Assembly: GCF_029542785.1 (NCBI RefSeq)
Contig: NC_083370.1
Span: 868,001-932,000, forward strand
DNA length: 64,000 nucleotides
DNA from: Malassezia japonica
Lineage: Eukaryota; Basidiomycota; Malasseziomycetes; Malasseziales; Malasseziaceae
Reading direction: 5' to 3'
Position numbers and translations under genes: made by a program. Of this stretch, positions 1 through 64,000 are shown piece after piece; position 1 is the stretch's first letter; every line of letters begins with the position of its first letter. Below the pieces are notes generated by a model. That model had not been told where the DNA came from, did not search any database, and worked only from the letters and a program-made list of their open reading frames with translations.

Positions 1-966
1 GTGGAGCGGTGCCCCTCGCCGAGCGAGACCTATGCGCCAGCGCGCAACGCCCCCAAGCTGAACGGCTGGGAGGCGATGGCGACGAGCAACACGCCTGCGC
101 CCTACCTGCGTATCATGACCGATGTGGTGCACGTCTACCTTCCCCTCTACTTCATTACGTCGTCGTTCGGCCTGGACGGCTTTGAGTCCTACCGCAAGGT
201 CTTTTACTCGGCGCTGGACGTGCTGAGCCGTGACCCCGAGGCGTGCACGCAGCTCACGGCGGCGCTGGCTGCGTCCGTACTAGGCAGCGACGCGCCTGGC
301 GCCCAGTCGGCGCAGGCCGCGACCTTTGGCCAGCGCATCCACACGACCTACTTTTTGCTGGTCGCCGAGCAGCTGGTGAGCGAGGTGCCGAACGCCATGA
401 TCGACCACCTGATCCTGCCCATGTGCCGCCCCTACCTGCAAGACACGAGCTTCCAGGACGCGTTCGAGTCGGCGCACTCGGTCATCCTGGCGCTGTACAC
501 TGCTCAAAGCCCTTGCACGTTGGAGCTCGCTCCCTTTTATGTACACTTGCTGCTGCGCAGCTACCCCACGCACCTCAGCGAGACGCAGCTGACCACGGCG
601 CTGGACACGGTCGTCGCCTCGCTGTCAGACCGCAGCGACTCGCTGGCGTGGTGGTGCGTGGAGCAGGTCGACCAGGACATCAGCCACGCGCGTCTCGGCG
701 ACGCGCAAAACGACCGTGTCCGTGTGCTGACGCATGCGCTTGCGTCGCTCATTTCCCACGTGAATCTGGTCCTTTTGCGCTCGCTGCTGACCAAGGTCAG
801 TGCGCAAATCCTGTTGCTCCCCCAAGGGAGCCAAGCGCGGAGCGAGCTGGTCGAGGCGACCTTTGAGGCGCTTGGCGACATGAATGCGTCCACGCGTGAA
901 GAGGCGATGCGCTGGTGGCTCGACAAGAGCCCCACCTTTACGCTCGGCATGCCTGCCGATGCGTAA
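1..966 (+). CDS. C-terminal part of a conserved fungal protein, possibly peroxin Pex8 (5' end outside window)
   Basis: The reading frame is open from the first base of the window and ends at TAA 964-966, so the true start lies upstream. The visible 321 residues are mostly alpha-helical with many leucines, without transmembrane segments or a recognised catalytic motif. Stretches such as FESAHSVILALYTAQ and LLLRSYPTHLSETQL recall the C-terminal helical repeat region of fungal Pex8, the intraperoxisomal import factor, but I could not verify this and treat it as a weak guess. The gene is convergent with VPS71, with only 9 bp between the two stop codons. Alternatives are any helical-repeat scaffold protein. 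Confidence 0.55.
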   Translation: MERCPSPSETYAPARNAPKLNGWEAMATSNTPAPYLRIMTDVVHVYLPLYFITSSFGLDGFESYRKVFYSALDVLSRDPEACTQLTAALAASVLGSDAPGAQSAQAATFGQRIHTTYFLLVAEQLVSEVPNAMIDHLILPMCRPYLQDTSFQDAFESAHSVILALYTAQSPCTLELAPFYVHLLLRSYPTHLSETQLTTALDTVVASLSDRSDSLAWWCVEQVDQDISHARLGDAQNDRVRVLTHALASLISHVNLVLLRSLLTKVSAQILLLPQGSQARSELVEATFEALGDMNASTREEAMRWWLDKSPTFTLGMPADA

Positions 967-975
967 GCAGGCACA

Positions 976-1554
976 CTACCATACTGGACGCTCACAGCGC
1001 GTTTCCTTGTGGCTGGGTAAGTAGGAGCATACATACATCAATCCGCAGCGGTTGCAACAGAATCGCTCGCCACACGACATGCAGCGCAGGTCGCCCCAGT
1101 AGCCACATACGCCACAGAGCGGACGTGCGGGGTATCTTCCGGCTGGGAGCACAAAGTCCGGCATGGACTGCAGCTGCCCCAAACTTGCGGCTTCTTCGAG
1201 TAAGGCGTTGGCGCCGCGCCGCGTGGCGAGCAAGCGACGAACGCTTGCACTGGTTCGATTCACCTGTCGATCTTGTGCAACGGGTGGGGCATTGGCATCT
1301 GACGCCGACTGCAGCAAGACATGTGAGATTGCCTGTTCAGTAGCGACCCCCGGTTCCTGTACTGCGGTCCGTTCCCTGGGGAAGCATGTTGCGCCCAATT
1401 CTAGGAGCCGCCGGTGACGTCGTTGCTGCGTGAGGATCGCACTTCGCTCTCGGCGCGCAGCTGATTCCGCTTCGGATACGGCGCGCGTCGGTTGCGTCCG
1501 CGCGCGTGCCCGAAGCGGCATAGCTCGACTTTGTGCCGCGGTCCTGCGCGCCAT
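976..1554 (-). CDS. VPS71: Vps71/Swc6, HIT zinc-finger subunit of the SWR1 chromatin remodelling complex
   Basis: Predicted 184 aa after removal of one intron at 1013..1036. The C-terminal quarter is a HIT zinc finger: CGVCGYW, CMSCGERFCC, then CGLIHKETRC. SWR1 deposits histone H2A.Z, and this subunit (human ZNHIT1) is needed for nucleosome exchange. The intron is 24 nt (GTATGT donor, CTTAC branch, CCAG end). Spliced, it gives the canonical C...H-x3-C end of the finger; unspliced, it stays in frame and inserts eight residues there. I start at ATG 1552-1554; the open frame continues to 1623 but begins with GTG, not ATG. The N-terminal half is Arg/Ala-rich and variable, as in homologues. Confidence 0.85.
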   Translation of the reverse strand: MARRTAAQSRAMPLRARARTQPTRAVSEAESAARRERSAILTQQRRHRRLLELGATCFPRERTAVQEPGVATEQAISHVLLQSASDANAPPVAQDRQVNRTSASVRRLLATRRGANALLEEAASLGQLQSMPDFVLPAGRYPARPLCGVCGYWGDLRCMSCGERFCCNRCGLMYVCSYLPSHKETRCERPVW

Positions 1555-2281
1555 GGTGCCAAGCGTCAGCGCAGTGTCCTCCACTGGGGCGCGTGGAGGT
1601 GCAGCGAGGCGCAGAATTTCCACGTGATATATGGGCCAAGCGGACGCGCAGGAAATATCGTTTGCAGGTACGCGCGCAGCACATTCTCCGTGAACCGCCT
1701 GGAATTAGCCGCATCTCGTGCATTTGCATGCAGCTTCGGATGTGACACGATGGGTTGCTCATCCGATGTAGCGCATTCAGTGTGCGGACAGGGTCGTCTG
1801 GTGCTGGCCATGCGCACAGAGTGCATGGGCCAAGAACCAGATGGATGGACCTATTCGCGACGCCGTGCAGGCACTGTGCCCAGGCATTGGCGAAACCCTG
1901 ACGAGCTAGATTTCGTGCGGGCCTGCAACAGGCGCGTCAGGTGCTGGGATTAAAGATTGTGATGCATCACTAGCAGCCGATTTAGTGTCGCAAATACGCA
2001 ACAGTAGACGGAGGGTCAACTTAGCCAGCACGTCCAATCGACCGCGGAGCGCACCAAAAGCGGATTCCAGCCTAGCCCCGCCGTGCTTTGGATTGCGCCT
2101 CCGGTCAAGTGCTCCCTCACTCTACCCTTTGTCCCTCGTCGCTGTTGTTGCGTGCCAACAGCTCCCTCCTGGTCCCTCTTGAGCGTGCGTGGCTTGCACA
2201 CGCACCTGCTCATCGTCTCTTTCGTTTCGTGGTGCTGCTCCTGCACCCCATTTGCGCGATTGACCGCTCTCTGCACCGGTA
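1555..2281. promoter_or_regulatory. Divergent intergenic region between VPS71 and the B-type cyclin gene
   Basis: This 727 bp spacer holds no convincing gene. The half next to the cyclin (about 2100-2281) is strongly pyrimidine-rich on the + strand and contains no ATG from about 2100 up to the cyclin start at 2282, as expected for a 5' leader. An E-box-like CACGTG lies at 1621-1626 near VPS71. Short open frames on both strands have no recognisable protein features. Confidence 0.4.
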
Positions 2282-3937
2282 ATGGACCCTACTTCTCGTG
2301 CTCGCCCAGCCCGCCTCGGCGCGGCGCAGCCTTCGCTCGTTGCCAATACCAAGCAAATGGTACAGCCACGCGCTCCGCGTGCGGCCCTTGCAGACGTGAG
2401 CAACCGCGAACGCACTCATCAGGTACGATACATACCCATGGCTGACCGCTAGTATATCACCCAGCAGGGCAAGACAAAAGAAACACAGCGTCCGTCGCAG
2501 CCGCCACCCACGACGACCACGCTGCCGATGCGCCGCGCTACGGCGCTCGGCAGCGCGCTGTCTGCCGAGGACGTCGCTGCGCGCCCGCAAGTGCGCCCTC
2601 CCCCGGCCTCTCACAGCGTTCCTGAAGCATCCGCACGCGCTCCTATTGCGCTCCCCGTGGCATCTGAGCCTGCCGGAGTGCAGGACGTGTCGATGACCAC
2701 CGACTCGGGTCTCTCTTCGCACGCCGCAGACCACCTCCGCGCACACCAAGTTGCCTCGCCGCCTTCGTCGCTTGGCGAGCGCGTCAGCGCATCGCATTCC
2801 TCCGACAGCCTCGGGACCGAAGACAGCGAGGCACTTGCTGTGTTGGAGCTCGACGTGGACCCCACCGGCCTCGTCACCCTCTCGCTCGAGCATGAGATGG
2901 AGGCGCAGCAACGTGTCGCCGAAGTCTGCGACGAGTACGAAAAGTCGGTCCTCGCGCCGCAAGCGCTTGCTGCGCAGGCCGAGCGCCGCGAACTCGTGCA
3001 GCTTGGGCAGATGGATGCTGCGATTGCGGCGCAGGACGACGAGATGATGCGTCTCGGATTGGACCCCGAAGAGGCCCGTGATGCTAGCATGGTGGCCGAG
3101 TACGCTTCCGATATCTTTGAATACATGGCTTGCTGCGAACGCGAGTCCATGGCCAACCCCAACTATATGGACTTCCAGGACGAGATCCAATGGCATATGC
3201 GCACCACCCTCATTGACTGGCTGCTCCAAGTGCACATGCGCTACCACATGCTGCCGGAAACACTCTGGATTGCGGTGAACCTGGTCGACCGTTTCCTGAG
3301 CGCACGCATTGTCAGCCTAGCCAAGCTGCAGCTCGTCGGCGTCACGGCGATGTTCATTGCCGCCAAGTACGAGGAGATTCTCGCGCCGAGCGTCGAAGAG
3401 TTTGTGTTTATGACCGAGAATGGCTACTCGCGCGAGGAGATCCTCAAAGGCGAGCGCATTGTACTGTCGACGCTCGACTTTAACGTCTCGACCTATTGCT
3501 CGCCCTACTCGTGGGTGCGCCGCATCTCCAAGGCCGACGATTACGATATCCAGACGCGCACCCTGTGCAAGTTCCTCATGGAAGTCACTCTTTTGAACCA
3601 CTGCTTCCTTCGTGCGCGGCCTAGCCTGATTGCTGCGATCGGCATGTACCTTGCCAAGCGTATGCTGGGTGGCGTGTGGGATGATGCATTCGTGTACTAC
3701 TCGCGGTTCTCGGAAGAACAGCTTGTCCCGGGCGCCAACCTTTTGCTCGAGAAGCTGATCGAGCCGGGCTTTGAGGAGCAGTTCGTGTACAAGAAATACG
3801 CCAGCAAGAAATTTCTCAAGGCAAGCATCTACGCACGCAACTGGGCATTACGGAACCACCACGTTTTCGTTGCCACTACTCAAACCCCGCATTCCTATGC
3901 ATCAGCAGAGCACGCGTATTCTGCCGAGGCACGTTGA
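2282..3937 (+). CDS. B-type (mitotic) cyclin
   Basis: Predicted 541 aa from join(2282..2422, 2453..3937). B-type cyclins activate Cdk1 for entry into mitosis and are destroyed by the anaphase-promoting complex. Exon 1 encodes a perfect destruction box, RAALADVSN (RxxLxxxxN, residues 33-41), just before the intron. The cyclin N-fold is clear: LIDWLLQVH, ETLWIAVNLVDRFLS, KLQLVGVTAMFIAAKYEE; the C-fold follows (FLMEVTLLNHCFL...). The 30-nt intron starts GTACGA and ends with TAG in frame, so retention would stop translation right after the destruction box. The ORF alone would suggest ATG 2528, but exon 1 supplies the expected regulatory N-terminus. Convergent with the TatD-type gene (161 bp apart). 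Ustilago Clb1/Clb2-type; which subtype is not decidable here. Confidence 0.92.
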
Positions 3938-4098
3938 AGTGCATCGCTCCTTACGGCACAAAACATCATCCCGATTCGATAATTTCATGACTTCACCCTA
4001 TGGCCCCGATACCAGCTCATGGGCCTGGCACTAAGACGTTTTTCGCTACAGGGATACCGAACCCTGCTCATTTGCGAACCCTTGTTTCGTAGTGTTTG

Positions 4099-5148
4099 TT
4101 AGCAACATGCCGCTCTAAACCTGAAAAAGCTGCCCGCGAGCTGCGAGCCGTACGTCGCGGGGTCCTCGTCAAGGACCGAGGCGAGGTACATCACGACCTC
4201 GTGCGTGCGTGGCGCAAGCTGCGTACAGGTATTGTGGTCTGACTCGCTCAGCAGACGCAGGGGGTCGCATGCCAGGATCTGGGCCTCCAATTTCGGCTGC
4301 CGCTTGTTGATCGTACTGCATTAGGGATGGTGGGGGGATGGACGTACGTGGAAAACGAGACATAGACATTGGAGTGCTTGCGCTGCACCGCCATGATGCT
4401 CTCGGGACTTAGTGTGCAGCTATGCAGCACGAGATCTGCGTTAGGATACGCACGTACGAATTATCTTGAACGACGGCTCGGTGGCCATCTCTGCGAGAAA
4501 ATCGGTCGTCTGGCCCGCCGCACGCACGCTATGCATGCTCACGCTGCGACGCAGCTTGCATGCGATATCGACCTGCGCGCGCAGGACTGTGCGCTGGTGC
4601 GCAATCGGGGTCTGGAGCCGTGTGAGTTTGTGTGGCGCATCCGCGCGGGGATCCGGTAGCCGAAAGCTGCGGTCGAGGCCGACCTCGCCGAGGAGCGCAC
4701 CTGGAAACTCTTCGAGGTATGCCTCTACCTCGGCGAGTGCCTCGCGTAGTGGCCTCGGCGTGGGCAGGGCGTCATAGAGCGCGCACATCTCGGCGTCGCC
4801 TTCGCCAAAGAGCGCCGTGTAGTGCGCTCTCTTTTCCGGCGCGGGGTCCTCGAGAGAGAGAGTATGCGAATACCAAGGATGGAATCCTGCATCAGAATGT
4901 CTACGCACCAAAGCAAGGCACGACGTTGTACAGCCCTTCTCGTGCGAGCCGCGCGACCCACGGCTGGTCGATCGAGTCGGTGGCCATGACGCAGATGCGA
5001 CACAGCTCGACACTTTTCAGCTCCCGGAGCCATTCATCCCAATCAGCCCCCGCCCGAAGCGCCTCGGTCGGATGGCAATGCGCTGCATAAGAGCGTCTAC
5101 GTACCCTGTGTTAGTCGCTCTACGCACGTCCACGAGCAGCTTCGTCAT
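4099..5148 (-). CDS. TatD-family metal-dependent hydrolase (Scn1/Cut9-interacting type), six exons
   Basis: Predicted 309 aa from complement(join(4099..4315, 4348..4435, 4458..4886, 4909..5082, 5105, 5128..5148)). TatD proteins are TIM-barrel hydrolases or nucleases binding two divalent metals. Motifs in order: VDAHCHPTE (first metal ligands), CFGFHPWYSH, LGEVGLDRSF, a segment IAHQRTVLRAQ, VLHSC, and RLLSESDHN near the end. The order and the HPWYSH motif resemble fission yeast Scn1. Introns are 22, 22, 22, 22 and 32 nt. Four junctions restore family motifs directly: D|A|HCHP, CFG|FHPW, KII|HLVLHSC, FST|TINK. The third exon boundary pair leaves an exon of one base, G at 5105. ATG 5146-5148 places the motif eight residues from the N-terminus, as in homologues. 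A last intron beyond the chosen stop is conceivable but not needed. Confidence 0.85.
5105..5105 (-). other. Putative one-nucleotide exon between two 22-nt introns
   Basis: On the minus strand, a first intron (5106..5127, GTGCGT donor, CTAAC branch, ACAG end) and a second (5083..5104, GTACGT donor, CTTAT branch, GCAG end) are separated by a single G. Joining GAC + G + CGCATTGC gives Asp-Ala-His-Cys-His, the TatD signature. Removing only the first intron gives an immediate TAG; removing only the second, or treating the 45 nt as one intron, puts the HCH codons out of frame. The inference depends on ATG 5148 being the start. Confidence 0.7.
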
Positions 5149-5293
5149 GAGGGCACGAGCCTACCTCCATCATAGGATTTACATGTCCATCACGCATCAA
5201 TCCCAGACAGTGCGTTGCCGGGGCCGTGGCGGGGGACGGTGGTTGCGTCCGCCCTGCACGACCGAGCTAGGAGAGGGACGCGTGTACAGCAGT
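5149..5293. promoter_or_regulatory. Short divergent promoter between the TatD-type gene and VPS1
   Basis: The two start codons are separated by 145 bp, which must serve both genes. It is GC-rich around 5215-5260; I see no clear TATA box or repeated element. Confidence 0.4.
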
Positions 5294-7468
5294 ATGGATC
5301 AGTCTCTTATCAGTGCGTATTCCCTCTTCATGAGGATAGATGCTAACATGGCGATTCCTTTGGTGTGCAGAGCTCGTGAACAAGGTACGTGGGCCCGTGA
5401 GAGTGTTGCTAACCCCAGCTGCAAGATGCGTTCAACAACGTACGTTACCCACATCTAACAACAGGTCGGCATCCAGAATCCGATTGATCTGCCCCAGATC
5501 ACGGTGCTAGGAAGCCAATCGTCGGGTAAGAGTAGTGTGCTCGAGAACATTGTCGGCCGCGACTTTCTGCCCCGCGGTACGGGTATTGTGACGCGCCGTC
5601 CGCTTGTGCTCCAGCTAATTCACCGCATGCCCGAGTCGGGCGAGGTGCGCCCCCGTGGCGAAGCCGGCACGAACCCCGATGAGTGGGGCGAGTTCTTGCA
5701 CCTCGGCGGTGAGAAGTTTTACGACTTTGACAAGATTCGCGACGAGATTGTGCGCGACACGGAGCTCAAGACCGGCAAGAACGCCGGTATTAGTGCGCTT
5801 CCGATCAACCTGCGTATCTACAGTCCCCACGTCCTGACGCTCACCCTGGTCGACCTGCCCGGTCTGACCAAGAACCCTGTGGGTGACCAGCCGAAAGACA
5901 TTGAGCGCCAGATCCGCGACATGGTGCTCAAGTTCATCTCGAAGCCCAACGCGGTGATCCTGGCCGTGACTGCGGCGAACACCGACTTGGCGAACTCGGA
6001 TGGTCTGAAGCTTGCTGCCGAGGTCGACCCCGATGGCACGCGCACGGTCGGTGTTTTGACCAAGGTCGACCTGATGGACGCCGGCACGGATGTGGTGGAC
6101 ATTCTTGCTGGCCGTGTCATTCCTCTGCGTCTGGGCTATGTTCCTGTGGTGAACCGTGGCCAGCGCGACATTGATAACCGCAAGCGCGTCGCGGACGCGC
6201 TCGAGGCCGAGCGCAACTTCTTCGAGAGCCACCCCAGCTACCAGAGCAAGGCATCGTACTGCGGCACGCCCTTCCTTGCGCGTAAGCTGAACACGCTGCT
6301 GATGCACCACATCCGCAGCACCCTGCCCGACATTAAGGCCAAGATCCAGACGCAGCTGTCCAAGTTCCAGATGGAGCTGCAGGCGCTGGGCGGCACGAAT
6401 GGCGAGCAGAACAGTGCCGGTGCGGTGCTGTCGATCATCACCGACTTTTGCAACGAGTTCCGCACTGTGATCGACGGTAACAGCAACGACCTGACGGTGA
6501 GCGAGCTGGCAGGCGGTGCGCGCATCAGCTTTGTGTTCCACGAGCTCTTTAGCAACGGTGTCAAGGCTATTGATCCGTTTGACTCGGTGAAGGATGCTGA
6601 CATCCGTACCATTCTCTACAACTCGTCCGGCTCGTCCCCCGCGCTGTTTGTCGGAACGACGGCCTTTGAGGTGATTGTCAAGCAGCAGATCAAGCGCCTG
6701 GAGGACCCCAGCATCAAGTGCTGCTCGCTGGTCTACGACGAGCTGGTGCGTATCCTGTCGCAGCTGCTCGCCAAAAACGCTGCTTTCCGCCGATTCCCTG
6801 CGCTGCGCGAGCGTTTCAATTTGGTGGTGATCCAGTTCTTTAAGCGGTGCATGTCGCCCACCAACAAGCTCGTGTCGGACATCATTGCGGCCGAGTCGTG
6901 CTACCTGAACACAGGCCACCCCGACTTCCTCTCGGGGCACAAGGCGCTGGCGATTGTGAGCGAGCGCCTGAACGCCACGCAGCCGAGCTCCACCCCCTCG
7001 ACCGAGTACCGCAGCGGCCGCCCGATTCCCCCGGGCATGGCGAACAACAACAAGGATTTGGACGTGGACCTGAAAGAATCGGGCGGCTTTTTCGGCAGCT
7101 TCTTCCCCAACAAGAACAAGGCCGCGGCGAAAAAGGGCGCGATGGAGGCGCCGCCTCCGAGTCTCAAGGCCTCGGGCACGCTCACGGACCGCGAGGCGAT
7201 GGAGACGGACGTGATCAAGCTGCTGATTACCTCCTACTTCAACATTACTAAGCGGACGGTCATTGACATGATCCCCAAGGCGATCATGCTCAACCTCGTG
7301 AACCACGCCAAGGAGGCGATGCAGCGCGAGCTGCTCCAGGAGCTCTACCAGCCCGAAGTCCTCAAGGACCTCATGAAGGAGTCTGACCACGTTGTCGCGC
7401 GCCGCCGCGAGTGCGTCAAGATGATCGCTGCGCTGGAGACCGCTTCGGAGATTGTCGCGACCGTGTAG
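5294..7468 (+). CDS. VPS1: Vps1, dynamin-like GTPase of vacuolar/Golgi-endosomal sorting
   Basis: Predicted 685 aa from join(5294..5312, 5371..5384, 5419..5439, 5465..7468). The joined N-terminus, MDQSLIKLVNKLQDAF then [18 protein letters not shown], matches Vps1 rather than mitochondrial Dnm1. GTPase motifs: GSQSSGKSS (P-loop), DLPGLTKNP (G3), TKVDLMD (G4). The middle domain and a C-terminal GTPase effector domain ([20 protein letters not shown]) follow, separated by a short lysine- and alanine-rich insert. Length agrees with the family (about 690-700). Three introns (58, 34 and 25 nt) leave internal exons of only 14 and 21 nt. Next gene downstream is same strand, 105 bp away. Confidence 0.95.
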
Positions 7469-7573
7469 TGTCGTAGAGCCACGTGACATTCGAAGTCGAT
7501 CGAAGCGGGCCTAGCGCGAGACGCTCTCCTGCCCCTAGACGTGTACCTTTGCTGAGTAGGGTCTGCATTCTCC

Positions 7574-8679
7574 ATGTCGCGCGCGAACGGTGTTATGAAC
7601 AGTGTTCCTGATGCTCAGGCACCCAGCAAGGCCGCCGAAATCGGCTGGACCTTTGTGCCGCAGTACTACACGTGCATGAACCAGGATCCTTCGCGCCTGC
7701 ACTGCTTCTACACGAAGAAGAGCACGCTGGTGCACGCCGACGAGAAAGAAGAGGCGCAGCCGTGCTTTGGACAGCAGGTACGTACTTATGCTAACAGCAG
7801 GAGATCCACCAGCGCCTGCAGGCTCTCGAGTTTGACAACACCAAGGTGTATGTCTCCACAGTCGACAGCCAGGCCTCGGCGGACGGCGGCATCATTATCC
7901 AGGTGATCGGCGAGATGTCGAACAAGGGCGGAAACTGGCGCAAGTTTTCGCAGACCTTCTTCCTCGCGCAGCAGCCCAACGGCTACTACGTGCTGAACGA
8001 CATCTTCCGCTACCTCTCGGATGAGACCGAGACGGCGGCTGACATTGCGGCCGAAGAGCCCGTTGCTGCGCCCGAAGCGGCCAAGGAGGCGGCTAAGGAG
8101 ACCCAGCCGGAGCCTGTTCCGGTGCAGCAGCCTGCCGCGCCGGTCGCCAACGAGGCGCCAGTCGCTGTGCCGGCGCAGGAGGCTGTGAAGGAGGCGCCGA
8201 AGGAGGCCGCGCAGCCCGCTGCGCCCGTGCGCAAGACCTGGGCGAACCTCGCGGCGACGGGCGCGACCAAGTGGGGCACCGCGCCCCCGGCGGCCGCGCC
8301 GGCATCGGTGCCGTCGCCGGCCGCTGCTCCGGCCGCCGCCAAGCCTCGTGCCCAGCCTGCTGCGGCTGCTCCTGCCGCGCCGGGCACGCAGGTCTTTGTG
8401 AAGAATGTGGTGGCCGAGCACGCGACGAACGATGCGCTGAAGCACGCGCTGGAGGCGCAGTTCGGCGCGACAAAAGAGTGCCAGGTGGACCCTACCAAGG
8501 GCCACGCCTTTGTCGAGTTCACCTCGGCGGACGCCGCACGGCGTGCTGTGGCTGCCGGCTCGCTCCAGGTGGGCAGCGCGGCGGTGCAGATTGAAAAGCG
8601 CCGCGGAAACGAGCGTGGCAGCGGCGGCGGCCGTGGCCGTGGCGGCGCCCGCGGTGGCCGCGGTGGCAGCTCCGCCTAA
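7574..8679 (+). CDS. G3BP/Nxt3-like protein: NTF2-like domain, RRM and RGG tail
   Basis: Predicted 360 aa from join(7574..7777, 7801..8679). Residues about 20-140 form an NTF2-like fold (IGWTFVPQYYTCMNQDPSRL, then EIHQRLQ, VIGEMSNKGG, FFLAQQPNGYYVLNDIFRYL). A long Ala/Pro/Glu-rich linker follows, then an RRM (TQVFVKNV ... GHAFVEF) and a C-terminal RGG-rich tail. This architecture is that of stress-granule proteins G3BP and fission yeast Nxt3, partners of the Ubp3 deubiquitinase. The intron starts at 7778 with GTACGT, has a GCTAAC branch and a tandem AACAGCAG acceptor: ending at 7797 adds one Gln, ending at 7800 does not. Convergent with SEY1, 42 bp between stops. Confidence 0.9.
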
Positions 8680-8721
8680 GGGTCGTAGACATTCGTCTTG
8701 TACAAATACGGAGTCTCAACA

Positions 8722-11577
8722 CTATTGCGCTACAGCGGTGGGCTCCCTGCGCCGCTCCTGCAGCTCGTGCTGCTCGCTGCGCAGGGGGGGAACCTGCGCG
8801 GCGGCAGGCGGCACAAGATAGGCACGCAGCTGATCCTCGACCATCGTCTGCACCTCGCGCGTGAGCGACGTGGCGACCGTGAGCAGCGGCCCACTGAGGT
8901 TGAGGCGCCACACGGCATATGCTCCGGCCAGGAGCATGCACAGCAGCGTAAAGTACACAGGGCTCCGTAGCACCGCCATCATTTCGTTCCAGCCCAGGAC
9001 GATCAGCACACCGTACATCCACAGAGGAACCTGCGACATGCTCGACACCGTGCTGCGCTTCGCCTCGACGTAGAAGGCGTCGGCATCCTTGCGGAAACGC
9101 GCGCCGATATCGGTACTCTGCAGCTCGCTCAGCACCTGAAGCGACTGCTCGACTTCCAGCGGCTCCTCCTCTCCGGCACGTACGGCGGCAAGGTAGGCGG
9201 GGTCCTGCTCGCTCGCCTTGATTTTGTCGAGGAGCGCCGCGTCCGTCGGCGCGATGCGCGCATAGAGGGGAATGAGACGCAGCGTCGCGTCGCGCGCTTG
9301 GACAAACACGCCGTCAATGTCGTCGGTCGGCTTCCAGACGCGCGGCACGCCGTCCTGGTCGTAGCGGAAACGCTCCTCAAAGTTGGCGCGCAGGCGCAGC
9401 GAAAGCACTGCCTCGGCCGTCTGCTCGTGCACCTTGGTCATGAGCTGCTGCCAGCCGACGCGCTGCAGCGCGTGCACGCCCGCCGCGTCTTCTTCCGGCG
9501 TGCAGTTGAAGGTCGTCGCACGCTGCAAGTAGATCGCCGTCGCGTCGTCCATCACGCGGTTGTACGCACCGAGCACCTCGTCCCACATCTTGGGCGTGGG
9601 GCGGCTCAGCGCAAGCTCAACCGGCTCGGCAAGGCCTTTGCGCACCTCGCGCTGGACCTGCGTCACCATCTTTTTGCACTCGTCGGCACGCAGCGTGACC
9701 GAGGCGGCTTGGATCTCGGTCTCGAGCTGCGCGCGCTCCTCCGCGACGCTCCAGTCGGTATCGGGGAGGAGCATCGCATGCGTCGTCTCGTCAAACTGGC
9801 GCAGCGCAGACTCGTGCTGCTCACGCACCACCTGGCCAAAGTTGTACTGCGACGTGTTGCGGATCACATCGACAACCGCCGAACGGAATCCTTGCGTAAG
9901 CTGCGAGTGCAAGTTCTTAAGCTGCGCAAGCACGCTGGGGAGCAGCGCGGTGTTGAGCTTGGAGAGGAGCTCGGCGCGCTTCTTGGAATAGACACCTTGG
10001 TGGTAGCGGCTCGCATCCTTGTCAAAGGCCGCAAGCGCCGCGCCACGGTGCGTCGCCATCTCGGAGCCTAGCGTGGGGTGGACCTTGCCTGCATCCAAAA
10101 TCTTGCGCAGGGCCAGCACGGCGGTGAGGAAGTGGCTCGATGCCGCCTCGGCAATCTCGTCGCAGCGGAACTGCGCCAAGAGCTCCTGCTGGGTGGGCAA
10201 GTCGAGGTCCTTGTTCTGCACCACCTGGTCCCACACGCCTTCGAGGTAGTGGGGCAGACCGTCAATGGGGATGCGCTTGTGGTATTGCGTCTGGAAGACG
10301 TAGTTGGGGTCTTCGCGGTCGACGAAACGCGTGCGCAGCGCATCCACGGCCATGTCAAACTCGCGCGCGAGCAGCATCTTGTGGGGCAGCGTCGTAAACA
10401 TCACGTCGAAAAAGTCACTCAGCTTCGCCTCGGCAAGGTTCGCAGGCTTGCTCAGACTCGCCCAAATCCGGTCCAGATCAGCGAGCACCGTCGCCTGGAG
10501 GTTTTCGAGGGGCGTCGCACCGATAAAGTCACGGATCACAAAGAGAAGGAGCGTCTTGTCGTGCGACGCACCGGCACGCGCACGGCCGGCCTGGAACAGA
10601 GACAGATTCACGTCCAGCACCGTCTTGAGCAGGCCCATGTTGGCACCCTGGTACAGGCCCACTTGATTCTCCCACATATTCACAATGAGACACTCGGCCG
10701 TGGTCAGCGCAAAGAGCGCCGACTTGCGCTCAAAGTCTTGGTCCTCGCCGCGCTCACGGCCATCGGTGCCTTCGACATCCATCACAAGCACGTTACGGTC
10801 CATGCCACGGCACAGCCAAATACCTTTGGTTGTCTGCTGACGAGCGCGCTCGTCCATCACGTCAAAGTTTGTGCCGAAGAGCTTGTTGAGAAGCGTCGAC
10901 TTGCCGGTCGACTGCGAGCCAAGCACGGCACAGATGTCATAGCCAAAACCGACATCGGCCATACCCCAGTCCGACAGCTGCTTCTGGAAGGCTTGTGCAT
11001 GGAAATGCTGCTCTTCGTCAATCAGCTGCAGACGGTTGGGACGACGGGTCTCCGACACGGACGTCGCCTCGGAGGCGGCAGGTACAGCAGGCGCCGCGGC
11101 AGCCGCCGGCACAGGCGCCGCCTTCGTAGCAGTCGTCGCGCTCGCGGGAGTGACAATATCACTCGGAGCAGATCCAAGGCCACTCGCAGGCGTCGTAGGC
11201 ACCGCCTCGGCACCGCTCGGCAGGGGAATAGGGACAGACGCAGGCGCCTGCTCGACCACTGGCGGCACGGGCAGCGTCTCTGGCGCCCCCGAGGCAAGTA
11301 CAGGGTCCTGCATAGCCGGCGTGACAGCAGCAGGCTCCTTGGCAGTCGGAGCACCAAGCAGGGGGTCCTCTGCACTCACAACGCCAGCACCCGAAAGGCT
11401 CGCTGTCTCCGTAGAGGGAACCTTCTCCGCCACAGGCTCGGCGCTGCCGACCGGCAGCGGTGCAATATCGTCCGCAGGACCTTCGCCTAGCTTTGCAATT
11501 GGCGATTCGATCACTTCATCAGACAATCCAGGCGCATTGGAAAGCGCAGCACGCGCCATTTCTACGTCGCGCTCCAT
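8722..11577 (-). CDS. SEY1: Sey1, atlastin/RHD3-type dynamin-like GTPase for ER membrane fusion
   Basis: Predicted 951 aa, no intron needed. Sey1 fuses ER tubules to make three-way junctions. The GTPase domain begins near residue 215: GSQSTGKSTLLNKLFGT (P-loop), TTKGIWL (G2), VMDVEGTDGRERGEDQDFER (G3), FVIRDF (G4-type). A long helical middle region follows, and two hydrophobic segments near the C-terminus (MYGVLIVLGW, VYFTLLCMLLAGAYAVW) form the membrane hairpin. The N-terminal 180 or so residues are a low-complexity Ala/Pro/Glu/Val extension absent from budding yeast (about 776 aa). The frame continues to 11703 but without ATG; I use ATG 11575-11577, with ATG 11557-11559 as an alternative. 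Confidence 0.95.
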   Translation of the reverse strand: MERDVEMARAALSNAPGLSDEVIESPIAKLGEGPADDIAPLPVGSAEPVAEKVPSTETASLSGAGVVSAEDPLLGAPTAKEPAAVTPAMQDPVLASGAPETLPVPPVVEQAPASVPIPLPSGAEAVPTTPASGLGSAPSDIVTPASATTATKAAPVPAAAAAPAVPAASEATSVSETRRPNRLQLIDEEQHFHAQAFQKQLSDWGMADVGFGYDICAVLGSQSTGKSTLLNKLFGTNFDVMDERARQQTTKGIWLCRGMDRNVLVMDVEGTDGRERGEDQDFERKSALFALTTAECLIVNMWENQVGLYQGANMGLLKTVLDVNLSLFQAGRARAGASHDKTLLLFVIRDFIGATPLENLQATVLADLDRIWASLSKPANLAEAKLSDFFDVMFTTLPHKMLLAREFDMAVDALRTRFVDREDPNYVFQTQYHKRIPIDGLPHYLEGVWDQVVQNKDLDLPTQQELLAQFRCDEIAEAASSHFLTAVLALRKILDAGKVHPTLGSEMATHRGAALAAFDKDASRYHQGVYSKKRAELLSKLNTALLPSVLAQLKNLHSQLTQGFRSAVVDVIRNTSQYNFGQVVREQHESALRQFDETTHAMLLPDTDWSVAEERAQLETEIQAASVTLRADECKKMVTQVQREVRKGLAEPVELALSRPTPKMWDEVLGAYNRVMDDATAIYLQRATTFNCTPEEDAAGVHALQRVGWQQLMTKVHEQTAEAVLSLRLRANFEERFRYDQDGVPRVWKPTDDIDGVFVQARDATLRLIPLYARIAPTDAALLDKIKASEQDPAYLAAVRAGEEEPLEVEQSLQVLSELQSTDIGARFRKDADAFYVEAKRSTVSSMSQVPLWMYGVLIVLGWNEMMAVLRSPVYFTLLCMLLAGAYAVWRLNLSGPLLTVATSLTREVQTMVEDQLRAYLVPPAAAQVPPLRSEQHELQERRREPTAVAQ

Positions 11578-11969
11578 GCTGGAATCGGCGTACCAACACG
11601 AAGCTGGGGCTGGGCACAGACCCGGTGTTGTCAGCAGCCACGTGGCTTTTGGGGGGTGGGGGATACCCACACGCGGCCCGACCGTTCCAGTGGGCCGAGC
11701 CAAACACCAACCGAGACGCGTCTCTTAACACACAAGCTCTTAAATCAGAAGACCGAAAGTTTTATCTTTGTACAAAATCAAGTCGGGACACATTCGTGCT
11801 ATCAACAGTAGATCCTGAGTGTGCTACAGTCCAGCCATAGCCTAAACAGCCCGTCACATAAAATCATGAGAGGACCACCAACGTGGTCGAGTGAAACAGG
11901 AAAGTCCCGGCTGGGAAACCGTGTCGTTAAAACCCAATATTTTTCACATTTTGAAACGACTGGGCACAT
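11578..11969. other. Spacer between SEY1 and the upstream secreted-protein gene
   Basis: 392 bp that must contain the SEY1 promoter and the 3' untranslated region of the secreted-protein gene (both minus strand). It is more AT-rich near 11735-11960 than the flanking coding DNA. I see no further gene, repeat or RNA in it. Confidence 0.4.
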
Positions 11970-12344
11970 TTAGTGCTTCCAGTAAAGGATATCGTCGATG
12001 ATACCGAGGTCAAGAGCACCGAGCTTCTTGAAGGCCGACTTGGAGAGGTCGAACCACTCACCGTAGGTGCAGGTGTCACAGTGGTCGACAACCTTGACAG
12101 TCACCTTGTTGCCCTTGTGCGAGAGGGTAACCTCGTCACCGCACTTGAAAGGCGAGTCCTTGCGGACAGCAGCGACGAGGTCATCGTCGTTGGGGGCAGA
12201 GCCGCCGCAAGCGGGCTCAGCCATCATGTAGCCCGAGTAGTAAGTCACACGGCCGTTGTTGCCAGAGCGCTTGAGCTCGGTGGGGGCAGCGAGGGCAACG
12301 CTAAGGAGCGCGAAGAGAGAGGTAGCGAAGAAGGTAGCACGCAT
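11970..12344 (-). CDS. Small secreted double-psi beta-barrel (RlpA/barwin-like) protein
   Basis: 124 aa. Residues 1-20 are a typical signal peptide (hydrophobic FFATSLFALLSVALA, cleavage after AAP/A region) followed by a possible Kex-type KR at 25-26. The rest fits a double-psi beta-barrel: GRVTYYSGY, ACGG, DLVAAV, CGDEVTL, KVTVKVVDHCDTC, FDLSKSAFKKLG, and a final WKH. In this fold V-x-D-x-C is the hallmark around the central Asp. Such proteins include expansin-like and barwin-like cell-wall or defence proteins; no catalytic activity can be claimed. Five cysteines remain after the signal peptide, so probably at least one is unpaired or the count is odd by design. Codon choice is strongly biased, and a TATA element lies about 100 bp upstream, suggesting high expression. 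Confidence 0.88.
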   Translation of the reverse strand: MRATFFATSLFALLSVALAAPTELKRSGNNGRVTYYSGYMMAEPACGGSAPNDDDLVAAVRKDSPFKCGDEVTLSHKGNKVTVKVVDHCDTCTYGEWFDLSKSAFKKLGALDLGIIDDILYWKH

Positions 12345-13397
12345 TGTGGATAGGTTAAGGATGTGGTAGCGGGGCGTTGCCGACTGCTTGAAGTGGGTGA
12401 CTTGAGAAGTGGGGGTTGGTAAGGGAAAAGGGATCTACAATGCCTTAATATATATGTTATGCCCTCTTGGCGGAGCGGGGCAGGGCACCCTTTCAAATTC
12501 CTGGGACCGTCCCTAATTAGCGCGTGAGTACCCTTGTTTTTCGTGTGGATCGAGCATCGATGCACGCCCTGGCGCGGGTGATCTGCGGTTGTAGACAGCC
12601 GAGTAACAATCGAGGGGATTGTACCTAGATACCCCAATCCTATTTGCCACGCTTTTTTTATTTTGAGCGAATCGACGCTTGGACCTCGTATTGCGGCACA
12701 GCGGCCTAGACCTGTCGCGCGGGGCGAGTGCTGCCACTTTTTGGCTAAGATTGACTAAAAACGAGGGGTGAGACCAATGAGCGCCCCCTTTTCCAATTTT
12801 AAAGTCACAAGGCTGAATGGGCGATCCGAAATTGACACGTCGCAGCTGTTTACTGTACTGATTACGCGTCCCGACGCGAGTCTGGCACGACTGTGGTAAA
12901 AATAGTGTATTTGGTGCCAAACACGTGGGTTTTGGGGAACCTCCACTGCACAGCCGAACCGGACCTCGGCCGGCTTTATGCACTTCCCGGGCCCTCTTCA
13001 CATCGATCGGCATCGTCGGTTTCAACAAAGATATGTGCACGTGAAACAGCATGGTGCCACGTGTTTGTGCCGCGTGACACTTCTGGATATATGCAGGATA
13101 AGGGAACTATGAAATCGCGCCCAATTGTTGGGACGCGGCACTAGTCTGATTTGTTAACATCGATAGACTAATCCTCGTAGGCCTCGATATGAGTTGCCGA
13201 CTGCGCCTGCAATCGCACTTTAATTCACATCAGGGCCGCGGGGCTATCGGCCGAATCCTATTGCGTCGCCAGCCATCGACCGTTGGGGCAGCAGCTCATA
13301 TCCATTTCTGCACTGCAATCGCCCGCAGCTAGGCGCAAAGAACCGCGAACGCCATCTTATTTTTAACATCGGACCTCCTGGTCGATGTTCTAAAGAC
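12345..13397. promoter_or_regulatory. 1 kb divergent spacer with three CACGTG boxes, upstream of the MGA2-type gene
   Basis: The longest gene-free stretch in the window, and the most AT-rich. CACGTG palindromes occur at 12922-12927, 13038-13043 and 13058-13063; the last two are 20 bp apart. CACGTG is bound by bHLH factors of the Cbf1/Pho4/SREBP class; which one would act here is unknown. Open frames of up to 179 codons on the minus strand (12513..13052) have no protein-like features and I do not call them genes. Confidence 0.4.
12448..12455 (-). promoter_or_regulatory. TATA-box-like element of the secreted-protein gene
   Basis: The run ATATATAT lies about 104 bp upstream of the start codon at 12344, in an AT-rich stretch; most other spacers in the window lack such an element. 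Confidence 0.45.
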
Positions 13398-16300
13398 ATG
13401 ACGGTTACTACGAGACTGGGCGCGAACGACCCAGTTTCTGCACACGCCAAGAGCTACGGCGATTACGCTCAACTACTCACGGACAGAAACACTCCTACGC
13501 CACCCAGCCTGACTTCGGAGAGCTCGCCAGAGTCGTATCACGACCAGGAGGACTCTGTTCCTGAGCCAAATTACGCTTCTTCTCCTCTACACTTGCGCCA
13601 TCCGAGCGCGGCGCCCTCCGAAGACGACTTTTTGAACGACTGGCGGGCACTGAGCTCCTCGGCCGCCTTTTCGTCGTCTCTCGCAGAAATGTCGCAAAGC
13701 AAAATGCCTCAGTCGGGTACCTTTCCTCTAGTGGTGGATGAATCGGAGCAAAAGTTTATGCCCGGCGCCTTGACGGACAATGGCGAATCGAAGCAGTCCA
13801 TGCACGCTGCGCCGCACCCGATGGATGCCGAGCTGCCCGCACACACCTGGTTTCACGATACCATGCCTATGTCTATGGATGCACGGAACAAGGGCATGTA
13901 CGGCGTGCTGCCAGGACCAGGCTCCTCGACGACAACCATGCCTGGCATGTTTTCGCTGCGTGACATGCAGACAAACCGGGATGAGGCCATGTTTCACTCG
14001 ATGATCGAGGAGAACCACTGCGCGCCGCCTGCTGCTTTCGAGGCGATGTCGATGTCGAACAATTCGTCGAATTCCATGATGCATCCCGCTTCTCAGGGGA
14101 CAATCTCGCAAGAGTCCAACAGCATCGCGCCGGGCATGCTGGATGACTCGTCCCACCTTCATCGTGCGGGCCCCAGCGCAGTTGCAGCGGGAATGGCCGG
14201 TGCTGTTTCGGTTGCTGATCCCGACCTTGGTACGTCGGCGATGCACGTCATCCGTCCGAACCGCAACCAGCTGCCCCAAGACATGGAGATCCACGTGCAC
14301 GGTGTGCCGGCCACTGGCGCCAAGTCGCGCGTCGAGACGCAGATCCGTATGCGCATTGAGCTTGTGGTGCGTGGCGCAAAAGTCGAAGATGGCAACCCAA
14401 CTTGGGAGCGCATCGGCTCCTTTGGCCACATCAAGGTGCCGCCGCTGAGTGGCACAAAGCGCAAGTCGAAGAAGCACCAGAAAGTCAACGTGCCTTCTGA
14501 GTCCCTGCTGCTGCTAGAGGCCGACGTCGTGAATGCGACCCCCCCTCATGCGCGCGTGTATGTCTGCAACAGCTGCCGCGAGCGTGAGCGCAAACGTGCC
14601 CACCGCAAAAAGTCGAAGAAGCTCTCGGCGAGCGTCCACCCCACGGAGGAAGAGATGCGTGCGCTGGACATCAACCCCGAGCTGCCGAATGCGTCGGAGC
14701 TCGCTGCCGAGCGCATGGAGGAAGAGGAGCGCAAGCATGCTGTGCTCTTCAACTGTGGCGACTACATCGACTTCCACGACGGCGAGGCCGTCCTCTCGAC
14801 GCGTATCACCTGCTACTGCCGTCACCACCGGGAGAAGCTTGGTTTCCGCATCGTCTTTACGCTGCGCGACAGCCACGGCGAGTTTGTGGCGACCGGCGCA
14901 ACTCCACCGATCATGATTATGGACGATCACAAGTCGGTTACGCAGTCCGCTGCCGCGCAACGCCCTGCGCGTCCCACGGAAGCGTACGGCCCGCCGCAGG
15001 TCGACTATGGCTCGGAGGACTCGACGCAGATGAACACGACGTCGCCGAAGGGTGTTTACATGACACCAGCCGGTCTTGCGAACCGTGCGCGCGAGCGTCC
15101 CAAGCCCTACGATGAACGTCGTCGCTTGCGTGGCGGAAAGGACCACAGCGCGAACGGTGCGCCGATGGACCCGAGCAGCATGTCGTTCCTCTTGGACTCG
15201 TCGCGCAACTTTTTGTGGAACTCGATGCCAGGAGAAAACGGGCGCGGCACTTCGCCTGCGACGTCGACCTCATCGAACGTCATGCCCGACGCCCTCAATG
15301 CCCAGCTCGGCTCAGTGTCGCCTGCATCAGTCGCTGACTCGGCGAATATGCTTGCGACACCGCTGTCGATCGACATGCTTCCGCCGAACCACATGTCCGG
15401 CATGGCGATGGACCCACTCTTTTCCTCGCCGCCGCAAGAGCGGAACGAAACGCTTCCCGCGCTCGAGACCCCAGCTCCGGCCTCGGATGCGTCTGTGCCG
15501 CACATCACCAAGATGATTCCTGCCGAGGGACCGACGACGGGCGGTATCGAGATTACTGTACTGGGCGAAAACTTTACCGAAGGCCTTCAATGTGTCTTCG
15601 GCGACACGCCGAGTACGTGTACGCGTGTTTGGGCGAGCACGACGCTCGTGTGCCTGCTTCCCCCCCGTTTCCGCCCCGGGCCCGTGATCGTCAGTCTGCA
15701 GCATGGCGCACCCACATTGGGCTCGCCGGTTCCGAACCAGCCGCTGCAGCTCTTTACATACATCGACGCTACAGATCGTGCGCTGATGGAGCTTGCGCTG
15801 CAGGTTGTCGGCCTACAGATGACGGGCCAGATGGCGTCGGCACGCGACGTGGCGATGCGCATCGTCCACTCGTCGCAGGGCGACAGCTCTGGCTCGTTTG
15901 ACTCCAAGGCGCCCCAGGCCCAGGACGAGGGCGAGATGCTCAACGTGTCCGAGCTGCTTGCATACGGCCTGCGTCTGTGCGCACAGCGCAACGCGCCGCG
16001 GTCGAGCATCCAAGACTCGATCCTCGGTTTCTTGAGCTTGATGGACGTGGAGCTGGATTCCGCCGACCTGCCCAAGGACTGTGTTCCCTGCCACGATGCG
16101 ATCCATGCGTGCAACGCGCAAGGACACACGCTGCTTCACCTTGCTGTGCTCTTGAACTACAACCGCCTTACGTCCGATCTGCTGAAGCGCGGCTGCCCGA
16201 TCAATGCACAGGACGTGAACGGATTTACGCCGCTGCATTTTGCTAGCTTGCACGGCTCGCTCGCAATCACGCGCCTGCTGCTTGACCACGGTGCCACGCC

Positions 16301-17195
16301 CTATGTGACCAATTACCAAGGCTTGCGGGCTATCGACGTTGCGCGCCGCTCGGACATGATCGACACCGAGCAAATCCTGGCCGAATACATGGCCGAGTCC
16401 AACGACGAGCCGGGTTACTCGGATGCGAGCGAGTCGGAGTCGGAGGACGAGGAGGAGGAAGAGGAGCGGACGCCGACGTCTGTGACTCGGGCCATGTTTG
16501 AACAGGATGACGAAGTCTCGGATGCTGAGTCGGATGCGTCTGAAGATGCTGGCATTTCCTTTGCAGAGCTCGCCGCACTTCAGCGGGCTGCTCAGACGTC
16601 TGAGGACGAGGAGGCGACGCCTAGCTCGTCGCCGCGGAATAGCTGGCACTTTGGCCTGCTTCGACGCATGAGCCCCAAGGCGATCCGCGATCGCCACGAC
16701 TCTTGGCTCGGCTATGATACACCGAAAAGCGAGAACAAACCGGCGATGCTCACCGAGAGCGCGGCATTCGATAAGTCGTCGAATGCGCCAACGACCCCGC
16801 CGCAAATCCAGTCGCCGCCGCCCACGTACGACGAGGCGACGCTCGACGACGAGTCGGGCACATCGCGACACGTCCTCGGTGAAAAGCTCGTCACGTCGCA
16901 GGAGGGCGCGCGCTTGCGCGAGCGTAAGCGTACAGACGAAGCTCGGACGCTCAAGCTGCATGGGAGCGCCTCGGGTTCGCGTCTGCGGCAGCGCACTCGC
17001 CGCACCGCCAAGGAGGCTACGGACGAGGCGAACCCGTACGTTAGGCAGCGCCTGGGTGTGTACGATGATCATATGCTGCTGTGGTTCTGGATCCCAGCGA
17101 TGATCGCAGTCTTCCTTTTGACCGTTGTGCTGAACAACGGCTCATTCTTGTCTCATGACACACCGACGGTACGCGTCGCGTCTGTATCCACATAG
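13398..17195 (+). CDS. MGA2: Mga2/Spt23-type ER-anchored transcription regulator (IPT + ankyrin + C-terminal TM)
   Basis: 1265 aa, single exon. The N-terminal 290 residues are Met/Ser-rich and disordered. A conserved fungal segment follows (HVIRPNRNQLPQDMEIHVHG ... CNSCRERERKRAHRKKSKK, about residues 287-415), then an IPT/TIG domain at about 701-775 (ITKMIPAEGPTTGGIEITVLG), two ankyrin repeats at about 905-985 (GHTLLHLAVLLNYNRLTSDLL, GFTPLHFASLHGS), an acidic stretch, a PPTY motif at 1141-1144, and one transmembrane segment at about 1226-1245 (FWIPAMIAVFLLTVVL). This is the order in yeast Mga2/Spt23, which sit in the ER, sense lipid packing and are cleaved after Rsp5 ubiquitination to induce the OLE1 desaturase. 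The PPxY fits Rsp5 binding. Confidence 0.9.
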   Translation: MTVTTRLGANDPVSAHAKSYGDYAQLLTDRNTPTPPSLTSESSPESYHDQEDSVPEPNYASSPLHLRHPSAAPSEDDFLNDWRALSSSAAFSSSLAEMSQSKMPQSGTFPLVVDESEQKFMPGALTDNGESKQSMHAAPHPMDAELPAHTWFHDTMPMSMDARNKGMYGVLPGPGSSTTTMPGMFSLRDMQTNRDEAMFHSMIEENHCAPPAAFEAMSMSNNSSNSMMHPASQGTISQESNSIAPGMLDDSSHLHRAGPSAVAAGMAGAVSVADPDLGTSAMHVIRPNRNQLPQDMEIHVHGVPATGAKSRVETQIRMRIELVVRGAKVEDGNPTWERIGSFGHIKVPPLSGTKRKSKKHQKVNVPSESLLLLEADVVNATPPHARVYVCNSCRERERKRAHRKKSKKLSASVHPTEEEMRALDINPELPNASELAAERMEEEERKHAVLFNCGDYIDFHDGEAVLSTRITCYCRHHREKLGFRIVFTLRDSHGEFVATGATPPIMIMDDHKSVTQSAAAQRPARPTEAYGPPQVDYGSEDSTQMNTTSPKGVYMTPAGLANRARERPKPYDERRRLRGGKDHSANGAPMDPSSMSFLLDSSRNFLWNSMPGENGRGTSPATSTSSNVMPDALNAQLGSVSPASVADSANMLATPLSIDMLPPNHMSGMAMDPLFSSPPQERNETLPALETPAPASDASVPHITKMIPAEGPTTGGIEITVLGENFTEGLQCVFGDTPSTCTRVWASTTLVCLLPPRFRPGPVIVSLQHGAPTLGSPVPNQPLQLFTYIDATDRALMELALQVVGLQMTGQMASARDVAMRIVHSSQGDSSGSFDSKAPQAQDEGEMLNVSELLAYGLRLCAQRNAPRSSIQDSILGFLSLMDVELDSADLPKDCVPCHDAIHACNAQGHTLLHLAVLLNYNRLTSDLLKRGCPINAQDVNGFTPLHFASLHGSLAITRLLLDHGATPYVTNYQGLRAIDVARRSDMIDTEQILAEYMAESNDEPGYSDASESESEDEEEEEERTPTSVTRAMFEQDDEVSDAESDASEDAGISFAELAALQRAAQTSEDEEATPSSSPRNSWHFGLLRRMSPKAIRDRHDSWLGYDTPKSENKPAMLTESAAFDKSSNAPTTPPQIQSPPPTYDEATLDDESGTSRHVLGEKLVTSQEGARLRERKRTDEARTLKLHGSASGSRLRQRTRRTAKEATDEANPYVRQRLGVYDDHMLLWFWIPAMIAVFLLTVVLNNGSFLSHDTPTVRVASVST

Positions 17196-17235
17196 TCAAG
17201 CTAATGTCTACTGGGAAAGGGTTTCTTCTGTCTGA

Positions 17236-18269
17236 CTAAAGTCCTGCGTCAGCGAGGCAACATACAGAGTGACCAGTCTGCTGGGCGTGCATCGCGATGC
17301 CCTTCTCGCCTTCGAGACGCTGGCCGCAGGTGCGGCATGTGATGGAAAAGGTCGCCGTGTCCGTATAGTAGTGCTGCGATTGCAGCTGCGTGACAAGGTG
17401 CTGGCACGCGTCTGTGAGCCCCGGCTGCGACACGGCGAAAGCAGTGGTGCCACGCTCGGGCGGCGCGTCAGGCGTTGGAAGCCCGACCAACACGTCATAG
17501 TGGCTGGGTTAGCCTAACCACGTACATTCCAGCGTAGGCAAGCAGCCATGCCGTCGAATATCCTTGCTGTTCGCCGAACTTGTGGCACACGCCGCTCTTG
17601 GCGTCCCAGCACCAGATTTCAACCTGGAAGTGAGCGGCAAATAGCGCCAGCTCCACCGCGCCGCCCCATGTTGTGGGCTTCACGAGTTTGGCCAAGTAGG
17701 ACTCGCGCGACTCGCTGCGTTAGTCGTCGAACGTACCCTAAAATCGCACTCGAATACGTATCCGGGTCCTTGCGCAAGAGTTCGACGGCGACTGGGTCAG
17801 TGACGCTAACGTACGCTGCCGCAATGCACGGCTGCTTTCTAGGTCGGTCGAATGTTGTCGGGCAAATTGTACCGCATGAAACAGGCAGCTATTGTCATCC
17901 GGGATTGTATGCAAAGCCAAGCACTGGCTGTGGGGGCCTAGCGGCACGTGCGTCCGCACCGGTGGCGAGTTCGACGAATTTGATGTTGCCGGTGCGCACG
18001 CGCTCTTTTGTTCGACAACCACCGAGTCCCCCGCGCGCAAGCTCAGTGGAGGTGACGTCAATGCTGCATTACCTTGTACAGAGTCAATGGGAAGCGGTCG
18101 GGGCGGAAATCCGCTTTTGACTAGGTTAGTCAGAAGACATACGTTGTTGTTGGCTGCTAGGCACGTCTGTACAGGCAGTGATGAAATCCTGTAGATCGCG
18201 CAAAGTGGTTGGAGGCGTATTCTGCAGCGGAAATGTGTGCGTTCCTGATGCGTGGCGCAGGCGCAACAT
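17236..18269 (-). CDS. OTU1: Otu1/YOD1 deubiquitinase of the Cdc48 pathway
   Basis: Predicted 314 aa from complement(join(17236..17503, 17526..17714, 17737..17791, 17815..18120, 18143..18269)). Three parts match Otu1: an N-terminal UBX-like domain (MLRLRHASGTHTF ... QQQLKSGFPPRPL ... LRAGDSVVVE), the OTU cysteine protease domain (PDDNSCLFHAV with the catalytic Asp and Cys; TTWGGAVELALFA; catalytic His in AGIHYDVL), and a C-terminal C2H2 finger (CRTCGQRLEGEKGIAMHAQQTGH). Introns are 22, 23, 22 and 22 nt; each junction restores a family motif, e.g. QQQ|LKSGFPP and YAG|IHYD. Otu1 trims ubiquitin chains on Cdc48 substrates. Divergent from the metallothionein gene. Confidence 0.9.
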
Positions 18270-18641
18270 CGTCCAATTGTGGAGAAAGCCAACGCGCGTA
18301 TGCACACGACACAGCGGCCTTGGGCCGGCCAGCGTGTACATCATCATTGGCTGGCATTAATTGCGCATATTCCAACCAATCCAATCTTGGTATTGGTTCT
18401 CCGAAATCCCAAAATCCTACGCTTGGCATCAGCCCATTTGCAGAACCGACAATTTTGCGCGAATTATGCACCAATCAAGTGTGCGCTTTGGCGCAGCATA
18501 CCCAAATGATTGGCGGCAATAATCTCGCATCTAACAATTCGAGGGCAAATGCACCCGCGCCACCCGGGCAGGCAAGAAAGGCGGAAAAGTATTAAAGAAA
18601 CGAGGCGGCTTGCAACTCACAACAACACAATCCTCTTTCAA
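18270..18641. promoter_or_regulatory. Divergent OTU1/metallothionein promoter with seven CCAAT boxes
   Basis: 372 bp between start codons. CCAAT pentamers, either strand: 18273-18277 (+), 18346-18350 (-), 18376-18380 (+), 18381-18385 (+), 18392-18396 (-), 18471-18475 (+), 18509-18513 (-). CCAAT is bound by the Hap2/3/5 complex. A TATTAAAG element near 18590 lies about 50 bp before the metallothionein ATG. No other gene is visible here. Confidence 0.6.
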
Positions 18642-19202
18642 ATGGTGTGTACTTGCCTCCCATCGCAGAAGCTAACCCTTCAGAGCTCTACCGAGATGTC
18701 CATGTGCAACTGTGCCCCGAAGTGTGAGTGCGCTCCCAAGTGCACCTGTGCCGAGAAGTGCTCTTGCGCCCCCAAGTGCGAGTGTGCCCCGAAGTGCACC
18801 TGCGCCGAGAAGTGCTCGTGCGGTACAACCTGCGCGTGCAACCCCTGCAAGTGCGCTGACAAGTGCAAGTGCGCCAAGTGCGAGTGCAACCCCTGCAAGT
18901 GCGCTGAGAAGTGCAAGTGTGAGAAGTGCGAGTGCAACCCCTGCAAGTGCGGTGAAAAGTGCTCGTGCGGTACCACTTGTGCGTGCAACCCCTGCAAATG
19001 CGCTGAGAAGTGCAAGTGCGTTAAGTGCGAGTGCAACCCTTGCAAGTGCGGCGACAAGTGCAAGTGCGAAAAGTGCGAGTGCAACCCCTGCAAGTGCGGT
19101 GACAAGTGCGCCTGTGGCGACAAGTGCGCGTGCGGCGACAAGTGCGCGTGCGGCGACAAGTGCGCGTGCGACGCCAAGCCCGCCGGCTCGTGCTGCCAGT
19201 AA
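18642..19202 (+). CDS. Large metallothionein, 58 cysteines
   Basis: Predicted 173 aa from join(18642..18644, 18684..19202); from Met-Ser-Met the cysteine-rich part is 166 aa with 58 Cys (about 35%). Nearly all cysteines occur in CxC or CxxC/CxxxC spacings with Lys between; there are no aromatic residues or histidines in this part. The modules are CAPKCxC and CAEKCSC at the start, then six CNPCKC-containing units, then a run of CGDKCA, ending CCQ. The composition is that of fungal copper metallothioneins, of which the long Cryptococcus CMT1/CMT2 are known examples; the metal bound is an inference. A 39-nt intron (GTGTGT donor, GCTAAC branch, TTCAG end) seems to follow directly after the ATG; it is in frame and free of stops, so an unspliced 186-aa product is possible. 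Confidence 0.85.
   Translation: MVCTCLPSQKLTLQSSTEMSMCNCAPKCECAPKCTCAEKCSCAPKCECAPKCTCAEKCSCGTTCACNPCKCADKCKCAKCECNPCKCAEKCKCEKCECNPCKCGEKCSCGTTCACNPCKCAEKCKCVKCECNPCKCGDKCKCEKCECNPCKCGDKCACGDKCACGDKCACGDKCACDAKPAGSCCQ
18837..19167 (+). repeat. Tandem coding repeat of about 48 bp units (CNPCKC modules)
   Basis: Six copies of a unit that begins TGCAACCCCTGCAA(A/G)TGC and encodes CNPCKC plus 8-12 residues such as AEKCKCEKCE, followed by four shorter 18-bp CGDKCA units. Nucleotide identity between units is high, including third positions, suggesting recent expansion or gene conversion. The repeats also create a long meaningless open frame on the opposite strand. Confidence 0.75.
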
Positions 19203-19312
19203 ACGCTTGCAATTAGTTTTCTTATCATATACCAAACCACTAGCCTATACCTCTCCTACAGCGCTTTGACGTGTCTCCATTCGATCAATCACCGAGCGGA
19301 GTGCCCCTAGCG

Positions 19313-20551
19313 TCAGATAGACAACATACGCTTATGCCATTCACCCCACACAATACCGTCGTACAGTGCCGTAGTTCCTGCCCAGGTGGTGGGAATCAAA
19401 AGCAGCGCCGTGATCAGCGACGGCGCTACACTCCGTCCGTGCACGAGCCATGCACTGGAGCACACATTGGCAGCGACCAGTGCCACGGCGATGCCAAGCA
19501 GCCCCACGAACCAACGCAGGCTCACGCGCTGCGACGCGTACGCATGCACGAGCGCATCGCGGAGCACCGGGAGGGCGCGGCCCAGCACGTCGGCGGCCGC
19601 GTCTTTGGTGGGCGCTGCTTCGGACCCTTTGGTAGCAAACATCGCCTCGACGCCAAAGTGGTCCGAGTACGAGACGCCATAGGCGAGGATCGGCTCGGTG
19701 AACACGACCTGGTGCTCCGTGCACTGCAGCTGATTCTTCTCTTGCGTCGGTCCACGAAAGAGGATATAGTCGAGGCGCTTGCCGTTGTGGCGCAGCGCGC
19801 GCTCGTCGAGTGTCTTGTGGGCCGTCCATGTATTCCGCGGGCTGTCGCAGGTGATCCCTGCATCTGGCGATTCGGGGTCGCGCTGCGTCACCGCTGCGAA
19901 CGAGTCCTGCAGGCCAGCCAGGCCGTAGAGAAGCGACATGCACAGCGACTCGGGCAGCGAGTTCAAGTCGCCAACACAGAATACGTGGCGCCCACGCTCG
20001 GCGCTGGCGCGACACAGCTCGGCGAGCTCAAAGGCCTCGCTCGTGCGAAAAGCCCTCTGCGTTTCCGGCCCCACCTGACCTCCGACGGCGGTAAACTGCG
20101 TGAGTATAGGGGCGTACATGTGTATTCCAAATATCCACGAGGCCCAGCTCCGGATGCGTGATTGTCGCACACCCACAGGCCTTCCCCGCTATCCAGTCGC
20201 CATGGTGCACAAAGATCGGTCGACCGGTCAACGTGTACATGTGCGTGATCGTGTCCACGATCGGGTGCTTGGACAGAATCGCGAGGCCGGATCCAAACGC
20301 GCCCCTGCGTGAGCCGCGCGACGTACGTCAGGAAAAAGGTGCCGTGTGCATAGTTGCTCGCACAGACTTTGCGCATGTACCGCCAGTCTTCGGACTCGAC
20401 CCAGATCTCTTGCAGTGCAATCACGTCATAGTCTGTCTCTGCCAGGCGATCCGCCAGCGCCTTTAAGCGCTGTGTGCGCATCTTGGAGATGAACCGGAGG
20501 CCCCTGCGTCAGGCGCGGCACGCACCAGCAATTCAGCGTCAGGACGCGCAT
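19313..20551 (-). CDS. ISC1: Isc1, inositol phosphosphingolipid phospholipase C (neutral sphingomyelinase family)
   Basis: Predicted 390 aa from complement(join(19313..20095, 20118..20304, 20327..20503, 20526..20551)). The protein begins MRVLTLNCWGLRFISKMRTQR and continues with YDVIALQEIWVE (Mg-binding Glu), FGSGLAILSKHPI, VFCVGDLNSLPESL, KRLDYILF and YSDHFGVEAMF, the ordered motifs of the endonuclease/exonuclease/phosphatase fold as used in neutral sphingomyelinases. Two hydrophobic segments at the C-terminus (WFVGLLGIAVALVAANV, SLITALLLIPTTWAGTTAL) are as in yeast Isc1, which releases ceramides from complex sphingolipids. All three introns are exactly 22 nt. An in-frame ATG at 20567-20569 would add six residues. 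The start lies only 45 bp from the divergent ALG9 start. Confidence 0.92.
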
Positions 20552-20596
20552 CGTCGTAGCCAACACCATCGGGCGATCGGGCACACTCTGTACGCC

Positions 20597-22547
20597 ATGT
20601 CCAGTGCTCCGCTGCTGCGTGATCACCCGAAGCTCAGCCCCCCGTGGCTCCCGAGCTGGGCTGCGGCCTTTGCGCTACTGCTGGTGATCCGTGGCGCTGC
20701 TGCCGTGTGGATGATCATTGCCGACTGCGACGAAGGTAGGTCCGTGGCCTAACACAGTGTACAACTACTGGGAGCCCGTGCACCTTCTTGCATCGCCCGA
20801 TGCGGTCCGCAGGACGCCGGTCGCTGCGTTTGAGACGTGGGAGTATGCGCCGCAGTACGCGATCCGGTCGTGGGCGTACATTGCGCTGCATGCCGTCGCG
20901 CCGTCGGTCGTGCTCCACTGGGCCAATGGCCCATTTGCTTTCTATACGCTGCGCCTCGTCCTCGCGGCCGTGTCGGCGGCGGCAGATGCGACGCTATACC
21001 GGAGCGTTGCGGTGGCCGTGAATGCGCGCGTCGCGCGCTACCTACTCACGTTCCTCGCCGCGTCGGCCGGCCTTGCGATGGCGTCGGTCGCGCTCCTTCC
21101 TTCGACGTTTGTCATGTACACGTCAAGCGTCGCGATGGCGTACGCCATGTCGCGCGCTTCGCTTGCGAATGTTCGCCGCACGTTTGGTGCGACCATCGCG
21201 TTTGCGCTCGGCGCGCTGGGCGGATGGCCCTATGCGCTGGTCATTGCCTTGCCGTTTGTGTGGGAAGAGCTGTTTCTCCTCGGCGCGGACGCGCGCGCGA
21301 CGACGCAGTGGGCCGCGCGCCGCTGGGCACGCTGGGGCCTCGCTGTGCTTGCGGCGAGTTTCCTAGCCGTGCCGATCGTCGCCGTCGACGCGCTGGCCTA
21401 CGGCCGCCCGACGTTTGTCGCTCTCAATACGGTCCTGTACAATGTGCTGGGCCGCACACGGGGTATTAGCCCCGAGCTGTACGGCGTCGAGCCGTGGTCG
21501 TACTACGTGGTGAACCTCTTGCTGAACGTGAGCGTCGTGGCGCCGCTTGCTTTTGCTGCTCTGCCTGCCGTCCTGCTGACCGCGGCGCGCGTTCCTGCGC
21601 GCTTCACGGGCGACTTTCCCGGCACGCGCACGCCGCGCAAAGGCGGCGCGGCGGCAGTGTCCGGCTCGAGTCCGTCGCTGCTTCTCGCGCTGCGTCTGCT
21701 GCCGGTCTATCTGTGGATCGGCATGCTTACGGCGCAGCCCCACAAGGAAGAGCGTTTCCTGTACCCCGTCTACCCCCTGCTGTGCTTTAATGCGGCGGTC
21801 GCGCTGTACATTCTGCGTGCGTGGCTCGAGGCGGCCTACCTGCGCCTGACGCGCTCGCCGTACCGCGCGTCGCGTACGATCCTCTTCCCCCTCTTTACGC
21901 TTGCGCCGCTGCTGCTAGCCTGTGTGCTTGGCGTGCTGCGCCTTGTGGCGCTGGTGCACCATTACCACGCGCCGATGGACGTGGTGCAGGCGCTGCCAGA
22001 CGAAGATGCAACGCTGTGCTACGGCAAAGAGTGGCACCGTTTCCCGTCGCACTTTTTCGTGCCGCGCAGCGTCGACGTGCAGTTTATCGAGAGCGAGTTC
22101 CGTGGCATTCTGCCCCACCACTTTGTAAACGCGCCCGGAGAGCACGACAAGCACCCCGCTCTAGAGGCCGCGTCGCTCGTGTGGCCGTGGGGCAATGCCA
22201 CGCGCCATGTGCCGACGACCGTCAACGAGCTGAACAAGGAAGAAACGGACCGGTACGTGGACGTGGCGCGCTGCGACTACCTCGTCGACGTCGACTTCCC
22301 GCTGCGTGCGCCGACGGCGCGCGAGCCGCGGTATGCGCACGACGACGCATGGACGCGCATCGCCTGCCGCCCGTTCCTCGACGCAGAAGGCAGCCGCAAC
22401 GCCGCCCAGGGCCTGTCGCTCGGGCGCCGCCTCCTCGCGACGCTCGCGCGGACCCTGTGGCTGCCCGACATGCTTGCGCACCGCATCCCGGGCTGGGATG
22501 CGACGCTGCGCTACGGGGACTATTGCCTGCTCCAGCGCGTAGCCTAG
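20597..22547 (+). CDS. ALG9: Alg9, dolichol-P-Man alpha-1,2-mannosyltransferase of N-glycan assembly
   Basis: Predicted 642 aa from join(20597..20735, 20758..22547). Joining the exons gives DCDEVYNYWEPVHLL, the first luminal-loop motif of GT-C mannosyltransferases; FETWEYAPQYAIRSWAYI, GISPELYGVEPWSYYVVNLLLN and QPHKEERFLYPVYPLLCFNAA follow, characteristic of Alg9. About ten hydrophobic segments indicate a polytopic ER protein that adds two alpha-1,2 mannoses to the lipid-linked oligosaccharide. The intron is 22 nt (GTAGGT donor, CCTAAC branch). The stop TAG at 22545-22547 lies within CTAG, whose complement is the stop of ORC1. Confidence 0.92.
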
Positions 22548-24193
22548 AGGCCAGGAATGCGTGCGTCTTGCAGCGCATGCTTCCCTTCTTCCTCGGGAAT
22601 CACGACCAAATACCGCGCGTGGGGACCCGCGCGTGCCGAGCCGGCGCCTGCACCGACGGCGACGACAATACCCAATGCACATAGTGTCGCGAGCGGACGG
22701 AGAAGCTCGTGCTCATTGTAGTCTTGAATGCCCGTGTCGTGGGTCGTGCCAAGGCGTGCCACAGAGTGTGTACGGCACAGCGAGGCGTGGTGGGAAAGGA
22801 CGTCACCCCAGACCACTTCGGCGACCTCGTTGCGTCGTGCGCACGCATACATGCTCGACAGCAGGAGCTTGGCGTGCAGCGAAAGCGCCGCGACGTGCGC
22901 CGCGCGGCCCGAGCGCGCCATCTTGTCGAGCACCTCGCGGATCTCGAGGATGGAGATCGGGTCCGCGTCGCACCCCGCGACCGCGGCACGGTGCTCGGCG
23001 AGCTCGACGGCGCGGCGGCACACGTCGAGCATGCGCCGCGCGTCGCCCGAGACGTTCGCGACGCGCTTCGAGGCAAACATGAGTGCATCGACGCGAAAGA
23101 CGTGCTCGCATCCTTGGGTCGCCGCCGAGGTTCCGACGCGCGTGCCTTGCTCGTCGATATCGAGGCGTGCACGCACGATATCCAGGAGCTGGCGATCGGT
23201 ATAAGGCATAAAGGGAATGCGCGTCATGCCAAGGCGGCTCGCGACCTTGGGCTGCAGCGTACGCTCGGGCAGGTCCATCGTATTCGCCACGGCAATCACC
23301 ACGAGGTTGCTCCCGGGAAGGTTGGGCCAGTGGAAGAGGTTGTAGATGACATCCTGCCGCGACGTGACAAACAGGTCGAGCTCGTCCATCAGCACGACAA
23401 TCGGCGCACGGTGCTCACCATTGCCTGCATTAAAGTGGGCCGTAAGCCGCGAGAGGGCGGCGCGGGGGTGCAGCCGCTTGCCGCCGTGCACCGCGCTCCA
23501 GAGTTCCGTATAGGCCTGCATGGCACTGGCGAGTTTCATGCCGTTGATCTCGACAAACTGAAAGGCGGGGATCTCGCCACGCGCTTTGCGGTGCTCCAGC
23601 GTACGGATCGCCTCCCGAACAGTAGCCGTCTTGCCGGTGCCGGGCACACCGTAGATGTACGCACACTCGCCGGCGCCGGCTCGCAGCGCATCGGTCGTGC
23701 ACTCGAGCACGTCGAGGAACTGCTGCTGGCGGCATGGCAACGCTTCCGGCGTCGCACCGACATGCAAAAGACGGCGCGCACGCTCATGCGCACTGAGCTG
23801 CGCGAGTTTCTCGTCCGGCAGCGCGTGCAGAGAGTGGGGGCGTGCCGGAAGCGACAGGGGCGGAAGCGAGCGGGCCATCTCGGCAGCCGATGCCGACGCA
23901 CGCGCACGCCGCCGCACACGCACAGGGGTATCCGAGTCCGATTCGGACTCGCTAGAGGGCGCTTGTGGCGCGGGCCGCGCACGCACGCGCTCTTTCGGCG
24001 TGCTCGGACCCGCCTCGGCAGGGGCAGTATCGCCCTTCTTTTTCGGCGCAGCGCGCGCTTTTTTCGGCGCAGCGCGCCCTCGAGGAGGCGTCGGCGACGC
24101 TTCCGCACGTCTCTTTTGCCCCGCATCCACCGCAGGCTCGGTCTTTTCCTCGAGGCGCGTCGCGAGGCGCGACGAGGCACGCCGGGTTTGCAT
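22544..24193 (-). CDS. ORC1: Orc1, largest subunit of the origin recognition complex (AAA+ ATPase)
   Basis: 549 aa from ATG 24191-24193. The N-terminal 190 residues are basic and Ser/Pro-rich; no BAH domain is visible. The AAA+ domain has QQQFLDVLECTTDAL, Walker A GVPGTGKTATVRE, Walker B VVLMDELDLF, sensor I VIAVANTMDLPER and the Orc1-typical LGMTRIPFMPYT; a winged-helix region closes the protein (SLHAKLLLSSMYACARR ... GDV). Orc1 binds ATP and marks replication origins. The start lies 17 bp after the stop of CTP1 on the same strand, and the frame is open upstream through the last CTP1 intron, so a fused product is possible (see findings). Confidence 0.92.
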   Translation of the reverse strand: MQTRRASSRLATRLEEKTEPAVDAGQKRRAEASPTPPRGRAAPKKARAAPKKKGDTAPAEAGPSTPKERVRARPAPQAPSSESESDSDTPVRVRRRARASASAAEMARSLPPLSLPARPHSLHALPDEKLAQLSAHERARRLLHVGATPEALPCRQQQFLDVLECTTDALRAGAGECAYIYGVPGTGKTATVREAIRTLEHRKARGEIPAFQFVEINGMKLASAMQAYTELWSAVHGGKRLHPRAALSRLTAHFNAGNGEHRAPIVVLMDELDLFVTSRQDVIYNLFHWPNLPGSNLVVIAVANTMDLPERTLQPKVASRLGMTRIPFMPYTDRQLLDIVRARLDIDEQGTRVGTSAATQGCEHVFRVDALMFASKRVANVSGDARRMLDVCRRAVELAEHRAAVAGCDADPISILEIREVLDKMARSGRAAHVAALSLHAKLLLSSMYACARRNEVAEVVWGDVLSHHASLCRTHSVARLGTTHDTGIQDYNEHELLRPLATLCALGIVVAVGAGAGSARAGPHARYLVVIPEEEGKHALQDARIPGL

Positions 24194-24210
24194 CCTATGG
24201 CAACCTCCAC

Positions 24211-25007
24211 TTAGTCCGCCCGTGCGCGGCGATTGATTTCGGCGGCTTCCTGGGAGCTGGGAAAATGGAGTTGCCTGGGTGAGTCGAGGTGCATACCAGT
24301 AGTCTGGCGGTGTCGGATCCGGCGCATCCGTATGCCGGTGTCGTGAAGAGACCTGGCGGCGTGCGTGTGCACTTTTCTGTGCGTCGTCGCTGGGGCTCTG
24401 CGTCCCCTCGGGCTTCGCTGGGCGGCCTACGGCTGCGTAATACTGTGTTAGGCCATAGACGTACATCACGGCAGCACGCACAGTCCGCGGCGTGCATCTG
24501 GCGCCGACTACGTGCCGGTGCGCTCGCCGGCGCCCGTGGCGCGCGAGGCGCAGCGTCCGCGTACCGCCCGTTACCTTTAAAGAGCGCCGGGTTCTCTTGC
24601 AGGAGCTGGCGTACGTGCGTCCTGTGCTGTAGCACGCGCTCGCGGCTGCGGCGGGGTGTGGGTATCGGGGGTTGCACTGGACTCGTGATTTCTGTGCGCC
24701 GTTTCCGTGGCGTCGACGGAGTGCTGCCCTGCGCTTCCGGCACCTCGTCGGGCTCGGGCTGTGCGCGCTTTATTGCGCGGCGCTCACGTACACGCGAGCG
24801 CCACCATGCCTTGAATGCGAGCCATGCCTCGCGTTCTTCCTCGTACTTGGCGCGCAGCGCCTCGTGCTCGCGCCGCAGCTGGATGTACGCACCCGGCAGG
24901 TCATCTGGAAAGCCATTGTACGTGTCTTCCTCCTCGACGAGCGCCGCAAGCTCCTGCTCGGCGCGCCGCGCGTGGGCCCACGCCGCTTGGAGCCTCGCAC
25001 GCGGCAT
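24211..25007 (-). CDS. CTP1: Ctp1/Sae2/CtIP-type activator of the MRN nuclease in DNA end resection
   Basis: Predicted 250 aa from complement(join(24211..24274, 24297..24442, 24465..25007)). The N-terminus is a coiled coil (about residues 10-75), expected for CtIP tetramerisation. The conserved C-terminal domain is clear only after splicing: MHAADCACCRD|YYAAVG (CxxC), VSSRHRHTDAPDPTPPDYW|QLHFPSSQ (RHRH). This domain stimulates Mre11 and initiates double-strand break resection. Both introns are 22 nt. Several TP/SP sites (STPSTPRK, TPRRS) precede the domain and may be CDK targets. The frame opens at a GTG at 25019; I use ATG 25005-25007. Divergent from the PLD gene, 78 bp between starts. Confidence 0.85.
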
Positions 25008-25085
25008 GGCGGCCTCCACCTAATTATGACGTAAGAATGTCCGGAATCGTTTGTGGGGAGCGATTCGGGTTCGTTCGCGCTCGCG

Positions 25086-27278
25086 ATGGCTTCGGAGCCT
25101 GCTGCTTCGCAGCACGACCAGACGGTGACAGCATGCCTCGCAAAGAATAGCAATGATTCTGCTGAGCATGTAATCAAACAATTGCTGCGTGGCCCCCTGC
25201 ACCACTACCTCGGCGGCACGAGCACAGCTGAGCGTGCCAAGCACTGGCACTGGGAGCAGGGCGCAACCTCTCCCCGGAACGCGCCCCCCAGTGCGGAAGA
25301 GTTGGAGGCGGTGCGTACATACTATGGGTACAAGCCCGAGTCCGAGGGTGGCCCTAGCGAGCTCTATCTCCAGCTGCTGGCCGACTGCATGCTGGCGCTG
25401 CACTACAACCCCATGAGCGGTGTCGTCTCGCCGCAGATCCTTGCGTCGACCGGTGTCGTGCCTCTGTCGATCTTTTCGACAGGCCCCGACATTGTCCAGC
25501 ATTATTACCACTGTATTGTGGACGCCAAAGAAGAGGTCGTGCTCCTGACCAACTACTGGCAGCAAGGCAAGAACGTCGACAAGATCTCGGACGCGATCCG
25601 CGAGCTCAACAGCCGCACCAAAGCGCGCGGCGGCAAAATTGTGATGAAGATCATGTGGGACCGTGGCCCTCAGACGCTGGCGGACCTCTTCCGGATGCGC
25701 AAGCCCGTGCCGCCGGCCAAGTGGAAGGCCAACGGTCTGCCTGCGCCGGACGAGCTGACCCACATCGACCTCGAGATTCTCAACTACCACCGCCCGATCA
25801 TGGGCACCTTCCACGCAAAGCTCCTCCTGGTAGACCGATCGGTCGCGCTGCTCAACAGCATTAATATCCAGGACCGCCCGAACCTCGAGGCGTGCATCCG
25901 CCTCGAGGGCGATATCGTGAACGCCGTGTACGACCACGCGCTCATCTCGTGGGGCAACGAGCTGAACCCTCCGCTGCCGTGCCTCGGGCGTCCCGCGTCG
26001 CCGCATGTCGACGCGAGCGCCTTTTTGCAAGGCGGCAACTCCATGCCGCAGCTCTCGCAAGAGCAGCTCAAAATTATGTCGCGCACCGCCATCTCCCAGC
26101 TCAAAATGGACGACCAGGAGACCGAACGGCAGCAGGCAATCCCGATGCGGGTGCACATCGCGGACCTCGTCGAGCACATGATCCAGGCGCGTGCGAATGC
26201 CACGGATCAGCGCGCGGCACAAAATGCCGCGCCTTCGTCCAAGGTCGACCAAGAAACGGCGGTGCGCCGTGCGGCGGCCATCTGGAAGAACAAGGCGCGC
26301 GCCGCACAGGACCGGCCGCGCGAGACGAGCCCGGGGCCGCTGGCGGGCAGTGCGCTGCGCATGCTCGGCAAAGACAGCAGCAGCAGCTGGAACGTGCAGC
26401 GCAATCAGCTGGCAACTACGCGCGGGGCCAACATTAATCCGTCGATCGCGGCGCAGCGCCTTGCGCGCATCACCAGCTCGCTCGACTTTGCGAACAACTC
26501 GCGGGTGCGCGGCGAGCTGCGCCCTGAAGTCATTGAGCAGAGCCGTGGCGGATGGGACGCGCAGCACATGATGGGCCTGCTCGACTTTGAGCCGCTCATC
26601 TTCCACACACCGCACGAGCCCGTGCCGATGGCGCTGGTGAACCGCCGCCCGTGGGGCCGTCCCGGGCACGATGACATCCAAAATCCCCAGGCGGCCGCGT
26701 GGCTCGCCGGCTTCCGCTACGCCAAGAAACACGTTTTCATTCAGAGTCCCACGCTGAATGCGACGCCTGTGCGTGCAGCGGTCCTTGCGTGCGTGCGCCG
26801 CGGCGTGCGCGTGGAGCTGTGGCTGGATCTCGGCTTCAACGACAAGAGCGAAAGCATGCCCTTCCAGGGCGGCACGAACGAACAAGTGGTCGCAAAAATG
26901 TACAAGGCACTGCACCAGGAAGGCAAAGGCTACGAGCGTTTCCTGGAAGTCTACTGGTACACCGGAAAAGACATGGACCGCCCTTTGAATGCTGTGCGCA
27001 AGCAGCGCAACTGCCACGTAAAGTTTGCCGCGATCGACGGACGCGTCGGCATCCTCGGCAGCGGCAACCAGGACACCCAGAGCTGGTATCACTCGCAAGA
27101 GATCAATGTCATGGTCGACAGCAAGCAAATCGTCTCGGAGTGGGTCACTGCGCTGCGCAGCAACCAGTCGACGCACATTTACGGCAAGGTCGACCAGGCC
27201 ACCGGCCTGTGGCGCGGCAAGCAGGGCAACCAGCTCCCGGATACCGGCAAAGACCCAGAACAGGACGAGGCGTCGTAG
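25086..27278 (+). CDS. Phospholipase D-like protein with two HKD motifs
   Basis: 730 aa, single exon. Two HxKxxxxD motifs are present: HAKLLLVD (H243, K245, D250) followed by RSVALLNSINIQDRPN, and HVKFAAID (H644, K646, D651) followed by GRVGILGSGNQDTQSW. Both halves therefore look catalytically competent. The spacing of about 400 residues and a disordered central insert (about 330-480) distinguish it from Spo14-type PLD, and no PX or PH domain is seen; it belongs to the PLDc_2/cardiolipin-synthase-like group found in fungi. Substrate cannot be told from sequence; transphosphatidylation or phosphodiester hydrolysis is likely. Start ATG 25086; the open frame to 25053 has only a GTG. Confidence 0.85.
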   Translation: MASEPAASQHDQTVTACLAKNSNDSAEHVIKQLLRGPLHHYLGGTSTAERAKHWHWEQGATSPRNAPPSAEELEAVRTYYGYKPESEGGPSELYLQLLADCMLALHYNPMSGVVSPQILASTGVVPLSIFSTGPDIVQHYYHCIVDAKEEVVLLTNYWQQGKNVDKISDAIRELNSRTKARGGKIVMKIMWDRGPQTLADLFRMRKPVPPAKWKANGLPAPDELTHIDLEILNYHRPIMGTFHAKLLLVDRSVALLNSINIQDRPNLEACIRLEGDIVNAVYDHALISWGNELNPPLPCLGRPASPHVDASAFLQGGNSMPQLSQEQLKIMSRTAISQLKMDDQETERQQAIPMRVHIADLVEHMIQARANATDQRAAQNAAPSSKVDQETAVRRAAAIWKNKARAAQDRPRETSPGPLAGSALRMLGKDSSSSWNVQRNQLATTRGANINPSIAAQRLARITSSLDFANNSRVRGELRPEVIEQSRGGWDAQHMMGLLDFEPLIFHTPHEPVPMALVNRRPWGRPGHDDIQNPQAAAWLAGFRYAKKHVFIQSPTLNATPVRAAVLACVRRGVRVELWLDLGFNDKSESMPFQGGTNEQVVAKMYKALHQEGKGYERFLEVYWYTGKDMDRPLNAVRKQRNCHVKFAAIDGRVGILGSGNQDTQSWYHSQEINVMVDSKQIVSEWVTALRSNQSTHIYGKVDQATGLWRGKQGNQLPDTGKDPEQDEAS

Positions 27279-27340
27279 TAAATGTCCCCAGTTGAATGTA
27301 CAGAACTATTTTCGTACCGCTGTTGGAGCGGCTTTTGGAA

Positions 27341-29146
27341 TTACAACCCATCGAGCAGCTTCCAGAGTGCGTCGGGATCCTTGTAGTCGTGGTGCACGAC
27401 GGTCACCAGCCAGCGCGTGTCGTGAATCGAGCGCAGGAGCTTGCGGGTGGCGGAGCGCGCAGGGAACAGCAGCTCCCACTCGCTCCAGATCGCAAACGCC
27501 TCTTCACACCACGCACGGAACGACTGCTCTTCGATGATGGTCGACTGCGCGACTTCCTTGCCCGGGAACACGCCCCAGGTCACGGCGTTCAGACCATTCG
27601 CTTCGACGTTCGTCTCAAACGTCTCGGGATCGCACGTGCCGGCAAAGTAGGTCACCGGCGTGGTGCTCGCGTCGATGGCCTTGACCAGCGCCTCCTTCTC
27701 GGCGTCGGTCACAAAGAGCTCGACAAAGGACTTTTGGAAGATGAAGCCGTTGCTCGGCCCGAAGCCAAAGGTGGGGTCGCCGCTGTCGATGCCGTCGACA
27801 GCGGGCTGCGAGCCGACCGTCCACCAGCTCTTGCCGCCTTCGCTCTTGGGCTGGTTAAGGCGCAAAAGCGTCGGAAGGAGCTGCACCGTCTCGTCCCACA
27901 CCGGAATATCGCACCACGGGATGCACGAGAGCTTGCCAGAGACGTACGCGGTAAAGAGCTTCGCAATGTCGTCTTCGTCGACGGGCGCGCCCCAGAGACG
28001 CGTCGCTTCTTCCGGGGGGACCTTGAGGCTGGCGCCGTAGCCATCGAGCTCACCAAACGCAGGACTACGCGCGTCACCGTAACGACCATTGGGGAACTCG
28101 TCCCAGGTCTCCCAGCCAGACACCGTCGGCCAGTTGCTCGTCGGCGACTTGGGGGCGACCGGGGGCGCGGCGTCCGGCGCTTGGAGCGCATTCACGACGC
28201 GGGTCACGCTCTTTTCGAGGTTCAGCGTGTAGATGTGAAATGCGCGGATATCCGTCTCCTTCTTGATCTTGGCGATGGTCTGCTCGGCAAACTGCACGCC
28301 AAAATCTTTCACTTTGGCGTCGTCCATCCGGACTCCCTCGAGCGCCTGGATCAGGTCCGGGGGCGTGGTGACATGACAGAGATTCGTCATGCGCCGGAAG
28401 CTGCTGTAGTTTTGGATCGGCATAATGCCGGGAATAATGGGAATCGTGATGCCGCGCTTGCGGCACAGCTGGACCCATCGCACAAAGAGGTCGACATCGT
28501 AAAAGAACTGCGTCACGACAAACTGCGCGCCCGCTTCCTGTTTCTGCTTCAAAAAGTCGAGATCGCGGTAGATGTCGCACTGCGTCTCCTCGGTAAAGCC
28601 TTCGGGGTAGCTCGCGACACCGATACAGAAATAGTCGCCGTGCTGCGCACGAATATAGCGCACGAGGTCGATCGCGTGCTGGAATCGCGTATCGGACGCG
28701 ATCCAGTACTCCTCGCCACGAGGAGGATCACCACGGAGGGCAAGGATGTTGCGGATCCCGGCACGTTTCGCCTGCGCGAGCGTAGCATCGAGGATCGTGC
28801 GCTCGACATTGGTGCATGTCAGATGCAGACACACGTCGCATCCGTTCGTGCCGGGCGGCGCAGCATCCGCCTCTTCGGTATCCCACGGCACGACGGGGTC
28901 GAGGATGCCTTTCTGCACGCGCACCGCAAGCTCCAGCGAGCTGTTGCGTGTCGACCCGCTGGCGCCCCATGTCACATGCACCCAGCCGGGGCGCAGATTG
29001 CCCGCCATGCGGTGGATACGCGCAAAGAGGTTGGCAAGACCCTCGACCGTCTTGGGGGGGAAGAACTCGAGCGACCACACATACGCATCGCCGCCCTCGG
29101 CGAGCTTCTCGTCGATACGCGACGCCTCGCGCCGCTGGACGCTCAT
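27341..29146 (-). CDS. MET13: Methylenetetrahydrofolate reductase
   Basis: 601 aa from ATG 29144-29146. MTHFR reduces 5,10-methylene-THF to 5-methyl-THF, the methyl donor for methionine. The N-terminal catalytic TIM barrel is plain: SLEFFPPKT, HVTWGASGST, LHLTCTNV, NILALRGDPPRGE, FCIGVASYPEGF, QFVVTQFFYDVD, PIIPGIMPI; the C-terminal eukaryotic regulatory half includes WGVFPGKEV and WCEEAFAIWSEWE. A more upstream in-frame ATG at 29192-29194 would add 16 residues and bring the start within 3 bp of the TSR4 stop; the downstream ATG fits homologues better. Convergent with the PLD gene, 62 bp between stops. Confidence 0.95.
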   Translation of the reverse strand: MSVQRREASRIDEKLAEGGDAYVWSLEFFPPKTVEGLANLFARIHRMAGNLRPGWVHVTWGASGSTRNSSLELAVRVQKGILDPVVPWDTEEADAAPPGTNGCDVCLHLTCTNVERTILDATLAQAKRAGIRNILALRGDPPRGEEYWIASDTRFQHAIDLVRYIRAQHGDYFCIGVASYPEGFTEETQCDIYRDLDFLKQKQEAGAQFVVTQFFYDVDLFVRWVQLCRKRGITIPIIPGIMPIQNYSSFRRMTNLCHVTTPPDLIQALEGVRMDDAKVKDFGVQFAEQTIAKIKKETDIRAFHIYTLNLEKSVTRVVNALQAPDAAPPVAPKSPTSNWPTVSGWETWDEFPNGRYGDARSPAFGELDGYGASLKVPPEEATRLWGAPVDEDDIAKLFTAYVSGKLSCIPWCDIPVWDETVQLLPTLLRLNQPKSEGGKSWWTVGSQPAVDGIDSGDPTFGFGPSNGFIFQKSFVELFVTDAEKEALVKAIDASTTPVTYFAGTCDPETFETNVEANGLNAVTWGVFPGKEVAQSTIIEEQSFRAWCEEAFAIWSEWELLFPARSATRKLLRSIHDTRWLVTVVHHDYKDPDALWKLLDGL

Positions 29147-29197
29147 CGCGGTCGGTTGGGGATGTGGAGGACGGAGTAATTCGCTACTGTACATTGG

Positions 29198-30707
29198 CTA
29201 CAATTCGCCCTCAAACTGGACGCCGGCCCACTCTTCGGCCCAGCCCTCGGCGGGGCTAGGTGTGCAGTCCTTGCTGCAGACAAACACGAACACGGTGCTC
29301 CAGACAATGCCAGTAGGCATCTGCGAGGCATCCGCGTCCATCGGCAGGCCGAGCGTTGAGGCAATCTCGGCGCGGCGCTGCGCCTCGCTGTCGCCGCCGG
29401 CGCGCTCGCCGAGGCCTTCGAGGCGGTCGGCACGGAGGAGGTTGGCAAGGTTCGGCATGAGCTGCACCTCGAATACACGCGGCGCTCCGCACTTTTCGCA
29501 TGGGGGAACGCTCTGGGCCGTGTACTGGCCGTTGGGCCACAGCTTCTTGTACACCGAGCCGGCACCGGAGAAAGGCAACGGCGCGCCGTCGTACTCGTAT
29601 CGTACGACTTGCCGCGCCTCTGAGCCGAGGCGTGCGGTGAAGCGCTCAAAGATAGTGTCCATACCTTCGACGGTCATTTGCTCGTACTCCTCCTCGTCGC
29701 CTTCGTCCATGTCCGCACCGGTCTCTTGGGCACGTGCGAGCGTCGCCTTGGACGGCTGCTCGGCGGCCTCGACGTTGCGCGCCGGCTCGGGGATCGTGTT
29801 CAGGTATAATGCGGGGGTATAGCGGGCAGCCGTGCGCGCCCAGTCCTTGTCGGCGCCGAGCTGCGCACGCTGCTCCTCTAGCGAGGCTTTGATGGCCAGC
29901 TCTTCCGCCAGGCGTTCGTCTTCGTCATAGTCGTCTTCGTCGTCGTCTTCGTCGTTCTCTTGGACCTCCTCTTTCTGCTCTTCCTTTTGGGGCGCAGGCG
30001 CGTCTGCCGGCTTGGCGTCAAAGAGTGAGCCGCTGCCAAAGAGCGACGGCGTCGTACCCTTGCCCGACATCGAGAAAGGGTTGGAGGAGAGCTCGCGGCG
30101 TGCGCGCTCCGCGTCGGCGTCGGCCTCCTTCTTCTTTTGCTCGGCGATGCGCGCCTCGCGCGCCTCGCGGCGCTGGCGCTGCTTTTCGAGCTTCGCCGCC
30201 CAGCGATCATTGTGCTTGAGCATACGGACTACGCGCACACTGTCGTTAGCATGTTCTTGAAAAGAGGGTGCAAATCAGATAGAAATAAAATAGTCAAAGT
30301 TGGCTTTTGTTTCATGCGACGCACGCGCCTCAAGTGAAGAAATTGCCACTCATCCTTATGCACCCGGTGTGTACTTACCTTCCTTGGGCCTTGCGCTGGC
30401 ACGCGGCATGTGCACATCCCCACACGAGCAGGTTGCGGTCGTACGGCGAGTCCTCGAGCGGCGCAAAGATTTGCACCAGGAGCTGCATCGGCTGCTTGCA
30501 TGCCGCGCACTCGACCAGCGACGCCGGGGGAACATTCTCTGCACGCAGCGGCAGCCACGCAGGGCGCCCGCCGATGCGCGACACCAACGGGTTCTCTTCG
30601 TCTTCCGCCTCTAGTGGTCCGTCCGCGAGGCCGAGGTGCACGTTCGATACCTCGAGCTCGTCGTCCGTACCGTAATCCGACTCGTCATCGCATCGCGGCG
30701 CTGCCAT
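29198..30707 (-). CDS. TSR4: Tsr4/PDCD2-family ribosomal protein uS5 chaperone
   Basis: Predicted 456 aa from complement(join(29198..30239, 30379..30707)). N-terminal motifs VHLGLADGPL, NPLVSRIGGRPAWL, CAACKQPMQLLVQIFAPLED and RNLLVWGCAHAACQ are those of PDCD2/Tsr4, which captures nascent Rps2 for 40S assembly. The C-terminal part has the PDCD2 domain CEKCGAPRVFEVQLMPNL ... VFVCSKDC. An acidic low-complexity stretch lies between. The 139-nt intron (GTAAGT donor, GCTAAC branch) is the only conventional-length one I see. A CTAATACAG acceptor just before ATG 30707 suggests a further intron in the 5' leader; ATG 30743 is an alternative start. Confidence 0.88.
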
Positions 30708-31005
30708 ATCTGTATTAGCATGTTCGCAAAAAAGGGCAGGCATTGCTCAGGTTGGTAGCCAGGTTGGAAGCATCGGCCGCGCACGCCGGAGCGTAGCGCT
30801 CTGGGCGCGACGCTAATGCGTCGCCTCCCAGTCCTCATACTCGTCATCTAATGTTTCTTCATCCTTGCGGCCTGCCCACGCGTACGTACCGTCGTGTGCG
30901 CAGGAAAGAAGACCCGCCGAAAAAAAAGTGTGTAATTCCCTGTCGTGGAATTAGGCTGTCGGCGAAAGGGAGTGGCCGGCGCTTTCGCCACACACACCCC
31001 ACGCC
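30708..31005. other. Divergent TSR4/GRX5 spacer with a short acidic open frame
   Basis: 298 bp between the two starts. On the minus strand a stretch reading [18 protein letters not shown] and stop (about 30814-30870) looks like the acidic tail of a protein, but the frame has no ATG and reaches a stop at about 30958, so it is either chance or untranslated leader of TSR4. A probable intron end (GCTAATACAG) lies at 30710-30719. Confidence 0.3.
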
Positions 31006-31518
31006 ATGTTTGTTCGTCAGGCCGCCTCGACTTTCCTGGTACGTTTCGCGACTAACTCAGCGGCCATCGCTCGCCGTTCCCCGTGTTGCCGCGCACTCGG
31101 CCATTACGCCGTCGCTCGTGCGCCTGCTCTCTACCCAGACCCGTACCAAGATCCAGAATGCGGTCAAGGAAGACCCGCTGGTGGTCTTCATGAAGGGCTC
31201 TCCCGAGATGCCGCAATGCGGTTTCTCGCGCGCTGTGCTCCAGATCCTGCAGGTGCAGGGCGTCAAGCCCGACCTTGTGGCGACGTACAACTGCCTCGAG
31301 GACCAGGAACTGCGCGATGGTATCAAGGAGTTTAGCGACTGGCCTACCATTCCCCAGGTCTACATCAACGGCGAGTTTGTCGGTGGCTGCGATATCATGC
31401 TGAACAGTACGTGTGTTCACTAACCCCAGTGCACCAGACCGGCGAGCTCGAGTCGATGCTCCAAAAGGCCGGCCTCTTGATTGACGCTGCCGGCGAGGAC
31501 AAGCCCAAGGCCGAGTAG
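31006..31518 (+). CDS. GRX5: Grx5, mitochondrial monothiol glutaredoxin for Fe-S cluster transfer
   Basis: Predicted 155 aa from join(31006..31038, 31061..31406, 31430..31518). The N-terminal 45 residues ([18 protein letters not shown]...) are basic and hydroxylated without acid residues, a mitochondrial presequence. The glutaredoxin fold follows: [23 protein letters not shown] with the CGFS active site, [20 protein letters not shown]. Grx5 passes 2Fe-2S clusters from Isu1 to targets. Introns are 22 and 23 nt; the second splices ML-N to [11 protein letters not shown], restoring the last helix. Convergent with the bZIP gene, 69 bp apart. Confidence 0.94.
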
Positions 31519-31587
31519 ACATAGCGGATAGGCTTAGCCAATCGCACGGCACGATTATGGAAGCAGTCACTTCTTCACTCTACGAGC

Positions 31588-32751
31588 TTACATGGGCACG
31601 TTCATCATCCATGCGCGGTCGCGCTCCTTCTCGGCAGCCTCGCACCGCTTCTTCCATGCAGACGCCTCCTTCCGCAGCTCCTCAATCGTGTCGTGCAGAC
31701 GCTTGAGCTCCTCCGCCTTGCGGTGGCGCGAGCGACGCGCAGCCAGCGTGTTGCTCAGACGCTTGAGCGAACGAGCATCCAGGTCCTGGCTACCCTCCAT
31801 ACCAAGGTTGGGCGAGTCACTCACGTCGCACGGCGGCGAGCCCTCCGACGCGCGGCTTCCCGAGTCGCGGCGCGACGTCGCAGACTCCGTGTGGTAGGTC
31901 CGCGGCTGGATCGGCGCGTTAATCGGAAGCAGCTCGTCGGCGTCACGACGACGACGGCGCGTGCCTTGACCACCCGCGACGCTCGGCGTCGAGGCCGAAA
32001 GCGTCGCCGGGGTACACGCCGCCTCTTGGGGCGACGAGTGAATCTCGGGCAGCGACGCGGTCATGACCTGCTGGGGTGAAGCCGAAGGCGGCGTGTTGAG
32101 CGTGTTCAATAGGTTCAACACAGCAGCGCTCTGCGGCTTGTTCTCCAGCGAGGACTTGGCCCAAGGCTCGTCCTCCTTCGGGAAGAGAGTGAAGTCGCCC
32201 ATGCCGCTGGGGAACGACATGCCGACATGCTCGGACTCGTTGCACGAGCGCTTGCGCGGAGGCGCAGCCGTCTCCTGCGCGTTCTCCGCGTTAAAGAGCG
32301 CGCCAGTCAAAGGCGAAAAGAGCGTCGAGTGCACCGAGTCCGTGGGGGTGACCAGCTGCGGCGACTGCTCCGAGAGGCTGCCACTGTTTAGGACAGCCTC
32401 GCTTCCATGCACCGACGAGCAAAGCTCGTGGTTGGGGTCAAAGTCGAGCGACAGGAGCGAGTCCGACATACCAGTGGGGGACGTGTCGCTCCAGTTCGAC
32501 TCAATGTTCTCGCAGCCGTTGAGGTGCGGAAGGGGAAGCAGCGAGAGGGAGAGGCTCGTTGAGAGTTCCGTCTCCTCCCTCTTCAGACCAAGGGTCTCAG
32601 GGGGCATAGCAAGATCCATGTCCCAGTGGTTCATTTGAGTAGACATCCGATTAAGCGGGCGGATAGAAGATGCAGGATACGCAAGAAAACCTCCTGGCTC
32701 GGTGGGCTCAGTAGGCGGAGTAGCGTGTTGTTTAGGTTGGCAGTAGTTCAT
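31588..32751 (-). CDS. GCN4/CPC1-type bZIP transcription factor (amino-acid starvation response)
   Basis: 387 aa, single exon. The C-terminal basic region SLKRLSNTLAARRSRHRKAEELKRL has the N-x7-R signature and the NTxAARRSRxRK form particular to Gcn4/CPC-1; a short, leucine-poor coiled coil follows to the C-terminus. Upstream lies a conserved block DADELLPINAPIQPRTYHTESATSRR seen in basidiomycete relatives, and acidic/hydrophobic patches (SLLSLDFDPN, FTLFPKEDEPW) that fit activation domains. Its leader carries three upstream ORFs, the last one overlapping the start, the arrangement expected for translational control through eIF2-alpha phosphorylation. The symbol would be GCN4 or CPC1; orthology is likely, not proven. 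Confidence 0.88.
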   Translation of the reverse strand: MNYCQPKQHATPPTEPTEPGGFLAYPASSIRPLNRMSTQMNHWDMDLAMPPETLGLKREETELSTSLSLSLLPLPHLNGCENIESNWSDTSPTGMSDSLLSLDFDPNHELCSSVHGSEAVLNSGSLSEQSPQLVTPTDSVHSTLFSPLTGALFNAENAQETAAPPRKRSCNESEHVGMSFPSGMGDFTLFPKEDEPWAKSSLENKPQSAAVLNLLNTLNTPPSASPQQVMTASLPEIHSSPQEAACTPATLSASTPSVAGGQGTRRRRRDADELLPINAPIQPRTYHTESATSRRDSGSRASEGSPPCDVSDSPNLGMEGSQDLDARSLKRLSNTLAARRSRHRKAEELKRLHDTIEELRKEASAWKKRCEAAEKERDRAWMMNVPM

Positions 32752-32803
32752 AAGCTCCAGAGAAAGGCTCCGAAGCGTCCAAAAAGCGTGTGGGCAACAT
32801 CAT
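32732..32803 (-). promoter_or_regulatory. uORF3 of the bZIP gene, overlapping the main start codon
   Basis: Starts with two consecutive ATG codons (32803-32798) and encodes 23 residues before TAA at 32732-32734. It passes over the main ATG (32749-32751) in another frame, so ribosomes that initiate here cannot start the bZIP protein. Confidence 0.7.
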
Positions 32804-32833
32804 GATGATAGTGGCTACAGCTGCAATAGCTGA

Positions 32834-32860
32834 TCAGGTTCCAATTGGTGGAAGGCGCAT
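32834..32860 (-). promoter_or_regulatory. uORF2 of the bZIP gene (8 codons plus stop)
   Basis: Reads MRLPPIGT then TGA. It lies 30 nt before uORF3 and about 80 nt before the main start. Confidence 0.65.
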
Positions 32861-32918
32861 GTTAGGATAAGAAAGACAGGCGCTGTCTTGCACAAAATTT
32901 ACGTTCAATCAATAATCT

Positions 32919-32930
32919 TTAAAGGGTCAT
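32919..32930 (-). promoter_or_regulatory. uORF1 of the bZIP gene (3 codons plus stop)
   Basis: Reads Met-Thr-Leu then TAA. It is the first ATG after the TATA element and is very short, like the first uORF of yeast GCN4 and of mammalian ATF4, which permit reinitiation. Confidence 0.65.
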
Positions 32931-32980
32931 GTTGAGCAATTTGTGCAGAGGTGAGGAAGAGAAGAAGGACTGGCAAGGGC

Positions 32981-32986
32981 TATATA
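32981..32986 (-). promoter_or_regulatory. TATA box of the bZIP gene
   Basis: TATATA, 51 bp upstream of uORF1 and 230 bp upstream of the main ATG. The rest of the spacer up to the WDR26-type stop at 33240 contains ATTGG at 33120 region but no other clear element. Confidence 0.55.
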
Positions 32987-33239
32987 GTGTTCGTTTGCGC
33001 CCACGCCTATGTGCCAAGGCGCATGACCGGCACTTGCCGGGCACGCAGCCTTCTTACAGGCCCAATGCGCTGCGAAGTGATCAAATGGCTTAATTCCGGC
33101 ATCCATTTTTTCCCGACAGCCAATCACAAAGAGTGATAAGAAGGTATGACTCGACTGCAGAATTAACCTCGAGTTTTTCCCCGCGCGAGAAACAGGCAGC
33201 TGCACACATTGATTGGCGAAGATTATGCACAACCACGCA

Positions 33240-35603
33240 TTACCAAGGCAGGAGATGAGGCCGTGAGGGAGCCGCACTGGTGTGCGAAGCGGCGGGCGGC
33301 GCGGCGCGCTCCGGAGTGGCTAGCGCACGGATACGCCCTGAGAAAGCGGGGGCGGCCGGCGTGGCTTCGCGTCCATTGCGTCGGTGCCCCGGACGTGCTA
33401 AGTCAGGCACCACGTCGTCGGGGCTCGCTTCGGGCGCCTCTTCATCTTCCATTGGCTCGTCTTTGGTTTCAGTAGGACGCTGCCAATCAAGGTGCGCAAA
33501 AGTGCCCGTGCGGCTCGTAGCTTGTACAGGATCGTCTTTGGTCATGCGCTGAATCGGCTCTTTTTCCAGTAGCGTCGGCTGCCAGATGCGGACGAGACCG
33601 TCGTCGCCGCCCGAGGCCATCATGTGCGCGTGGCGGGGGCGCCACGCGACGTCGTTCACGGCGCCGTGGCTATGCGCGCAGCTGTTCTCGAGCAGACGCC
33701 CCGAGGCACGGTGCCACACATAGATCCGGGCGTCCTCGGAGCCGCTCGCGACAAACGGCGCACTGATGCCACCGGCCAGGTCCTCGCCGGCGCCGCCAAA
33801 CGTCGCACGGATCACAAACTCGGACGCGCGGTGGCCGTGGTAGTGCTGCAGCAGGTTCTGCGTAGAGAGCTCGAGCAGCACAATATCGTCGGCGATGCCA
33901 CTCAGAAGCGCAAAGCGCGAATCACTCGAAATGGCGACGCTGTTGAGCATGTCGCGCACATAGAGCGAGCAGATCTCCGCGTGCGCGTGCAGGTCGTAGA
34001 TCAGAATACGCGCATGGTCGCCAGGACGGCGCTCGCGCGAACTCTGGGCAGCAGGCACTTCCTCGGTCGGTTCCTCGATCGCCTCGCGCGGCTCGTCGGA
34101 CGGGGGGCGGGGGGCGCGGCGGGAGTGAGGCGCATCCTCGCCAGAAATCGAGGGGGGGACCGACAAGAGGTCAAAGTTGGTCGGCCCGCGGCCCGTGACG
34201 CTTGTATAGTGTCGGATATCATAGGGGATAAAGGCGCCGCCTGTCAGCGACAGGGGGAGGAGCGTCGTGGTGGACGAGTCGTGCGTGAGCCCTTGATGGC
34301 GCGTGCGTCCTTCGCGCAGCGGCATCTCGGGGCGCACGGACGACTTGGACGGCGGCGGGGACCATCCCAACGCGACCATGTAGCGACCGTCCGGCGAGAC
34401 GTCGAGCGCCGTCACGCGGAATGGGCCCATATCGTAGCGCGACAGCACCTTTCCGTCTTCGCCCCAAAAGAGAATCGCGCGATCCATCGCGCCGCTCACA
34501 AACACGGGCGGCTGCCCTTGGGGGCACGTCAGCGTCTCGATGGGCGGCAGCCAGCGTGCTGAAGACACGGTGTGCTCGTGCTCGACGTAGGTCGCGCCTT
34601 GCGTCGTCGCGAGGTCCCACACCGTGATCTCCTCTTCGCTTGCGACCAGGAGCTTGGTATCGTCGGGCGAAAAGTCGAGGCTGGATACAGGGTCGCGGTG
34701 CCCAAAGCGGCCGACCATGCAAAAGCCGTCGTCAATGTCCCATAGTGTCACCACGCAGTCGCGGCCGGCGGTCGCAAGCAGCTTGCCCGCGTGCGAGAAA
34801 CGCACAATCCACACCTCGTCGGTGTGTCCTCGGAGTGTATGCGTGAGCTGGCGGGGAAACGTGTCGGGGCTCGCGGTAAAGTCGGTCAGCAGACTAGGGC
34901 GCCCTTCTCCTTGCACATCTGCGGTATAGTAGGGATCTTGGACGCGCTGAAACGCGGCGGCCTGCTCGAGCAGGTGCAAGAGACGCCCGCTGGGCAGCAT
35001 CGACTCGGTGTCCACCACGCTCTCGATGCGGTCCATCAGGCGGCGGCGCGATGTGCCGTGCGCGCCGTCCCAGTTCGCACGCTCATACAACTCCGCCTGG
35101 CTTTCACAGAGCACGAGCGCGCTGAGTATCTGCAGGCGCGTCGCCTGCGGCGCAAGCGGCGCGAGGCGCTCGCGCAGGATGCGCAGCGCGGGCGACACCT
35201 GCCTCGCCTCGAGCAGTTCGAGGTACTGCTGCTCGTACAGCTGGAACCGGACGTATGCCGCGCCTTGTGCACTCGCGCTCGACCCACTCGCGGCGTATGC
35301 GTCGCTAAAAGCGCCCGGCGGCGGTGCAGAGATCTGCACCGACTCATCGGACACCGCGCGCGCAAGCTCTGCTTCTGCAGTCTCCCAGCGCCCCTCGAGC
35401 ACTGCTGCACGAAACTCAGCTACGATGGGCGCTTCCAGGTTCACGCGCGACTCTTGCTGCAGCGTGCGAAAGCTCTCCTCTAGCCCGAGATCCTGCAGCG
35501 ACTGCTGGAGGACGCGGATCAGTTCCTGGCGGGAAAACGGCCCGCTTCCTTGAGCGGGCCTGCGCTCTATAGGAGCCACTGGGGCATGTCTAGACGTCGG
35601 CAT
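33240..35603 (-). CDS. GID7: WDR26/Gid7-like protein: LisH, CTLH and WD40 repeats
   Basis: 787 aa from ATG 35601-35603. Residues about 24-56 are a LisH motif (SRQELIRVLQQSLQDLGLEESFRTL), followed by CTLH (VAEFRAAVLEGRWETAEAELARAV) and a CRA-like helical region, then seven-bladed WD40 repeats beginning about residue 250 (LRGHTDEVWIVRFSHAGKLLATAGRDCVVTLWDI; DPVSSLDFSPDDTKLLVAS; GAVNDVAWRPRHAHMMASGGDDGLVRIW). A low-complexity insert interrupts the propeller around residues 430-510. Gid7 is the supramolecular-assembly subunit of the GID/CTLH ubiquitin ligase that degrades gluconeogenic enzymes in yeast. The upstream open frame lacks ATG. Confidence 0.88.
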   Translation of the reverse strand: MPTSRHAPVAPIERRPAQGSGPFSRQELIRVLQQSLQDLGLEESFRTLQQESRVNLEAPIVAEFRAAVLEGRWETAEAELARAVSDESVQISAPPPGAFSDAYAASGSSASAQGAAYVRFQLYEQQYLELLEARQVSPALRILRERLAPLAPQATRLQILSALVLCESQAELYERANWDGAHGTSRRRLMDRIESVVDTESMLPSGRLLHLLEQAAAFQRVQDPYYTADVQGEGRPSLLTDFTASPDTFPRQLTHTLRGHTDEVWIVRFSHAGKLLATAGRDCVVTLWDIDDGFCMVGRFGHRDPVSSLDFSPDDTKLLVASEEEITVWDLATTQGATYVEHEHTVSSARWLPPIETLTCPQGQPPVFVSGAMDRAILFWGEDGKVLSRYDMGPFRVTALDVSPDGRYMVALGWSPPPSKSSVRPEMPLREGRTRHQGLTHDSSTTTLLPLSLTGGAFIPYDIRHYTSVTGRGPTNFDLLSVPPSISGEDAPHSRRAPRPPSDEPREAIEEPTEEVPAAQSSRERRPGDHARILIYDLHAHAEICSLYVRDMLNSVAISSDSRFALLSGIADDIVLLELSTQNLLQHYHGHRASEFVIRATFGGAGEDLAGGISAPFVASGSEDARIYVWHRASGRLLENSCAHSHGAVNDVAWRPRHAHMMASGGDDGLVRIWQPTLLEKEPIQRMTKDDPVQATSRTGTFAHLDWQRPTETKDEPMEDEEAPEASPDDVVPDLARPGHRRNGREATPAAPAFSGRIRALATPERAAPPAASHTSAAPSRPHLLPW

Positions 35604-35728
35604 CGCGCAACCGCTAGCACACCTATCCAGTCCCGGGGAACGCACGGTCGTTGAGCGTACGCCAGCGCGGGGTCCACCCCTAGTATTAGTCAGCAGCGGG
35701 AGCTCGGTGGAGGCGAGCGTCTACGGTC

Positions 35729-37192
35729 CTATGCTTGGTCGGACGGGGCGGGGGCGTCGGGGGCGCTGGCCGCGTTCGAGGCCGGGGTGTTCGACGTTGC
35801 GTTGCCCGACGACGCAGGGCGAGGAGACGACGAGTGCGGGATATCGCGCGCGCACGAAAAGGCTGAGAGATAGGGCGACATCGTAGAGCTCAGCGCCGTG
35901 TTGGAGAAGGGCGAAAGCGGGCCCGACGAAGGCACCGAGTACCGCGCGGGCTCCTTGCCGATCGGGTACGGTCCGTTGCCCGGCGCGCCGGCCGGGGCGG
36001 GTGCAGAGTTCGATGCGCCCTGCGTGCTCGGGGCGTCGCTCTCGCGCAGGTTGCTCGACGAGTAGGACGCGTGGGGCGGCGGCGCGTCCGAGTGGGCATA
36101 ATAGGGGCTCGACGCCGAGTTGTTCGAGTTGGGGCTGTTTGCCCCGTTTGTGCCGGTCGGCGTGTGCGAGCCACTGTGGCCGTACACGCCGGCGTTGCGC
36201 GAGGACAGCTCGGGGTGGATCGCCGCGGAGCCGCTCACGTAGGGCGCGCCGCGGATCGCCGAGCTGTTGTGCTGCTGCGAGTAGAGCTTGGACTCGTGCG
36301 CACGGTGCGGCATGCCGTGCACCGGAGCACCGGCGCCGCCGTAGTGGCCCGACTTGGCCGCGTGCGGCGCGCCGTGCTCGCCGTCCTGGCTATAGGGGCC
36401 TTGGTGGGCGTAGGTCGGCGGCGCGTTCGAGAAACCGTAGGACTCCACCTCGTCACCCTGCTGCTCCTCGCCCTCGAGCGGTGGCGGGGGCTGCATCGAG
36501 AGGTCCACTGCGTTGGACAGCGCAGGGTCCACCGACAGGTCTGCGACCTCCTCGCGGTCGTTCTTCGCGCGGGCGGACGCCGACGCGGCACGCGCACGCG
36601 TCGTGCGGGGCGCATTCGTGCGGCGCTCATTCTTGCGGTCTGAAGGCGCTTCGGATTCGCCCGCGAGCACAACCCTGCACTTGGTCTTGTGACGCGCGAG
36701 GACATCGCTGCGCGAGAAGCTCTTTCCACAGACACAGGTGAAAGGGCGGATATCAGCGTGGCGGCGCTCGTGGCGGCGCAGGTACTCGAGACGCGAGTAG
36801 CTCGTGTTGCACGTAGGGCACAAAAACGGCGGCCCGTGGGGCGTCGCGCTGCTCTGGGTGTTTGAGTGCGACGCGCCACTCGGTGCCGGCGGCACGTGGA
36901 CAAACATGTTGGCGTTGTTCGCGCTCTCGCCCACCGACGACGAGAACGTGGCGAGGGCCTCGGCGGCCGCGGCGTGTGGCCCGCCGGACACGTTGCCGAG
37001 GAAATCAATCGTGTCGTACTGGTCGTTGGACTTGCCAGGGTACGCGTTTTCGTCGTGTTTAGCCGACTTCAGTGGCGGCTCTTCACCATGCGACTCGGAC
37101 CGGGCATGCAGCTCCTTTTTCGGCTGGCCCTCGACGCTCGCCTGGTAACTAGCAGGCGGCGGGGGCGGCGCAGACTCCATGTACTCCGCCAT
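35729..37192 (-). CDS. C2H2 zinc-finger transcription factor, unassigned
   Basis: 487 aa. Two adjacent fingers lie at residues 125-145 (CPTCNTSYSRLEYLRRHERRH) and 153-172 (CVCGKSFSRSDVLARHKTKC); the second uses C-x-C spacing and ends in Cys instead of His, a variant common in fungal regulators. The order 'RLEYLRRHERRHADIRPFTC...FSRSDVLARH' resembles Adr1/Msn2-like fungal factors in which the pair alone binds DNA. A basic stretch with many Arg and Ala follows (about 185-205), and the remainder is Ser/Pro/Ala/Asn/His-rich and disordered. Target genes cannot be guessed. Same strand as the WDR26-type gene, 125 bp upstream of it. Confidence 0.75.
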   Translation of the reverse strand: MAEYMESAPPPPPASYQASVEGQPKKELHARSESHGEEPPLKSAKHDENAYPGKSNDQYDTIDFLGNVSGGPHAAAAEALATFSSSVGESANNANMFVHVPPAPSGASHSNTQSSATPHGPPFLCPTCNTSYSRLEYLRRHERRHADIRPFTCVCGKSFSRSDVLARHKTKCRVVLAGESEAPSDRKNERRTNAPRTTRARAASASARAKNDREEVADLSVDPALSNAVDLSMQPPPPLEGEEQQGDEVESYGFSNAPPTYAHQGPYSQDGEHGAPHAAKSGHYGGAGAPVHGMPHRAHESKLYSQQHNSSAIRGAPYVSGSAAIHPELSSRNAGVYGHSGSHTPTGTNGANSPNSNNSASSPYYAHSDAPPPHASYSSSNLRESDAPSTQGASNSAPAPAGAPGNGPYPIGKEPARYSVPSSGPLSPFSNTALSSTMSPYLSAFSCARDIPHSSSPRPASSGNATSNTPASNAASAPDAPAPSDQA

Positions 37193-37541
37193 TGAGGTGG
37201 AGGTGGAGGTGATGGTACGACGGCGACAACAACAAACGCGAGGGTACAGGCGGTGAACTGGCTGGCTTATGCAAAGGCAGACAGGTCAAGGGTGTTCCTA
37301 GGATCCTTAGAAACCACCAAGAAGAAACAGGCGCCGCGTACAAGGCAAGGGCAGAGCGGGAGACGCGCGAAAAAACCCTCGCAACAAAGGGTGGAGGAGA
37401 TGGGAGACGAGGTTTGCATCGCGGCGTTGGCCGGCGGCCGCCGCGCCCCGCGTGCGCGCCTTCGGCCGTACGGCTCCGCGTGCAACGAAGGAATTCCACG
37501 TGGAGGTCCACGTGGAGGTGGAGGTCACGACCCTGGCCACC
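37193..37541. promoter_or_regulatory. Divergent promoter of the C2H2 gene and GOS1 with paired CACGTG boxes
   Basis: 349 bp. Two CACGTG palindromes at 37497-37502 and 37509-37514, 12 bp apart, sit in a short tandem repeat of CCACGTGGAGGT just 28 bp before the GOS1 ATG. The C2H2 side is rich in GGAGGTGGAGGTG on the + strand (pyrimidine-rich leader for the minus gene). No gene or RNA seen. Confidence 0.45.
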
Positions 37542-38283
37542 ATGTCGTGGGAAGCGCAGTCGCGGCGCGTGCGGCAGGTGCAGCAGCGCCTCGACGCGAA
37601 GCTCACCGCCTATTCCCAGCTGGTTTCCGATGCGGCGTCGAACTCGAGTCCGCTCAGCACGGCGCCGTCGGTCGCAGTCGACATGAATAGCGGTGCCACG
37701 TCCGCAACGCCGGATCCGGCGTCGCTCGAAGCCGAGATCCAGGCGCTGCTCGTGCAGTACGCCGATGCTCAGGCCGAGCTTTCGACGCTGCTCAATGACC
37801 CTGCGCTGCCGCCGACGCAGACGCAGCTGCATACCGTCCAGCGCCACCGTGAATTGCTCATGGAGCTGGAGCGTGACTTTTTCCGGACCAAGACGAACCT
37901 GCTCCACGCGCTGAGCCGCAAGCAGCTCTTGGGGCACGTCAAGGAGGATATCAGCGCCTACCGTGCGCAGCATCAGTCCGAGACGCAGGCGTACCTCGAC
38001 GAACGCGCCCACCTCGACCGCTCGCAACGCATGATGGACGAGACGTTGGAGTACGTTGGAAAACTAACCCAGCCAAGCGTACGCGACACAGAGCGAGTTC
38101 CGCGCGCAGCGCAACCAGCTGAGCAACACGCTGCAGCGCATGACAAACGCCGCCGCGCAGGTCCCGGGGCTCAACAGCATTCTGACAATGATCACGCGCC
38201 GCCGCCGGCGCGACACGATCATCCTCGCCGTGCTGATCGGCGTCTGTGTCGTGATTCTACTCATGGTCGGTACACGGCGATAG
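37542..38283 (+). CDS. GOS1: Gos1, Golgi Qb-SNARE
   Basis: Predicted 239 aa from join(37542..38050, 38073..38283). The N-terminus SWEAQSRRVRQVQQRLDAKL, the central TVQRHRELLMELERDFFRTK and the SNARE-to-tail section DETLDQAYATQSEFRAQRNQL ... NAAAQVPGLNSILTMITRRRRRDTIIL followed by a single C-terminal membrane anchor (LAVLIGVCVVILLMV) match Gos1/GS28, which works in intra-Golgi and endosome-to-Golgi fusion. The 22-nt intron (GTACGT donor, ACTAAC branch) joins TLD to QAYATQ, a conserved motif. Length agrees with the family (about 225 aa). Confidence 0.92.
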
Positions 38284-38326
38284 GTCTATGCACCTAATAG
38301 AGAAGCTCGCGCAAGAGTCACTGTAA

Positions 38327-41300
38327 TTAGTCGTCATATACACATACCAGTTCTTCGTCCTCCTCGGTGATCTGCGAAGGCTTGAGCATACCGGGCACCT
38401 TGGCGGCGTTTTCGCGCTCCTCGGCGGCCTTGCGGTGCTGCTCCGCCTCCTTCTCCTCGAGGAAGAGGTCCGAGTTGTCCGAGCCGCCCGCAACCTCACG
38501 CGACGTGATGAGGAAGTCGCGGAGGTGCACCTTGTACTGCGCCAGATCCGACGCGTGCTCGCACAGTCCACTGACAAACTGATCAATGTACTGCGGCTGG
38601 ACGTGCGGGAAGGCGGTGCGCAGCAGGTTCGCGGTGTACTGCCGGATGAACAAACGGTTGGTCATCGCAGGGTCCGGCACCTGCGCAGGGTCCCACAGCG
38701 GTGCCGTGACGCGGTCCGTCTCGATCAGCTCAAAGATGCGCGCCAGAAGCAGGCACTGCGTCTTGAAGCCGCTCTTGTGGTCCGCGTCGGTGAGTACGTA
38801 AAAGATGTCCTGGAGCATGTTCAGCAGGTACTGCTGGAAGAAGGCGCTCGAGATGGACGGGTCGGTGTTGGCCACGTTGTTGATCAGCTCCAGGCAGATG
38901 TTGAGGCCAGTGTCGGCGATGTCGCGCATCGTGTGCTTGATCGCCCAGATGATCGAGTCCATCGTCAGCTTGAACTTGACCGGGGGCAGATCCAGCAGCG
39001 CCGAGAAGCAGTGCAGATTGATCGCACGCAGCAGCTTGAAGAAGCCGACACGGTGCTCGGGGAACTCGGCAAAGTCTTGGTTGATCATGTTGAGCGTCGG
39101 CTCAAACACCGCGTCGAGCACCGGCGGGATCTTGTCCGTGAGCAGGCTGCCGAGGCGCGTCGTGATCGTCGCCATGACATTGAGCACCTCGGCGTCGCGT
39201 GCCGCGGGGATGTTGCCATGGTAGTCGCCGAGGATCGCGTCCAGCAGCGAGGGGATCAGGTTGGCATTCACCGACTCGAGGTCGTCCGCACGGCGGATGT
39301 ACGTGTCCACCAGGCGCAGAATGTCCTTTTTGATCGCACGCAGACCGCGGACCATGGGCGTCTTGGTCGCAATCAGGCCATCGGCCTCAACCTTGGCGCT
39401 AATGATCCCGCTCACGCTGCGGTACAAGGCGAGCATGTCCAGGTATATGCGGCCGATCTGAGGGAGGAAGAAGGGGCCGATCGAGGTGCAGGCCGACACG
39501 TTGGTCTTGAGCACGTTCGACAGCACCTTGATGTTCTCCGGCGAGCTGAGCACGTCGACGTTGCTGTGCGCCTGCTTCATGAGGTTGTCCCATGCATTGT
39601 TCGGCAGCTCCATCAGCTTGTCAACGAGGCGCTCCTGCGTCGCGCGGTTGGGCTGCGCGGCGATCATGTAACCCACCGCCTCGTAGAAGGTGTGCACCTG
39701 CTGGGGCGAAAGGTCCACGGTGATCTGGAGCAAGTTGCGCAGGATCTCGTCGATAAAGGGCTCCTGCTCGCCCGCCTGCTGCATCACAAAGTGGCGGCGG
39801 CACTTTTGCGCGATCTTGGAAAAGGTATCGCACGCCATGTCCTGCACACCCTCGTGGGTTTCGTGCATAAACTCGAAGTTCTTGTTCACCACCGTCTTCA
39901 AGAACTTCCAGTGAGCCTTGAGGAAACGCGGGTATTGGCCCACGATGTACATGATGTTCGACGCGACAACCGCCTTGTTGTCCTTGCCGCGCTTCATCTC
40001 ACACAGGCCTAGCAGGTCCTTGATCACGGTAACCAGGAACCGCTTTTCCGTCTCCTCGTTCATCGCACCCGAAATCGAGCCGATGGCCCAGCAGAGCGTG
40101 TTGAGGTTCACCCAGGACCATTCGGAACCATCGACCTGCTTGGACAGCTTCTCGGTCATGATGTTTTCCGTGTCCAGGACGTCCAAGTGCGTGAGGTAGA
40201 CCAGAACCTCGCGCATCGCCTTGTACAGCACGATCGTGTCCGACTCCTTGAGGAATTCGCGGACGATCTCGCCTTCGTCGTTCTCCACGACCAAGACCTC
40301 CTCGGGCTTGACCATGCGCTCGATCATGACCAGGCGGAGGTTCGACAGGATGTTCGTGTAGAACGACTTGCGGCCTGTGGCCGAGCGCTGCGCCTGCGCG
40401 CCGCCGAGGTTGAGGCCCCAGACCGAGTTGACGTCGTTCATGGGGAACTGCTGGTACTCTTCGTAGAGCTCGCTCACGAGCTTTGCCCAGTACTCCAAGC
40501 AGATTTTGAATACCTCACGCTCCGGGACTTGGGACACCTTGATCAGGTAGAGGTGCGCGTTGAGCAGCACCTCTTGGTTCTCGGCGTTCTCCAAGAGACG
40601 CACGTGGGAAATGAGGAAGTTGCTCAGGAACAGGGCGAGGTTCAACACCAGCTCCTGGTCCGAGTCCGTGCTCGTCTCGTACACGCCCGCAATGTCGGTC
40701 GACGGCGGAATCATGCGGTTGATCGACGTCATGACCATGTTGAAGAGCACGACAAACTTGGGGTCGTACTCGCTGCCGACGTTGAGATTCACTATCTCCG
40801 ACAGGCACTTGAGCGTCACGTTGCGGAACTCGGGCACTTCCAGGAAGCGTGACACGAGGTTGTCAATGACGTTCGTCTCAAAGATAAAGCCCAGCGGGAT
40901 CCAGTTCAGAAAGCGGAGCATGGTCTCGAGCGTAGCCTTGATCAGCGACGGCTTCGTCGCCTTCTCCAAGACCTCTGTGCAGAGCTGGAAGACCTCGCCA
41001 AACTCGCCGCAGAACTGGTTCTTGAGGTTCCGGGCCTTGGCCTGCGTCATTTGCTCGGCAGAAAAGTCAAAGACCTCTTCCGAGAGCAGGCGCAAGATCG
41101 CCATGTTGTTCTCGCAGATCGAGAGCGACGCGCGCGATGAGGCCACAATTTCTGGGATAAAGTTGGGCCAGTTGTGCGGCCACTCCTGCTTCAGGATCTG
41201 GATCAGGGTCGTGTCGAGCTTGCCGAGCAGCGTGCGCTCTCGTCGGAGCGTCTCCTCATCCGACGACTGCTGCACGATCATTTCCACAATAAAGTTGCGG

Positions 41301-41605
41301 ATACCCTGCTGCTGGTCCACCGGAAGCACTTTCCAGCGCGTAGAGATGAGACGGTCAAGAATCTGCAGCGCAATGTACTTTGTCTGCGAGTTGCTGCTCT
41401 GCTGCAGGATGGCAGGAACGCGTTGCCATGCCTCTGGGTGCTCCTGGAACTGCGCGAGGGTCTGTTGCGCGAGCTTCTGGTCAGCCCCAACGCCCGTATA
41501 CATCGCAGCCACGATGTTGTCCAGGAGCACCAAATCGAGCTCCTGGCTGAAATCAAGAATCGCCTAGGTCAGTCATCGCAGCCAACGCACCTCCATCGAC
41601 GCCAT
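38327..41605 (-). CDS. CRM1: Crm1/Xpo1, nuclear export receptor for leucine-rich NES cargo
   Basis: Predicted 1083 aa from complement(join(38327..41563, 41591..41605)). Exon 1 contributes only MASME; the joined N-terminus reads MEAILDFSQELDLVLLDNIV, the Crm1 signature. The protein is HEAT repeats throughout; conserved blocks include EWPHNWPNFIPEIV, LNTLCWAIGSISGAM, SNIMYIVGQYPRFLKAHWKFLK, THEGVQDMACDTFSKIAQKC. In the NES-binding groove LLGLCEMKRG has Cys526, equivalent to the leptomycin-sensitive Cys528 of human XPO1; budding yeast has Thr there. The intron is 27 nt (GTGCGT donor, CTGAC branch, CTAG end). Divergent from PHO81 (268 bp). Confidence 0.96.
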
Positions 41606-41873
41606 ACTGTATGGGACGGGTGACGTTACTTGCAAGTCACTGCGCTTTGAATCCAAGCTCGCGACGAGATCCAAGCTGTCTTCCGACGTTCGTACACGCT
41701 CCGTGGCGTTGCGGGCCAAGTGTCACGTCCGATCGCGGCGTAGTGGCAAACCCGGCGCGACCGTCACGTGCCAGTGTGCTACACGTGGGCACCGGCGCTC
41801 GGACGGCCCTCCCACCCCGTCCTTTGCCGTGTTGCGGTGGCTAGTGGTGCTGTGCTGAGCACCAGCACAGGAG
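41606..41873. promoter_or_regulatory. Divergent CRM1/PHO81 promoter
   Basis: 268 bp between starts. It contains CACGTG-like cores at 41765-41770 (TCACGTGC) and 41782-41787 (ACACGTGGG), the class of site bound by Pho4-type factors in budding yeast phosphate regulation; function here is untested. Confidence 0.4.
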
Positions 41874-44800
41874 ATGAAGGTGCGTGATGAGTGAGGCTGA
41901 CGCTAGTTTGGTAAACAAATCCTCGGCCAGCAAATCTCAGGATGGGGGTCGTACTATCTTGACTACAAGTTCCTCAAGAAGGTACGTGCCTGGACTGACC
42001 CAGATCATCAACTCGCTTGAGAAGGGACGCCTGGGTGATGCTGCACTGTTTGCAACGAGTGTGCGTCCTTCGGGGGATGCGCCGAGCGACCAGCCGCCGC
42101 TCGCGACCGAGTCGCCTGCGTCCGAGCTGCAGATCCACAAGGCCGCCTTTTTCTTCAAGCTGGAGCGCGAGCTCGAGAAGATCAATGCGTTCTATCTGCA
42201 GAAAGAGTCAGACTTGCGTGCGCGACTCACGACGCTCATCTCCAAGAAACGCCACCTGATCGCGCTCGCGTCCGGCCGCTCGTCCGCCGGCGGAGCACTG
42301 ACCAACAAGGTGGCCATCACGAGCGACTCGCCCTCCTTCGTTGCGCTCCTGGAAGGTTTCCGCTACTTTGAGAAGGACCTCGCCAAGCTGCAGCAGTTTA
42401 TCGAGATCAACGCGACGGGCTTCCGCAAGATCCTCAAAAAGTGGGACAAGCGCAGCAAGTCGCAGACCAAGGAGCTGTACCTGGCGCGCCAGGTCGACGC
42501 CCAGCGTACGTACCAATACTCACCCAGCCTGCTTCAATCGCGAATTCATCGCCGAGATGAGCGACCTGGCCGCGGCGAGCGTCCTGCAGCTCGAAAGCCT
42601 CGCGGCAGGCAACGAGCTCCCGTCGTCGTCGTACAAGAGCGAGACGGCGATCCTCAAGGGCAGTGTGCCGTATGGCGCGACCAACCTCCCGGGAAGCATC
42701 TTTGTCCAGGACACGACGACGCCGGGCAGCGATGCGCTCATCTTTGACTCGGAGCGCCGCATGGACTTTGAGGCGGAGCGCGACTCGCACTCGAACTCGG
42801 ACACCCTCAACGAGCTCAGCGAGCGCATCACCGCTGCGATTCACGAGGGCAGCGTCGACGAGGCCAAGACACTCCTCGCCGATGCACGCCGCGAGACCGA
42901 CATGGACATTGATGCGGCGCTCGGCGACGACGCGGAACGGGCGAACAAGATCCAGGCGAATGCGCCGGTCGCCTCGGGCATCGCGCACCAGGTGTGGCGC
43001 GCGCTTGCGACCGCGTCCCCATCGGCGATCCACACGGCCATCGTCGCGGGACTGCCGGACTATGCTTTCGTGGACGATATCAATGCACGCACGACACTGC
43101 ACATTAGCGCGCTCGCAGGCCAGCTCGAGCTGGTCAAGGCGTGTGTCGAGCACGGCGTCGATGTGCGCAAGGTCGACGTGTACGGCCGCGAGGCGCTGGC
43201 GTACGCCGCGATGCACGGCCGCGAAGAGATTTGCCAGTACCTCTTGGGCCTCCCGTCCTCGCGCGCGAGCCCTTCCTCGCCGCAGGGCTCGATGGTCGAC
43301 AGCGTGGACCTGGACGGCTTTTCGCCGCTCGTGCACGCGGTCGTGCGTGGACACACCGGTACGGTGCGCATCCTCCTCGACTACACCGCGGCGATCGGCA
43401 GCGTGCCCCGCGCCAAGACCGAGTCGTCGGACCTGTCGCCCCTCGCGCTCGCCGCGCAGGGCGGCCACGTGGATATCACCAAGCTCCTGCTGGAGCGGGG
43501 CGCCAAAGTCGAGGCGAATACCGAGGGGCTGCTGCCCCAGACGCTCGCGGCGCGTGCGGGGCACACCGAGTGCCTGCGCGTCCTGATCGATGCGGGTGTC
43601 GACGTGAACGCCCCCGAGAAGGGCTCGCTCTGGACGCCGCTCTTTTACGCGGCGGAGGCAGGGCATATCGAGTGCGTGCGCCTGCTCCTGGAGCGTGGTG
43701 CGACGCTCGATAATGTCGACGAGAAGCATCGCCACGCCGTGTTCTACGCCGCGTGGAACGGCTGGATGCAGTGCGCACGCCTGCTCCTCGATACGTTCGC
43801 CGCGCGTGCGCCGCCGCCCGCGCCGGGCGTGGACCCGAGCGCGACGCCGGTGCTGCTCAAGCCGTCGCCCGATGCGGACCTGGATATGGATCTGGAGGCG
43901 GAAGGCGACGGGATCCCCTCGCTCTACCTGCCGCCGCCCATCATTCCCTTCCGCACCTACGGCCACAACTATCTCGACAAGCGCTCGCTCCTGTCGCTCT
44001 CGCTCTCGAACCGCAGCATTGTGCTGCACAAGCAGGCCGTACCGGACCGCCCCGAGCTCTTCCCGGGCCTCACATCCTCGCTGAAGCTCGTCTTGACGCC
44101 GCGCAGCACGGCGCCGGGCGCCGACGCGGGTATTCCCCATACACTGATCTTGCCGATGGCCGACGACCGCGAAGACGTCACCTTCCAGATCGCGAACCTC
44201 GACGAGTTCCATCTGGAGTGGGAGCTCTTCCCAACGTTTGGCTCGTCGCGCATCGCCAAGACGGCGCTCCTGCCCGACATGCTCGGCTCGCTCGCCAACC
44301 GCGACACGCTGCAGCTTCCCCTCTTTGACTGGCACCTGAACGTCGTCGGGCATGTCGACCTCGCCGTCGAGTGCGTCCGGCCGTTTGGCAGCGTCCAGCT
44401 CGAGATCGGCGGCCGCGTTGAGACCTACTGGAAGAGCACGCTGCCGAGCAGCAACCAGGGTGCGGCGGCCGCGCCCAACTCGGAGCGCCGCGTCACCGGC
44501 CTCGGCACCAGCGCCTCGCTTGGCGTCGACCGCGGAGTAACGCGCGCGGAGCCGACACTCGCGCAAGAGGCGCCGGCACCAGAGCCGACGTCGTACGTCA
44601 CCGCGTCATCCCTCTCGGGCAACTACCTCCGTGTGGTGGTGCAGTATACGAGCGACCTTGTGCCGGTCGTCTGTGCATCGCAGCGCCTCCCGGTGCCCGT
44701 CTGGGCGCCGCTCGTCTCGCAGGTGTCCAAGGACGACTTTTTGAAGATCGCCGAGCAAACTGGCCACGCCTGGTCGACCAGCAACACGGAGGCGTTCACC

Positions 44801-45418
44801 ATGGCCGACTGGAGCGCCAAGCTCGCCACTTCGCTGGTGCCGCTCGATACACTCCTTGCCACCGTCCCGCACCACGTGGGCCTTGCCCTCGAGGTGCACC
44901 TCGACGCTGCGCCGGCCACCGACAAGCCCGTCGTGTCGGTGAACGACTGTGTGGACGCTACGCTGCATGCTGTGTACGAGGCTGCAGACCGCGACCACAA
45001 GCACAGCCGCAAGCTGTTCTTTAGCAGCTCGTCGCCGGGCGCGTGTGTTGCGCTGAACTGGAAGCAGCCCAACTACGCTGTCTTTTTCATCCTCAATGCA
45101 TCGCTCCAGAAGGACGCAGCGGTGGCCCTCCTGCCGGCCGGCGCAGACCCGAGGCAGTCGAGTATTGCAGAGGGCGTGCGTTTCGCCAAGGGCAACAACC
45201 TGCTTGGTATCATGATCAACGCGCAGACCCTGGAGCAGGTGCCGGAGCTTATTCCCTCGATCAAGGCCGCTGGCCTCGTGCTCATTACGCTCAGCCGCCC
45301 CAACACGCAGGTGCTTGCGCCTTTGAGCGGCAACAACCTGCTCGGCGCTCCAGCGCTTTCCTATGAGGATGCGTTTGACGGCTATATTCAGGATAACATC
45401 ATCCAATGCACCAAGTAA
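41874..45418 (+). CDS. PHO81: Pho81/NUC-2-like phosphate sensor: SPX, ankyrin repeats, degenerate GDPD-like end
   Basis: Predicted 1157 aa from join(41874..41879, 41907..41981, 42004..42505, 42528..45418). Exon 1 is only ATGAAG; after splicing the protein starts MKFGKQILGQQISGWGSYYLDYKFLKKIINSL, a textbook SPX N-terminus that binds inositol pyrophosphates. Six or more ankyrin repeats follow (about residues 330-570: NARTTLHISALAGQLELVKAC, GREALAYAAMHGREEICQYL, SPLALAAQGGHVDITKLLLERG). The C-terminal part resembles glycerophosphodiester phosphodiesterase (FFSSSSPGACVALNWKQPNYAVFFI) but I find no HRG or ENT catalytic motif, as in Pho81 rather than Gde1. Pho81 inhibits the Pho80-Pho85 kinase when phosphate is scarce. 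Introns are 27, 22 and 22 nt. Confidence 0.85.
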
Positions 45419-45613
45419 ACCTGCACCGCAAGCGCCGACTTTGTAATGTAGCCTCGCGTCCGTACTCTAATTCTCTTCATGCAGCACAAAATCGGGCCAT
45501 TTTCGGCCGGTTGGCCTAGGTCGTTCCGGAGACGCGCCCTGCTCGTATGGATGCATGGTGAACATCGCGTTCCCTCTATCGTAGCTGGTGTACATAGGAC
45601 GTGTCCCTCTTTT

Positions 45614-45967
45614 CTACTTCCGCCGCTTGGCACGGCCGCCGTTCTTGGTCCCCTTCTTATTGTGCTTCTTGCGCCACAGCTCGTTGCGCGAGCCGCGGGG
45701 GCCCGAAGTGCTAATCTTCTTCGGTTCGCCCTGCTCACCGTCCTCTTGCATGTTCGCTTCAGGGGCAGGCGTCGCGGCCGCGTCGTCGGCCATTTCGTCG
45801 TCGTCTTCGTCGTCGTGGTCCTCCTTCGGCGCACGAACGCGCTGCTGCAGGCGGGACGACACCTGGTTCAGACGTGCAGCAGCAGTGACTGCATAGTCGG
45901 ACGAGTCCGTATACCGCTTGCGGTTGCGTGCAGCCAACTTGGAGCTGGAGCGAAGTCCCTTGGCCAT
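45614..45967 (-). CDS. Small basic/acidic DUF2423 (LLPH-like) nucleolar-type protein
   Basis: 117 aa from ATG 45965-45967. The N-terminus MAKGLRSSSKLAARNRKRY is the DUF2423 signature shared with yeast YBL028C and related to human LLPH; the middle is acidic (DDEDDDEMADD) and the C-terminus strongly basic (RKKHNKKGTKN, AKRRK). Such proteins copurify with pre-60S ribosomes and are small nuclear/nucleolar proteins; molecular role is unknown. The open frame extends 28 codons further upstream with an earlier ATG but the shorter start matches the family exactly. Confidence 0.85.
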   Translation of the reverse strand: MAKGLRSSSKLAARNRKRYTDSSDYAVTAAARLNQVSSRLQQRVRAPKEDHDDEDDDEMADDAAATPAPEANMQEDGEQGEPKKISTSGPRGSRNELWRKKHNKKGTKNGGRAKRRK

Positions 45968-46089
45968 GGTTGGTGGAGTACGGCCTGTGCGAAAAAAAAG
46001 AGCGGCGCGTGGACGTGCATATAATTTGCCAGTTATGTAGGCAGATAGCACAATAATCGGTGGAAAGTCTCTGACTTGCCCTACACGTC

Positions 46090-46168
46090 ACGGCGTTAGT
46101 TAAGGGGTATAACAGTTGCCTTCCACGCGGAACAGCAACAATGGGGGGTTCGAGTCCCTCACGCCGTA
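46090..46168 (+). tRNA. tRNA-Gly(UCC) with an 8-nt intron
   Basis: The cloverleaf is complete: 7-bp acceptor stem ACGGCGT/ACGCCGT (46090-46096 with 46161-46167), discriminator A 46168; D stem GTTA/TAAC; anticodon stem GTTGC/GCAAC (46115-46119 with 46135-46139); T stem closing TTCGAGT with B-box GGTTCGAGTCC. The anticodon loop is 15 nt. Placing the intron one base 3' of the anticodon (46126-46133, 8 nt) leaves a normal 7-nt loop with anticodon TCC at 46122-46124 and A37. The A1-U72 first pair is unusual for glycine tRNA, so identity rests on the anticodon. Pol III can stop at the T run at 46180-46185. Confidence 0.85.
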
Positions 46169-46179
46169 TAATTTCTTTA

Positions 46180-46185
46180 TTTTTT
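46180..46185 (+). terminator. Pol III terminator of the tRNA-Gly gene
   Basis: Run of six T, 12 nt after the tRNA 3' end; a longer T run also occurs further downstream near 46217-46226. Confidence 0.6.
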
Positions 46186-46422
46186 CTTGTTTGCATTTGG
46201 AATAAGCTAGTGCCGTTTTTTTTTTGCAATATTGTCCTGCAGAAAAATTCGTCCCGCATGCAGCTGCAGACTCGGTATGGGCCGATGACCTCAGCGGCGC
46301 AAAAAATCGATGCAGGCCCGAGTTCGCTAGATGCTCAACGCGATACCACGTGGAGCCATCGGTGGACGTGCGAGTCCTCGATAGAAGTGCGCAGCTCTAT
46401 TGTTTAACGTTAATTGGCAACC

Positions 46423-47678
46423 ATGGTAGCAGGAAATCTGCTGCAGAAACAGCCAGAGTCCTATGGTATGTCCATTCCACGCGGCTTACCTCCCAGCGAA
46501 AAAGCAGGACTATACGTTCCACAAGACGCTCGGCAAGGGCACCTTTGGCGTGGTTCGCGCAGCGACCCGCAATGAGCCCGATGGTGGCCAACGGAAGGTG
46601 GCTGTGAAGGTTGTGAGCAAGCACCTCCTGAAAGGTCACGAAGAAGTAGTCATGCGTGAGATCGAGACGGTGCAAGGTCTCAACCACCCTCATATCGTCA
46701 AGCTCATCGACTGGTTCGAGTCCAAGGACAAGGTATGTCCTCTTCTAGCTTACCCAGTTCTATCTTGTTTTTGAGGAGGCCGACGGTGGAGAGCTCTTTG
46801 ATCGCCTTGCGCGCGGCCGCTTTACTGAGATGGATGCGTGCCGCACGATCCATGTGGTGTTGGAGGCGATTGCATACATGCACAAGAACAATACTGTGCA
46901 CCGGGATATCAAGCCCGAAAATATCCTGTATCGCACGCCTGCCGAGGATGCCAACATTGTGCTGGTGGACTTTGGTATTGCTGCGCACCTTCGCAACGCG
47001 GATGACCAGGACCTGAAAGGGCTGTGCGGCAGTGTCGGCTATGCGGCGCCCGAGGTCATTGCACGCCACGGCCACGGCAAGCCGGTGGACATGTGGGGTC
47101 TTGGTGTGGTGACCTATGCGATGCTCTGTGGTTACGCCCCCTTTTCCTCTGCGGACCCCGAGCTCTTCCGGAAGCAGCTGGAGCGGGGCCAGATCGAGTT
47201 CCACGAAAAGTACTGGAGCTCGGTGAGCCCCGAGGCGATCGACTTTGTGAAGCGGTGCCTGACGCTCGACCCCGAGCAGCGCATCACGGCCGAGGAGGCG
47301 CTGGAGCACGCGTGGTTCAAGGTGTGCCTGGAGCGCGTCGACTCCCACGACGTCAGTGCCGGTCTCCGGGAGAACTACCGCACGAAGTGGAAGACGGCGA
47401 TCGCGGCGGTGCGTGCCACACAAAAGTTCAGCCAGGCCGCCGAGTCCGCGCAGAACAGCCGTGGCGAGCCGTCGTCCCCCCTTTATTCCGACGACGAAGA
47501 CCAAGTTTTCCGCAATGTCCAGCGCGACCACGCGGCCGCGGCCGCGTCGACGAACAAGCCGCAGTCACCCCCCGCGCCCGTGGAGGAGGTGCACGAGGGC
47601 GGGCACATGCGCCGCGGCAGCTGGGGCTGGAACTCGCTCGTGTCCAAGTTCCAGTCATTGTACACTCCTTCTCACTAG
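46423..47678 (+). CDS. Calcium/calmodulin-dependent protein kinase (Cmk family)
   Basis: Predicted 399 aa from join(46423..46465, 46497..46732, 46758..47678). The joined start MVAGNLLQKQPESYAKKQDYTFHKTLGKGTFG is typical of fungal CaM kinases. Kinase motifs: GKGTFGVVRAA, VAVKVVSK (Lys), HRDIKPENILY, VDFGIAAHL, GYAAPEV, DMWGLGVVTYAMLCGYAPF, and RITAEEALEHAWF. After the kinase core a basic amphipathic segment (TKWKTAIAAVRATQKFSQAA) is a plausible autoinhibitory/calmodulin-binding helix; the tail is Ser/Pro-rich. Introns are 31 and 25 nt, both with GTATGT donors. Ignoring the first intron would give a wrong start at 46463. Convergent with CCT1, 61 bp. Confidence 0.9.
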
Positions 47679-47739
47679 CTTGCTTGTATAGTTCGTTGTT
47701 TGACGGATCCTATAATCATGTACCTATTTTCTAGGCACC

Positions 47740-49438
47740 CTACATGTGATCGTGCGGGTCCTCGCGCGGCTGCTCCGGGGGAATCGTGATCGCATCGTCG
47801 ATACGCAGCAGACTGGTCGCCGCCTCGAGGCTGCTCTTGAGCGAGCGGAGCTTGCTCACCGTCGGCTCCAACACGCCCGCGCGCAGGTTGTCACGCACCG
47901 CGCCGTTGAGCAGGTCCAGGCCAAAGAAGCGCAGCGTCTTTTTGGGGTCGTCCACGCCCGCGTTCTGCGCCGCGGTGTGGTAAGCGCGCAGTTTCGCGAC
48001 GAGGTCCGTGCTGTCCTTGGCCGCGTTCACCGCCAGCGTCTTGGGGACGATGAGCAGCGCCTGCGCAAACTCGGCGATGGCCAGCTGCTCGCGCGAGCCG
48101 AGCGTCGTGGCAAAGTTCTCCAGGTAGATATCCAATGCGGTCTCGACGGCGCCGCCACCGGCCACCACCGAGTTGCTCTCGAGCGTGCGCTTGATCACCG
48201 ACAGGCTATCGTGCAGCGCGCGCTCCATCTCGTCGAGCAGGTAGTCGTTCGCACCACGCAGCACGACCGAGCTCGAGCTGTAGGTCTTGGTGCCGCGCAC
48301 CATAATCAGCTCGTCGTCGCTGATGCGCTCCTGCACGACCTCGTCCGCGTGGCCGAGGCTCGAGGCGTCAAACGACTCCTCGCCGTCGAGGTTCGCAAAG
48401 CTGCTCACAAACTGGCCGCCCGAGGCCTTGGCGATCCGGCGCAGATCCTCCTTGCGGCAACGGCGCACGGCCATCGCGCCCGCCTGCACAAATTCCTTGA
48501 GGCAGAGGTCGTCGATGCCCTTGGTCGTCAGGATGACGTTGGCGCCGGTCGCGAGGATCTTGCGCACGCGCTCGAGCACAATCTCGCTCTCGCGCGCGCG
48601 GATCTTTTCCAGCTGCTCGGGGTCGTCGATGGTGATGTGCACACCCATGTGCATGCGCTGCTTGACGAGGTTCACGTCGAGGCACGCAATCTTGGCATTG
48701 GTGATGCGCGTCTTCATCGCCTGCGAGGCCACGGTGCAGTTCAGTGCGTAGCCCTGGACAAAGAGCGACTCACGCACCGACTTGCCGTGCGCCTTGAGCA
48801 CGTTGACCGCCTTGACCGGGTACTTGGTCTCGCCGCGGCCGTTGACCGTCTTGACCGCCAGCATCGCATCCACGGCGAGCTGCGCAAAGAAATCGTCGTC
48901 GCTGCCAATGACCTTGCTCGACATGCTCGTCTTGGCGACGTTCAGCAGGCTCTCCTTGTTCAGCACATCGACCTTGACTGCGAGCTGGTCCTGGATATAC
49001 TTGACCGCCTCACGGCACGCCAGGCGGTAGCCCGTGATGATGGTCGTGGGGTGGATCTTGTTCTTCACCAGCTCGTTGGCCCGGCGCAGGAGCTCTGCGG
49101 CGAGGACCACGACCGAGGTGGTCCCGTCGCCCACCTCCTTGTCCTGTTGCTGCGCAAGCTCGACGAGGATGCGACCCGCGGGGTGGTCGACCTCGAGCAG
49201 CTGCAGAATCGTCGCACCGTCGTTCGAAATCGTCACGTCACCAATGTCGTCGACGAGCATTCTGTGTAAGCCAAGCCACGTACTTGTCCAGGCCGACCGG
49301 GCCAAGCGACGTCTTTACAATGTTCGCAATCGACTGCACGGCAAGCACATTCTGGTCACGGATATCCGAGCCCGTCATGCGATTCCCGCCGATGAACAGG
49401 CCCGCGTTGCGCGGATTATTTTGGAAAATCTGCGCCAT
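47740..49438 (-). CDS. TCP1: Cct1/Tcp1, alpha subunit of the cytosolic chaperonin TRiC/CCT
   Basis: Predicted 558 aa from complement(join(47740..49261, 49284..49438)), equal to the family length. Group II chaperonin motifs: [46 protein letters not shown], and the ATPase Gly-rich VVAGGGAVE; the C-terminus PREDPHDH is specific to the alpha subunit. CCT folds actin and tubulin. The 22-nt intron (GTACGT donor, CTTAC branch) joins GLDK to MLVDD exactly at a conserved point. I start at ATG 49436-49438 (MAQIFQNN...), which aligns with other alpha subunits; an in-frame ATG at 49508-49510 would add 24 residues and lie 15 bp from the SSF1 stop. Confidence 0.95.
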
Positions 49439-49525
49439 GGCGAGTCGTCGTCTCGAAGCCGGCGGCGACGCGTCGGTGGCACTGAAAATCCCGGCCGAAG
49501 TTTTAGTCATCTATGTCTGTGCGCG

Positions 49526-50947
49526 CTAGCGGCGTGAGCGCTTCGGGCGGCCGTGGGACGTCTCCTCGAGGGGAATCGGCTCCAGGTCGCTGTCCTCGTC
49601 CGCGTCCGAGTCCTGGGCGTGGGCGTGGTCTTCGTGGTCATCAAAGAGCTCTTCGTCACTGTCAAGCACATCGTTCGCGACGCCCGCCGCCTGGTCCTCG
49701 TACGCAAACTCCTCGTCGTCGTCTTCGGGGATCGGGTCCTCGACGTCTTCATACTCGTCCTCGTCCTCGTCCTCGTCCTCGTCTTCGTCGTCTTCGTCGC
49801 CGTCGCCGCCTTGTGCGGCCTTGCGTGCGGCCTTTTCGGCCTTTTTGCGCTCGACGTTCTTGGCCTGCTCGGCCTTGCGCTCGGCCGCGAGGCGCTTCTT
49901 GGCCGCAATCGTGCGCGACTGCTCGGCGACCTGCTTGGCGGTCTTGTGCACATAGTCGTGGTAGAGTACTTCGCTGCCGTTGAGCCCCTCTTCGATCTTG
50001 ACGAGACGCAGCTCCATGCGCGGCCCAATCTCGCGCAGGCGCACCGCACGCTGTGTATTCACGTCGTTGCCACGGCCGACGTATGCTTGCGGCAGCTCGA
50101 CGGCGTTCTTGGGGTCGGCAATGTCCTCGGCCTCGGACTCGGCCTCGCTCGTATCGGTATCTTCGCCACCCGCCGCGGCGCTGCCGCGCATGACGTACTC
50201 GGCAATGTCGGTCGCGTTCGCGAGGTTCACGAGCGCACGTCCATGGCGCTTGTGCTCGCCGCCGTGGCCCGTTACGCTGCCCGACGAGGCGGCCGAGGGC
50301 CGCGTCGACCCCTCGATCATGCGGCGCACCGAGCGCGAGACGCCGACCGGGCGCACGGAAATCAAAAAGTGCCGCCAGTCTACCGTCTTGGTCTCTGGGT
50401 TGTAGTTCAGCAGGACGATGCGGCGGACTTGCGACAGGCGCATCGAGTGCACATGCAGCGGGGGAAAGAGGTTCTGAAAGACGGTGACGAGCAGCTTGAC
50501 GTGCTTCTCTTCGCTGCTAAAGTTGTTCAGCACAAGCAGCGGCGGCGTCGTGTACTCGGATCCCGGCGCCATGGGCCGGCGCGACGCACGCAACACGTCG
50601 CCGACCAGCGCATACTTGTTCACACGAAAGGTCACAGTCGGGCCCCGCGGGCACCGCATGATGCGCATATTTGTCCCAGCATTCGTCTGGTTAAAGATGA
50701 GCATGTGAGAAACGCCGAGCGGGCCCGACATGCTCATAAAGTCGCGCAGGCGGTTCTTTTCGCGCTCTTTCAGGCGCGAGGCGGTGTTCGGCTCCATGGT
50801 GCGGCGCACGTCGTGCACGAGCCCAGCGACGCCGCGGCCGACCTTGCCGCCGCGTATCACAAAGCTCTTGGGCGCACGCGTGTCCGTCTGCGAGTTGTTG
50901 ATCGGACCCTTGAGATGCGTCCTCGTCTTCCGCCGCTTGTTCCCCAT
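49526..50947 (-). CDS. SSF1: Ssf1/Peter Pan, Brix-domain 60S ribosome assembly factor
   Basis: 473 aa from ATG 50945-50947. The N-terminus MGNKRRKTRTH and KSFVIRGGKVG lead into a Brix domain (VRRTMEPNTASRLKE, GPLGVSHMLIF, MRIMRCPRGPTVTFRV, PPLLVLNNF, FPPLHVHSMRLSQVRRIVLLNYN, WRHFLISVRPVGVSR). The tail is a Lys/Arg/Ala-rich helix followed by a long acidic tract with more than ten ED repeats. Ssf1 acts in 27S pre-rRNA processing. The simple acidic tail gives long spurious frames on the other strand. Divergent from BUB1, 72 bp between starts. Confidence 0.95.
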   Translation of the reverse strand: MGNKRRKTRTHLKGPINNSQTDTRAPKSFVIRGGKVGRGVAGLVHDVRRTMEPNTASRLKEREKNRLRDFMSMSGPLGVSHMLIFNQTNAGTNMRIMRCPRGPTVTFRVNKYALVGDVLRASRRPMAPGSEYTTPPLLVLNNFSSEEKHVKLLVTVFQNLFPPLHVHSMRLSQVRRIVLLNYNPETKTVDWRHFLISVRPVGVSRSVRRMIEGSTRPSAASSGSVTGHGGEHKRHGRALVNLANATDIAEYVMRGSAAAGGEDTDTSEAESEAEDIADPKNAVELPQAYVGRGNDVNTQRAVRLREIGPRMELRLVKIEEGLNGSEVLYHDYVHKTAKQVAEQSRTIAAKKRLAAERKAEQAKNVERKKAEKAARKAAQGGDGDEDDEDEDEDEDEDEYEDVEDPIPEDDDEEFAYEDQAAGVANDVLDSDEELFDDHEDHAHAQDSDADEDSDLEPIPLEETSHGRPKRSRR

Positions 50948-51019
50948 CGTGGCCGCTCGGACGGAAATTTTTGTCGGCACGTGACCTACGCGTCTCCACG
51001 CGTGTTGTGATTGTGCGCC

Positions 51020-54000
51020 ATGGACGGCAGCGAGGCGCGGCGCGGACTCCAGACGCCGCTGCGTGGTATGTCGACGCCCATGAAGACGCCGATGCGTACG
51101 CCGCTGCGTCAGACGATGGATCAGACATCGTCGACGCCCATCACTCCGTTTGACACGATCGAGAAGCAGAAGGAGAATGTACAGCCCCGCGCACGGGGCC
51201 GCTCGGCGCATGCGCTGAGCACCACCTTTAGCATGCAGCACAAGGAGCGCCAGGAGCTCCTGCAGCAGCAGCGCAACGAGCACGAGAGTGCCGTAACAAG
51301 CGCGGACAATGCCGAGTCGGACGACCCGCTCGAGGCGTGGTGCGCGTACGTGAAGTGGTGCATCGACAACTACCCGTCGGGCAAGTCGTCCGAAAGCGGC
51401 GTCGTGCCGCTCCTCGAGCGCGCGACACGCACGTTCAAGGGAAATGAGCAGTATACGAATGACAGCAGGTACCTGCGCCTCTGGATTCTGTACGCTCAGC
51501 ACACCGACGTGCCCCGCGACGTGTTCCAGTTCCTGCTCGCCAACGAGATCGGGACGCGCCTCGCGGCGCTGTACGAAGAGCTTGCCGTCGTGCTCGAGGG
51601 GCAGGGCGTGTACGACGAGGCGGATGCGACCTACAAGATGGGCATCGCACGCCGCGCCACGCCGCTCGACCGCCTCAAGCGGCGGTACAACGAGTACCAA
51701 GAGCGCATCATGGCGCTCCCAGAGTCGTCCGCAGGCGACACACCGACCTATGCCAAGGCACTCGCACAAGCTATGGCACGCGCGGGACGCAGCGTGCTCG
51801 GCACCAAGACGGGGCGCGGGGAAAGCAAGCCGACGAATGTGCTCGGCGGCCACCAGCCGCTCTCGAGCGCCGCGCGCCCGAATGCACGCACCATGAACGT
51901 ATACCGCGACGAGAACGGCGACGAGCAGCAGAGCACGCAGACGGGTCACTGGGACGAGCTGGAGAGCGACGCACAGCGCAAGAAGGAAAACAACGACGCA
52001 CGCCGCTCGCTCAAGCCAATGCACGCCATGACGCCGCGCACACAAGCGCGGGCACTCGAGGTGTTTTGCGATTCGGACGAGGACCAGAGCCCGGAGCGCC
52101 GCACGCCGCGCCGCGACGACGTCTTTCGCCGCTCGGGCACGAGCGAGACGGACAAGCTAAAGAAGTCGCCGTTTTTGTACTATGAACAGCAGGAGCTCGC
52201 CAAGGCCACAGAGGCGCCCACGCCCAAGGCGGAGCCGTCCAAGCCCAGGGCCGACCCCAAGGTAGCCAAGTCTCACCGCACCAAGCCCCGCCCGGCAGCT
52301 AAGCCCACCAACGAGCGGCACATTGCGCCGCTCGCCGAAATGTACCCCGGCGCAGACATTGCCGCGTGCCTCGCTGAAAAGCACCGCCCGATCCGCGCGA
52401 CACACGAACTGTGCTATGAGGAGCTGCAGGCGCTCCGCCGTGCTCCGCACGTCCTTGGCCGTGCCGATCCTTTTGCTGCGCTCGACGCTCAACAGGGGCG
52501 CTGGCTGCCGGAGATCCAGGCACGCCCACGGCCGCCAAGCCCGACGATCGTGACCAAGGCGATGCAGGTCGAGGTGAACGGCATGTTTGGCGGCGATAGC
52601 GACAGCGAGGAGGATGCGTCGGACGAATCATCGGACGCGTCGGAAGAGGACGTGCGCCCGATCGTGCGTCACACAAACGACGAGAACGGAGGCGTGCAGC
52701 CGACGCCGCAGCGTACGCCGTTTGGCACGCGGCGCACACCGTTTGGCGCGACGCCGCAGCGCACGCCGCTCGGTGCAGCCAAGGCGCCTGCCGCCGTCGC
52801 TGCGATCTACCAGGACGAAGACGAGGAGGAGGACGAGGCGCGCGCGGAATTCGAGGGCGCACGCGTGCCGTTCCAGCCGCTCACGCCGATTACGGAGCGC
52901 ACGGAGCGCACCGAGTTTTCGCGGTACACCGCCGGAACGCCGCGCGACGTCTCGTTTGAGGAGCGTGCGCAGGCCAACGACGAGCAGAACGAGGAATATG
53001 CCCGAGGCGACGCTGCGCCTGAAGCCGATGACGCTGCGCCGGAAGCCGGCCTCGACGCTGCTGCCTCCCCCACGGAGCCGACCGGCGGCCTTGCCGCGCC
53101 TACGTCGACGCTCCAGCTCCCCAACCCCTGCTCTCCTGCCGACCCCGAGATTGTTGCGACGCTGCTCAACAACCTACGCGTCCCCGTTTCCTCGCGTGTC
53201 GGCTACGTGGATCTGCACGACGAGCCATCGACGTACCTTGCCGATCTGCAACGCAAGATCAAGACACATGCGCGCCGCTCGGTGAGTGGCATGCAGGCGT
53301 CGAGCGCGGTGTGCAACCTGTCGGTCGCATCGATGGACCTTGCGATCCACCAAAAGATCGGCGAAGGAGGCTACGGCGCCGTGTTCCTCGCGCAGGACGC
53401 GAACCAGAGCATCCCCCTCGCCGGCGACGCCGAGGCGCGCTACGACGAAATCGATCTCGACGATGTCGACGAGATCGAGCGCCGCGAGCTTGTTGCGCTC
53501 AAGGTCGAGCGCCCCGCGAACCCCTGGGAGTTTTATGTGCTGGACGAGCTGCGTGAGCGTCTGCCCGCGTCGCTGCGTGCGTCGGTGGTCGGCGCGCGTC
53601 GGTACGTTGCGTGTGGCGGCGAGTCGATGCTCCTCCTCGAGTACGGCTCGCGCGGCACGCTCCTCGAGCTCGTGAACCAGGCAAGTGCGGCTGGTGTCGC
53701 CCCCCCCGCGAGCGCCGGCAGTGCCGGCGGCGTGGAAGAGGTGCTTGCGATGTTCTTTGTGATTGATTTGCTGCGTACCATCGAAGGACTGCACGATGCG
53801 CAGATGCTGCACGGCGACCTCAAGATCGACAACTGCATGGTGCGCTCTGCCCCCAGCGACGGCGCGTGGCCGAGTGCGTACGACGCGTCGAATGCCGCGT
53901 GGCGTGGCCAAGGCGTGATGCTGATCGACTTTGGGCGTGCGGTTGATCTGCGGTGCTACCCTCCCGAGCAGACCTTTTTGGCGGACTGGCAGCCCGGCGT

Positions 54001-54370
54001 GCAGGACTGTGTCGAGATGCGCGAGATGCGGCCGTGGACCTACCAAGCAGACTACTATGGCCTGGCGTCGATTGCGTACTGCCTGCTCTTTGGCAAGTAC
54101 ATGGAGACGACTTCGTTTGTGGGCGATGACGGCCGCAAGACGTACAAGATCCAGCAGCCGCTGCGGCGCTACTGGCAGACGGAGCTCTGGACGCGCTTTT
54201 TCCACCTGATGCTCAACCCCCGGCACCACGGCGAGCTCCCCGTGACCGGCGCGCTTGCGTCGCTGCGCGAGGAGATGGAAACGTGGCTCGCAGCAAACAG
54301 CTTCCGCGCCGGCAAGAACCTCAAAGGCCTGCTGAAAAAGATGGAAATTTGGGCGCTACGACCTAATTAA
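51020..54370 (+). CDS. BUB1: Bub1-type spindle checkpoint kinase
   Basis: 1116 aa from ATG 51020. An N-terminal KEN box (residues 51-53, KQKENVQ) precedes the Mad3/Bub1 TPR domain (DPLEAWCAYVKWCIDNYP ... NDSRYLRLWILYAQHTDVPRDVFQFL). The middle contains CDK-site arrays and acidic stretches. The C-terminal kinase starts near residue 776 (IHQKIGEGGYGAVFLAQD), with HGDLKIDN near 931 (HGD in place of HRD) and IDFGRAV near 970, so it is Bub1 with a kinase rather than kinase-less Mad3. A conserved motif FEGARVPFQPLTPITERTE resembles the Bub1 CD1-type region. The stop codon lies inside the 3' end of AFG1 on the opposite strand. Confidence 0.93.
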   Translation: MDGSEARRGLQTPLRGMSTPMKTPMRTPLRQTMDQTSSTPITPFDTIEKQKENVQPRARGRSAHALSTTFSMQHKERQELLQQQRNEHESAVTSADNAESDDPLEAWCAYVKWCIDNYPSGKSSESGVVPLLERATRTFKGNEQYTNDSRYLRLWILYAQHTDVPRDVFQFLLANEIGTRLAALYEELAVVLEGQGVYDEADATYKMGIARRATPLDRLKRRYNEYQERIMALPESSAGDTPTYAKALAQAMARAGRSVLGTKTGRGESKPTNVLGGHQPLSSAARPNARTMNVYRDENGDEQQSTQTGHWDELESDAQRKKENNDARRSLKPMHAMTPRTQARALEVFCDSDEDQSPERRTPRRDDVFRRSGTSETDKLKKSPFLYYEQQELAKATEAPTPKAEPSKPRADPKVAKSHRTKPRPAAKPTNERHIAPLAEMYPGADIAACLAEKHRPIRATHELCYEELQALRRAPHVLGRADPFAALDAQQGRWLPEIQARPRPPSPTIVTKAMQVEVNGMFGGDSDSEEDASDESSDASEEDVRPIVRHTNDENGGVQPTPQRTPFGTRRTPFGATPQRTPLGAAKAPAAVAAIYQDEDEEEDEARAEFEGARVPFQPLTPITERTERTEFSRYTAGTPRDVSFEERAQANDEQNEEYARGDAAPEADDAAPEAGLDAAASPTEPTGGLAAPTSTLQLPNPCSPADPEIVATLLNNLRVPVSSRVGYVDLHDEPSTYLADLQRKIKTHARRSVSGMQASSAVCNLSVASMDLAIHQKIGEGGYGAVFLAQDANQSIPLAGDAEARYDEIDLDDVDEIERRELVALKVERPANPWEFYVLDELRERLPASLRASVVGARRYVACGGESMLLLEYGSRGTLLELVNQASAAGVAPPASAGSAGGVEEVLAMFFVIDLLRTIEGLHDAQMLHGDLKIDNCMVRSAPSDGAWPSAYDASNAAWRGQGVMLIDFGRAVDLRCYPPEQTFLADWQPGVQDCVEMREMRPWTYQADYYGLASIAYCLLFGKYMETTSFVGDDGRKTYKIQQPLRRYWQTELWTRFFHLMLNPRHHGELPVTGALASLREEMETWLAANSFRAGKNLKGLLKKMEIWALRPN

Positions 54371-55973
54371 CGCGGCGGGCCGAGGCCATCCAGTAGTTCT
54401 GTGTCGCCATCTCGCTCAGGCGCGAGAGGAGGCGGGCGAACGCAAACATCTCTTCCTCACCGCTAAAGATGGACGAGCTGCCGATGTCGTCGGCGGTCAT
54501 CTTGAGGTCGTCCATCAGGGCGCGCATCTGGTCGCTGGTACCCTTGCTCTTGTCCATAGCGGTCGTACCACTAAAGACCTTCATCAGCTCGACCTCGGAC
54601 GAGCAGATCAGGCGCGTCTTGCTCTCGTAGGCTGCGTCGACAAACGTGATAAAGCGGCGGGCCAAGTCGCGCATGTCGAGGCTCATCAAGGGAATGTCTT
54701 CGATAAAGATGGTGTTGAACTCGCTGCAGAGCGCAATGTAGTCTGCCGCGCTGCGAGGGCGTCCACACAAGTCCATAAACGAGAAGCGCGCCACCTGCTT
54801 CGTGCTCTGCGGCACGACCAGCGGGCGGCCCCACACCTTGACCGTGTAGTCCTTGCGGATCTCCTGGCCGTCGGTGAGCGCGGCCCACTGCTTCTCGAAC
54901 TCGGCCTTGGACTGGGGGTCGTTCTCGAGGTAGTACACCTGATGCCGCTCCTGCTCGACCTTGCGGTAGTCCGTGCCCGAGTTGAGGTCCGTGACGAGGT
55001 ACTGCGTCTCGAGCAAGTGGATGCACGGCATGAAGCTCGAGCGCTGGATACCGTTCTTGTACAGCTCCGACGGCTGGCGGTTCGACGTCATGACGCTCAC
55101 CACGCCGTAGCGCATCAGGCCCTCGAGCACGCGGCGGAGGATCATGGCATCGACAATGTCCACCACCTGGAACTCGTCAAAGCACAGGACCTCGGTCTGC
55201 TGCGCGATCTCACGCACCACCGGCTCGATCGGGTCAATCTCGCCGCCCTCGTGGGCGTCGGCAGCGGACGGCGGCTTGGGCGGCACGCCGGGCAGCGAGC
55301 GCGCCTGCGGCGCGTTCGCCTGGCCGACGATGCCCGATGACCGGTGGTATTTGGACTTGTACGCGTGCGAGCGCTTGTGCACATCGATCATAAACTGGTG
55401 GAAGTGCACACGGCGCTTGCGCGTGATGTTCGGAGGGAGCGTGTTGTAGAAGAGGTCCATCAGCATGCTCTTGCCGGTGCCGACGTCGCCGTACAAATAG
55501 ATGCCTTGCGGCGCGCCTTCGGGGCGCACTGCCTCTGTGCTCACCGCCGGCGCACGGCTAAACGCAGAGGCGAGCTTGCCAAAGACGCTCTGCGAGCGCA
55601 TCTGCTCCGTGACACCGAGCATCTTGCTCTGCTCCAGCTTGCCCTCTTCCTGCTCGGGCAGCGGCAGGAACGAGAGCAAGGAGCTAAACATGCTCGGCTT
55701 CTTTGGCTGCTCCACGAGCCCATCTTCGGGGTCGGGCACCGCGGGCTGCTTGTACGCACGCAGCTCGTTGTGCAGCGTCTGCAGCACGCCGACGATCCGG
55801 CGCTGGAACTGGTCGTCCCGCACGGTCCCGCCGTCGACCAGCGCCTGGTAGCCCTGCTCGGGGCTCGTCTCGTGCGTACCAGGCGCAGCGTCCGTGCTCA
55901 AATAGGCACGCGGCACGCGCGCCGCACACAGCGCCCGGGGGGCCCAGGCCGAGACCCTTCCGAGACTCCGCAT
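54363..55973 (-). CDS. AFG1: Afg1/Lace1, mitochondrial AAA-type ATPase
   Basis: 536 aa. The first 25 residues (MRSLGRVSAWAPRALCAARVPRAYL) form a basic mitochondrial presequence. ATPase motifs: GIYLYGDVGTGKSMLMDLFY (Walker A), RRVHFHQFMIDVHKR, VLCFDEFQVVDIVDAMIL (Walker B), VVSVMTSNRQPSELYKNGIQR, and SRFITFVD-type sensor region RRFITFVDAAYE. Afg1 promotes degradation of mitochondrially encoded cytochrome oxidase subunits. The 3' end overlaps the BUB1 coding end by 8 bp; the start is 31 bp from the divergent VMA12 start. Confidence 0.94.
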   Translation of the reverse strand: MRSLGRVSAWAPRALCAARVPRAYLSTDAAPGTHETSPEQGYQALVDGGTVRDDQFQRRIVGVLQTLHNELRAYKQPAVPDPEDGLVEQPKKPSMFSSLLSFLPLPEQEEGKLEQSKMLGVTEQMRSQSVFGKLASAFSRAPAVSTEAVRPEGAPQGIYLYGDVGTGKSMLMDLFYNTLPPNITRKRRVHFHQFMIDVHKRSHAYKSKYHRSSGIVGQANAPQARSLPGVPPKPPSAADAHEGGEIDPIEPVVREIAQQTEVLCFDEFQVVDIVDAMILRRVLEGLMRYGVVSVMTSNRQPSELYKNGIQRSSFMPCIHLLETQYLVTDLNSGTDYRKVEQERHQVYYLENDPQSKAEFEKQWAALTDGQEIRKDYTVKVWGRPLVVPQSTKQVARFSFMDLCGRPRSAADYIALCSEFNTIFIEDIPLMSLDMRDLARRFITFVDAAYESKTRLICSSEVELMKVFSGTTAMDKSKGTSDQMRALMDDLKMTADDIGSSSIFSGEEEMFAFARLLSRLSEMATQNYWMASARRVN

Positions 55974-56004
55974 CGTCGTCGGAAACCACGTGGCTTACCG
56001 TGCC

Positions 56005-56749
56005 ATGGAGCTGGTGGTGCCCCCGGCCACTGCGAAGCGGCTCGCCGCGCTGCAGGACGAGACGGGTGTGCCGCCGAGCCTGTGCACCACGCTGCAGGAT
56101 GAGCTCCAGCCCATGATGGACGGCACGAGCGCAGCCGACCTCGGCGAGGGGCCGGCGCGTCTTTCGCGCGCGGCCCTCGTCGCGGTCGGCCGCTGGGCGC
56201 AGGCGAGCGGGCGCCCCGCGCTGCGCCTCAGCGAGCTTGTGCGTGGCGCATCGGTGTATATCCCGCCGCGCCCTGTCTACGTGCGGCCCAAGGAGCTCGA
56301 CGAGTCGCTCGAGCAGATCCAACGCATGCACGCGCAGCGTGACTATGAGCAAATGATGGAGCGTGCGCGGCCTTATACGATCCGCGATACCTACCGCCCC
56401 CCCCCCAGCGAGTCGGCGGCGGAGCGCATCGCGTGGCGCGAGTCGCGCGAGCAGATCAGTGCCATTTTTAACGTGTTCCTCAGTGTCGGCGCTGTCTTTA
56501 CCGCTGCGTGGTGGGCCGCCGGGAATACGCCACCGGTCTGGGTACGTGGTGTGCTTCACACAGAAAGTTTCCATTGCGCTGCTACTGGGCCTTTTGGTCG
56601 GCATTGCCGAGGTCGTGCTCTATACACGCCACTGGCGCGCGGTCGATGCGCGTCGGCGCTCGTATGCCAAACGCGCCGCTTCTATACACCAGCAGCAAGC
56701 GGACGGCCGGCCGCATCCGCGCCGGCTGCGCGCCGCGCCGCGAGAATGA
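56005..56749 (+). CDS. VMA12: Vma12/TMEM199-like V-ATPase assembly factor of the ER
   Basis: Predicted 240 aa from join(56005..56541, 56564..56749). The N-terminal half is soluble; two membrane segments follow ([46 protein letters not shown]), split by the 22-nt intron. The second segment, [11 protein letters not shown], is the most conserved part of Vma12, which with Vma21/Vma22 assembles the Vo sector. The open frame before ATG 56005 begins at GTG. The last 68 nt of the coding region overlap antisense to the end of UREG. Confidence 0.88.
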
Positions 56750-57503
56750 GGTCCGCGATTTCTTCCACGCCCGTGCCCTGCTTGACGCTTGCAAAGACCG
56801 TAGGACCATTGTCACGCATCTTGTCCGCATCACGACGCATCACCTCGAGGGACGCGCCGACGTGCTCCGCGAGGTCGATCTTGTTCACGACGAGCAGGTC
56901 GCTCTGCGAGATGCCGGGGCCGCCCTTGCGGGGCACCTTGTCGCCGCCCGACACGTCGATGACGTATACGTGAAAGTCGGCGAGCTCGACGCTGAACGCG
57001 GCCGCCAGGTTGTCGCCGCCGCTCTCGACAAAGAGGAGCTGCGTGTCGTACTCAGCCTGGAGCTGCTCGAGCACCTCCATGTTCGCCGAGATATCCTCGC
57101 GGATCGCCGCGTGGGGGCATCCACCGGTCTCGACGGCGCGGATGCGGTTCGCGTCCTGGAGCGCGGCGTTGCGCACGAGGAACTCTTGGTCCTCGCGCGT
57201 AAAGATGTCGTTCGTCACCACGCCGAGGTTGTACTTGTCGCGCAGCGTGCGACACAGCGCGAGGAGCAGCGCCGTCTTGCCCGAGCCGACCGGGCCGCCG
57301 ATGCCGACGGTGAACGCACGCTCGTTCCAGTTGCGGTGCGCATAGTTCGGCAGGTCGCGCTCGCCAAACTTGCCGGGGTGCTCCATAATCTCGTGCGTGT
57401 GGCCGTGCTCGTTCGCTGCGTGGCTATGGCTGTGGCCGCCGTGGTCGTGCGCGTGCGCGTCGGCGCCGACGCCGGCCGCCTTGGTGAACGGGACCGTGCT
57501 CAT
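56682..57503 (-). CDS. UREG: UreG, urease accessory GTPase
   Basis: 273 aa. A His-rich N-terminal segment (ten His within residues 16-42) is followed by the SIMIBI-class GTPase: [21 protein letters not shown] (P-loop), [33 protein letters not shown] (metal-binding Cys-Pro-His), [44 protein letters not shown]. UreG delivers nickel during urease activation, and the His-rich tail could hold nickel. Start 25 bp downstream of the MSS51 stop on the same strand. Confidence 0.96.
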
Positions 57504-57528
57504 GGAGGAACGGTTTTAGTAAGCTATG

Positions 57529-59133
57529 CTAGTCCCACTGGGGACCGAGAATGTCGTAGCGCTTGCCGCGCACGGCCCACAGGCCCCAGTTGGCCTTGAC
57601 GGCGATACGCGTATCAAAGTCAGCGATCGCCCACTGCTGGCTCGCGAATGCGTTCTCGCCGGGGGTCAGCAGCCAGTCAAACTCGCCGCTCACGCCGTCG
57701 ACCGACTCAAAGGCGAGCACGTCGCGCTCCACATCCGCCGGCGAGAAGCCGGAGATAAACAGGGGGCAGCGCGTCGAGAGGATCTGGCCGAGGGCCTGCG
57801 CCCACTCGCGCTGCGCCTGGACTACCGGCGCGGCCTGCAGCGAGGTAAAGGCGCCTTGCTGGGGGCGCATCGCAACGACCGCCGGCTCGGGCTCGGCGGC
57901 CGGGACGTCGCCACCGGCGGGGTTCTTGGCGACTTCGCTGGGGCGGAAGCCCGTCTGCGGCTTGGTCGGCTCCTCGCCCTCGACCGGCGCGTTAGTCGCA
58001 AAGTAGGTCTCGCGCGCGGCGGCCATGCGGCGCTCGTCGTCGCGCTCCTCGGCGCGCAGCCGCGCCTGCTCTTCCACCGCAATCTGGCTGGGGAAGCCAA
58101 AGCCGGGCGAGAAGGCGAAAAAGACATCGGTGTAGGGGTCAAACGGCTCAAAGAGGCGGTGCACCTGCTCGTACGTCGACTGGATCACGGTGATCGTGAG
58201 GTTCGGCGCGACGGCGATGCTGCGCGAGGGGAAGGGGTAATTGGTCGCGCGCTCCTTGTACCCCGGCGAGTTCCACGGGCCGGGCACGTTCTTGGCAGGC
58301 AGAGCCGCCTCGGGGCCGACCATGATGATGTGCACCGGCACCTTGGCAAAGACGTAGGAAATCTGGCGCCAGACGTCGGGCGGCAGCGTCGCCTCGGCAC
58401 GCGCACCCACCACAAAGATGCGCACCGGGTCCAGGTTCGGGCGCGCACCGAGCTCGGGGTGCAGCGTCGTGCGCAGCGGCGCAAGCGAGCGCATACCCTC
58501 GTGCGTGAGGCGCGACGAGCGGCGCGTGTACGGCGAGTGCTGGTGCAGCGCTGCGACGACCGTCATGGGGAAAGTGAGCAGCTTGGAGACGTGGCGCTTG
58601 CTGCGCTCCGAGTTGATGGAAGGGAAGTTGCGCGTGTAAAACATCTGGTCCCACCCGGAGAAATTCACGACCTCGTCGGCGGGCTGCTCGGCGGGCAGCT
58701 CAAACTCGGCCATGCGGCGGCCACTGCGGAGGTCGTGCTCGTCCTCGTTGGCCTCGCGGAGGCGTGCAACGTACTGTGCGTGCTCCGTGTCCTCCGCCCA
58801 CTCTTTCTCGGAAAAGTGCGTCGGCCAACCGCAGTCGGGGCACTCAAAGTCGACGAGCTTGCGCACGCCGTACTTGGACATGCTCACCGGGCACGGCGCC
58901 ATCGTGCGTATCCGGTCGCCACGCGCGCGCATCGCGGGAATCGGCGACTCGGACAGTTTGTGGAAGAGGTTGTCCTGGTCGAGCAGCGGCGGCCGCGACG
59001 CCTCCTGCCGCGCATTCGGCATGCGGCGCTTAAAGAGGCCAAAGAGCGTACGGCTATGAGCGACACTCGGCACGCCCCGCACCGCCGGGCGGCGGGCGGC
59101 CAGCAGCGGCGACGCAAACACCACGCTCCGCAT
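57529..59133 (-). CDS. MSS51: Mss51-like mitochondrial protein (translation/assembly of Cox1)
   Basis: 534 aa from ATG 59131-59133. The first 40 residues (MRSVVFASPLLAARRPAVRG...) look like a presequence. A cysteine-containing MYND-like region, CPVSMSKYGVRKLVDFECPDCGWPTHFSEKEWAEDTEH, is the Mss51 signature, preceded by LFHKLSESPIPAMRARGDRI. Large conserved blocks follow (NFSGWDQMFYTRNFPSI, FPMTVVAALHQHSPY, FFAFSPGFGFPSQ, CPLFISGFSPADVERD). The open frame runs to 59358 and has an ATG at 59176-59178 that overlaps the divergent CWF18 start; the downstream ATG begins at the presequence. Confidence 0.9.
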   Translation of the reverse strand: MRSVVFASPLLAARRPAVRGVPSVAHSRTLFGLFKRRMPNARQEASRPPLLDQDNLFHKLSESPIPAMRARGDRIRTMAPCPVSMSKYGVRKLVDFECPDCGWPTHFSEKEWAEDTEHAQYVARLREANEDEHDLRSGRRMAEFELPAEQPADEVVNFSGWDQMFYTRNFPSINSERSKRHVSKLLTFPMTVVAALHQHSPYTRRSSRLTHEGMRSLAPLRTTLHPELGARPNLDPVRIFVVGARAEATLPPDVWRQISYVFAKVPVHIIMVGPEAALPAKNVPGPWNSPGYKERATNYPFPSRSIAVAPNLTITVIQSTYEQVHRLFEPFDPYTDVFFAFSPGFGFPSQIAVEEQARLRAEERDDERRMAAARETYFATNAPVEGEEPTKPQTGFRPSEVAKNPAGGDVPAAEPEPAVVAMRPQQGAFTSLQAAPVVQAQREWAQALGQILSTRCPLFISGFSPADVERDVLAFESVDGVSGEFDWLLTPGENAFASQQWAIADFDTRIAVKANWGLWAVRGKRYDILGPQWD

Positions 59134-59176
59134 GAGAGTCAGAGAAAGCCCGGTTCTTCGCTGACTAAGCACGACC

Positions 59177-59674
59177 ATGGAGGCGGCCGCGGCGCTACGC
59201 AAGGCGCGGATCGACGCGCTGCGGAGTCTGCGCCGCGCAGAAGAGACGCGCGACACGAGTGCGATTGAAGAGAACGCATTTGGGCGGGCGGTCAAGGAGT
59301 CGTACCGCGCGAGCGAGCCGCCGGCAGACTTTACGCCGGGGCCCACGGTGCTCAGCACCTTGGAACAGGGTACGTTGCTTTGCTGACCCCAGACATTGCG
59401 GGCCTACAGGAACGCGTCATTGCAGAGGACGAGGCGGCACAGAACGAGCAGCTGGACCTTGCGGCGATCGCTCCAAAGCGGCCCAACTGGGACCTGCGCC
59501 GCGACTATGACAAGCACAATGCACGCCTCGAGCGGAAAACCAAGGCGGCGATCCGCGCACTGATCGGTACGTGCATCTTCTAACGCAGTGCAACGCCTGC
59601 ATGGCGGCAAAAGTAACGAGGCAGAAGCCACCGCGCGACTGGTCGCCGAGGCGGAGCCGGAGGACGACGAATAG
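59177..59674 (+). CDS. CWF18: Cwf18/CCDC12-like spliceosome component
   Basis: Predicted 150 aa from join(59177..59369, 59393..59566, 59589..59674). The conserved CCDC12 region is WDLRRDYDKHNARLERKTKAAIRALIVQRLHGG, which is only continuous after removing the second, 22-nt intron; the first is 23 nt. The protein is mainly helical with an acidic C-terminus (EPEDDE). Homologues associate with the NTC/U5 stage of the spliceosome, so a splicing factor here is itself interrupted by ultra-short introns. Convergent with STT4, 11 bp between stops. Confidence 0.85.
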
Positions 59675-59685
59675 TGTACGATAGT

Positions 59686-62600
59686 CTACTTGCGGTAGGG
59701 AATGTGGTTCTGCTTCTCCTGGATCAGGTCGTAGAACACCGCACGACGGTTGCCGTACGCGTCCTTGACGAGCCACTGCGCGTGCTTCGCCGCCTCGCGC
59801 TCGCTCAGGTTCGGCTTGAAGCGGTCGCGCAGGCGGTCAAAGGTCGGCGAGCCCTTGAAACTGGGCAGGTCCGTGCCGAGCATCAGCGCGCAGGTCGTGA
59901 CGATCTCCTCGGTGAACGGACGGCAGGCAAGGTACGCCTTGACAACCAGCTGCTCAAACATACGGAAGCCGGGCGAGTCGGGGCCGCCCATCACCGCGAC
60001 CATCTCCATCGAAAGCTTGAACGAGTAGGGCTCGAAGCGCATGCCACCCGGACCAATGTCAAAGAGGAAACCAAAGTCGATGTGCACGAGGTGGCCCTCA
60101 CCATCGATCATAATATTACCATTGTGGCGGTCGCGGATCTGGAGGATGTGGCACACGACCGAGTACGCGGCCATCGACTGGATAAAGTTGAGGCGCGCGC
60201 GCTGGAACGTCACCGTGTCCTCGGCGCCGAAGCGCGTCCGGAAGAAGTCGGGCAGGTCGTTGATCTTTGCGCGGCCCATCTCGTCACGCGACGTGGCGTT
60301 CGGCACGACGTCAATCACACCACAGCCCGGCGCAGTGGCCGTGACGCGGTAGGGGTCGAGGTACACGTCGAGGCCGATCGACATAAAGATGTTCTTGAAC
60401 TGCGCAATGACCTGTAGGGCCAGCACGTCCTGACGACAGTCGTCACCGACCTTGAAGATGGCACTCTGCCACACGTCGTGGTACTGCTCCTCCTGCTGGC
60501 TCTGCTCCTCCTCGTCGGCAATGCCGAGGGGGCGGCGCACCAGGAACGTCGCCATGAACGGAGCCTTGGCGTGACTCTGCAGAGGACGGCCGCTCTTGCG
60601 GTCCAGGCCGACCACCACACCATCGGGGTTCGACGGGAGGTAGACACCCGGCTCGAGCTGGATCTTGGCCATTTCCTCGTCGATCTTGGCCTTCTTCTCG
60701 GGCTTGCTCTTCTTGATGTACGGCTTGAGCTTGCCCGAGATCGACGTGACCTCGTTGAAAAAGGCAAACTCCTTCTGGTAGAACTCCTGCGCGGGGCCCG
60801 ACAGCTGCGCGACAATCTTGTCGACCATCGTGTCGAGCGTCGGCTTGAGAGGGTCCTCGACCTCGGCATTGTCGTCCTTGTACTTGTTTGCATTCATGTT
60901 CCAGATGATCTGGTGGCAGAACAGCTGCGAGATAAGCGACGTCTTCAGAATGAACTGGGCCACGTAGCCGTACTTGTCCTCGCGCAGCGCCTGCACCACC
61001 TGCGGCACGTAGAAAAAGACGAGCTCGATAGGGTGCTGCTCGAGCACACGCATCGCGTACTGCAGCACCAACGGATGGCCACCGACGCCGGGCTGCAGCA
61101 GATCAATCGCCGCAACGGGCATCACTGGCGCCCAGAAGTGCAGCCACTTGAGGTTCGTGCCCTGCTTCTCGGCCAGCGTCACCTTGTCGGCAATCAGGCC
61201 ACGCAGCGCGCCGGGGCTGTCGACCGCACGGTGGGGCGCGGCACGCACCAGCCGGCCGAGCTCCGCAGCAAGCTCCTTCGAGTGGCAGCGCTCGACGAGC
61301 TGCACGGCAACGCGCGCATCGACGCGCCACGCGGCGTGCAGCGTCTCGACCGTCGCAACGACCGGGCGCGCAGTCGACTCCTTCGTGGGGTGCAGCCACA
61401 CGTCCAGGCGCGCCTCTTCGTTCTGCAGGAGCGTGTGCAGCAGCTGGAGCAGCGTCTGCACGTGGCGCACGGCCTGGGCGAGCGTGCACGACGGCGTGAG
61501 CGGCTGCGCAGAGTGCACGGTCGGCGTGGCGGACTCGGCGACGGTCGCGGGTGTGACGAGCGAGTCGGCACGCAGCGTCGCGGTGCGCAGCGCCTCTTGA
61601 ACGTCGCGCAGGTACTGCAGCTCGCCCGAGGCGCGCTTGAGGTTTCCGCCGTACGTCCACTCGGCACGCATCGCGAACCAGGCGAGGGCGAGGCGCGCGA
61701 CGCCATCGCGCAGGCGCACCTCTACGAGCGCGTCGAGGTAGCTGTATGACAACACACGCAGGCCAAAGAGCACGAGTGCGAGGTGCGTCGAGCGCATCAG
61801 GGGATGCGTGCTGAGCAGCGGCGCGGCGTCGGCGATGCGCTGCACGAGCATCGAGAGGATCGTCACGAGCGCCGCGTTGCTGCAGCGCGACGCCTGGAGG
61901 CGGTCGGTAAGCAGCTGCAGCACGAGCGTGTGGCCGGAAAAGAGCTTGTCGGCGGTGCGCGCCTCGAGCGTGATCTCGGCACGGTTAAAGGCCGACATGT
62001 CGGTCTTGCGCAGGAGCGCATCGCGCGCGACGAGCTCCGTGGAGTAGATACCCTGGCGCATGTGGATCGTGCGCTCCCAGCCGGCGGCAATCGCCGTGAC
62101 GACCGCCGTCTCGGCCTCGGGGCGCTCCGCCATGACCCACGACCACGCCTGCGTCGCGAGCGCGAGCGTCTCTTTGGTGCAGATCGCCATCGGGAGCGCG
62201 ACCATGTAGTGCACGAGCTCAAACTCGAGCGACACGCTGTGCAGGATCGAGGCCGCAGCGCGGTACACATTGTTGCGCACCAGCTCAAAGGGAATCTCGG
62301 CGCGGCGCTCGGCCGCCTCGAGGAGCGACGCAAGCTCCGTGGCGAGGTTCGAAAACTGGCCCGAGGCCGTCACCTCGCCCGCGTACGTGCTCTGCGCCGC
62401 GAGGTCGCGCGTCAGCAGGCCCGACGCGTCGTGGCGTACCGGCGAGAGCGCCGCGGGGTCCTGCGGCGGGAGGCCACGCGCAAAGTCCATCGCGACCGTC
62501 TTGCCGAGGCCATCCGTGCCGAGCGCCGAGGTGTCGACGTAGCGCAGGTAGCGCAGCAGCACGTGGCTCAGCTCCTGCGGCATCTCGGACTGGACGCGCG

Positions 62601-64000
62601 TCAGGACGCTGCGCACGCGCGCGTACATGCCGACCAAGATCTGCTTGCGGTCCGTGTACGAGTCGGTGAGCTCGAGCGTGACGTCGGCGAGCTGCGAGTG
62701 GAAGACGTACTTGGGCAGGAACGCATCCTCGACCTCCCCGTCGCAGCTCTGTGCGAGGAGCGTGAGCAGCTCGAGCATCGTCACCACCACGTCCGTGCGG
62801 CCAAACAGCTCGGGGAAGGCGGCGACGAGGCGCTCCACGTAGCGGTGCGCGCCGTCGCGCACACCGGGCGCACGGTGGCAGCAGCCGACCAGAATGTTGC
62901 GCAGCTCCTCAAAGAGGTAGGTGCCCATCGCGTGCTCCTCGGCGCACTGCGCCGTGTGCACCAGGAATGCAGAAAAGACGCGCTCGGCGACCGTGCGTAG
63001 CGGCGCAGCGAGCGATGAGGTGGCGAGGCCGTGGTGCGCAAAGTAGAGCAGCATCGGCGACGGCCGCCCGGCCGCCGCGCGGCGCCACTCGACCTCGAGC
63101 ACGGACTGGAGGAAAGCGAGGCGAGCGGCGCTCAGCTTGCCTTCCAGCAGGCGCGCGCCGAGCGTCGGGAGGATGGCGCGGCGCAGCGTGTCTACCGACA
63201 CGCCCATGCCGTCCTGCTTGAGGATCGAGTTGTACTCGACGTCCTCCTCGACATAGTTCACGACCGAGTTGGGGACGAGCATCGGCGTCTTGAGCGCAAT
63301 CACCGTCAGAGGGTCGTTGCGGGGCATCGGCGCAGTGAGGGGCGTCGACGCGCCGCTCACCGCAATCACCGTCCAGAGGTTGCGGAAGAGGTACACCTGC
63401 TCCGTGCTCGGCGCCCACTGGGGGTTGATGTCGCGGTGCGCGAGCAGCGCAGCGAGCGCAGGAAGCGTGCCGCGCACCAGCGCCGCGTCGCGCTGGCTCC
63501 CGGCGTCAATGACGAGTGCCAGCAGCTCGTTCAGGTACAGGTTCTTGCGGAAAGCGCCCTGCTCCTGCACCGCCGTGTCCGCCTCTGCGCCACGGCGCTC
63601 GGCCTCTTGCGTGAGGCCGCGTGCAAGGAGCTCTTGCGCGGTGTTCACCGCACCGAGACGCGGCGCATCGCGGTGCTTGAGCGCGGCGCGCGCGGCGTCC
63701 GACAGGTAGTTCATCACATTGACAAAGCTCGACGTCGGCGCCGCAAGCGCAAGCGGCACGAGGTGCGTCAGCGGCGAGGTCTGCGCAAGCGAGGAGGGGC
63801 CCTGCAGGCGCTGCAGCAGCAGCGAGATGGCCAGCACCGTGTACTGCACGTTGCCGAGCGCCTTTGCGAGCGACGTAATCACCGCGACGGTGCTTCCGAC
63901 GACGATCCCTTGCTCGACCGCCGCAGGGCGCACGCCGCGCACGTTGCGCTGGGGCACGGTGCGCTCGGTGCGCTCCGCGTCGCGCGCGAGGTTGTTGAGC
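59686..64000 (-). CDS. STT4: Stt4, type III phosphatidylinositol 4-kinase alpha (5' end outside window)
   Basis: About 1437 residues are visible; the frame is open through the right edge, so the N-terminus is missing. The C-terminal kinase domain is complete: KAPFMATFLV, IFKVGDDCRQDVLALQVI, VIDVVPNATSRDE, ILQIRDRHNGNIMIDGEGHLVHIDFGFLFDIGPGG (catalytic and activation loops) and a C-terminal LIQEKQNHIPYRK. The PIK accessory helical domain precedes it (DKVTLAEKQGTNLKWLHFW ... YVPQVVQALREDKYGYVAQFIL). Stt4 makes PI4P at the plasma membrane. Upstream is a long helical solenoid. Confidence 0.96.
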   Translation of the reverse strand, partial: LNNLARDAERTERTVPQRNVRGVRPAAVEQGIVVGSTVAVITSLAKALGNVQYTVLAISLLLQRLQGPSSLAQTSPLTHLVPLALAAPTSSFVNVMNYLSDAARAALKHRDAPRLGAVNTAQELLARGLTQEAERRGAEADTAVQEQGAFRKNLYLNELLALVIDAGSQRDAALVRGTLPALAALLAHRDINPQWAPSTEQVYLFRNLWTVIAVSGASTPLTAPMPRNDPLTVIALKTPMLVPNSVVNYVEEDVEYNSILKQDGMGVSVDTLRRAILPTLGARLLEGKLSAARLAFLQSVLEVEWRRAAAGRPSPMLLYFAHHGLATSSLAAPLRTVAERVFSAFLVHTAQCAEEHAMGTYLFEELRNILVGCCHRAPGVRDGAHRYVERLVAAFPELFGRTDVVVTMLELLTLLAQSCDGEVEDAFLPKYVFHSQLADVTLELTDSYTDRKQILVGMYARVRSVLTRVQSEMPQELSHVLLRYLRYVDTSALGTDGLGKTVAMDFARGLPPQDPAALSPVRHDASGLLTRDLAAQSTYAGEVTASGQFSNLATELASLLEAAERRAEIPFELVRNNVYRAAASILHSVSLEFELVHYMVALPMAICTKETLALATQAWSWVMAERPEAETAVVTAIAAGWERTIHMRQGIYSTELVARDALLRKTDMSAFNRAEITLEARTADKLFSGHTLVLQLLTDRLQASRCSNAALVTILSMLVQRIADAAPLLSTHPLMRSTHLALVLFGLRVLSYSYLDALVEVRLRDGVARLALAWFAMRAEWTYGGNLKRASGELQYLRDVQEALRTATLRADSLVTPATVAESATPTVHSAQPLTPSCTLAQAVRHVQTLLQLLHTLLQNEEARLDVWLHPTKESTARPVVATVETLHAAWRVDARVAVQLVERCHSKELAAELGRLVRAAPHRAVDSPGALRGLIADKVTLAEKQGTNLKWLHFWAPVMPVAAIDLLQPGVGGHPLVLQYAMRVLEQHPIELVFFYVPQVVQALREDKYGYVAQFILKTSLISQLFCHQIIWNMNANKYKDDNAEVEDPLKPTLDTMVDKIVAQLSGPAQEFYQKEFAFFNEVTSISGKLKPYIKKSKPEKKAKIDEEMAKIQLEPGVYLPSNPDGVVVGLDRKSGRPLQSHAKAPFMATFLVRRPLGIADEEEQSQQEEQYHDVWQSAIFKVGDDCRQDVLALQVIAQFKNIFMSIGLDVYLDPYRVTATAPGCGVIDVVPNATSRDEMGRAKINDLPDFFRTRFGAEDTVTFQRARLNFIQSMAAYSVVCHILQIRDRHNGNIMIDGEGHLVHIDFGFLFDIGPGGMRFEPYSFKLSMEMVAVMGGPDSPGFRMFEQLVVKAYLACRPFTEEIVTTCALMLGTDLPSFKGSPTFDRLRDRFKPNLSEREAAKHAQWLVKDAYGNRRAVFYDLIQEKQNHIPYRK

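Follow-up and report, generated by a model that had tools for sequence, protein, structure and literature searches.

Introduction

Coding exons of a single nucleotide are rare but have been described in a few genes of plants as well as of fungi. In Arabidopsis, the one-nucleotide exon of APC11 was demonstrated by cDNA and constructs (PMC4674806), and such exons in APC11 and VPS55 are reported across land plants (PMC8831610). A fungal example has been on record since 2026 with CYP621A, for which 20 Fusarium orthologues and SRA reads for two species are presented (PMC12940212), and a placozoan mitochondrial cox1 gene is described as a further case. One described instance in Arabidopsis, as named by a sequence-only reading of the locus studied here, is thus an outdated count.

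The candidate analysed here is a single G in a TatD-family gene, located on a window of 64,000 nt (C1:868001-932000) from a Malassezia genome of 8.43 Mb in 9 contigs with a G+C content of about 63%. The encoded proteins have their nearest matches in Malassezia; for a cyclin, the best-scoring named records include M. brasiliensis with 82% and M. yamatoensis with 77%, next to hits of 99-100%. As far as the report on Fusarium CYP621A goes, both cases share a fungal gene, a G exon in an AGGGT context, a position in a conserved motif, a frame that depends on the exon and its omission from gene models. They differ in the host, an ascomycete as opposed to Malassezia, in the intronic stretch, which measures 139 nt in F. 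graminearum and 45 nt here, and in the material, as the 20 aligned orthologues and the reads for two species contrast with the DNA of one genome and one inferred relative in the present case. With plant APC11 and VPS55 it has in common a one-base coding exon that is absent from annotation, resulting in a shorter or different N-terminus (PMC4674806, PMC8831610), whereas the Arabidopsis APC11 exon lies in an intronic stretch of 422 nt, was proven by cDNA and constructs and belongs to a distant lineage (PMC4674806).

Searching the literature for Malassezia microexons returned only a Cryptococcus genome paper, and for Malassezia TatD nothing was returned. As far as the literature searched shows, the kind of exon is already known, and what is new is the Malassezia case and its compactness of 45 nt. 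The median single intron of Fusarium graminearum is given as 56 nt (PMC12940212) and is longer than the entire unit described here; two introns and an exon within 45 nt would illustrate the size to which a spliced unit can shrink.

Results and Discussion

Predicted gene structure

The gene is encoded on the minus strand and opens with an ATG at 5148, from which seven codons ending in GTGGAC are read (exon 1, MTKLLVD, 5128-5148; the relative P0010 starts MTARLVD). GTGGAC is followed by 22 nt (5127-5106), a G (5105), another 22 nt (5104-5083) and CGCATTGCCATCC. Intron 1 (5106-5127) reads GTGCGT..CTAAC-A-CAG and intron 2 (5083-5104) reads GTACGT..CTTAT-G-CAG, both being assigned from the sequence and from the intron-class scan and matrix described below. 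The G between them, candidate exon 2, opens the Ala8 codon GCG, and its surroundings, AG/G/GT at 5107-5103 on the minus strand, agree with the AG-N-GT pattern of a one-nucleotide exon. Exon 3 (4909-5082) begins with CG CAT TGC CAT, the remainder of Ala8 followed by HCH. Further downstream we assign intron 3 (22 nt, 4887-4908), exon 4 (4458-4886), intron 4 (22 nt, 4436-4457, with an 18-nt GTGCGT..CAG alternative inside), exon 5 (4348-4435), intron 5 (32 nt, 4316-4347) and exon 6 including the stop codon (4099-4315). Sequence, coordinates, lengths and product of the two GT-AG stretches around G 5105 turned out as the sequence-only reading had given them, and its statement that each stretch has its own donor, branch and CAG was borne out as well, both fitting the 22-nt intron model of the genome.

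Taking out the five introns while keeping the G yields MTKLLVDAHCHPTE..., a protein of 309 aa that matches Pfam TatD_DNase PF01026 with 86.7 bits (cut-off 27, E 2.1e-24). The N-terminal HxH motif of the predicted spliced protein is HCH, which we take to be metal-binding, and the human TATDN3 chain 2y1h aligns LVDCHCH at this motif. When intron 2 is kept, translation ends as MTKLLVDGT followed by a stop; keeping intron 1 leads to a stop after 27 codons, keeping both to a stop after 43 codons, i.e. at codon 44, and removing the whole 45 nt, by which the G is skipped, to a frame shift with a stop after 28 codons. The single G is required for the conserved frame together with the DAHCH motif. The earlier claim that only the removal of both stretches restores the protein holds for the exact peptide VDAHCHPTE, but not for the frame as such, since a 41-nt GT-AG intron is also in frame and yields VDVPHCHPTE instead.

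The 22-nt intron class of the genome

Introns were scanned on both strands of 264 kb, comprising the window and the preceding 200 kb (L002-L021), with the reversed sequence as control. The pattern GTRNGT..CTNAY..YAG occurs at exactly 22 nt in 133 sites as compared to 1 in the reversed control, and at 23 nt in 23 sites, again against 1; the modal intron length in the 264 kb is 22 nt, and the CTNAY branch is found one base ahead of YAG in 149 of the 165 candidates of 21-24 nt. A scoring matrix trained on 130 other introns, with both introns of the locus left out, assigned 23.6 bits to intron 1 and 21.8 bits to intron 2 (training median 25.9, minimum 18.4). None of the 2,600 GT..AG 22-mers of the reversed control reached either score, compared with 106 and 119 of 1,739 real-sequence 22-mers at 23.6 and 21.8 bits, respectively, the training introns being among them. 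Ranked among the training introns, intron 1 comes at the 19th and intron 2 at the 10th percentile; their scores are ordinary, if a little below average. By scan and matrix, both are credible as introns of this genome and belong to its 22-nt class; that both scores lie below the median counts against the two-intron reading.

Neighbouring same-strand candidate introns (18-60 nt) separated by 0-30 nt form four pairs in the 264 kb, with gaps of 1, 10, 21 and 27 nt, and introns 1 and 2 are the only pair with a gap below 10 nt. Judging from the control rate of 1 in 528,000 positions, about 0.0003 spurious 22-nt sites would be expected one base behind any of the 133 introns. Compactness and very short introns are described for haploid Malassezia genomes (PMC7426719), and the median intron is given as 30 nt in M. 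restricta and as 40 nt in M. arunalokei (PMC9241646). The 22-nt class of the 264 kb is shorter than these published medians, which, as far as the two values go, count against two introns of 22 nt.

Other very short exons were noticed in the same scan. A 10-nt exon, CGAACAGCAT, lies between introns of 24 nt and 22 nt (L014:9283-9338, equal to G000:C1:797283-797338, + strand) and connects two frames so that an acetyltransferase-like protein, ..VLVPYREQHVPTYHAWMQ.., is encoded, whose match to Pfam Acetyltransf_3 is weak (E 0.0085, below cut-off). The divergent neighbour of the TatD gene, presumably a dynamin-like gene, shows at window positions 5385-5464 on the plus strand an apparent 21-nt exon (5419-5439, encoding LQDAFNN) flanked by a 34-nt and a 25-nt intron, and a candidate 27-nt exon is located between introns of 21 nt and 22 nt at G000:C1:725234 on the minus strand (L007).

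Relatives and conservation of the motif

The window protein was aligned with 19 chosen relatives out of 119 protein hits, and 21 records, partly others, were inspected. P0009, P0013, P0015, P0016 and P0017, which start behind the motif, as well as the partial P0002 stayed out of the alignment. Against eight named Malassezia records the window TatD shows 49-54% identity. H9, C10 and H11 are invariant in all 20 rows, and 15 of them have D immediately ahead of xHCH, the exceptions being P0007, P0010, P0012, P0014 and P0021 (DVTHCH). Judging by their residues, P0007, P0010, P0012 and P0014 look like read-throughs or unspliced models.

We deduced codons and DNA layouts of P0010, P0012 and P0014 from their residues. 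P0010, with 65% identity to the window protein, reads MTARLVD-VRRLTDVGYVRHAYP-AHCHPTE, and its residues are compatible with exactly one one-nucleotide-exon layout with GTRYGT donors and CTNAY branches, 22 + 1 + 23, in which both introns would have the usual one-base branch-to-acceptor spacing. When the 15 residues were shuffled, 0 of 20,000 versions allowed a one-nucleotide-exon layout, and 3 of 20,000 did so with VR kept first. A single GT-AG intron giving DAHCH is not compatible with the P0010 residues. One 42-nt intron leading to VDVPHCH is, even with a GTRNGT donor, so P0010 alone does not rule against a rival of the 41-nt type. For P0012 as for P0014, the sole layout that fits is a 23-nt phase-0 intron at GAC/GCN, the same codon boundary; 2 and 4 of 20,000 shuffles fit as well, or 47 and 149 when TQ is kept. 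P0001 (on an 18-kb contig) and P0008 (on a 73-kb contig) are open over their full length and so seem to be intronless. For P0007 (Malassezia sp. CBS 17886), neither a single-intron nor a one-nucleotide-exon layout fits. In the comparison of orthologues suggested by the sequence-only reading, P0010 is compatible with 22 + 1 + 23 as well as with a single 42-nt intron, P0007 fits none of the layouts tested, and P0012 and P0014 point to a single intron. A protein search with residues 1-75 of P0010 matched P0010 alone, and a scan of viral contigs with P0010 gave no relative.

The TatD orthologues P0009, P0013, P0015, P0016 and P0017 start with MSTD, MSTG or MATD and have no N-terminal HCH. Among the 119 hits, no TatD record is named M. 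brasiliensis or M. yamatoensis, whose cyclins did match. The TatD gene may have been missed or truncated in the annotation of relatives, and the several records that start behind HCH suggest how such genes may escape annotation.

Splice routes and rival explanations

When the GT-AG excisions possible in the local transcript (5148-5021) were enumerated from a length of 16 nt upwards, no one-step excision led to DAHCH; two two-step routes did, and both consist of the two 22-nt introns, removed in either order. Two serial canonical introns around a one-nucleotide exon are the only canonical route to DAHCH. Single GC-AG or AT-AC introns reaching HCHPTE were considered and discarded, as they result in other N-termini, some with stops. 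The route enumeration and the compatible residues of P0010 support the interpretation as a one-nucleotide exon, and from the sequence we consider it very probable that G 5105 is such an exon between two 22-nt introns of the TatD gene.

What competes with it most is one 41-nt GT-AG intron, which we regard as improbable; it would run from a donor GTAGAG that lies four bases inside the first stretch to the acceptor of the second. Its product LVDVPHCHPTE is in frame with the remaining protein and resembles P0021 (Violaceomyces), given with one residue more, and we weighted it up because P0010 permits the matching 42-nt reading even with a consensus donor. Against it, G occupies +5 in 141 of the 142 consensus-ended 22-nt sites, GTAGAG being the donor of none, and a GTAGAG followed within 20-60 nt by the consensus end CTNAYNYAG is encountered only once in 264 kb, namely here. 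At 41 nt there are 0 GTRNGT sites with a strict 3' end and 1 with a looser end, equal to the control. Such an intron would moreover leave two class-typical 22-nt introns as a coincidence and insert a residue at a point where D immediately precedes xHCH in 15 of the 20 rows of the alignment. A 44-nt excision with non-canonical TG-AG or GT-CA boundaries, which we judge to be quite unlikely, is a rival of another kind, as its mRNA is identical to that of the two-intron model; junction reads GTGGAC-G-CGCATTGC are consequently necessary but insufficient. It requires a non-canonical boundary even though two canonical, class-typical introns are present, and P0010 too is compatible with such internal signals in their usual spacing.

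The remaining two explanations touch the sequence or the start of the gene. By frame logic, the product of a single intron would come into frame if the acceptor were followed by one more base, and the assembly might lack a base at the edge of exon 3 of a gene that really has one 45- or 46-nt intron. The sole 45-nt GTRNGT site with a strict 3' end in the 264 kb is this very composite, and at 46 nt there are 0, so no other intron would share the length of this one; P0010, which comes from a different species and assembly, likewise has a frame offset and no single GT-AG route to DAHCH. An assembly error is hardly to be expected. We give just as little credence to the possibility that the gene uses another first exon, or starts downstream at MATD, with the stretch being non-coding. 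The beginnings of P0009, P0015 and P0017 (named NCBI models) and P0013 with MSTD or MSTG, and of P0016 with MATD, speak for it, but it sacrifices the HCH that is present in all 20 alignment rows, which do not include these five records, and P0010 retains a near-identical first exon MTARLVD at equal distance.

Proposed splicing of the transcript

Under the preferred reading with two introns and a one-nucleotide exon, the gene would encode an Scn1-type TatD metallo-hydrolase whose pre-mRNA contains two minimal U2-type introns of 22 nt around a one-nucleotide exon that we infer to be constitutive. Each intron would be recognised alone by the spliceosome through intron definition, with donor and acceptor 22 nt apart. 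When a donor lies one base behind an acceptor, the geometry of the spliceosome requires sequential reactions. As donor 2 begins one base past acceptor 1, simultaneous processing would be impossible, and the introns would be removed one after the other in either order with the same mRNA as outcome; after the first removal, whichever it is, the second intron is still canonical. The D-A-H-C-H motif would be put together across the one-nucleotide exon. Since joining donor 1 to acceptor 2 and keeping one or both introns all fail, only the correct double removal would give the enzyme.

The sequence-only reading had offered stwintron-like or recursive splicing as alternatives. Stwintrons are likewise two U2 introns of a fungal gene that are consecutively removed at one place, with an internal intron splitting a splice element of the external one (PMC5639578). 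Here both introns are complete with a coding base between them, neither interrupts a splice element of the other, and both two-step routes are those of side-by-side introns; the reading as a stwintron was rejected. With recursive splicing via zero-length exons, as it is described, the locus would share stepwise removal and a donor behind an acceptor, directly so in the recursive case; recursive splicing is described mainly for long animal introns, whereas one base is retained here and both introns are minimal. Exon definition cannot account for the recognition of such an exon, so that intron definition on its own, as well as sequential splicing, can be cleanly tested at this locus.

Origin and possible intron sliding

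Among the relatives sampled, three states seem to occur at this codon: intronless, with a single phase-0 intron, or split. Introns 1 and 2 of the window gene are in phase 0 and phase 1, one base apart, and two relatives fit a single phase-0 intron (GAC/GCN). Sliding of introns by one base is debated (PMC7730772), and a stwintron-based mechanism for one-base shifts was put forward by Fekete et al. 2017, as cited there. The locus is possibly, though doubtfully, a standing intermediate of such sliding: loss of either intron would leave one at phase 0 or one slid by one base with the protein unchanged, and genomes with 22-nt introns would make intermediates of this type accessible. It offers a concrete candidate for the debated process.

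Nelson and Syed propose that a lost exon base may be rescued by a cryptic AGGGT exon within an intron (PMC12940212). The window has an AGGGT as well, but such a rescue would have required that the ancestral intron measured some 45 nt; alternatively, a second intron may have been inserted. A recent tandem duplication of one intron was rejected, given that 3 of the 9 free positions are identical between introns 1 and 2, close to the mean of 2.8 over 8,646 pairs. Introns 2 (5083-5104) and 3 (4887-4908) are rather alike, with 6 of 9 free positions matching, a value reached by 3.7% of the pairs.
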